Below are positions 1 through 34,336 of a stretch of DNA of 34,336 nt, piece after piece; the first letter of the stretch is position 1; every line of letters begins with the position of its first letter. The DNA comes from an uncultured Alphaproteobacteria bacterium. Lineage in GTDB: Bacteria; Pseudomonadota; Alphaproteobacteria; Bin95. The notes beneath the pieces are model-generated. The model did no database searches. It was given only the letters and a program-made list of their open reading frames with translations, and had not been told where the DNA came from. A program made the translations under genes and the position numbers. Where the stretch lies: the NCBI GenBank assembly GCA_937891825.1, contig CALAHN010000155.1:1-34336 (forward strand), written 5' to 3'.

Positions 1-459
1 TAAAGCCGCGTCAATTTCTTGCAGGGCCGCACCGATGCGCTCTTCTGGCACGTTTTCGTCGACGCCGCTCACGCGCATGTGTCTCGCCGAACTTGGATCG
101 TCCCCGCTTGGTTTGCGACTTCTTTCCTTAAACTCCACAAAGGCCGGGTACTGACTCAGGAGTTGATTGTCGATCGCCGACGGGTTCTTCTCTAGCAAAT
201 CGCGTCCTGGTCGTGTAATCGCCAGATAACCGCGTCTCGGTCGACGCAACAGGCCGGCTTGGACCAAATAGGTTCCGGCCCAAGCGGTTCGAGACCCTAT
301 CCGCGTTGATTTTCCGCTCGGATAGCGAATTTGTCGCTCGTTGTCGGTCAGGCCAAACTCTTTGCTCATCTGCTCGACGCAGGCCGAACTCGACCGCTCG
401 CCACCGCTGACAAACGTGAGCAAGGGCAGCATGATGGACTGGTAGGTTGGAATAGCCAC
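1..459 (-). CDS. mrr: Mrr-type restriction endonuclease, N-terminal part (cut by window edge)
   Basis: The frame is open from a GTG at 457-459 to base 1, giving 153 residues without a stop; the C-terminus lies outside the window. It begins VAIPTYQSIMLPLL and continues through KEFGLTDNERQIRYPSG, NRIGSRTAWA-like and AKTYL-like positions (here TRIGSRTAWAGTYLVQAG), then GYLAITRPGRDLLEKNP and LLSQYPAFVEF. This order is characteristic of the Mrr N-terminal winged-helix domain, which recognises modified DNA in type IV restriction. The PD-(D/E)XK nuclease domain would follow the linker ending in EERIGAALQEIDAAL and is not visible. An in-frame TAA lies 6 bases upstream of the GTG, so no longer start is possible. 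The gene lies 51 bp after the phnM-like stop on the same strand. Its base composition is visibly less GC-rich than its neighbours, which fits a horizontally acquired defence gene (inference). Confidence 0.85.
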   Translation of the reverse strand, partial: MAIPTYQSIMLPLLTFVSGGERSSSACVEQMSKEFGLTDNERQIRYPSGKSTRIGSRTAWAGTYLVQAGLLRRPRRGYLAITRPGRDLLEKNPSAIDNQLLSQYPAFVEFKERSRKPSGDDPSSARHMRVSGVDENVPEERIGAALQEIDAAL

Positions 460-510
460 GACTTACGCCCCGCCTGCCCCGCCTTCCGTCGCATACGTCA
501 TTCTGCGGCA

Positions 511-1656
511 TCAGGCGCTAAAGATGCTGAGTTTCCCAGCGGCGATTGTGGCCTTTAGAACGGGGCGATTCAAGACATTGTCTATCACCGCCACATCCGC
601 CCGCTGTCCGGCCGCCAGGGCCCCTCGGTCGGTCAGGCCGAGCGCCTTCGCCGGGTTGGTCGAGACCAGGGCCCATGCGGCTGCCAGGGGCAGCTTGCCG
701 TCGCGGGCCAGGATGAAGGGGGCGTGCAGCAGGGCCGGATAATAATAGTCGCTCGCCAGGATATCGCAGAGGCCCTTGGCGGCGGATTCGGCTGCTGACT
801 GAAGGCCCGTGTGACTGCCGCCGCGCACCACATTGGGGGCGCCCAGGACGATTGGGTCGTCAAGCGCCTTCGCCGCGCGCGCAGTCTCGTCGCCCATGGG
901 GAATTCCGCGATCCGGGCGCCCAGGTCGTGGAACCGCTGGCGCATCGCCGGGCCGTCGTCGTCATGAGATAGCTGCGGAATGCCGGCGGCGCGCGCGGCG
1001 GCCGCCAGTTGCTCGGTCCCGGCTGCGCCCGCAACCTCGGCCGCCGCGCTCACGTCCGCCACCAGCGCTTGAAAATCCGGCACGGAAAGGCCGGAGCGAT
1101 GGGCATAGACGCTCATCTTGTCGGGATTGTCCCGGTAGCGCTTGATGTGCGGCAGGTGGTCGTTATAGGCGATCGCGTCAATCAGGCCAGCCTCGATCCA
1201 GCCGATGGTCTCCTCGACCATGGCGACGTTCGCGGTCTCGAAGCGGAGATGCAGGCGCGTATCGACGATGAAATCCGGCTTGAGCCGCTCCATCGCGGCC
1301 AGGAACGTCCGGAAGCCGTCAGCGCCGCGGAGGCCCGGCTCCCAGGACAGGGTGACGCCGTGATAGGCAGTCGTTATGCCGTTCTGCAGCAATTGACGGT
1401 CGGTCTCCACGAGCGCGATGTCATGGGGAAAATGCACGCCAGGACGCGGCATCAACTGCCGCTCGAAGGCGTCGCCATGGATATCGACGATCCCCGGCAG
1501 CACGCAAGCACCCCTGGCGTCATAGCGTTGAGCGCCGTTCAAGCCGGCCGGCGCGTCGCCGACATGCGCGATCCGACCGTCCTCGATCGCGACCGCGGCG
1601 CGTTCGAATACGCCGTCAGCCGTCAGAACCCAGCCGTTCTCGATGATGATATCCAC
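511..1656 (-). CDS. phnM: PhnM-like amidohydrolase (alpha-D-ribose 1-methylphosphonate 5-triphosphate diphosphatase family)
   Basis: This 381-residue protein matches the PhnM branch of the amidohydrolase superfamily. In C-P lyase metabolism PhnM removes pyrophosphate from ribose 1-methylphosphonate 5-triphosphate in the cytoplasm. Family landmarks seen are PGIVDIHGDAFERQ near residues 54-67, FPHDIALVETDRQLLQNGIT, HGVTLSWEPGLRG, LSHDDDGP, GAPNVVRGGSHTG and LASDYYYPALLHAPF, followed by a C-terminal ADVAVID strand. The start is GTG at 1656, with AAGGAG at 1663-1668 six bases upstream. It is oddly isolated: no other phn gene is in the window. The usual Phe-Pro-Thr-Thr stretch reads FPMGDETARAAK here, so a different substrate is possible. 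Family membership is secure; the exact reaction is less so. Confidence 0.8.
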   Translation of the reverse strand: MDIIIENGWVLTADGVFERAAVAIEDGRIAHVGDAPAGLNGAQRYDARGACVLPGIVDIHGDAFERQLMPRPGVHFPHDIALVETDRQLLQNGITTAYHGVTLSWEPGLRGADGFRTFLAAMERLKPDFIVDTRLHLRFETANVAMVEETIGWIEAGLIDAIAYNDHLPHIKRYRDNPDKMSVYAHRSGLSVPDFQALVADVSAAAEVAGAAGTEQLAAAARAAGIPQLSHDDDGPAMRQRFHDLGARIAEFPMGDETARAAKALDDPIVLGAPNVVRGGSHTGLQSAAESAAKGLCDILASDYYYPALLHAPFILARDGKLPLAAAWALVSTNPAKALGLTDRGALAAGQRADVAVIDNVLNRPVLKATIAAGKLSIFSA

Positions 1657-1712
1657 CCACTGCTCCTTGACAAATCAAGACTGTACCGGGCGCTTACCCG
1701 AGCGCCCTTGCG

Positions 1713-2678
1713 CTAACTGGCGACGACCTTGGCGAGCCGGTCGGCCATGCGTTGCGCGTCGGCGACAATTTCCCTGATGACCTCAGCCGCCGGCTTGATG
1801 CAGGCGGGATCGTTCAACATCCCGGCGATCTGGCCGACGACGGCTTGATGGTGGCCGTCATATGCGTCGTCCTGATGCCGCCCCTGGCGGATGTTACGCT
1901 CCATTTGTTTCAGTTCCTCGGCGGTCGCGCCGCTCAGGCGCGCGGCCTCATAGGCCTTGACTTCCGGCGTCGCGAAGGCGCGGACGGTCTTGCCGGTCAG
2001 GCTTTTGGAGACGATCGTCCCCTCCTCGCTCGTCGCCAGGATCTGGCGGGCATACCAGGCGCCGCCGGCGCTTTCCTCGGTGCAGATCAGGCGGGTGCCA
2101 AGCTGGATGCCGGCCGCGCCCATGGCGAGCGCGGCAAGGAACCCACGGCCGTCGCCGATACCGCCAGCCGCGACGACCGGCACCTTCACTGCGTCGATCA
2201 CCATGGGCAGCAACGGCAGGGTCGCGACCTGGCCCACATGTCCGCCCGCCTCCGAACCCGAGGCGACGATGGCGTCCGCCCCCTCCGCTTCCAGGCGAAG
2301 CGCATGGCGGACGGTTGGGACGACGGGGATCACCTTGATGCCCGCGGCGCGCAGGTCGCCGACGGCCCTGGGGCCGGGATCGCCCAAGCCGGTGGTCACG
2401 ATCGGGATGCCCATTTCGATGCAGATCGCGGCGCGGCGCTCGGTGAACTTGGCGCCAAGCGGCGTGATGTTGACGCCGAAGGGCTTGGTCGTCAGCGCCC
2501 GAGTTTCCTCGATCTGGCGCACAAGGTCGGCTTCGCGCTCGCCATAGGTCGGCAGCACGCCGAGGCCGCCTGCCTCCGAGACCGCGGCGACGAGCCTCGG
2601 CTTGCCGGCGCCCTGCATGGCGCCCATCAGGATCGGCAGCTCGATGCCGAGCAGATCGCAAAGTACGGTGTGAAACAT
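1713..2678 (-). CDS. Nitronate monooxygenase (2-nitropropane dioxygenase family)
   Basis: This 321-residue FMN-binding TIM-barrel protein is of the nitronate monooxygenase family, which oxidises alkyl nitronates such as propionate 3-nitronate to carbonyl products. The N-terminus ELPILMGAMQGAGKPRLVAA, AVSEAGGLGVLPTYG, PFGVNITPLG and the block ASGSEAGGHVGQ (catalytic His near residue 147) are typical. VPVVAAGGIGDGRGFLAALAMGA and GIQLGTRLICTEE form the phosphate-binding C-terminal barrel. The ATG at 2676-2678 is preceded by AAGGGA at a slightly long spacing. It is probably transcribed with the phnM-like gene (56 bp gap). FabK-like enoyl reductases share the fold, but length and motifs favour nitronate monooxygenase; the in vivo substrate cannot be told. 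Confidence 0.85.
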   Translation of the reverse strand: MFHTVLCDLLGIELPILMGAMQGAGKPRLVAAVSEAGGLGVLPTYGEREADLVRQIEETRALTTKPFGVNITPLGAKFTERRAAICIEMGIPIVTTGLGDPGPRAVGDLRAAGIKVIPVVPTVRHALRLEAEGADAIVASGSEAGGHVGQVATLPLLPMVIDAVKVPVVAAGGIGDGRGFLAALAMGAAGIQLGTRLICTEESAGGAWYARQILATSEEGTIVSKSLTGKTVRAFATPEVKAYEAARLSGATAEELKQMERNIRQGRHQDDAYDGHHQAVVGQIAGMLNDPACIKPAAEVIREIVADAQRMADRLAKVVAS

Positions 2679-2715
2679 TCCAGGGTCCCTTGGTATTCGT
2701 CGCCGAGATCAGTAT

Positions 2716-2790
2716 ATGTCAGGAACATGTCAGAACGGGAGCGCGCCCCCATGCGCGAGAGCGCCATCTCACTGCGATGTCTGCGATGTC
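2716..2790. repeat. Two short direct-repeat pairs in the NMO/cysS divergent intergenic region
   Basis: In the 161-bp region between the divergent nitronate monooxygenase and cysS genes, ATGTCAGGAAC (2716-2726) is followed directly by ATGTCAGAAC (2727-2736). Further on, TGCGATGTC occurs twice in direct succession (2773-2781 and 2782-2790). A weak CGGTC/GACCG hairpin follows at 2794-2807. The repeats could be operator half-sites for either gene or chance; no known regulator is recognised. Confidence 0.35.
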
Positions 2791-2839
2791 GGACGGTCGC
2801 CTGACCGACCGCCCCCTTACCCGTTCCAGGACTAGATAG

Positions 2840-4198
2840 ATGCAACTCTACAATTCGCTCGCCGCCGAGAAACAGACCTTCACGCCTGCGGATCCCAGCA
2901 GGGTCACAATGTATGTCTGCGGGCCGACGGTCTACAACTATGCCCACATCGGCAATGCGCGGCCCGCCGTCGTTTTCGACGTGCTCTATCGGCTGCTGCG
3001 CCGCACATACGGGGCCGACCACGTCATCTATGCCCGCAACATCACCGACATCGACGACAAGATGATGGCCGCCGCCCGGGAGCGCGGCGTGGCGACGGAC
3101 GCCATCGCGGCCGAATTCGAGGCGGCCTATCTGGAAGACATGGGCGCGCTTGCCGTGCTCGCGCCAAACATCGACCCCCATGCGACCCATCACGTGCCGC
3201 AGATGATCCGCCTTGCCGAATCCCTGATCGAGCGCGGCTGCGCCTATGCGGCGGAGGGCCACGTGCTGTTCGACGTCACGGCCTTCCCCGACTACGGCAA
3301 GCTCTCCGGCCGCAGCCGGGACGAACAGATCGCGGGCGCCCGGGTCGAGGTCGCGCCCTACAAGCGCGATCCCGCGGATTTCGTGCTCTGGAAGCCGTCC
3401 GAGCCCGATCAGGACGGTTGGGAAAGCCCGTGGGGACGCGGTCGGCCGGGCTGGCATCTGGAGTGCTCCGCCATGGCGGCCGAGCATCTGGGCCAGACCT
3501 TCGACATTCACGGCGGCGGCGCCGACCTGAAGTTCCCGCACCACGAGAACGAGATCGCCCAGAGCCGTTGCGCCCACGGCGCCGACGTGATGGCGCGTTA
3601 TTGGGTCCACAACGGCTTCGTCAACGTCAACCGGGAGAAGATGTCGAAGTCCATCGGCAATGTGCTGCTGGCGCGGGACCTGCTCGCCGACGCGCCGGGC
3701 GAGGCGATCCGCTGGGCCTTGCTCTCCGCGCAATATCGCCAGCCCCTGGACTGGACCGACGCCCTGCTCCGCCAATCGACCCGCAACCTCGACCGCCTCT
3801 ACAAGGTTCTGAGCGACCTGCCGCCGGCGACCGGCCCCGGCGAACCGCCGCCGGCTTTCCTGAAGGCGATCGAAGACGATCTCAACACCCCCGCCGCGTT
3901 TGCCGCCCTCTTCCAGTTCGTCAAGACCGCGAAGACCGCCGAGGACCGGGCGGCGTTGGAAGCTGCCGGCGAAATTCTGGGGCTGCTGCGCCAGGCGCCC
4001 GAGGACTGGCTCGCCCAGAGCAGCGACGCGACGCTGCCGGCCGTCGACCCGGCGGAGGTCGAACGCCTGATCGCCGACCGCATATCCGCTCGCAAGAACA
4101 AGGACTTCGCCGCCGCCGACCGGATCCGCGACGATCTGGTGGCAAAGGGCGTGATCCTGATGGATAGCGCCAGCGGCACCACCTGGCGGGTCGCCTGA
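2840..4198 (+). CDS. cysS: Cysteinyl-tRNA synthetase
   Basis: This 452-residue class I aminoacyl-tRNA synthetase charges tRNA-Cys with cysteine in the cytoplasm. The Rossmann fold carries CGPTVYNYAHIGNARP, with a zinc-ligand Cys at residue 27 and the HIGH-type motif at 36-39. The second zinc cluster is in HLECSAM and FPHHENEIAQS, and the KMSKSIGN loop lies near residue 269. The C-terminal DALR-type helical region ends with an ARKNKDFAAADRIRDDL segment typical of the family. The ATG has AGGA at 2828-2831 eight bases upstream. Length matches the family (about 460). It is transcribed away from the nitronate monooxygenase and followed by the BON-MscS gene on the same strand. Confidence 0.97.
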   Translation: MQLYNSLAAEKQTFTPADPSRVTMYVCGPTVYNYAHIGNARPAVVFDVLYRLLRRTYGADHVIYARNITDIDDKMMAAARERGVATDAIAAEFEAAYLEDMGALAVLAPNIDPHATHHVPQMIRLAESLIERGCAYAAEGHVLFDVTAFPDYGKLSGRSRDEQIAGARVEVAPYKRDPADFVLWKPSEPDQDGWESPWGRGRPGWHLECSAMAAEHLGQTFDIHGGGADLKFPHHENEIAQSRCAHGADVMARYWVHNGFVNVNREKMSKSIGNVLLARDLLADAPGEAIRWALLSAQYRQPLDWTDALLRQSTRNLDRLYKVLSDLPPATGPGEPPPAFLKAIEDDLNTPAAFAALFQFVKTAKTAEDRAALEAAGEILGLLRQAPEDWLAQSSDATLPAVDPAEVERLIADRISARKNKDFAAADRIRDDLVAKGVILMDSASGTTWRVA

Positions 4199-4315
4199 CG
4201 GGTCCTGGGCGTTTGAACCGACCGGCCTGCGCTCGCGGTTCTGCGGATGACTGTCGGCCATCGCCGGATTGGGCGCTGGCAGATTGCTTGGCCGGCTGCG
4301 AAGAAGGATGACCCA

Positions 4316-5779
4316 GTGAGGCGCTCAAACCGTCTGCCTTTGGGCCTGGCTCTCGGCGGATGCATCTGGCTCGGCCCCATGACCGCTGGCCATGGCCAGA
4401 CCGCGATCGAAACCGACGGGCTGGTCTCGACGGACGCTCAGGTCGCCGTCGCCCCATCGGCCCGGGACGATGCGATCGAGGCGCGGCTCGAGCGGATCAT
4501 GGCGGCGACCGAATGGTATGCCGACGTCGATGTCAGGGTTCGGGAGGGCATCGTGTTTCTGGCCGGCTCGGCGAATGCCGTCGCCCACAAGCAATGGGCG
4601 CAGGACCTTGCCGCCAAGACCGAGGGCGTCGTTGCGGTCGTGAACAAGATTGCGGTCACAGGCGGTCCAAGCTGGGACTACAAGCCGGCGGCCGAGGCGT
4701 TCGCCCAGCTTGCCCGCAATCTCATGTCGAGTTTGCCGCTGATCCTGTTGGCGCTGGTGCTGCTGCCGGTCTTCTGGATCCTGACATTGTTTCTGCGCCG
4801 CGGCATCCGGTGGGCGCTCGCGTCCCGGTTCGAGTCCGAGATGCTGCTACCCCTGGTCGCGCATCTGCTCTCCGTCCCGATCTTTCTGGTCGGAGTCTAT
4901 GCCCTGCTGCAGATTGCCGGCCTCACCTCGCTCGCGGTATCGGTCCTGGGCGGCGCGGGCGTCTTCAGCTTGATTCTTGGATTTGCGTTTCGGGACATCG
5001 CAGAAAACTTTTTGTCCGGGATCATTCTTAGCATCCGGCAGCCGTTCAAGCGCGGCGACTTGATCAGCGTCGCAGACTACACAGGCATCGTCAGCAGCTT
5101 GAACGCGCGCAGCACGATCCTAGTGTCGCTGGACGGCAATCACATCATCATTCCGAATGCCACGGTCTTCAAGAATACGATCGTCAATTTCTCAAGCGCC
5201 CCGCTGCGCCGCGACGCGCTGGATGTCGGGATCGGCTATGAGGATTCTGCCGCCGAGGCCCAGGCTGTCATCGCGGCCGTATTATCTGGGCATGAAGCAG
5301 TCGCGAACGATCCGGCGCCAATGGTTCTGGTCCATGCCCTGGGGGCCTCGACAGTCAATCTCCGGACCTATTTCTGGTATGACGGCAATGTTTATTCCAA
5401 CTTGAAACTCAAGTCCGCCCTCTACCGGCTGATCAAGCGGGCCCTGACGAATGCCGGCATTTCAATGCCCGACGAAGCGCGGGAGGTGGTGTTCCCGAAC
5501 GGCGTGCCGATCGTCCAGGTCGAGCGCGCGCCGCGGCGCCCGGCGCCCGACCGCGACCCTCAACCGCCGCTTGCCCCGCCGCTCGACCCGCTGCATGCCC
5601 CGTCCCATTCAGTCGAGCCGGCGCTCAGTCAGACAGATGCAGAGGGCGGGTTGGCGACCGAAGAAATCGAGGCCGAGGCGCAAGCGGAGGTCGGCGACCT
5701 TCCGGAAGAAAGCGTCGATATGCTGGATGATGTAGCCCCGCCTGAGCGGACGCGATCACCGGGCGACGCGCCCGGCTGA
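4316..5779 (+). CDS. BON-domain mechanosensitive channel of the MscS family
   Basis: This 487-residue inner-membrane channel of the small-conductance mechanosensitive (MscS) type would release solutes on hypo-osmotic shock. I chose GTG 4316 over the in-frame ATG 4247. AAGGA (4304-4308) lies 7 bases upstream of it, and the protein then begins with a basic, hydrophobic signal-like segment (residues 1-27). A BON domain (about 52-115, ending VVAVVNKIAV) follows. Three membrane segments lie at about 138-160, 178-200 and 203-222. The MscS pore helix is in LGGAGVFSLILGFAFRDIAENFLSG, and the beta domain is RQPFKRGDLISVADYTGIV and IIIPNATVFKNTIVNFS. The C-terminus after about residue 396 is Pro-rich and then strongly acidic, probably disordered. 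The BON-MscS fusion is an uncommon architecture. Confidence 0.88.
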   Translation: MRRSNRLPLGLALGGCIWLGPMTAGHGQTAIETDGLVSTDAQVAVAPSARDDAIEARLERIMAATEWYADVDVRVREGIVFLAGSANAVAHKQWAQDLAAKTEGVVAVVNKIAVTGGPSWDYKPAAEAFAQLARNLMSSLPLILLALVLLPVFWILTLFLRRGIRWALASRFESEMLLPLVAHLLSVPIFLVGVYALLQIAGLTSLAVSVLGGAGVFSLILGFAFRDIAENFLSGIILSIRQPFKRGDLISVADYTGIVSSLNARSTILVSLDGNHIIIPNATVFKNTIVNFSSAPLRRDALDVGIGYEDSAAEAQAVIAAVLSGHEAVANDPAPMVLVHALGASTVNLRTYFWYDGNVYSNLKLKSALYRLIKRALTNAGISMPDEAREVVFPNGVPIVQVERAPRRPAPDRDPQPPLAPPLDPLHAPSHSVEPALSQTDAEGGLATEEIEAEAQAEVGDLPEESVDMLDDVAPPERTRSPGDAPG

Positions 5780-5780
5780 G

Positions 5781-5798
5781 CGGCCGCCTTTGCGGCCG
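5781..5798. terminator. Hairpin between convergent mscS-type and gpsA genes
   Basis: CGGCCGC (5781-5787) and GCGGCCG (5792-5798) form a perfect 7-bp stem with a CTTT loop, filling the gap between the two convergent stop codons. A second perfect stem, CCGGGCG/CGCCCGG (5759-5775), overlaps the end of the channel gene. No T-run follows on either strand, so termination, probably bidirectional, is inferred from position. Confidence 0.5.
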
Positions 5799-5799
5799 A

Positions 5800-6789
5800 T
5801 CAAGCCCGCTCGTCGCGCGCCGTCGGCCGGGAGAGCAGCCCGTCGACCGCAGCGCGAATGCCGAGCGTGCCGGCGGTCACCGCATCGACCGCAGCCGTGA
5901 TCGGCGCCTCGACGCCCAGGCTCCTGGCGAGCGCGAGCGCGGCGGCGGCGGTCGCGACCCCTTCGGCGACCGTCTGGCGCTCGGCCAGAATATCGGCGAG
6001 CGCCCGGCCCTGGCCCAACGCGACGCCCAGGCTGTAATTGCGGGATTGTCGGCCGGAGCAGGTCAGCATCAGATCGCCGACGCCGGCCAAGCCCATCAGC
6101 GTCTCGCGGTCCGCGCCCAGGGCGACGGCGATGCGGGCGATCTCGGCGAGGCCGCGGGTCGCGACGCCCGCCCGCGCATTCTCGCCAAGCCCCGCGCCTT
6201 CAACGACCCCCGCCGCGATCGCGATGACGTTCTTGAGCGCGCCGCCAAGCGCGACGCCGGTTCGGTCCTGGCTTGGATACAGCCGGAATGTCGGGGTCGC
6301 GAGCAGCGTCGCCAAGTCGCTCGCCGCTTCGAGCGTCGGCCCGGCGAGCGTCGCGGCGGCCGGCAGGCCGCGCGCGATCTCATGGGCGAAATTCGGGCCG
6401 CTCAGGATGGCGACTTCGGCGTCCGGCGCGGCGGCCGCCGCGACATCCGTCATCAACGCGCCCGTCCCCCGCTCGACGCCTTTGCAACAGAGCACGAGCG
6501 CGCCCGTCGGCCGGAGGTCCGCCAGCACCCCCCGCAGCGCCTGCGCCGGAGTCGCAGCCATGACGACCGGCGGCGCCCGACAGGCTGCGAGATCAGCCGT
6601 CACCGTGACGCCGGGCGGCAGCAGAAGCTCCGCCGGGAGATAGGGCGCGACCGAGCGGCCGGCGGCGATTTCGGCCGCCCGCTCGGGCCGCCTGGCCCAG
6701 AGCAGGACCGAGCGCCCGGCGGCGGCCTGGGCGATCGCCAACGCCGCGCCGAAGCCGCCCGCGCCGAGGATCGCCAGGTCCGCCGTCAT
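5800..6789 (-). CDS. gpsA: Glycerol-3-phosphate dehydrogenase [NAD(P)+]
   Basis: This 329-residue cytoplasmic enzyme reduces dihydroxyacetone phosphate to sn-glycerol 3-phosphate, the backbone of phospholipids. The nucleotide-binding start is AILGAGGFGAALA (residues 6-18). It is followed by LSGPNFAHEIARGLPAA, GVALGGALKNVIAIAAG with the catalytic Lys, GLGENARAGVATRGLAEI, and GLAGVGDLMLTCSGRQSRNYSLG. The frame is open 80 codons further upstream, but that stretch overlaps the neighbouring flavoprotein gene. The start at ATG 6787-6789 places the GxGxxG at its usual distance from the N-terminus. It lies 17 bp downstream of the TcuA-like gene, so co-transcription is likely. Confidence 0.95.
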   Translation of the reverse strand: MTADLAILGAGGFGAALAIAQAAAGRSVLLWARRPERAAEIAAGRSVAPYLPAELLLPPGVTVTADLAACRAPPVVMAATPAQALRGVLADLRPTGALVLCCKGVERGTGALMTDVAAAAAPDAEVAILSGPNFAHEIARGLPAAATLAGPTLEAASDLATLLATPTFRLYPSQDRTGVALGGALKNVIAIAAGVVEGAGLGENARAGVATRGLAEIARIAVALGADRETLMGLAGVGDLMLTCSGRQSRNYSLGVALGQGRALADILAERQTVAEGVATAAAALALARSLGVEAPITAAVDAVTAGTLGIRAAVDGLLSRPTARDERA

Positions 6790-6806
6790 GGCCTTAGGCC
6801 CCCGGC

Positions 6807-8303
6807 CTACTCGTTTCCGACGGCCTGCCGGCCTGCCGACGCGCCGGCGATCTTGCCGAAGACGGCGCCCGCCATCAGGCCCGTGCCGCCCGGGTAGTTC
6901 ATATAGAACAAGCCGCCCGTCAGTTCGCCCGCCGCATAGAGGCCCTTGAGCGGTTGATCTTCCTGGTCCAGCACGGCGCCGGTTTCCGGATTGATCTTGA
7001 GCCCGCCAAAGGTGAAGGTCAGGCCGCATGTCGTCTGGAAGGCTTCGAACGGGCCTTCGTCCAGGGTGTTCGCCCAGTTTGTTTTGTCGACGGGCAGGCC
7101 TTCGGTGCGACGGCCGTCCTTGACGTTCGGATCGAACTTGATGTCGGTCCGGACGGCTGCGTTATAGGCCTTGATCTCCCGCAGGAAGCCTTCGGCGTTC
7201 ACGCCGTCCAGCTTCTCCGCCAGCGCTTCCAGGGTGTTGGCGCGCACCTTGGTGACCTGCTTGATGCGGTATTCGTCGCGCAACATCGGGATGATCTTGG
7301 AATCGAACACCTGCCAGGCCATCTGGTTCGGCTGCTCCAGCACCTTCCGGCCGTAGCTGGCATAGGTGTAGTTCCGGAAATCATAGCCTTCGTCGACGAA
7401 GCGCTTGCCCTCAGCGTTAATCATCAGGCCCCAGGGATAGCTGTGCTTCTGGAAGTTGTCGCCGACATGGATATCGCCGAACTCCGGCGCGTTGTAGTCC
7501 CAGCCGACCGCATGACAGCCCGACCAGTTGCCGCATGGCCTGGCGCCGGCTTCCAGCGCCATCTTGATGCCGTCGCCCATGTTGAAGCGGGTGCCCCGCA
7601 CCTTGGCCAGGTCCCAACCCGGCCCGAGATAGCGCGTGCGCCACTCGGAATTGCTCTCGAACCCGCCGCAGGCCAGCACGACCGACTTGCAGTGGATCTT
7701 GTAGGACTTGCCGTTCTGCTTGACCTTGATGCCGTGAATGCCGTCATCGTCATGGATCAGCTCCATGCCGCGCGCATGATAGCGCACCTCGATGCCGTCC
7801 TTCTCCGCCCGTTCATGCAGCGCATCGACCAGGCCCGGACCGCCGCCCCAGGCGGAAACCGTCAGCCCGCCCCAGAACACGAAACGGCCGTCGATCTTGT
7901 AGGCCTGCTTGCCGTAGATCGGCAGGAAGCGGATGCCCTTGGCGCGCATCCAGTGCATGGTGTCGAGCGACTTGGTGACCAGCGCTTCGCACATGTCGGG
8001 ATCGGTGCGGTATTCGGTCAGTCGGCCCATGTCATCGTAGAACTTGTCTTCGGTATAGGTCCCGAAATCGCTGATCTTGATCTCCTCTTCGGAAAGGTCC
8101 GGGCAGAGCGCGACGATATCGTCCGCGCCATTATAAACCGTTCGGATATTGCCGGCGGTATAGGCGGAGTTGCCGCCGCGGTTTTCCCGGTCCGCCCATT
8201 CCAGCACGATGACGGATGCGCCCGACTCCCTGGCCGACAAGGCGGCGCACATGGCGGCGTTCCCGGCGCCGACGACGACGACGTCCGTGCTTGTATCCTG
8301 CAT
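6807..8303 (-). CDS. tcuA: FAD-dependent tricarballylate dehydrogenase-like flavoprotein (TcuA family)
   Basis: This 498-residue protein belongs to the fumarate reductase/succinate dehydrogenase-type flavoprotein superfamily and is closest to TcuA, which oxidises tricarballylate to cis-aconitate. The dinucleotide-binding start is VVVVGAGNAAMCAALSARE, with a Glu ending the second strand. The family-typical WADRENRGGNSAYTAGNIR follows. LACGGFESNSEWRTRYLGPG, WGLMINAEGKRFVDEG, and the C-terminal GLYAAGELTGG and NYPGGTGLMAGAVFG flavin-contact motifs are present. ATG 8303 has AAAGGG close upstream. None of tcuB, tcuC or tcuR is nearby, so the substrate may be another tricarboxylate or dicarboxylate. 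It sits in a leftward group with a lactonase-like and a cyclase-like hydrolase. Confidence 0.75.
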   Translation of the reverse strand: MQDTSTDVVVVGAGNAAMCAALSARESGASVIVLEWADRENRGGNSAYTAGNIRTVYNGADDIVALCPDLSEEEIKISDFGTYTEDKFYDDMGRLTEYRTDPDMCEALVTKSLDTMHWMRAKGIRFLPIYGKQAYKIDGRFVFWGGLTVSAWGGGPGLVDALHERAEKDGIEVRYHARGMELIHDDDGIHGIKVKQNGKSYKIHCKSVVLACGGFESNSEWRTRYLGPGWDLAKVRGTRFNMGDGIKMALEAGARPCGNWSGCHAVGWDYNAPEFGDIHVGDNFQKHSYPWGLMINAEGKRFVDEGYDFRNYTYASYGRKVLEQPNQMAWQVFDSKIIPMLRDEYRIKQVTKVRANTLEALAEKLDGVNAEGFLREIKAYNAAVRTDIKFDPNVKDGRRTEGLPVDKTNWANTLDEGPFEAFQTTCGLTFTFGGLKINPETGAVLDQEDQPLKGLYAAGELTGGLFYMNYPGGTGLMAGAVFGKIAGASAGRQAVGNE

Positions 8304-8369
8304 TGATGATCCCTTTCGAACGAACTCAGATGAATGCGTGGCTGTAATTTAACGGGTTTCGCGTCGCCC

Positions 8370-9167
8370 TCAAGCGGCCTCGGGGTCGCGGTCCAGGCGG
8401 ACGACCTTGCCCGCAAGCTCCGGCGCGACGGCAGGATAGCGGCGCGTCACGTCCGCATCATGGCCGGGGACGATCAGGTCAGGCCGCTGCGCCCGGCCTT
8501 TCAGCTTGCGGTAGCTCATGATCATGGCTCCCATGTCGTGGAAGACGGGGAACGGCCGCTCGGTTTCGATCTCGCTATAGAGATGCACTGCATCGGAAGC
8601 GACGATAACCGGCCCCCGCGCCGTATCGACCTCGATCGCCAACTGGCCGGTCGTGTGGCCTGGCAGGATGAAGGACCGGATCCCCGGAAAGACCTCATCC
8701 TCATCTTCCAGGAAGCGCATCCGGTCCTCATAGACGAAGCCGACCAGCGTCTTGACATCGCGCTTGCCGAAGCCGCCGCGCGTCGTTGGATGCGTCATCA
8801 GCGGGCCGGTGATCGACGCCATCTCCGTCGCGCCCATGTGAAAGCGAGCGTTCGGAAAATCCCCAAGGTTTCCGGTATGGTCGTAATGGGCGTGAGTGAT
8901 GATGACGTCTTCGATCCTCGCAGGGTCGAAGCCCAGCATGCGCACGCCGTCCGCCGGCTCGATCAGGGGCGTATGACCGACCCGGGCCGCGAGCCCGGCA
9001 AAGAATCCGGTATCGATCAGGATGGGCCTGCCGGCGTCGGTGACGATCAGCCAGCAGAAGAAGTCCATGCCCTCGACCTTGACCGTCGGGTCGCCGCCGA
9101 ACGCCATGTCCGCGTCCGAATGCCCTTCCGGATGCCAGCCGTACCGGATCGCATAAAGCTCATGCAT
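8370..9167 (-). CDS. Metallo-beta-lactamase-fold hydrolase, N-acyl homoserine lactonase-like
   Basis: This 265-residue protein carries the metallo-beta-lactamase zinc motif THAHYDHTGNL (HxHxDH), PGHTTGQLAIEV with the third His, and VIASDAVHLY-type Asp and C-terminal VPGHDADV His positions. The layout, including PILIDTGF and VEDVIITHAHYDH-like segments, fits the AHL-lactonase/AttM-like branch. Related enzymes open gamma-lactones or hydrolyse esters, so quorum quenching is only one possibility. Two ATGs overlap at the start; ATG 9165-9167 with GAAGGG at 9175-9180 is chosen. There is no signal peptide, so it is cytoplasmic. It lies between the TcuA-like and exported cyclase-like genes, suggesting use of an organic acid or lactone substrate (inference). 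Confidence 0.75.
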   Translation of the reverse strand: MHELYAIRYGWHPEGHSDADMAFGGDPTVKVEGMDFFCWLIVTDAGRPILIDTGFFAGLAARVGHTPLIEPADGVRMLGFDPARIEDVIITHAHYDHTGNLGDFPNARFHMGATEMASITGPLMTHPTTRGGFGKRDVKTLVGFVYEDRMRFLEDEDEVFPGIRSFILPGHTTGQLAIEVDTARGPVIVASDAVHLYSEIETERPFPVFHDMGAMIMSYRKLKGRAQRPDLIVPGHDADVTRRYPAVAPELAGKVVRLDRDPEAA

Positions 9168-9191
9168 GTCGTCGCCCTTCAGTGAAGCGAA

Positions 9192-9235
9192 CGCCCGGCC
9201 AGCACAATGACGCTGTCCGGGCGCTCCAGTTTTTT
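9192..9235 (+). terminator. Strong intrinsic terminator reading rightward
   Basis: CGCCCGG (9192-9198) pairs with CCGGGCG (9217-9223), and inside it CAGC (9200-9203) pairs with GCTG (9212-9215) around an 8-base loop. CTCCAG and six T (9230-9235) follow on the plus strand. It reads as a plus-strand terminator although both flanking genes are on the minus strand. On the minus strand the same hairpin is not followed by a T-run. Confidence 0.6.
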
Positions 9236-9267
9236 GTCTGTATCGATCCGTCAGAGGCGGGGCTGCC

Positions 9268-10224
9268 TTAGAACAATGCCACCGGATTGATGATCATCTG
9301 GACCGTGCCCTTGATGCGCGCCTGGCCCAGCACGAACATGAACTCATTCACGCCCGCGCGAAGCACTGGCCCGGTGTTCATCGTCTCCAGCAGATAAACC
9401 CCCTTCTCCTGCAGAAGCAGGACATGGCCGTAGAAGACGCCGTCGCCCTTCGGGGCCGGCACGGGCTCGACGCCCCACGTATCCGCGCCGACCGCCATGA
9501 CGTTCAGGCCCGCCATGTAGCGCGCGCCTTCGTTATTGAGGCCGGGTTCGCCGGAGACCCAGGCTTTCGGGTCCTTTTCCAGCATGGTCTCCGTCCAGCC
9601 GGTGTGGAACAGCACGATGTCGCCCTTGCCGTAGACGACGCCCTGGGCCGCAGCGGCGGCCTTGATGTCAGCCGACCCGAAATGCTCGCCGGCCGCCATG
9701 GACGTCTTGCCGAAGTGCTTCGCCATATCGATGATGACGCCGCGCCCGACCAATGGCGGCACGTTGTGCACGCCGAGTTTCTTCAGGCCCGTAATGGCCG
9801 CGATGTCGGTATCCTTGTTGCAGTTGTAATAGATCCCGGCCTCGCCCAGATGGCCGAGACCGTCGAGCTGCGAACCGATGCCGACCCAGGTCTGCAGCAC
9901 ATCGTCGTTGTAGCTCGCGGGATAGCCGAAGCCATCGAGCCGCTGCCCGCCTTGCTGGTTGGGCTGCACCACTTGCAGGTTGAGCGTGCGCGGCGGGAAG
10001 GCAGGCGTATCGCTGCCGATGACGATGCCAAGCGGCAAGGACTTGCCTTGCTTGATCAGCTTGGCCGCATTCAGGGTATTTTCCGGCGTGACCAGATTGG
10101 CGGACCCGATTTCATCGTCCGGTCCCCATTGGGATGACACGCAGTCTGTCGCGGCGAAGGCCGCCGCAGTCGTCAAGGCGAGCATTCCCGCCGCCAGGCT
10201 CGTGATCCTAAGCGCTTGTCGCAT
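9268..10224 (-). CDS. Exported cyclase-family (kynurenine formamidase-like) hydrolase
   Basis: The protein has 318 residues from ATG 10224. I chose this start over an ATG 7 codons upstream because GGAGGAAA (10230-10237) sits just before it. The N-terminus MRQALRITSLAAGMLALTTAAAFAA is a clear Sec signal peptide, so the enzyme acts in the periplasm. The body is of the cyclase/formamidase fold (PF04199), with PAFPPRTLNLQV, WVGIGSQLDGLGHLGEAGIYYN, LVGRGVIIDM, GDIVLFHTGWTE and PVPAPKGDG(V)FYGHVLLL. The family's HxGTHxDxPxH metal motif appears as GSQLDGLGH, a variant lacking the first His residues. The substrate is unknown; amide or lactone hydrolysis is plausible. Confidence 0.78.
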   Translation of the reverse strand: MRQALRITSLAAGMLALTTAAAFAATDCVSSQWGPDDEIGSANLVTPENTLNAAKLIKQGKSLPLGIVIGSDTPAFPPRTLNLQVVQPNQQGGQRLDGFGYPASYNDDVLQTWVGIGSQLDGLGHLGEAGIYYNCNKDTDIAAITGLKKLGVHNVPPLVGRGVIIDMAKHFGKTSMAAGEHFGSADIKAAAAAQGVVYGKGDIVLFHTGWTETMLEKDPKAWVSGEPGLNNEGARYMAGLNVMAVGADTWGVEPVPAPKGDGVFYGHVLLLQEKGVYLLETMNTGPVLRAGVNEFMFVLGQARIKGTVQMIINPVALF

Positions 10225-10363
10225 GGTCGTTTCCTCCGATTCCATCCGTTTCTAGCCGTTCGTTGACGGCCGGAAGCCCGGCTTCGAGTCTCCTGTACGC
10301 GCGCCCAAGTCCAAGGCCTCGGCTCGAAGCGTGCCTCAGCGCGCCCCGGCTGGCAATCTGGGA

Positions 10364-10702
10364 TTAGTGATCGCTGCCGTGGAGGATCGTGGACGCCAGG
10401 CCGGTATCGTAGCTTTGCCCGGCCGTCGTCAGCGCGAACGCCCCGCCCGGCCGGTCCTCGACCAGGCCTTTCCGGCCAAGCGCCTTGTAGACGGCCGGAT
10501 TGCGCAACCCCGTCGCATCCTTGGTCATGACGACGCGGGGGCCGATGTGGAAATGGTCGCCGTGCGGGTCGGGGAGCATCTTAATGACCTGCGCGCCGGT
10601 CTCCGCCTCCAGCGTCGCATAGATCGGCTGGCGGGCGATGACCTGCAGCAGCGTCAGAGTTTTAAGTTGCAGGGCGTTGAGGCGGCTCGGATTGCTGGGC
10701 AT
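10364..10702 (-). CDS. Small winged-helix-like protein with a His-rich HGDHFHIG motif, function unknown
   Basis: The protein has 112 residues from ATG 10700-10702; the frame is open further upstream, but that part is low-complexity. The N-terminal half is helical (LNALQLKTLTLLQVIAR). The middle has PDPHGDHFHIGPRVV, a cluster of three His and two Asp that could bind metal. The C-terminal half (NPAVYKALGRKGLVE, then ALTTAGQSYD) has the recognition-helix-and-wing look of winged-helix proteins. No Shine-Dalgarno is obvious at the chosen start. The gene diverges from the Fur-like operator and iron-binding protein gene, so a link with iron is tempting but unproven. It is clearly coding: the opposite-strand frame has no recognisable content. 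Confidence 0.6.
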   Translation of the reverse strand: MPSNPSRLNALQLKTLTLLQVIARQPIYATLEAETGAQVIKMLPDPHGDHFHIGPRVVMTKDATGLRNPAVYKALGRKGLVEDRPGGAFALTTAGQSYDTGLASTILHGSDH

Positions 10703-10804
10703 GGGGGCTTGGGCTTTCGGTGGAGATGCACAATCGGCCGCCACGATGGCGGACCGGGCCTGGCCGCGCAAGGCGCCCGGCCTCGCGCCACTCGCCGCGA
10801 CATG

Positions 10805-10853
10805 TTGACACATTTCCGCGATTGATACTCATTCTCATTGCGAATCATTCGCA
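10805..10853 (+). promoter_or_regulatory. Iron-responsive promoter region with Fur-like 7-1-7 palindrome
   Basis: TGCGAAT-C-ATTCGCA at 10839-10853 is a perfect 7-1-7 inverted repeat, the layout of Fur-family operators. Overlapping it, GATACTCATTCTCATTGCG (from 10824) also resembles the hexamer-array form of the Fur box. Possible -35 elements are TTGACA (10805-10810) and TTGATA (10822-10827); no good -10 is evident. Control of the downstream iron-binding protein gene by a Fur-family repressor is inferred from position and motif. Confidence 0.6.
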
Positions 10854-10912
10854 CGTCTGTAATCTGCCCAAACCGTTCCGCCCACGTTGGCAGAACGTAT
10901 GGAGCGACCACG

Positions 10913-11068
10913 ATGATAGTTCAAATGCTGGGCATCGAAGGCCTCGCGGCGCTGCTGCGCCTGATGACTGAACCGGAAGCGCCGGAACGCGGCAACCAGG
11001 CCGCGAAACCGGAAAACATCGACACATACGCCGTATTCGCGAACGACAACGAAAAGGACCACCTATGA
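10913..11068 (+). CDS. Small protein (51 aa) translationally coupled to the iron-binding protein gene
   Basis: ATG 10913 is preceded by GGAG (10901-10904) at 8 bases, and the stop TGA overlaps the next gene's start as ATGA (11065-11068). The predicted peptide begins MIVQMLGIEGLAALLRLM, a short amphipathic or hydrophobic helix, then a polar tail ending in FANDNEKDHL. There is no clear signal peptide and no known family. Its position directly between the Fur-like operator and the iron-binding protein suggests either a coupling leader ORF or a small iron-regulated protein. The good ribosome site and exact overlap are the main evidence that it is translated. Confidence 0.55.
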   Translation: MIVQMLGIEGLAALLRLMTEPEAPERGNQAAKPENIDTYAVFANDNEKDHL

Positions 11069-12087
11069 GACTGATCCACCCTGCCCTCGCCGGCATTGCG
11101 TTGACCGCGCTCGCCACGGCCGCCGCGCCGGCCGTCGCCGCGGAGGAAGTCAACGTCTACTCCTACCGTCAGCCCTTCCTGGTGGAGCCGCTGTTCAAGG
11201 CGTTCACCGATGAAACGGGCGTCAAGGTAAACGTGCTTTTTGCCGAAAAAGGCCTGGTCGAGCGCCTGGAAGCTGAAGGCCGCAACACCCCCGGCGACCT
11301 GATCTTCACAGTCGACATCGGCCGCCTGAATGACGTCAAGGAAGCTGGCGTCACCCAGCCGGTCAAGTCCGAAACGCTCGAGAGCGTAATCCCGACGCAA
11401 TACCGCGACCCTGCGGGCCACTGGTTCGCCCTCACGACCCGGGCGCGCGTCATCTACGCCTCCAAGGAACGCGTGGCCGACTGGCAGAACCTCACTTACG
11501 AATCGCTCGCCGACCCGCGCTTCAAGGGCAAGGTCTGCACCCGCAGCGGCAAGCATTCCTACACCGTCGCGCTGATCGCTTCGATGATCGCCCATCACGG
11601 CCGGGAAAAAGCCGCCGAATGGCTGAAGGGCGTCAAGGCGAACCTCGCGCGGAAGCCGCAAGGCAACGACCGCAGCCAGGTGCAGGCGATCCATGACGGC
11701 ATCTGCGATGTGTCGCTCGGCAACAACTACTACTACGGCGCCATGATGGCGAAACCCGACCAGAAGCCCTGGGCCGAGGCCGTCAATGTGAGCTTCCCGA
11801 ACCAGGCGAACCGCGGCGCTCACGTCAACATCTCCGGCATCGCGCTGACCAAACACGCGCCGCACCGGGCGAACGCGGTCCGGTTGATGGAATGGCTGGT
11901 CGGCCCCCATGCCCAGAAGATCTACGCCGAGCAGAACTTCGAATATCCGATCCGGAGCGACGTCGCCTGGGCGCCGCTTCTGGAAACGCTCGGCACGTTC
12001 AAGGCCGACGAGCTGCCGATCGCCAAGATCGCCGACCTGCGGAACGACGCCGCACGACTGGTCGACGAAGTCGGCTTCGACGGCTAG
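11065..12087 (+). CDS. Fe(3+) ABC transporter periplasmic substrate-binding protein (FbpA/FutA type)
   Basis: This 340-residue protein has a Sec signal peptide (about residues 1-26, ending AAPAVAA). The mature part begins EEVNVYSYRQPFLVEPLFKAF. VNVLFAEKGLVERLEAEG, LIFTVDIGRL, KGKVCTRSGKHSYTVALIASM and GNNYYYGAM are characteristic of the bacterial transferrin-like ferric-binding proteins. The Tyr cluster near 222-224 supplies iron ligands. AAGGA lies 6 bases before ATG 11065, inside the upstream 51-codon ORF. No permease or ATPase gene follows: the unit ends at a hairpin, so the partner FbpB/FbpC-type subunits must be encoded elsewhere. Iron-dependent repression is inferred from the upstream operator. 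Confidence 0.92.
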   Translation: MRLIHPALAGIALTALATAAAPAVAAEEVNVYSYRQPFLVEPLFKAFTDETGVKVNVLFAEKGLVERLEAEGRNTPGDLIFTVDIGRLNDVKEAGVTQPVKSETLESVIPTQYRDPAGHWFALTTRARVIYASKERVADWQNLTYESLADPRFKGKVCTRSGKHSYTVALIASMIAHHGREKAAEWLKGVKANLARKPQGNDRSQVQAIHDGICDVSLGNNYYYGAMMAKPDQKPWAEAVNVSFPNQANRGAHVNISGIALTKHAPHRANAVRLMEWLVGPHAQKIYAEQNFEYPIRSDVAWAPLLETLGTFKADELPIAKIADLRNDAARLVDEVGFDG

Positions 12088-12131
12088 AGCCAGGGCGCGT
12101 CCGCCTATCTAGCTTTTAGCGAACAAATCAG

Positions 12132-12161
12132 CCGCTCTCAGGCGTAAATGCCTGAGAGCGG
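12132..12161. terminator. Bidirectional terminator hairpin
   Basis: CCGCTCTCAGGC (12132-12143) and GCCTGAGAGCGG (12150-12161) form a perfect 12-bp stem around GTAAAT. It lies between convergent genes, the iron-binding protein (plus) and the penicillin-binding protein (minus). The flank TTCGATCTT on the plus strand and TGATTTGTTC on the minus strand are only moderately T-rich. Confidence 0.75.
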
Positions 12162-12177
12162 TTCGATCTTGTGCCGA

Positions 12178-14379
12178 TCACCCGCCGTCCCGGTCGCCGT
12201 TCGGATATTGATAGATCACGAACGGTTTGGCCGCGGGCAGCGTCGCCGCCGCGTCGGTCCTGGGGGCGGGCGCGGCGGCCTGGCCGGGGCGCGCGGGATA
12301 GCTCGCCTTCCCCGGCAATGGCTTCGGCGCAAACCGGTCGTGAGTGGCTGCGACAAAGTCATGCCAGATCTGGGCCGGCAGGCCGCTGCCGGTCAGGCCC
12401 TCGACCGCCGTATCGTCGTCATTGCCGACCCAGACGCCGACGACAAGGTCCGCCGTATATCCGACGAACCAGCCGTCGCGGCTCCGCTGGGTAGTGCCGG
12501 TCTTGCCCGCCGCATCCCGGTCGACGCTGGCGGCGCGCCCCGAGCCCCACTCGACGACCGCAGCCAGCAGATTTGTCATCCTGAGCGCGACCGCATGGTC
12601 GATCGCCTGGGTCGCCGCGATGGTCGGCTTGTAGAGGACGTCGCCGCTGCGCGAGCGCACCTCGACGATGCCATGGGGCGGCGTGAACCGTCCGCCCGCC
12701 GCGAACGCCGCATAAGCGCCCGTCACCTCCAGCAAGGTCGCGGCGCCGGCGCCCAGGGAGACGCTCGGCCCATCGGGAAGCGCGCTGACGACGCCAAGCC
12801 GCCGCGCCGCCGCGACCGACTTTTGCCGCCCGACCTTCTCCGCCAGCCGCACCGCGGCCGCGTTCAGGGACCGGGCCAGCGCCTCCCGAAGGGTGACTTC
12901 CCCATAGTAGCGGTCCTTGTAATTGCCCGGCCGCCAGGTCCCGACAGCGATCGGCGCGTCGAGCACGATGTCATCCGGCTCCATGCCCGCCTCGAGCGCC
13001 GCCAGATAGACGAAGGGTTTGTAGACGGACCCCATCTGCCGGACAGCCTGCGCCGCCCGGTTGAACTGACTGGCCTGATAGGCGAGCCCGCCGACCATGG
13101 CCCGCACCGCGCCTTCCGGCGTCATGACGACGATCGCGCCCTGGCTTGGCCAGGCCCGGGCGGGCGTCTTCGCCGGCTTGCCCGCCAGCCCGTCCGCCAG
13201 GGCTTTCTCGGCCAGGCGCTGCAAGGCCAGATCCAGGGTCGTCTCGACCAGCACATCCTGCTGCAGGCCCGCCATAAAGCCCTCGGCCTGATCGACGGCC
13301 CAATCGGCGAAATAGCGGGCATTGCCGGCGACCGGCGCATCGAGCGCGGTCGCGGCGGACAACGCCACCGCCATCGGCTGATCGGCGTCGGCCCGATCGA
13401 TGAAGCCGCTTTCGACCATGGCGTTCAAGACGAGGCGCGCCCGCGCCGCCGCCTCTTCCGGATTGCGGTCGGGCGCGAGTTTCGACGGGGCCTTCAAGGA
13501 CCCCGCCAGCAATGCGGCCTCCCAGAGATTGACCTGGGTCGCCGGCTTGCCGAAGAACCGCCGGGCCGCCGCATCGACGCCGTAGGCGCCGCCGCCGAAA
13601 TACACCCGGTTCAGGTAGAGCGTGAGGATTTGATCCTTGGCGAACCGGCGCTCCAGCTCGAAGGCAAGCAGCGCCTCGCGCGCCTTCCGGCCGAAGGAGC
13701 GGGAATTGTCGAGCAGGAGGTTACGGGCCAATTGCTGGGTGATCGTGCTGGCGCCCTGGCGTAGCCGGCCGGACGTTACATTGACGAAGATCGCGCGGGC
13801 GACGCCCCAGGGATCGATGCCGCCATGCTCATAGAACCGGCGGTCCTCGATGGCGATGACGGCGCGGGGCAGATGCGGCGGCATTTGAGCGACGGTCGTC
13901 ATCTGGCCGCGAAGCTCGCCGTATGAGGCGATGAAGGCGCCGTCGGTCGCGAGCAACGCCGCTGTCGGCCCGCGCTGCAGGCGGGTCGCTTCTTCCAGCG
14001 ACGGCAAGGTGAAATAGAAATAGGCCGTGACCGCGCCGGTCACGATCACGCCCCAGACCATGACAAGCACAAGGCTCCGCCAGAAGCGGCGGCGCCAGCC
14101 GCCCGGCGGATGCAGAAAGGCGCCCGCCCCCGCCGCAAGCCGGCGCACAGTCCCCGCCCCTGCCGTCAACCAGGATCGACCGGCGGCAGGCTTCCCCCGT
14201 CGCGTGGCCGCTGGCTTCGTCATGGGTTTGGCTGCGGGCTGAACCTTGGATTTAGCCTTCGATTTCGCGGCCGGCGTCGGTTTCGGGGCTGGCCGCGCGG
14301 GCTTCCCGCCGCGCCGCGGCGCTGCTGGCTCCCGCTTGCCGCCAGCGCCGGACCGATTGCCGCCGGGCGCTTTCGCCAT
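12178..14379 (-). CDS. Class A penicillin-binding protein 1A (glycosyltransferase/transpeptidase)
   Basis: This 733-residue bifunctional peptidoglycan synthase acts at the outer face of the inner membrane. Residues 1-100 are cytoplasmic and unusually long: an Ala/Pro/Lys-rich low-complexity stretch with repeated KPA-type units. The membrane anchor is about 101-123. The GT51 domain has EDRRFYEHGGID (178-189, catalytic Glu) and QGASTITQQLARN (208-220). The transpeptidase domain has S451-V-Y-K454, SLN at 504-506 and KTGTT at 626-630. The C-terminus ends in a Pro/Ala-rich tail. It lies 6 bp downstream of the gapR stop, so the two are probably co-transcribed. All catalytic motifs are intact. Confidence 0.95.
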   Translation of the reverse strand: MAKAPGGNRSGAGGKREPAAPRRGGKPARPAPKPTPAAKSKAKSKVQPAAKPMTKPAATRRGKPAAGRSWLTAGAGTVRRLAAGAGAFLHPPGGWRRRFWRSLVLVMVWGVIVTGAVTAYFYFTLPSLEEATRLQRGPTAALLATDGAFIASYGELRGQMTTVAQMPPHLPRAVIAIEDRRFYEHGGIDPWGVARAIFVNVTSGRLRQGASTITQQLARNLLLDNSRSFGRKAREALLAFELERRFAKDQILTLYLNRVYFGGGAYGVDAAARRFFGKPATQVNLWEAALLAGSLKAPSKLAPDRNPEEAAARARLVLNAMVESGFIDRADADQPMAVALSAATALDAPVAGNARYFADWAVDQAEGFMAGLQQDVLVETTLDLALQRLAEKALADGLAGKPAKTPARAWPSQGAIVVMTPEGAVRAMVGGLAYQASQFNRAAQAVRQMGSVYKPFVYLAALEAGMEPDDIVLDAPIAVGTWRPGNYKDRYYGEVTLREALARSLNAAAVRLAEKVGRQKSVAAARRLGVVSALPDGPSVSLGAGAATLLEVTGAYAAFAAGGRFTPPHGIVEVRSRSGDVLYKPTIAATQAIDHAVALRMTNLLAAVVEWGSGRAASVDRDAAGKTGTTQRSRDGWFVGYTADLVVGVWVGNDDDTAVEGLTGSGLPAQIWHDFVAATHDRFAPKPLPGKASYPARPGQAAAPAPRTDAAATLPAAKPFVIYQYPNGDRDGG

Positions 14380-14385
14380 TCTGGA

Positions 14386-14640
14386 TTACGGTCCTTCCGC
14401 CATGCCGAGCGCGCGCTTGTAGAGGTCCAGCAGCGCTTCCTGTTCGGTCCGGTCCTGACTGTCGAGTTTTCGCAGGCGGATGACCTGACGCATGATCTTG
14501 ACGTCGAAGCCATTGGCCTTGGCCTCAGCATAAACCTCCCGCACGTCGGCCGCGATCGCGGCTTTCTCTTCTTCGAGGCGTTCGACGCGCTCGATATACT
14601 GTTTCAGTTGCTCAGCCGTAATGCCGCCGACATCGCTCAT
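14386..14640 (-). CDS. gapR: GapR family DNA-binding protein (DUF2312)
   Basis: This 84-residue protein starts at ATG 14640, MSDVGGITAEQLKQYIERVERLEEEK when read through its first coiled coil. It then has VREVYAEAKANGFDVKIMRQVIRLRKLD and EQEALLDLYKRALG. This is the alphaproteobacterial DUF2312/GapR family. GapR of Caulobacter is a nucleoid-associated protein that binds overtwisted DNA ahead of polymerases and stimulates topoisomerases. Basic residues in the second helix (KIMRQVIRLRK) are the expected DNA contacts. The frame is open 21 codons further upstream, but GGAAGGGA before 14640 and the family length support the start given. It precedes the penicillin-binding protein gene. Confidence 0.92.
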   Translation of the reverse strand: MSDVGGITAEQLKQYIERVERLEEEKAAIAADVREVYAEAKANGFDVKIMRQVIRLRKLDSQDRTEQEALLDLYKRALGMAEGP

Positions 14641-14864
14641 CGTTCGAATTCCCTTCCACGCAAATCGGGGCCGGACCCTAGGCCGCCCGCAGGGCAGGAT
14701 CAAGGCGATTTGGGCCGCAGGTCTTCAGTGGCCTCCGCCCCAGCCCAAAGGGCGACGCCAGACTCATTCTAAAATTTTTACGCGCCTGCAACCAAAAGCC
14801 GGCTAGGCCTTGCCGATAGATCCTTAACGGCGGCGGCTTTGCCGCGCTCCCGGAGGCCAGAGCC

Positions 14865-16784
14865 ATGGCGGACCAAAAGACCATCCTCGACCGCATGATA
14901 CAATTGTCTGACGCGGCAAAAGCCGCGCCGCTGAGCGACCCGATCACGCTCGCGGAAATCAACAAGGTCGCCGACCCGACGCAAAATCAAATTCAGATCG
15001 CGGACGGCATACTCGGCATTTCATTTGGCGCGGCCGTCGAGGAAGGGGCCTATACGATCGCCTATAATCCGACGACGACCGTCATGACCTTACACAATCT
15101 GACGACGGGCGAAATCGACAGCGTCATTGCAGGCGACACGCCCATCCCGGAGCTTTCGATTCAGTTCCTGACGTTCGCCACGCTCGGCGCCGTCATCGTC
15201 CTGAACGGCGCCTTCGATAAATCGCTGCCCATAGCGGATATCGGCGCGAATTACGTTTCGACGTCAGGCAACAACTCAATTCTGGATTCTTCCGTCGAAA
15301 TTAAGTCCGCGACGGCCGACGCCCTGCAAGGGCTGACAACCAATATCGTCGGGATCGATGCGACAAACGCCAACGCAGCAGACCTCAGCATTGGAGGTTT
15401 CCAATCGACGGCGCCTGTCAACCTCGCCAGCACCGGCGTTAAAAACGTGACCCTGTCCGACGGCGTCGATAGCTTCGATCTCAGTTTTCTTGTGAACGAC
15501 GCGTTCTCAAACACTGATTCCGGCGATCTCGAAGTCCAAGCGATCGGCGCGATGGTCTTCGCGGACGCCGCCGACGCGGAGCCAGCGTTCAACTTCAGTT
15601 CCCGGGTCATTGTCGAGACAGACAATCTCGTTCAACGGAATACATTCGCCTCGGCGTCCGCCAATCGCCTGGAGATCGCGGATGGCTTCGAAACATTCAC
15701 TTTCGCGCGCAGCGTTGACGACGGGACCTTTCTTGTGGAGTACGATCCGGTCTCAGGGCTAATGCAATTGACGAACCTGACCAACGGACTGGTCCAAAGC
15801 CAATTCATCGATCCGACCGTCCCGATTGCCGCCAGTGAGACCCAGGACGTAGCATTCAACGCTCTTGGCGCAGTGATTACGCTGAATGATGATTTCGACA
15901 AATCCGTCGCGATCGACAGCAGCGCTGCGCAATATTCTGCGACCGTTGCGGGCGGCGCCGTGATTGAGGGATCAGTTGAACTGCTCGCCGCGACGGCCGA
16001 GGAACCGCCCGCTCTGGGAACCGGATTACTGAACTTTGACGCGACATCGGCGAACCAGGCGATCCTGACGATCGGCGACTTCGCCGCCGCCGCCCCCGTG
16101 GACCTCACATCCCCCGGCGTCAAGTTCGTGACTTTGACCGACGGCGACGACACGTTCGATATCTCGTTCCATGTCGACACCGCTTTTTCGGACACGGACG
16201 CAGGCAATCTCCAACTGCAGGACTTGGGCGCCTTGGTGTTCAACCAGCACGTCGGGCCACTCGAAATTTCGGGCTCCCGGAATGCGGATACGTTGAACGG
16301 CGATGTTCTGGACGACGTCATCTTCGGCGACGACGGCGATGACGTCATGACGGGCGGCTCGGGGTCCGATCTCATGCACGGCGGCGGCGGGGCCGACCGG
16401 ATCGACGGCGGCGACGACGACGACCTGCTGATCGGGTTCTGGGGCGACGACGCGATTACCGGCGGCGCCGGACGGGATCGCATTTTCGGCAACAGCGGCG
16501 ATGACATCCTCGCGGGCGGAACCGGTAACGACAGGCTGACAGGCCAGTTTGGCGCGGATACCTTCGTCCACGCGCCGGGGGACAACAATGACGGCGTCAC
16601 CGACTTCGATCCGACAGAGGACCTGATCGACCTCACCGCGCACAATTTCGCGAACTTCGCCGCAGTACAGGCCTTGATGTCCCAGATCGCGAGCGGAACG
16701 CTGATCGACCTCGCGGGACCGGATTCCGTGCTTTTGGAAGGCGTCGCCATCGGCGCGGTCGGCGAAGCGAACTTCATGTTGTAA
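14865..16784 (+). CDS. RTX calcium-binding protein with two copies of an unrecognised ~190-residue domain
   Basis: This 639-residue acidic protein starts at ATG 14865, with GGAGG (14852-14856) 8 bases upstream. Residues 42-234 and 267-461 are two diverged copies of one domain. Shared landmarks are IADG, Y-x-x-x-x-x-M-x-L-x-NLT-x-G, LGAVI-x-LN-x-x-FDKS, GVK-x-VTL-x-DG-x-D-x-FD-x-SF and DAFS-NTDSG/TAFSDTDAG. About residues 470-565 are glycine/aspartate nonapeptides of the hemolysin type (GDDGDDVMTGGSGSD and similar), which bind calcium outside the cell. The C-terminus (560-639) ends in a hydrophobic FML, as in type I secretion substrates. There is no N-terminal signal peptide. No type I secretion genes are adjacent. 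Base composition is visibly less GC-rich than the neighbours. I infer a secreted, calcium-stabilised surface or extracellular protein of unknown activity. Confidence 0.85.
   Translation: MADQKTILDRMIQLSDAAKAAPLSDPITLAEINKVADPTQNQIQIADGILGISFGAAVEEGAYTIAYNPTTTVMTLHNLTTGEIDSVIAGDTPIPELSIQFLTFATLGAVIVLNGAFDKSLPIADIGANYVSTSGNNSILDSSVEIKSATADALQGLTTNIVGIDATNANAADLSIGGFQSTAPVNLASTGVKNVTLSDGVDSFDLSFLVNDAFSNTDSGDLEVQAIGAMVFADAADAEPAFNFSSRVIVETDNLVQRNTFASASANRLEIADGFETFTFARSVDDGTFLVEYDPVSGLMQLTNLTNGLVQSQFIDPTVPIAASETQDVAFNALGAVITLNDDFDKSVAIDSSAAQYSATVAGGAVIEGSVELLAATAEEPPALGTGLLNFDATSANQAILTIGDFAAAAPVDLTSPGVKFVTLTDGDDTFDISFHVDTAFSDTDAGNLQLQDLGALVFNQHVGPLEISGSRNADTLNGDVLDDVIFGDDGDDVMTGGSGSDLMHGGGGADRIDGGDDDDLLIGFWGDDAITGGAGRDRIFGNSGDDILAGGTGNDRLTGQFGADTFVHAPGDNNDGVTDFDPTEDLIDLTAHNFANFAAVQALMSQIASGTLIDLAGPDSVLLEGVAIGAVGEANFML
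14988..15566 (+). repeat. Domain copy A within the RTX protein
   Basis: This encodes residues 42-234 of the RTX protein. It aligns by eye with copy B along its whole length, with conserved IADG, NLT-x-G, LGAVIVLNGAFDKS and GVKNVTLSDGVDSFDLSF. The similarity is clear in protein but diverged in DNA, which suggests an old duplication. Confidence 0.75.
15663..16247 (+). repeat. Domain copy B within the RTX protein
   Basis: This encodes residues 267-461, the second copy, with IADG, NLTNG, LGAVITLNDDFDKS and GVKFVTLTDGDDTFDISF. It is followed directly by the calcium-binding nonapeptides. Confidence 0.75.
16272..16559 (+). repeat. RTX nonapeptide repeat array
   Basis: About nine to ten Gly/Asp-rich nonapeptides of GGxGxDxUx type (for example GGAGRDRIF, GNSGDDILA, GGTGNDRLT), forming a calcium-binding parallel beta-roll. 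They are encoded by GC-rich, GGCGAC-rich DNA. Confidence 0.85.
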
Positions 16785-16884
16785 CAGGCGAACATTTCCG
16801 CGCTGCGGGCGGTTGTCAGGGCCATGCCGGATGGCGCATGAGTGTCCCGTGACCGTCTCCCCACCCGCCCGAGGATGTCCGCCG

Positions 16885-17775
16885 GTGAGCCACTATTCCC
16901 TGACCGTCAAATGCAAGTCCGCGCGCGGCATCGTCGCCGCGATCTCCGGCTATCTCGCGGAAGCCAGTTGCAATCTGACCGACAGCGCTCAGTTCGACGA
17001 TCAGGAGACCGGCGATTTCTTCATGCGGGTCACCTTCGTCAGCGAGGCCGGGCAGTCGCTGGAGCAATTGAAATCCGGCTTCGAGGCGACCGCGGCCAGC
17101 CTCGGCATGGCCTTCGACTTTCATGACGAGCAAGCGCGCATGAAGGTCATCCTGATGGTCTCCCGCTTCGGCCATTGCCTGAACGACCTGCTCTATCGTT
17201 GGAGCATCGGGGCGCTGCCGATCGATATCGTCGCCATCATCTCCAACCATCCTGACTTCAAACAGGTCGCTGCGAGCCACGGCATTCCCTTCCACCACAT
17301 CAAGGTGACGAAGGAAACCAAAGCCGCCGCCGAAGCCCGGCAACTGGCGATCGTCGAGGAAACCGGCGCGGAACTGGTGGTGCTCGCCCGCTATATGCAG
17401 GTGCTGTCCGACGACATGTGCCGAAAGATGTCGGGCCGGATCATCAATATCCACCATTCCTTCCTGCCAAGCTTCAAAGGCGCCCATCCCTACCGGCAAG
17501 CTTTCGAGCGCGGCGTCAAGCTGATCGGCGCGACCTCCCACTATGTGACGGCCGACCTGGACGAAGGCCCGATCATTGAGCAGGACACCATACGCGTCAC
17601 CCATGCGCAGAACGCGAAGGACTATATCTCCCTCGGCCGCGACGTGGAAAGCCAGGTGCTCGCGCGCGCCATCCATGCCCACATCCATCACCGGGTGTTC
17701 ATCAACGGCGGCAAGACCGTCGTCTTCCCCGCCAGCCCCGGCAGCTATGTGGGATCGCGACCGCTGGCCGAGTGA
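16885..17775 (+). CDS. purU: Formyltetrahydrofolate deformylase
   Basis: This 296-residue enzyme hydrolyses 10-formyltetrahydrofolate to formate and tetrahydrofolate, balancing one-carbon pools. The frame is open upstream (TTG 16813, ATG 16831, GTG 16849). GTG 16885 with GAGGA (16871-16875) puts the ACT domain (YSLTVKCKSARGIVAAISGYL) at the usual N-terminal distance. The formyltransferase-fold domain starts at KVILMVSRFGHCLNDLL and contains NIHHSFLPSFKGAHPY near residue 186 and TADLDEGPIIEQD near 222, carrying the Asn/His/Asp catalytic residues. It is cytoplasmic and lies between the RTX gene and lepA on the same strand. Confidence 0.95.
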   Translation: MSHYSLTVKCKSARGIVAAISGYLAEASCNLTDSAQFDDQETGDFFMRVTFVSEAGQSLEQLKSGFEATAASLGMAFDFHDEQARMKVILMVSRFGHCLNDLLYRWSIGALPIDIVAIISNHPDFKQVAASHGIPFHHIKVTKETKAAAEARQLAIVEETGAELVVLARYMQVLSDDMCRKMSGRIINIHHSFLPSFKGAHPYRQAFERGVKLIGATSHYVTADLDEGPIIEQDTIRVTHAQNAKDYISLGRDVESQVLARAIHAHIHHRVFINGGKTVVFPASPGSYVGSRPLAE

Positions 17776-17907
17776 CGCCTGCCGCCCGGCTTGCCGCCCC
17801 TCTCCCCGTGCGGCGAATGGGCGGGCCTGCAAAGCCGGGCGTTCCCAACCGGGCCCGGTTGCGCTAGATGAATGCCAGCGACGACATCCCCAACAACTCG
17901 GCAGGCC

Positions 17908-19710
<1,803 letters not shown>

Positions 19711-19755
19711 CGCCCTTTCAGCACCTCCCCAAATTGCGCTATAGCAAGCGCATCC

Positions 19756-19830
19756 GCCGGGTTAGCACAGTGGTAGTGCAGCGGTTTTGTAAACCGAAGG
19801 TCGGGGGTTCAAATCCCTCACCCGGCGCCA
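19756..19830 (+). tRNA. tRNA-Thr (anticodon UGU)
   Basis: The 75-base cloverleaf has acceptor GCCGGGT paired with ACCCGGC, D stem GCAC/GTGC with a 7-base loop, and anticodon stem GCGGT/ACCGA around TTTGTAA (anticodon TGT at 19788-19790). The T arm has loop TTCAAAT. The encoded 3' end is GCCA, so position 73 is G. It lies 45 bp after lepA. Confidence 0.95.
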
Positions 19831-19902
19831 TTTTTCGTTCCATGGCAGGATCTTATGCGCTGAATTTAATGTAAATCTCGAATCATGCGCCACTTGTCGG
19901 CT

Positions 19903-20928
19903 TCATGCGGTCAACGCGTTCCGTTGGGCGCGGGTGCCCATGTCGGCATGGCAGCGCGCGGCGGCCCGCAATAGGTGCGTCGCGATCGTCGCGCCGACCG
20001 CCTCGCCGATGCCGAGGTCGAGAGACAGCAGCGGCGATTGGTTCAGAACTTCTGCCAGCTTCCGGTCCGGCCCCATCGCGGCGCCGTGGCCGAGGATGCA
20101 ATGGTCAGCGCCGCCGGGCATCTGGGCGGCGACGACCGCCGCCGCGGCGCCGGGGATCAGCCCGTCGAGCACGACTGGAACCCGGCCCATGCGCGCGGCG
20201 ATGATGGCGCCCGCAATCGCTGCGATCTCGAAGCCGCCGAGCCGGCGCAGCACATCGAACGGGCCGTCGATCAGCGGCTGATGGAGCGCGAGGCCGGCCG
20301 CGACGGCCGCCGCCTTCTCCGTGCGCTTGTCGCCTTTGACCCAATCCTCCGGCGCCCCGCCGTGGAGCGCCGCCAGCAAGGCGGCCGCGGAAACGTCCCC
20401 GCCGACGCCGACCTGGCCGAGGACGATGACGTCGACCCCCTGCTCCACCGCCATCATGCCGTAAGCCATGGCCTTGGCGCAGTCGCTGTCGTTCATCGCC
20501 GGGCCTTCTGTGAAGTCCGCCGTCGGCGCCTCGAGCGCCAGTTCGAAGACCCGGAAGTCCGCGTCCAGCGCGCCCGCGACCGCGTTGATTGCGCCTAGCC
20601 CCGCGCCATAGCCCGCGACGCGGTTGGCGGTCGCCGCGAGCGAGCGGGTGGAGGCGCCGCGCGCCGTGACGCCATGATTCCCCGCGAACACGCAGACCGC
20701 CGGCCGGTCGACCTTCGGCGGATGCCGCCCCTGCCATTTCGCCAGCCACTCGACCAGCGGCTCCAGCTTGCCGAGGCCGCCGCGCGGCTTGGCGAGCAGG
20801 CGGTCATGCTCCAGCACCTTGGTGGCGGCTTCGAGGTCCGGCCCCGGAAATTCCGCGACCAGGGCCGCGATTTCGGCGAGCGTCACCTGCGGCTCGCGGG
20901 ATGAGGCGTCGCCATTATTCGCCGCCAT
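19903..20928 (-). CDS. cobT: Nicotinate-nucleotide--dimethylbenzimidazole phosphoribosyltransferase
   Basis: This 341-residue enzyme makes alpha-ribazole 5'-phosphate from nicotinate mononucleotide and 5,6-dimethylbenzimidazole, for the lower ligand of cobalamin. Landmarks are KPRGGLGKLE near the N-terminus, VCVFAGNHGVTARGAS, GAINAVAGALDADFRVFE, LGQVGVGGDVSAAAL, RLGGFEIAAIAGAIIAAR, PVVLDGLI and the catalytic-Glu block LDLGIGEAVGA near residue 307. AAGGA lies about 9 bases before ATG 20928. It diverges from an alpha-ribazole-phosphatase-like gene 77 bp away, which would catalyse a later step with the same intermediate. The short divergent gap leaves no room for a cobalamin riboswitch. Confidence 0.95.
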   Translation of the reverse strand: MAANNGDASSREPQVTLAEIAALVAEFPGPDLEAATKVLEHDRLLAKPRGGLGKLEPLVEWLAKWQGRHPPKVDRPAVCVFAGNHGVTARGASTRSLAATANRVAGYGAGLGAINAVAGALDADFRVFELALEAPTADFTEGPAMNDSDCAKAMAYGMMAVEQGVDVIVLGQVGVGGDVSAAALLAALHGGAPEDWVKGDKRTEKAAAVAAGLALHQPLIDGPFDVLRRLGGFEIAAIAGAIIAARMGRVPVVLDGLIPGAAAAVVAAQMPGGADHCILGHGAAMGPDRKLAEVLNQSPLLSLDLGIGEAVGATIATHLLRAAARCHADMGTRAQRNALTA

Positions 20929-21005
20929 GGGCTATCGTCCTTCGATCGGGAAACCAAGCCGCGAGAGGTACGATTCGCGGGCAGATGAGGCAAGAGCGGA
21001 GCGCC

Positions 21006-21632
21006 ATGACGATCACACGCTTCTGGTGGGTGCGCCACGCGCCCGCCATCAACAATGGCGGCCTGATCTACGGCGGCGCCGAGATCGACGCCGATACATC
21101 CGCGGTCGAGGTCTTCGCTGGCCTGGCGGCCGCGCTGCCGAGGGACGCGGTTTTCCTGGCGTCCGGCCTTGCCCGCACCCATCAGACGCTCGCCGCCGTG
21201 CGCGCCGCCGGCCACCCCGGCGTGCCGGACCCCGTCGCCGGCGACCCGCGCCTGAACGAGCAGTCCCTGGGCGACTGGCACGGCATGCCGATTCGGGAAA
21301 TTTTTCCGACCGGCGGCCCCTGGCCGGGCTTCTGGATGCTCGACGCGGCCCGCCGCGCCCCAAATGGCGAAAGCTTCACGGACCTGACCCAGCGCGTCGC
21401 GCCGGCCGTGATCGACATCCGGGACCGGCATGCCGGCCGGGATATCGTGATCGCGGCCCATGGCGGCACGATCCGGGCGGCGCTTGGCCAGGCGCTGGCG
21501 CTTGCGCCGGCCGCCGCATTGGCTTTCAGTATCGACAATTGCTCGATCACGCGGATCGATCACATTGAGGGGAAGTCGGGCGCAGCCGCCTGGCGGGTCG
21601 CGGGCGTCAATCACTGCCCCCGCGCGCTATAG
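21006..21632 (+). CDS. Histidine phosphatase, probably alpha-ribazole phosphatase (CobC-like)
   Basis: This 208-residue protein is of the phosphoglycerate-mutase-like histidine phosphatase superfamily. WWVRHAPA near residues 7-14 gives the phospho-acceptor His, LARTHQTLAAV the second Arg, LNEQSLGDWHGMP the Glu, and IVIAAHGGTIRAALG the second His. ATG 21006 has GGAG upstream. The divergent neighbour is cobT, so dephosphorylation of alpha-ribazole phosphate or adenosylcobalamin phosphate is the best guess. The RHAPA variant (rather than RHG) is typical of this branch. Its stop overlaps the ribosome-binding site of the following ThDP enzyme, so the two are co-expressed. Confidence 0.8.
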   Translation: MTITRFWWVRHAPAINNGGLIYGGAEIDADTSAVEVFAGLAAALPRDAVFLASGLARTHQTLAAVRAAGHPGVPDPVAGDPRLNEQSLGDWHGMPIREIFPTGGPWPGFWMLDAARRAPNGESFTDLTQRVAPAVIDIRDRHAGRDIVIAAHGGTIRAALGQALALAPAAALAFSIDNCSITRIDHIEGKSGAAAWRVAGVNHCPRAL

Positions 21633-21645
21633 GAGATCGAAACCG

Positions 21646-23295
21646 ATGCTAGGCCGCGATATTTTTATGCAAAGCCTGCGCGCCCATGGGGTGACGCGGA
21701 TGTTCGGCAATCCGGGGACCACGGAAAGCCCGCTGCTCGATCACCTGGCGGATTATCCGGAGATCGACTACATCGTCGCCCTGCATGAAGGCGTCGCGGT
21801 CGGCGCCGCGAGCTTCTACGCCCAAGCGAGCGGCAAGACCGGGATCGTCAACGTGCATGTGGCGCCCGGCCTCGGCAACGGCGTCGGCATGATCTTCAAC
21901 GGCCTGAAGGCCAATACGCCGATGATCGTGACGGCAGGCCAGCAGGATACGCGGATGCGCCTGCGCGGCCCGGTCCTGGGCCATGACCTTGTCGCGATCG
22001 CGGCGCCCGTTGTCAAATGGAGCGTCCAGGTCGAGACCGCCGACGAAATGGCGGACATCATGCGCCGCGCCTTCAAGATCGCTCACGATCCGCCGATGGG
22101 GCCGGTCTTCGTGGCGCTGCCGGTCAACGTCATGGAGCAGCAATCGGAGCTCGGCCCCTTGACCGCCGGCCCGCTCTATCGCGCCAGCCAGCCGGACGCG
22201 GAAGGCGTCGCGGCGATGGCCGCCCTGCTTTCCAAGGCGAAAGCGCCGGTCATCGTCGCCGGCGACGATGTCGCGCGGCGCGGCGCGAGCGGCGAGCTCA
22301 CGGCGCTCGCCGAGACGCTGGGCGCGTCGATCTGGGTCGAGGGCATTCATGCCCAGGCGCCGGTCGCCTCCAGCCACCCGTTGCTGCGCGGCGGGCTGCC
22401 GTTCGAAGCCGCCACGATCCGCCGCGCGCTTGGCGACGCCGACTGCGTGCTGATGGTCGGCGGGCCGTTCTTCGAGGAAGTCTGGCACGATCAGGGCTCG
22501 CCCTTCCCGGCCGGCGCCGCCGTCCTGCAAATCGAGGAAGCAGCGCCGCAATTGGCGAAGAACCACGAACTGACCGTCGGACTGGTCGGCGGCATTGGTG
22601 AGAGCCTCCGGGCGCTACAAGCCGCCCTACGCCCCGACGCCGGCGCCGCGCTTGGACGCCTCACGGCGCTGACCGCCCTCAAGGCGGAAGCAGACGAAGC
22701 CTGGGCCGGACGGGTGAAGCGCGCCGGCGGGCGGCGGCCGATGGCGATGTCGGTCGCCATGGCGGCGCTGGCGAAGGCCTTGCCGGACAATGCGGTCCTG
22801 GTCGAGGAAGCCATCACCGCGAGCCTCGATTTCGCCCGCGCCATGCCGGTCGCCGGTCCCGGCTCGTATTATGCCGGGCGCGGCGGCGGCATCGGCCAGG
22901 GTCTGGCGGGCGCGATCGGCGTCGCGGTCGCCAACCCGGACCGGCCGACGGTCTGCGTCTCCGGCGACGGCTCGGCGATGTATTCGATCCAGGCGCTCTG
23001 GACCGCCGCGCATCACAATCTGCCGATCCTGTTCGTCATCCTGGCGAACCGGGAATACCGGGTGCTGAAGCACAATATCGACGCCTATCGGAGCCGCTTC
23101 GCGGTCGAAAGCAATCGCGGCTACACCCACATGGACCTGACCGGCCCCGCCATCGGCTATGTCGAACTGGCGGGCGGCATGGGCGTCAAGGCCGAGCGCG
23201 TGACCGAGCCCGATGTCTTCCAGGCGGCGGTCGCCCGCGCGATCAAGGCCGGCGGCCCGCACCTGATCGAGGTCTCGATCGAGGGCAAACCCTGA
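21646..23295 (+). CDS. Thiamine-diphosphate enzyme, benzoylformate decarboxylase-like
   Basis: The protein has 549 residues from ATG 21646, with AGGAGA (21631-21636) overlapping the previous stop. The N-terminal Pyr domain has MFGNPGTTESPLLDHL, ALHEGVAVGAASFYAQ with the cofactor-activating Glu48, and VNVHVAPGLGNGVG with His71. These correspond to Glu47 and His70 of benzoylformate decarboxylase; its Ser26 is Thr here. The PP domain has the ThDP motif GDGSAMYSIQALWTAAHHN to ILANREY. This suggests non-oxidative decarboxylation of a 2-keto acid, or a related ligation. No mandelate genes are nearby, so the substrate is open. It is convergent with the LLM oxidoreductase (12 bp gap). Confidence 0.85.
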   Translation: MLGRDIFMQSLRAHGVTRMFGNPGTTESPLLDHLADYPEIDYIVALHEGVAVGAASFYAQASGKTGIVNVHVAPGLGNGVGMIFNGLKANTPMIVTAGQQDTRMRLRGPVLGHDLVAIAAPVVKWSVQVETADEMADIMRRAFKIAHDPPMGPVFVALPVNVMEQQSELGPLTAGPLYRASQPDAEGVAAMAALLSKAKAPVIVAGDDVARRGASGELTALAETLGASIWVEGIHAQAPVASSHPLLRGGLPFEAATIRRALGDADCVLMVGGPFFEEVWHDQGSPFPAGAAVLQIEEAAPQLAKNHELTVGLVGGIGESLRALQAALRPDAGAALGRLTALTALKAEADEAWAGRVKRAGGRRPMAMSVAMAALAKALPDNAVLVEEAITASLDFARAMPVAGPGSYYAGRGGGIGQGLAGAIGVAVANPDRPTVCVSGDGSAMYSIQALWTAAHHNLPILFVILANREYRVLKHNIDAYRSRFAVESNRGYTHMDLTGPAIGYVELAGGMGVKAERVTEPDVFQAAVARAIKAGGPHLIEVSIEGKP

Positions 23296-23307
23296 CCTAC
23301 TTCGCCT

Positions 23308-24177
23308 TTATACGTCGGCGAAACGCTCGATCCGGTCGCGCCAATCCAGCGCGTCCTCCGGGCTGCGGATCACGGTGTTGAGGCCGGCCATGTCGCCGAC
23401 CGGAACCAGCAGCCGCGTAACGCCGGCCGCCGCGAGCGCCGGGATCTGATCCAGATCGTCCGGCAAGCTCGCGGTGATTTCGACCGTCTCCGGGTCGCGG
23501 CCGGCCTCCAGAGCGGCCTCGCGCACGACGGCGAGCAGGTCTGCGGGCGCGCCGCGCCCCGGAAAGAACCCGTCGCCGATGCGCCCGGCCCGCCGCGCCG
23601 CGACCTTGGTCTGCCCGCCGACGATGATCGGCACCCGCAGCGCCGGCGGCTGCGGACGGCAGTACAGGCGGTCAAAATTGACGTATTCGCCGTGATAAGT
23701 GGCGGTATCGTCATGCCAGAGGGCGCGCATCGCCGCGATATATTCGTCCGTGCGCGGCCCGCGATCGTCGAAGGATGCGTTCAGGGCGTCGAACTCCTCC
23801 CGGAGCCAACCGACGCCGATGCCGAGCAGGATGCGGCCACCCGACATGAAATCCAGGGTCGCGATCTGCTTCGCGGCATGCACGGGGTTATGCTGCGGCA
23901 GGATGAGAATGCCCGTCGCGAGCTTGATGCGGGTCGTCCGGGCCGCGACATAGGCCATCCAGATCAGCGGGTCCGGCAGGGGAATGCTGTTGCGGCCGCC
24001 CGCCATCTTGCCGTCCGCTGAATAGGGATAGGGCGACGCATATTCCGCCGGCATCACCGTATGCTCGACCGTCCAGGCGGATTCGAATCCAGCCGCCTCG
24101 CCTGCTTCCAACAGCCCGATAGCTTCGGCCGGATCGACATATCGGCCGGTGTTGCAGTAGCGCAATCCGAACTTCAT
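23308..24177 (-). CDS. LLM-class F420-dependent oxidoreductase
   Basis: This 289-residue luciferase-like monooxygenase-fold (TIM barrel) protein begins MKFGLRYCNTGRYVDPAEAI. It contains GFESAWTVEHTVMP, DPLIWMAYVAARTTRIKLATGILILPQHNPVHAAKQ (read in parts), GGRILLGIGVGWLREEFDAL and VPIIVGGQTKVAARRAGRIGDGFFPG, the order seen in F420-type LLM oxidoreductases (TIGR03619-like). The cofactor could be F420 or FMN. ATG 24177 has AGAGGGA at a rather long 12-base spacing. It follows the FAD monooxygenase gene by 51 bp on the same strand, so they may degrade one compound together. Confidence 0.85.
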   Translation of the reverse strand: MKFGLRYCNTGRYVDPAEAIGLLEAGEAAGFESAWTVEHTVMPAEYASPYPYSADGKMAGGRNSIPLPDPLIWMAYVAARTTRIKLATGILILPQHNPVHAAKQIATLDFMSGGRILLGIGVGWLREEFDALNASFDDRGPRTDEYIAAMRALWHDDTATYHGEYVNFDRLYCRPQPPALRVPIIVGGQTKVAARRAGRIGDGFFPGRGAPADLLAVVREAALEAGRDPETVEITASLPDDLDQIPALAAAGVTRLLVPVGDMAGLNTVIRSPEDALDWRDRIERFADV

Positions 24178-24228
24178 GGCTTTTGCGTTCCCTCTGGATC
24201 AAATTAAAGTTGCGCCGGTTGACGTACT

Positions 24229-25449
24229 CTATGAGCGCCAGGCGAGCTTGCGCCAATCCGCGTCAATCTCCGTCGCGGCTTTTTCGACATCATAGGCGAA
24301 TAACCATTCCTGCCCAGGCGGGAAGCCGTCGCCAATGCTTTCTTGCATTCTGGCGAAGCGTCGGTTGCGGCGCTCCAGCGCTTCGGGCTCGGACATGTGG
24401 AACAGGTCCTGGGCCGCCCGGCTGGCGCCCTGCACTTGCGCCGTGCGTTCCCGGCGGAGGTCGGCATATGAGGCGAGCGCCTGGTCGACGTCCGTCAACG
24501 CGAGGCGGCGGGCGAGCACCCAGGCGTCCTCGATGGATTGCGCCGCGCCCTGGGCGTGATAGGGCAACATCGCGTGGGCGGCGTCGCCGATCAGGGCGAT
24601 GCGGCCTTTGACCCACTGCTCCAGCGGCTTCCGGTCGAACAGCGCCCATTTGAAAGGCGGCGCCGAATGCTCGATCAGGCCGCGCACCATCGGGTGCCAA
24701 CCCTTGTATTCGTCCAGCGCGGCTTCCGTCGTTCTCTGGGTCGTCCAGCTTTCCCGCGTGTCGCCGTCGGACGGCCCGATGCCGATCCAGTTGATCAGTC
24801 GGCCGCCAGAGACGAAGTAGATCACCATGCTGCGATCCGGGCCCATCCAGATATAGCTGTCATGCTCGTATCCGAGGTCACGGGCGATCCTGGCGTCGGT
24901 CAGGCCGCGCCACGCCATGCAGCCGGAGAACTCCGGGCTTTCGGGGGCGAACAGACGTTCCCGGATCCGGCTTCTGACGCCGTCGGCCGCAATCAGGACA
25001 TCGCCGTCGATCCGGCGGCCGTCGGCGAGGACGGCCCAGGCGGAGTCCCCGTCCTCGCCGAAGTCGACGACCGGAGCGGCCATCATGATGCGCGGATCGT
25101 CGCCGATCTCCTTGAGGATCGCATCGAGCAGATCGGCGCGATGGGCATGCATGTAGGGCATGCCGAATGCATCCGTCACGGCGTCGCCGAGCGGCGTCGT
25201 CAGAAGCGCGCGGCCGTCATCCCAGGCGACGAAGCGATGGCGGCCGGGCCTGACCGCATGTGGCGCCAGGCGTTCCAGCACCCCCAGATGATCCAGCGTC
25301 CGCGTCGCGTTCGGGCTGAGCTGGATGCCCGCGCCGACCGCTTCGAACTTCGGCGCCTGCTCCAGCAAGCAATAGTCGATGCCTTGCCGCCGCAGTCCCA
25401 GCGCCAGCGACAATCCGGCGACGCCGCCGCCCACGATCACGACCCGCAT
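24229..25449 (-). CDS. FAD-dependent aromatic monooxygenase (salicylate/3-hydroxybenzoate hydroxylase type)
   Basis: This 406-residue group A flavin monooxygenase has the Rossmann start VVIVGGGVAGLSLALGLRRQG, then LSPNATRTLDHLGVLERL. DVLIAADGVRSRIRERLF carries the DG motif and RIALIGDAAHAMLPYHAQGAAQSIEDAWVLARRL (read in parts) carries the GD motif. These enzymes hydroxylate a phenolic ring using NAD(P)H and oxygen. Two ATGs are two codons apart (25455, 25449). GGAGG abuts the first and is 6 bases from the second, so 25449 is chosen. There is no membrane segment. It diverges from the DUF2889 gene by 127 bp. Confidence 0.87.
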   Translation of the reverse strand: MRVVIVGGGVAGLSLALGLRRQGIDYCLLEQAPKFEAVGAGIQLSPNATRTLDHLGVLERLAPHAVRPGRHRFVAWDDGRALLTTPLGDAVTDAFGMPYMHAHRADLLDAILKEIGDDPRIMMAAPVVDFGEDGDSAWAVLADGRRIDGDVLIAADGVRSRIRERLFAPESPEFSGCMAWRGLTDARIARDLGYEHDSYIWMGPDRSMVIYFVSGGRLINWIGIGPSDGDTRESWTTQRTTEAALDEYKGWHPMVRGLIEHSAPPFKWALFDRKPLEQWVKGRIALIGDAAHAMLPYHAQGAAQSIEDAWVLARRLALTDVDQALASYADLRRERTAQVQGASRAAQDLFHMSEPEALERRNRRFARMQESIGDGFPPGQEWLFAYDVEKAATEIDADWRKLAWRS

Positions 25450-25576
25450 ATTCATCCTCCGTTCAGCCCTGCCAGCGCAGCATACCAGACGATCGTCGAT
25501 GCGCATTGACCCCTTCAGCGCAAGATTTATGCTGCGTTGCAAAATCCCGCTTTCCGCATATCAGGAGCTTGCGTCC

Positions 25577-26158
25577 ATGGATTTGAGTCCGCCCGCGCCT
25601 CGGCGCCTGTTGCACACCCGCACGGTCGTCTGCGACGGCTATGCCCGCGATGACGGCCTTTGGGATATTGAAGGCTCGCTGAAGGACATCAAGTCCTATC
25701 CGTTCGAGAACCGCTATCGCGGCCTCGTGCTGGCAGGCGACCCGATCCATGAAATGACCATCCGGCTGACCGTGGATGACCGGCTGACGATCCAGTCGGC
25801 GGAAGCTTTCACCCGCCGCAGCCCCTATGAAGTCTGCCCGAGCGCCGCTTTCGCGTTCCGCCGGCTCGCAGGCCTCAGGATCAAGGGCGGCTGGATGAAC
25901 GAGGTCAAGGAGCGTTATGGCCGCTCCCAGGGCTGCACGCACTTGCTCGAGATGCTCTATCCGATCGGCACGACGGCGTTCCAGACCATCTTCGCCTATC
26001 GGGAGCAGATGCTCCGGGATCAGGGCGTGACGGAAGGCGAGGCGATGCGGCGCAAGGGGCCGCCGGTCGATAGCTGCTATGCGCTCGCGAAAGACGGCCC
26101 GGTGATCCAGCGCCTCCGGGAGGAAGCGGCCGCGAACGCCGTGGAAGCCGCCGAATAG
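25577..26158 (+). CDS. DUF2889 family protein
   Basis: The protein has 193 residues from ATG 25577, with CAGGAG (25562-25567) nine bases upstream. It begins MDLSPPAPRRLLHTRTVVCDGYARD. The body contains DGLWDIEGSLKDIKSYPFEN, PIHEMTIRLTVDD and GLRIKGGWMNEVKERYGRSQGCTHLLEML, the conserved core of the DUF2889 family. The His/Cys/Glu in RSQGCTHLLEML and the ending PPVDSCYAL could form an active or metal site (inference). It has no signal peptide or membrane helix. No activity is established as far as I know. The neighbours are flavin monooxygenases of aromatic degradation type and a 71-residue unknown 48 bp downstream. Confidence 0.8.
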   Translation: MDLSPPAPRRLLHTRTVVCDGYARDDGLWDIEGSLKDIKSYPFENRYRGLVLAGDPIHEMTIRLTVDDRLTIQSAEAFTRRSPYEVCPSAAFAFRRLAGLRIKGGWMNEVKERYGRSQGCTHLLEMLYPIGTTAFQTIFAYREQMLRDQGVTEGEAMRRKGPPVDSCYALAKDGPVIQRLREEAAANAVEAAE

Positions 26159-26206
26159 CCGAAAGCCCATCCCTTGGGATTGAATGAGCGCAAGGAGTTG
26201 CCCCCG

Positions 26207-26422
26207 ATGACCCCATCTGAATTCGCCCGAGCCGAAATGGCGACCTTGATCGCGAAAGCTGCATCCGCCCATGTCGACGAGGCCGCCGCGCTCCGCGCCA
26301 TCCTGGACGCCGCCGCGGCCGCCCTCGCCAACCTGTCCGGCGTCGAGGACGCCCAGAACGAACTGCAGTTCATCGCCGGCAATCTTGGAGACGACGAAGA
26401 CCATGTGTTCATGCGTCCCTGA
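26207..26422 (+). CDS. Small helical hypothetical protein (71 aa)
   Basis: ATG 26207 has AAGGAG (26192-26197) nine bases upstream. The protein is a single Ala-rich helical unit (ARAEMATLIAKAASAHVDEAA, ALRAILDAAAAALANL) with an acidic C-terminus (GDDEDHVFMRP). It has no signal peptide and no family that I recognise. It probably shares a transcript with the DUF2889 gene and ends 26 bp before the convergent NTP transferase stop. Confidence 0.6.
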   Translation: MTPSEFARAEMATLIAKAASAHVDEAAALRAILDAAAAALANLSGVEDAQNELQFIAGNLGDDEDHVFMRP

Positions 26423-26448
26423 CGGTCGCGGGATGCAGCCGAGGACGC

Positions 26449-27213
26449 TCAGGTCAAGCTGCGGCTTGCGATGATCCGGCGGACCAGCGCCAGATCGTCC
26501 GGCTTGTCGACGTCGATCGCCGCCTCCGGCGCGGACATCCGAACCGCCGTCACCGGCAGATCAAGCTTCTTGCTGAGCCGCTCCATCGCCCTTTGCAGGG
26601 TCAGCCGGCCGGCCGCATAGAGCGCAAAGGCCCAGGGGTCGATCGCCCGCACCAAGGCCCAGGGGCGTTTCCGGTTTCGGTCGATCTCCTGCCAGAAGGT
26701 CAACGCCCGGCTGGCGTCGGCGCTGGCGAGCGCGAAGAGATTGCAGCCGGAATAGCCGCCGTCGGCGAACTTGAGATAGGTCCGGCGCACGTCGGGATAG
26801 GCCTTCTGGATCGTCGCTTCCGCCGCGAGGCCGACCGCCGCGCCGACGCCAGCCTCGACGACGCCTGCGATGAATTCCTCGACCATATCCGGCGTCAGCA
26901 GCGCATGGTCGCCCGTGACGATCAGCATCGGCGGGCCAAGCTGCTGCAATCCGGCGGCGACCGTATCGACAACCCGCTCCCCGGCGCGCGCGGCTTCGGT
27001 CCTGGTCTCGAGCGCCTTCAGCAAGCTCGCATCCTCGATGGCGACCACGATCCGGCCGACGCTCGGGGCGGCCTCCAGCGCATCCAGCACCCGTTGCAGG
27101 ATCGGCCGCCCATGCACCTCGATCAAGGTCTTGTTGGTCACGCCCTCGGCGATCGCCAGCGGATCGCCCGGCCGGCCGGCCGCGAGCACCAGCGCAGTCC
27201 ACGCGCCGCTCAC
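26449..27213 (-). CDS. NTP transferase (MobA/GlmU-like nucleotidyltransferase fold)
   Basis: This 254-residue protein has the nucleotide-binding start ALVLAAGRPGDP (residues 7-18), K28 in VTNKTLIEVHGRPILQRVL, and LIVTGDHALLTPDMV near 97-111, where the metal-binding Asp is expected. This is the fold that activates sugars, polyols or small acids as NDP derivatives. The start is GTG 27211-27213, overlapping the stop of the acyltransferase-like gene as GTGA, so the two are translationally coupled. Its place at the end of the leftward lipid operon suggests it makes an activated head group (for example a CDP-linked small molecule) for a lipid. The substrate is not identifiable. MobA is a weaker alternative because no molybdenum-cofactor gene is near. 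Confidence 0.75.
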   Translation of the reverse strand: MSGAWTALVLAAGRPGDPLAIAEGVTNKTLIEVHGRPILQRVLDALEAAPSVGRIVVAIEDASLLKALETRTEAARAGERVVDTVAAGLQQLGPPMLIVTGDHALLTPDMVEEFIAGVVEAGVGAAVGLAAEATIQKAYPDVRRTYLKFADGGYSGCNLFALASADASRALTFWQEIDRNRKRPWALVRAIDPWAFALYAAGRLTLQRAMERLSKKLDLPVTAVRMSAPEAAIDVDKPDDLALVRRIIASRSLT

Positions 27214-28355
27214 GTCAGGTCTCGCTGATAGACCCGGTAGGTCTTGTAGGGCACGGCGCCGCCCATCTCCGCGACCCGGCGCATCGGGCCGTTGCCTTCC
27301 AGCACCCAGGATAGCTCCATGGTCTTGTAGCCCTTCGCGGCATGGGCCTTGGCCAGGGCGTCGACCAGCGCGAAGCCGACGACGGGGCCGCGCGCCATGT
27401 CCGCCTGAATCAATCTGGCGACGCCCATCAACAGCACCCGTGCGCTCGTAACGCCCGTGATCTTGACCCGCCAGAGCAAGCGCAGCAGCCCGAAGAGCGA
27501 ACCTGCGCCATGCAATCCGGCCAGCGCCTCATTCACGTTCGGCAAGCTGACCGCCATCCCGGCGGCCTTGTCGTCGATCTCGACAATGAAAATCAGTCCA
27601 TAGTCCGCAATCGCCTTGAAGGCATGGGCGAGCGCGTTGATCTCGCGCTCCGTCATCGGCACAAAGCCCCAGTTTTCCGACCAGGCGTCGTTGAAGATTT
27701 TCAGGATCAACGTCAGATCGCGGTTGAAATGGCGCTTGTCGAAGGTGCGGATGCGGGCGCCCGGAATATCCTTCAGCTTGGCGGCGAACCGGCCGAGATT
27801 GGCGGGCGGGCCGCCTGCCGCATCGTAGCGATAGGCGATCAGGTCCTGCGCCTTGCCGTAGCCCGCCGCTTCCACATATGGCCCCGCCCAGGCCGGATCG
27901 TGGCCCATCAGCAGCATGGGCGGCGTATCGAAGCCGTCGACCAGAAGGCCGATTTCCTCGTTAATCGAGAGACTGGCTGGGCCGAGCGACCGCGTCGCGC
28001 CCTTTGTCCGAAGCCAGGCCTCGGCTTGGGCGAGCAGATCCTGGAAGAGCGCCGGATCGTCAATGGCCGTCAGGCAGCCGAAATGGCCTTCATGAGCGCC
28101 GTGCCGCTCCTGATGGCGGCGGTTGATCTGGGCCGAAATTCGCCCCACGGGCTTGCCGGCACCGTCCAGCGCCACCCAGAACGCAGCTTCGCCGTAGCCA
28201 TAGAACGGGTGCCGCTTCGGATCGAGCTTCTGGGCAGCCTCGAGCGCGAGCGGCGCGATGAAGGCCGGATCCTGCCCCATGACGGCCGCTGGCGTTTCCA
28301 GGAAAGCCTGCCGCGAACGCTTGTCGGCGACGGGATGGATTGTGTAGGGGGCCAC
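27210..28355 (-). CDS. GNAT-fold acyltransferase-like protein, candidate bacterial ceramide synthase homologue
   Basis: This 381-residue protein starts at GTG 28355. The N-terminal half (PFYGYGEAAFWVAL, PVGRISAQINRRH, GHFGCLTAIDDPALFQDLLAQAEAWLRTKGA in parts, GPASLSINEEIGLLVDGFDTPPMLLMGH in parts) is a GNAT-like half domain. The C-terminal part (GFALVDALAKAHAAKGYKTMELSWVLEGN in parts, MGGAVPYKTYRVYQRDL) is the closing GNAT segment. Proteins of this kind are usually listed as N-acetyltransferase-like or hypothetical. The Caulobacter ceramide synthase bCerS is, from memory, a GNAT-fold protein of this type. It lies 10 bp after the hydroxylase gene and is coupled to the NTP transferase. The family is fairly sure; the ceramide role is inference from neighbours. 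Confidence 0.65.
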   Translation of the reverse strand: MAPYTIHPVADKRSRQAFLETPAAVMGQDPAFIAPLALEAAQKLDPKRHPFYGYGEAAFWVALDGAGKPVGRISAQINRRHQERHGAHEGHFGCLTAIDDPALFQDLLAQAEAWLRTKGATRSLGPASLSINEEIGLLVDGFDTPPMLLMGHDPAWAGPYVEAAGYGKAQDLIAYRYDAAGGPPANLGRFAAKLKDIPGARIRTFDKRHFNRDLTLILKIFNDAWSENWGFVPMTEREINALAHAFKAIADYGLIFIVEIDDKAAGMAVSLPNVNEALAGLHGAGSLFGLLRLLWRVKITGVTSARVLLMGVARLIQADMARGPVVGFALVDALAKAHAAKGYKTMELSWVLEGNGPMRRVAEMGGAVPYKTYRVYQRDLT

Positions 28356-28365
28356 GCGGTCCGCC

Positions 28366-29121
28366 TCAGTCCCGCTTTGTGTCGGTTTCGGCGGGCTTCA
28401 GGCCGGACAGCTCCGCGACCCAGGGATACTGGCGATACTGGGCTTCGGTATAACCGAGATTGCGCACGGTCGGGCTCGCGGGCTTCTCCGCGATGCGGCC
28501 GTAATAGGAGCCGAACAGCTTGTCCCAGAAGAACGTCGTGATGCCGTAATTGCCCTGCTCGCTATGGAAATGATGGGCCATGTGCAGGCGTTTGATCCGC
28601 TTCAGCCATGGCCGTCGGGGATTGAACGACAGGTGCTGGATGCAATGGCAGAATTCATAGGCGCAGGTCGTGAAGAGGCCGGCGGCGAAAGCAGCGGCGG
28701 CCCCCCCTGGACCGCCGATCGCCCAACCGATCGGCATCGTCGCGATCGCGATCGTCGGCAAAGTCGTGTAGAGCGCGCCGAAAAGCACGCCCAGATCGTT
28801 CGGGTCGCCGTGATGGTCGAAGTGGATGCGCTTCCAGACCGGCGCCGTCATTGCAGATTTGAACAGGTAGCGGCCATGCAGCACGAAGCGGTGCAGGACA
28901 TACCAGACCAGCCCATATATCATCAGCGTCGCGGCGACCGACGCCAGCGCCGCGCCGATGCCTGGCCACAGATAGACGGCGACGGCGCTTGCAGCCGCGC
29001 CGAGCGCCAGATAGGCTTGGATCGCGGGATAAGCGAAATACGCCCGCACCAGATCCCGCATCGTCATGCGATCGAGATAGTGTTTGCGTCCATCCCAGAG
29101 ATTCGATCGTAGGAAAGGCAT
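28366..29121 (-). CDS. Sterol desaturase / fatty acid hydroxylase superfamily membrane protein
   Basis: This 251-residue integral membrane di-iron enzyme is of PF04116 type. Histidine boxes are HRFVLH (77-82), HFDHH (100-104), HCIQH (159-163) and HMAHHFHSEQGNYG (180-193), with hydrophobic segments at about 36-75 and 113-155. Members hydroxylate or desaturate acyl chains, sterols or sphingoid bases with O2. ATG 29121 has AGAGG 7 bases upstream. As first gene of the leftward operon, it diverges from the LptF-like gene across a 109-bp promoter gap. Hydroxylation of a long-chain base or amide-linked acyl chain would fit the acyltransferase next to it (inference). The catalytic histidines look complete. 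Confidence 0.88.
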   Translation of the reverse strand: MPFLRSNLWDGRKHYLDRMTMRDLVRAYFAYPAIQAYLALGAAASAVAVYLWPGIGAALASVAATLMIYGLVWYVLHRFVLHGRYLFKSAMTAPVWKRIHFDHHGDPNDLGVLFGALYTTLPTIAIATMPIGWAIGGPGGAAAAFAAGLFTTCAYEFCHCIQHLSFNPRRPWLKRIKRLHMAHHFHSEQGNYGITTFFWDKLFGSYYGRIAEKPASPTVRNLGYTEAQYRQYPWVAELSGLKPAETDTKRD

Positions 29122-29230
29122 GCGCGCGCCTCTAAATCCTGCTTAAAGGCGGGGTGTACGGCGCCCGCACGGGCGTCGCAAGTGCGCGGCTGCCGCATTC
29201 CCCCGGAAGCATGCTAAGAGATCGCCCGTC
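29122..29230. promoter_or_regulatory. Divergent promoter region of the two lipid operons
   Basis: This 109-bp gap separates the oppositely transcribed hydroxylase and LptF-like genes and must hold both promoters. It contains a 14-bp palindrome CGCCCG-CA-CGGGCG (29162-29175), a possible shared operator. No convincing -35/-10 pair could be assigned. Confidence 0.4.
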
Positions 29231-30391
29231 ATGGACCGCATCGACCGCTATATCCTCAGCCACCTCGCCGGGCCGTTCTTCGCCGCGCTTCTGGGCGCGC
29301 TGGCGCTGTTGTCGCTGGAACGGATGCTGCGCCTCTTGGACTATGTCGGCAAAAGCAAGAACGCCATCGCCTATGTCTTCGACATGCTGGCGAACCTGAT
29401 CCCGCATTATCTTGGCATCGCGCTTCCGGCCGCGCTCTTCATCGCCTGCTATGTGGGCTATCGCCGCCTGGCGCAAACCAGCGAACTGGCCGCGTTCGCC
29501 AGTCTCGGCCGCGGGCTCGCGCGGCTGACGGTCCCGGCGATGGTCGCGGCCCTGCTGCTGACCGCCATTTCGGCCTATGTGCATAGCAACATGCAGCCCT
29601 ATGGCCGCTATGCCTATCGCCAGTTGGGCTTCCTGGCCGCCAATGCGTCGATCGCGGCCGCCGTCGAGTCCGGGGCGTTTGTCGAGCTTGGCGAGATTAC
29701 CTTCACCGCGGAAAAAGCCGAAGACGAGCCGTCCGGCCTGGCGCGCGTCTTTGTGCATGAACGCGAAGACGATGGCGCCATCCGCACGATCACCTCCAAA
29801 GGCGGGGCCTTGCTCGACAGCCCCGAGGCCGGGCGGTCCCAGATCGACTTCACCAGCGGGGTCATGCTCGCGGAGGGCCAGGACGGCGACCGCTCGGTCA
29901 TTCACTTCGGCGGCCTGTCCTGGCCGATCCAGCGCGGCGCCTTCAACGACTTCCGTCCCCGCGGCGCGACGGAACGGGAGCTGACCTGGCCGGAACTGCT
30001 GGTGATGCGCGACAGTCCGCCCGAGGGCGTGACGCGGGACCAATTGCTGGCGGAACTGCATGGCCGGGCCGCGAAAACCCTGACGATCCTGCTCGTCCCG
30101 CTGTTGGCGATCGCGCTCGCCGCGACCGGCGGCCGCGCGCGCTCCTCCTGGCCGCTTGCCTTCGGCGGCATCGCCTTCCTGGTGCATATCCAGGTGCTGC
30201 AGTTCGCCGAGGGTCTGGCGGACCTCGGCAAGCTCGACCCCATACTCGGCATCTGGGGACCGTTCGCGCTCTCGACGGTCCTGGTCCTCTGGTTGTTCTG
30301 GCGGGTCTGGCGCGGCGTCGGCTTCGAGCCGAGCTTCGCCGCCATTCGACTGCCGCGCTGGCGCCTTGGCCGGGTTGGGGCGACCGGTTGA
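29231..30391 (+). CDS. lptF: LptF-like permease (YjgP/YjgQ family)
   Basis: This 386-residue inner-membrane protein is of the LptF/LptG family. In the canonical system, LptF and LptG form the transmembrane part of the ABC exporter that lifts LPS out of the inner membrane. It starts MDRIDRYILSHLAGPFFAALLGALALLSLERML (read in parts). There are three membrane helices before about residue 130, a periplasmic beta-jellyroll domain (about 135-275), then three helices (TILLVPLLAIALAATGG onward). The coupling-helix region SELAAFASLGRGLARL is present. Its stop overlaps the next ATG (TGATG). It is not next to lptD, surA or pdxA as canonical lptFG often are, but next to a lipid kinase. A paralogue for another lipid is therefore a real option. 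Confidence 0.8.
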   Translation: MDRIDRYILSHLAGPFFAALLGALALLSLERMLRLLDYVGKSKNAIAYVFDMLANLIPHYLGIALPAALFIACYVGYRRLAQTSELAAFASLGRGLARLTVPAMVAALLLTAISAYVHSNMQPYGRYAYRQLGFLAANASIAAAVESGAFVELGEITFTAEKAEDEPSGLARVFVHEREDDGAIRTITSKGGALLDSPEAGRSQIDFTSGVMLAEGQDGDRSVIHFGGLSWPIQRGAFNDFRPRGATERELTWPELLVMRDSPPEGVTRDQLLAELHGRAAKTLTILLVPLLAIALAATGGRARSSWPLAFGGIAFLVHIQVLQFAEGLADLGKLDPILGIWGPFALSTVLVLWLFWRVWRGVGFEPSFAAIRLPRWRLGRVGATG

Positions 30392-31455
30392 TGGGCACGC
30401 TTGACCGCTATCTGCTGAAGCGCCTGCTCGGCACGTTTATGCTAGTGTTTTTCGGCGTCGTCGGCATCGCGGCGACGCTCGACATCCTGGCGAACGCCGA
30501 CGAGGCGGTCAAAGAGACCGGCGCAGTCGGCGGCATCGGCGTCTATATCATCGCAAGACTGCCGCTGATCGCGCTGAAAATGGCGCCGATCGCCGGATTG
30601 CTCGCCGCGCTGATCACCCTTCTCTCGCTCACCCGGACAGGCGAACTCGGCGCAGCCGCCGCCCTTGGCGCGAGCCAGGGACGCACCGCGCGGGCCCTGT
30701 TGCCCGCCGCATTGGGCCTCGGCCTCGCGCTCTTCGCGATATCGGAATTTGCAGCGCCGCCCGCATCGACCAAGCTGCGCGCCATGGGCCTCGATCCGTT
30801 CGCCAAGGTCGCGCGCCCGGCGAACGCCGTCTGGCTCCGCGAGAACGATGACGTTATCCGGATCGCCCGCATATCGGCCGATGAAAACGTCCTTGGCGGC
30901 GTTACGATCTTTCGTCGGTTGCCCGACGGCCGCCTGGCGTTCGAAATCCGCGCCGCGTCGGCCGAGCGCGACGGCGGCGGCTGGCTGCTCAAGGACGTTG
31001 AAGTCATCAACACGGATGGCGCGCCGCCGGAATTCGGCAGCGAAATGCGCTGGCCCACGCCGTTGGGGCCGAGTTCCTATCGCCATCTCGGCGCCCACCC
31101 CCAAGAGCTTGCGATCGCCGACATCAAGGCATTTTCCGCCAATCCTGGCTCGAGCCCGAAGCCGCAGTTCTATTATGACCTTTGGCTGCAGCAGAAATAC
31201 GCCGGGCCGATATCGGCGGCGCTGCTGCTGCTGCTGGCGATCCCATTCGCCGGCCGCCTGGCGCGCAACCGCTCGCTCGGCGGCTCGCTCGCAGTCGGCC
31301 TCTCGGTCGGCTTCGCGTATTTCGTGTTCGACAACCTCGCCCTCGCCGCCGCCGAGGCTGGGGCGATTTCCGCGGCCGCCGGGGCCTGGGGGCCGCCCGC
31401 GGCGCTGGCGTCGCTGATCCTCACGTTGATTGCGTTTCAGGAAAAACCCGGATGA
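30391..31455 (+). CDS. lptG: LptG-like permease (YjgP/YjgQ family)
   Basis: This 354-residue partner of the preceding permease starts at ATG 30391, overlapping its stop by one base. The N-terminus TLDRYLLKRLLGTFMLVFFGVVG begins three membrane helices, with TRTGELGAAAALGASQGR as the coupling segment. The periplasmic jellyroll holds AVWLRENDDVIRIARI and GGVTIFRRLPDGRLAFEI. Three more helices follow (SAALLLLLAIPFAGRLARN, SVGFAYFVFDNLALAAAEAG and a last one ending at EKPG). Order and lengths match LptG. The ABC ATPase LptB is not encoded here and would have to be shared. The stop overlaps the lipid kinase start (ATGA). Confidence 0.8.
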   Translation: MGTLDRYLLKRLLGTFMLVFFGVVGIAATLDILANADEAVKETGAVGGIGVYIIARLPLIALKMAPIAGLLAALITLLSLTRTGELGAAAALGASQGRTARALLPAALGLGLALFAISEFAAPPASTKLRAMGLDPFAKVARPANAVWLRENDDVIRIARISADENVLGGVTIFRRLPDGRLAFEIRAASAERDGGGWLLKDVEVINTDGAPPEFGSEMRWPTPLGPSSYRHLGAHPQELAIADIKAFSANPGSSPKPQFYYDLWLQQKYAGPISAALLLLLAIPFAGRLARNRSLGGSLAVGLSVGFAYFVFDNLALAAAEAGAISAAAGAWGPPAALASLILTLIAFQEKPG

Positions 31456-32459
31456 GCGACGCCGTGGAAAAGCTGTCGCCGCCCGGCCTTATGCTGGGCG
31501 TCCTGATCAACATGCATAGCCGCAGGAACCGCAAGCGCCCGCCCGATCTGGCGGGGTTGCGGGCCGGCGGCGCGCATGTGGAAGCGCCCGCCGACGAAGC
31601 CGACGTGGAACCGGCGCTCCGCCGCATGGCCGCGGCCGGGGTCGACCTCGTGGCCGTGCACGGCGGCGACGGAACGGTGCTATCGGCGCTGACGGCGATC
31701 CTCTGCCAGAACGCCTTCCCGCAGCCGCCAATCCTGGCGCTGCTGCCGGGCGGCACCACCAACATGACCGCCGCCGACATCGGCTTTGCCGGCCAGCCCG
31801 CCACCCTCGCCCGTGTGGCCGAGATCGCGGCCAATGGCGGCGGCCGCTTGCTCCAAAGGGAAGCGCTGCTGCTGGAGAACGCCGCATCCGCCGATGGCGC
31901 GGCCCCGCCCCAGGCCGGGATGTTCTTCGGCGCCATCGGCATCTGCCGGGCGATCGCATTCTGCCGCCGCCATCTCCATGCCAGGGGCGTCGTCGGCGGT
32001 CCTGCGGCCTGGTTGACCCTTGGGCCGCTGTTGTTGAAGGCGATGACGTCTGACAAGCCCGACGGCGTGCTGGCTGGCGCAGCGGCGCGGCTGACGGTCC
32101 GGCAGGCCGATGGCGCCGCCGAGACCCTGGACGGCCCGTGGAGCGTGCTGATGGCCTCCAGCCTCCGCAAGCTCGCCCTTGGCAGCCGCCCGTTCTGGGG
32201 CGAGGGCGCGAGCGGCCACGGCGTAGACGTCACCTGCGTCCGCGCGCCGCCCTTCCGGCTCTGGCGCATGATCTGGCCGCTGCTGTTCGGCAAGCCCGGC
32301 AAGCGCCCGCCGGAGCCGCACTATGTCAGCCGCCGCGCCGGAACGATCGAGATCGCCTATACCGGCGCCGTGACGCTCGACGGCGAGATGTATGCGGCGA
32401 ACGCGGCGACGCCCTTGCGTCTGTCCGCATCGCCGCCCGTGCGGTTCCTGGTCGGATGA
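31452..32459 (+). CDS. Diacylglycerol kinase-family lipid kinase (candidate ceramide kinase)
   Basis: This 335-residue cytoplasmic or membrane-associated kinase has the DAGK catalytic fold (PF00781). The nucleotide loop is AVHGGDGTVLSAL (GGDGT at 71-75), followed by LALLPGGTTNMTAADIG (98-112). There the common GTxND motif reads GTTNM. The C-terminal beta domain ends GAVTLDGEMYAANAATPLRL, with the conserved DGE. ATG 31452 overlaps the LptG-like stop. Family members phosphorylate diacylglycerol, sphingosine or ceramide. The ceramide kinase CpgB of Caulobacter is of this fold. The acceptor lipid here is inferred only from the neighbouring genes. Confidence 0.8.
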   Translation: MSDAVEKLSPPGLMLGVLINMHSRRNRKRPPDLAGLRAGGAHVEAPADEADVEPALRRMAAAGVDLVAVHGGDGTVLSALTAILCQNAFPQPPILALLPGGTTNMTAADIGFAGQPATLARVAEIAANGGGRLLQREALLLENAASADGAAPPQAGMFFGAIGICRAIAFCRRHLHARGVVGGPAAWLTLGPLLLKAMTSDKPDGVLAGAAARLTVRQADGAAETLDGPWSVLMASSLRKLALGSRPFWGEGASGHGVDVTCVRAPPFRLWRMIWPLLFGKPGKRPPEPHYVSRRAGTIEIAYTGAVTLDGEMYAANAATPLRLSASPPVRFLVG

Positions 32460-33349
32460 CCGCGATGGACGCGATCGAAGCTCTGGTTCAGGCGGAGTTG
32501 CGCCGCCCGGTCGAACCGGCGGCGGCGACCCTGGCTGAGGCCGCGCGCGCTGCGGTCGGCGGCGCTGTCGTTGTCCTCTATTACGGATCATGCCTTCGCG
32601 ACGGCCTCAGCACGGAGGCTGTCGCCGACCTCTATATCCTCGTCGCCGACTACCGGCGCAGCAGCCGGACCCGGCTCGGCGGCCTCGCCAATCGGGCGCT
32701 GCCGCCGAACGTGGTCTACCTGGAAGCCGCGACGGCGAGCGGCCGCATCCGCGCCAAGGCTGCCATCGTCGCGCTCGATCAGTTTGAGGCCGCGTGCGGC
32801 AAGGATCACTTCCATTCCTATTTCTGGGCGCGCTTCGCCCAACCCGCCGCCCTGATCTGGACGGCCGACGACGCCACGCGCCGCCGCACGGGCCGCGCGA
32901 TCGCCGACGCAATCCGCACATTCGCCAGCGAAACCAGCGCCCGGCCGCTCGCAGCCCATGACGGCGCCAGCGCCGCCTTCTGGATCGGCGGCTTTCAGAA
33001 AACCTACGCGAGCGAACTCCGCGCCGAAGGACCCGGCCGGGCTGAGACGCTCTACCGCGCCGACCAGGCCCGCTACGACGCGATCTATGCATTGCTGGCG
33101 GCGGAAAACCTGCGGCCGGCAGGATCGCCCGGCCGCTGGCGGTTGCGGCAGGCGCTTGGCAAGGTCTTGTCCGTCCTCCGGCTCGCCAAGGCGATCTTCA
33201 CGTTCGAAGGCGGCCTTGACTACATTCTCTGGAAGATCGAGCGCCATACCGGCGTCCGTCTGGAGGCCAGGCCATGGCAACGGCGCTGGCCGCTGCTCGC
33301 GGCGCCCGGCCTCGCGTTCAAGGCGTGGCGAAAAGGCGGGTTCCGTTAG
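32456..33349 (+). CDS. Nucleotidyltransferase-like protein, possibly a phosphatidate/ceramide-phosphate cytidylyltransferase
   Basis: The protein has 297 residues from ATG 32456, overlapping the kinase stop as ATGA. Residues 38-66 hold VVVLYYGSCLRDG and VADLYILVADY, the Gly-Ser and Asp signature of polymerase-beta-type nucleotidyltransferases. RIRAKAAIVALDQFE, HSYFWARFAQPAALIW and FEGGLDYILWKIERHTGV follow. The pattern recalls the Tam41 type of CDP-diacylglycerol synthase more than CdsA, since there are no membrane helices. With a lipid kinase directly upstream, CMP transfer to a lipid phosphate is the simplest proposal. No catalytic proof is possible here. Only one Asp of the usual pair is obvious. 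Confidence 0.6.
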   Translation: MTAMDAIEALVQAELRRPVEPAAATLAEAARAAVGGAVVVLYYGSCLRDGLSTEAVADLYILVADYRRSSRTRLGGLANRALPPNVVYLEAATASGRIRAKAAIVALDQFEAACGKDHFHSYFWARFAQPAALIWTADDATRRRTGRAIADAIRTFASETSARPLAAHDGASAAFWIGGFQKTYASELRAEGPGRAETLYRADQARYDAIYALLAAENLRPAGSPGRWRLRQALGKVLSVLRLAKAIFTFEGGLDYILWKIERHTGVRLEARPWQRRWPLLAAPGLAFKAWRKGGFR

Positions 33350-33407
33350 CGCGGCCAAGCCGGATATAACAGAGCTTGCCCCGACGATTCGCGGCCAAGG
33401 TCTCCCG

Positions 33408-34076
33408 ATGCCAGTCCTCTACCATCTCCCGCTTTCGCCGTTCTGCCGCAAGGTCCGCGTCGCGCTTGGCGAGAAGGGCCTGCCCATCGACCTCAAGGAA
33501 GAACGGGCGTGGGAGCGCAATCGGCGTTTCCTCAGTCTGAACCCGGCGGGCAAGGTCCCGGTGCTGGAAATGGAATCCGGCGACGTCATCGCCGAGTCCC
33601 AGGCGATCGTCGAGTTCATTGAGGAGATGGCGCCGGAGCCGCCATTGCTCGGCGCGACCGCCATCGACCGCGCCGAGACCCGTCGGCTGATCGGCTGGTT
33701 CGATGACAAGTTCTGCCAGGAAGTCACCATGCCGCTATATGGCGAGAAGGTGCTGAAGCGTCAGGCGGGCGTCGGCGCCCCGGATTCGGGCGCCCTTCGC
33801 GCCGGACGCCAGAACTTATCCCAGCATCTGGAGTATATCGCCTGGCTCTGCGACCGGCGGACATGGCTGGCAGGCGACCACTTTTCGCTGGCTGACATCG
33901 CGGCCGGCGCGCATCTCTCGGTGATCGACTTCCTGGGCGATGTGCCCTGGGACCGGTTCGACGGCGCCAAGCTCTGGTATCAGCGGATCAAATCGCGCCC
34001 AAGCTTCCGCCCGCTCCTGGCCGACCGGGTCACCGGCTTCCAGCCGCCCGCCCACTACGCCAATCTCGATTTTTAG
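33408..34076 (+). CDS. Glutathione S-transferase family protein
   Basis: The protein has 222 residues from ATG 33408; the frame extends upstream but overlaps the previous gene. The N-terminal thioredoxin-fold domain has YHLPLSPFCRKVRVALGEKG, with Ser-Pro-Phe-Cys as the likely glutathione-site motif. NPAGKVPVLE with the cis-Pro and VIAESQAIVEFIEE with the Glu-Ser glutathione contact follow. The all-helical C-terminal domain contains LAGDHFSLADIAAGAHLSVIDFLG, the N-capping box. It is cytoplasmic, and its substrate is unknown. It is 58 bp after the lipid locus and need not belong to it. Confidence 0.88.
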   Translation: MPVLYHLPLSPFCRKVRVALGEKGLPIDLKEERAWERNRRFLSLNPAGKVPVLEMESGDVIAESQAIVEFIEEMAPEPPLLGATAIDRAETRRLIGWFDDKFCQEVTMPLYGEKVLKRQAGVGAPDSGALRAGRQNLSQHLEYIAWLCDRRTWLAGDHFSLADIAAGAHLSVIDFLGDVPWDRFDGAKLWYQRIKSRPSFRPLLADRVTGFQPPAHYANLDF

Positions 34077-34088
34077 CGAACGTTTCGT

Positions 34089-34336
34089 TCAGAGCGCCGG
34101 CGCAAGCATTCCCGCGCGGACGCCGTCCAGCAGCGCCGCGGTTTCCGCCCTGAGCCTGCCGATTTCACCCGCGCTGTCCAACGCCCGCAATAGCGCGAGC
34201 CGCGTCAGGAAATCGTCCGGGCGGAGCGCCGCCCCTGCCTCGGCGGCGGCTAGCGCCGCCTTGTGCCGCCCGCCCGCGACCAGCGCCGCCGTCAGCAACG
34301 CCCCAGCGACGCGGCCGCCTCCCGCCCGCGCCGCCA
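34089..34336 (-). CDS. C-terminal part of a probable TPR-repeat protein (cut by window edge)
   Basis: The minus-strand frame is open from the right edge to a stop at 34089-34091, giving about 82 residues. The sequence LVAGGRHKAALAAAEAGAALRPDD, then FLTRLALLRALDSAGE, has the paired-helix, Ala-x-x-x-x-Pro spacing of tetratricopeptide repeats. The start lies outside the window. It converges on the glutathione-transferase gene, with a small GAACG/CGTTC hairpin (34078-34090) between the stops. Confidence 0.55.
   Translation of the reverse strand, partial: AARAGGGRVAGALLTAALVAGGRHKAALAAAEAGAALRPDDFLTRLALLRALDSAGEIGRLRAETAALLDGVRAGMLAPAL

Follow-up and report, generated by a model that had tools for sequence, protein, structure and literature searches.

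Taken together, our analyses indicate that a seven-gene locus in a 34,336-nucleotide stretch of alphaproteobacterial DNA (hereafter the window) very probably serves to make and export ceramide phosphoglycerate, and that the genus carrying it has apparently lost its lipopolysaccharide (LPS); the export step itself we infer from sequence. It is likely, moreover, that ceramide phosphoglycerate would form the outer leaflet of this LPS-free genus, the whole Lpt pathway, with its sole LptF2G2 pair and LptD, acting as a dedicated sphingolipid exporter.

The sequence-only reading of the window had described seven genes in two divergent, overlapping operons with lipid-related folds, and every open reading frame was confirmed at its coordinates (Table 1). 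The minus-strand operon runs from the hydroxylase through the GNAT protein to the NTP transferase, and the plus-strand operon from LptF through LptG and the kinase to the second nucleotidyltransferase. Neighbouring genes are joined by 4-base overlaps, the exceptions being LptF/LptG, which overlap by 1-4 bases depending on the start, and the 10-base gap between the hydroxylase and the GNAT gene. Pfam backs the proposed folds for six of the seven proteins (NTP_transf_3, 3e-12; Acetyltransf_1, 1e-5; remaining E-values in Table 1), whereas the seventh, CpgC, gave no significant match in the Pfam search and is assigned a Tam41 nucleotidyltransferase fold by a high-confidence model. A search for a sigma-70 consensus site in the divergent intergenic region found none, and promoter and terminator scans yielded no more than expected by chance.

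Table 1. Features of the seven-gene locus, in window positions, with the evidence for each assignment.
Feature	Position	Strand	Evidence
NTP transferase, CC_1153 type	26449..27213	-	Pfam; 43% identity to Caulobacter; 303-bit profile
bCerS, GNAT fold	27210..28355	-	46% identity to Caulobacter cerS; 534-bit profile
Scs7/FA2H-like membrane di-iron hydroxylase	28366..29121	-	FA_hydroxylase 5e-21; His boxes
Divergent intergenic region, ~110 bases; expected site of both promoters	29122..29230	.	Position
LptF2 permease, sphingolipid-cluster type	29231..30391	+	LptF_LptG 2e-58; tree
LptG2 permease, sphingolipid-cluster type	30388..31455	+	LptF_LptG 8e-56; tree; likely ATG at 30391
Ceramide kinase, CpgB type, DAGK fold	31452..32459	+	DAGK_cat 2e-11; 231-bit profile
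CpgC, Tam41-fold nucleotidyltransferase	32456..33349	+	39.5% identity to Caulobacter CpgC; model

The locus was followed across 14 genomes of the order, five belonging to the genus (G000, which is the source of the window, and G010, G011, G012 and G013) and nine to sister genera. The seven-gene order is kept within the genus, being whole in G013 and whole except for the hydroxylase in G010, and the order in G011 and G012 is compatible with it across contig breaks. Judged by gene arrangement, this recurrence of the divergent order is far beyond chance. Elsewhere the window encodes an MscS-type mechanosensitive channel that also carries a BON domain (4247-5779, plus strand), a 639-residue protein with RTX calcium-binding repeats (14865-16784, plus strand) and, just past the end of the minus operon, a DUF2889 protein (25379-26158, plus strand).

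In a tree of 71 LptF and LptG proteins, the window LptF falls within a cerS-linked LptF2 clade (SH-aLRT 99) and is separated from the LPS-type LptF proteins of the sister genera; an LptF-only tree gives the LptF2 clade a support of 100. A shared origin of the window LptF and the LPS-type LptF found in the sister genera was considered, and the corresponding constrained grouping was rejected (p-AU 0.015). The window LptG groups with the cerS-linked LptG2 (SH-aLRT 92), more weakly than LptF does with its own clade. A single LptF/LptG pair (two matches) is present in 13 of the 14 genomes, the other one, G001 (75% complete), yielding one match. In G000, G013 and G010 this sole pair sits in the seven-gene locus, and G011 and G012 are compatible with the same placement across contig breaks. 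LPS-type LptFG is absent from the genus genomes, whose single pair is of the sphingolipid-cluster type; since the LPS-type permeases of the family are missing and only those of the sphingolipid cluster are present, the genus does not use LPS-type permeases.

The route that bacterial sphingolipids take between the inner and the outer membrane is described in the literature as unknown (PMC11324152, PMC11087976); a study on the localisation of sphingolipid enzymes states that a transporter is yet to be identified (PMC11087976). This leaves some room for the idea that the biosynthesis is as we read it, but that LptF2G2 carries another lipid, for instance a glycosphingolipid, and that ceramide phosphoglycerate is exported by a different route, the sphingolipid transporters being called unidentified in both papers. 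We consider this unlikely, however, since the genes for LptF2G2, CpgB and CpgC overlap within a single operon and the linkage of LptF2G2 to cerS extends across alpha-, beta- and gammaproteobacteria. It has been proposed for Caulobacter, without transport data, that duplicate LptC, LptF and LptG proteins export sphingolipid in parallel with LPS export (PMC11324152). Read from gene content, the genus shows the pattern to be expected under this proposal, and LPS should not be a confounding factor in such a lineage.

Other arrangements of permeases near cerS were also observed. At seven loci (L025, L026, L032, L054, L065, L071 and L073), several of them Acetobacteraceae-like, LptF or LptFG lies 5-10 kb away and forms a clade of its own that is neither LptF2G2 nor the LPS type of the sister genera. 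Most of these loci contain a hydroxylase-CerS mini-cluster, and in most of them no CpgB, CpgC or CC_1153-type gene was found in the stretch. In Pseudomonas asuensis (L085), a ceramide phosphoglycerate cluster is present with a nearby LptFG outside the LptF2G2 clade.

The distribution of LPS markers sets the genus apart from its relatives. All five genomes of the genus and none of the nine from sister genera encode CerS; LpxC, in turn, is found in 0/5 and 9/9, and LpxB in 0/5 and 8/9, respectively, with the E. coli and Caulobacter controls behaving as expected and the loss of LPS being read from these two markers in draft genomes that are 83-99.97% complete. Each of the five genus genomes encodes LptD, and four of them encode LptC. 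Given that LpxC and LpxB are missing, that LptD is kept and that the sole LptFG is of the sphingolipid type, the genus looks naturally LPS-free. Literature searches on LPS-lacking alphaproteobacteria and on Sphingomonas with LptD returned no relevant new paper. The draft state of the genomes and the use of two markers could be taken to mean that the genus does make LPS, with lpx genes missed through assembly gaps or divergence and LptF2G2 serving LPS as well. This is, however, highly improbable, as neither family turned up in any of the five independent assemblies, yet the sisters (9/9 and 8/9) and the controls are positive, and LPS-type LptFG is absent too. An LPS-free genus thus remains the preferred reading, and its biosynthetic genes are considered below.

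The window proteins were scored on profiles of their relatives, the genus itself being left out, and their one-to-one pairing with Caulobacter genes comes from direct comparison with the genes around Caulobacter cerS. The biosynthetic proteins reach 231-534 bits, and every biosynthetic profile matches solely its own protein. The roles of CerS, CpgB, CpgC and CC_1153 in the formation of ceramide phosphoglycerate in Caulobacter have been published (PMC11324152, PMC10331486), and further genetics and biochemistry of the pathway are available (PMC11324152, PMC10331486, PMC12275187, PMC13228409). The GNAT protein, suspected from its fold to be a relative of the Caulobacter ceramide synthase bCerS, is indeed 46% identical to it and reaches 534 bits against a profile of 76 CerS orthologs that includes none from the genus; its relatives are encoded in 308 candidate stretches found by a search of genome contigs, and a sequence search of solved structures brought nothing useful for this protein. 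The NTP transferase is 43% identical to the Caulobacter protein encoded directly downstream of cerS (the CC_1153 position) and scores 303 bits on a profile of 43 orthologs. An assignment of this gene as CpgD was ruled out because the Arg of the G-x-G-x-R signature is missing from its product, which matches CC_1153 by both sequence and position; the catalytic Arg is present in a separate CpgD encoded on contig C42.

In a sequence search of solved structures, yeast Scs7, a ceramide fatty acid hydroxylase, provided the only relatives of the hydroxylase (3e-13). The His boxes HX4H, HX2HH, HX3H and HX2HH are invariant in 19 orthologs, and in about 18 loci, many of them alphaproteobacterial, the gene immediately precedes cerS. 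The enzyme therefore probably hydroxylates the acyl chain of ceramide, as far as homology and gene neighbourhood indicate. A literature search on bacterial ceramide 2-hydroxylases returned no relevant new paper.

The lipid kinase was likewise recognised as a relative of CpgB: it is 30% identical to the Caulobacter enzyme, carries the GGDGT motif and adjoins CpgC as in Caulobacter, and it scores 231 bits on the CpgB profile, whereas the best of the NCBIfam lipid-kinase models gives it 32 bits. CpgC is 39.5% identical to Caulobacter CpgC and scores 314 bits on its ortholog profile. Since a sequence search of solved structures brought nothing useful for CpgC, a predicted model was used. Modelling with AlphaFold2 from 34 orthologs gave a mean pLDDT of 91.6, and the model superposes on Tam41 (7ecd) with a VIA-align Z of 16.8 over 213 residues, the next family reaching Z 7.6; residues G44, S45, R48, D58, Y60 and K101 are invariant in the 34 orthologs. 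In view of the Tam41 fold, ceramide-1-phosphate, rather than the head group, is probably activated. In this regard, CpgC is probably a CTP:ceramide-1-phosphate cytidylyltransferase yielding CDP-ceramide, as its predicted fold and its position suggest. The sequence-only reading had both nucleotidyltransferases activating either the lipid or a head group; this now stands in a sharper form for CpgC, which most likely acts on the lipid, whereas the NTP transferase is of the CC_1153 type. The biochemistry of CpgC is still described as open (PMC12275187), and an InterPro hint of a CDP-DAG synthase has been mentioned for CC_1161 (PMC11324152).

Among the window reading frames compared with Caulobacter genes, there is no serine palmitoyltransferase (Spt) or CerR, as had been observed earlier, and the search of the genome that had been suggested located Spt, CerR and AcpR, all on one contig (C161). 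Spt is 53% identical to Caulobacter Spt and adjoins AcpR and CerR; CerR shows 43% identity and is partial, the contig beginning inside cerR. The order AasR-CerR-AcpR-Spt is intact in G010, G012 and G013, where AasR adjoins CerR, and AasR is partial in G011; no AasR was seen in the genome of the window, where the Spt contig ends inside cerR. Genomes with the locus and without Spt would speak against the proposed pathway; Spt is present in 5/5 genus genomes, at 53-55% identity to Caulobacter Spt, versus a paralog of at most 35% in the sister genera.

CpgA, a HAD-family phosphatase and CpgD are encoded consecutively on one strand of contig C42 (L168, 1945-4299), CpgA and CpgD at 51% and 55% identity, respectively; the phosphatase may fill the place that the phosphoesterase CC_1158 has in Caulobacter. 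By homology, then, the genome has orthologs of Spt, CerR, AcpR, CerS, CpgA, CpgB, CpgC and CpgD in addition to a CC_1153-type protein. Within the genus, three genomes out of five encode CpgA, and two (that of the window and G013) have a close CpgD. No close match to CpgA or CpgD was found in G010 and G011, which may therefore stop at a mono-phosphoglycerate lipid. These are the smallest genomes of the genus (2.6-2.8 Mb), and G010 has no hydroxylase beside cerS. The missing CpgA and close CpgD, together with the hydroxylase gap in G010, suggest that their lipid could be simpler.

With the upstream genes found elsewhere in the genome, the original interpretation of the locus holds, and synthesis and head-group decoration of a sphingo-type lipid are supported by every proposed sequence check that was run. 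That the product is instead a different N-acyl amino lipid and no sphingolipid is scarcely credible: GNAT and DAGK are general lipid-enzyme folds, but orthologs of Spt, CerR and AcpR accompany CerS in 5/5 genus genomes, 0/9 sister genomes have CerS or a close Spt, and the bit scores on ortholog profiles given above are high across the biosynthetic proteins.

These findings allow us to propose a model for ceramide phosphoglycerate. Spt would condense serine with acyl-AcpR, CerS would attach the amide chain and CerR would reduce the base, with the Scs7-like enzyme hydroxylating the acyl chain. CpgB would then phosphorylate the ceramide and CpgC convert ceramide-1-phosphate to CDP-ceramide. A phosphoglycerate head group would be attached, CpgD providing CDP-glycerate, and CpgA would add a second phosphoglycerate unit. 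LptF2G2, together with an LptB ATPase, would extract the finished lipid, which could reach the outer leaflet by way of LptC, LptA and LptD and replace LPS there.

Caulobacter makes LPS and has a second LptC, LptF and LptG, and for this reason it is difficult to tell in that organism what each of the two sets does. The genus described here, with its LPS markers gone, LptD kept and a sole LptFG of the sphingolipid type, comes close to a natural knock-out experiment, one that would reveal the Lpt components required by an outer membrane with sphingolipid only. Related genera within the family, which have kept the LPS markers and lack ceramide synthase, offer a natural contrast. As bacterial sphingolipid transport is unsolved in the literature, the genus constitutes a strong comparative test case.

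Regarding individual enzymes, the predicted fold of CpgC matches that of Tam41, a mitochondrial and bacterial CDP-diacylglycerol synthase, but the two share 16% identity over the aligned part, CpgC has no Pfam Tam41 match and its presumed substrate is ceramide-1-phosphate. The hydroxylase retains the His boxes of the yeast Scs7 family, ceramide hydroxylation being in this case a prediction from sequence. Compared with the Caulobacter crescentus cluster (CC_1152-CC_1168), orthologs of CerS, CC_1153, LptF2, LptG2, CpgB and CpgC are gathered in the seven-gene locus, whereas those of Spt, CerR, AcpR, CpgA and CpgD lie elsewhere in the same genome. LpxC is present in Caulobacter, where the control matches, and missing from the genus. 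The genus locus is, in addition, a compact divergent unit with an Scs7-like hydroxylase, while acyl hydroxylation in Caulobacter is assigned to the DesA-type protein CC_0202 (PMC11324152). Two Azospirillaceae-type loci (L053 and L058) and two from metagenome-assembled genomes (L069 and L079) share the hydroxylase-CerS-CC_1153 block, LptF2G2 and CpgB, as well as CpgC where the locus reaches that far, in a different gene order. Finally, Sphingomonas likewise has a naturally LPS-free outer membrane with sphingolipids (PMC11324152, PMC11087976), a condition that in the genus is deduced from its genes. The genus is placed apart from Sphingomonas, one relative being labelled Rhodospirillales, and its compact locus contrasts with the sphingolipid genes of Sphingomonas, which are scattered over the genome (PMC11324152).
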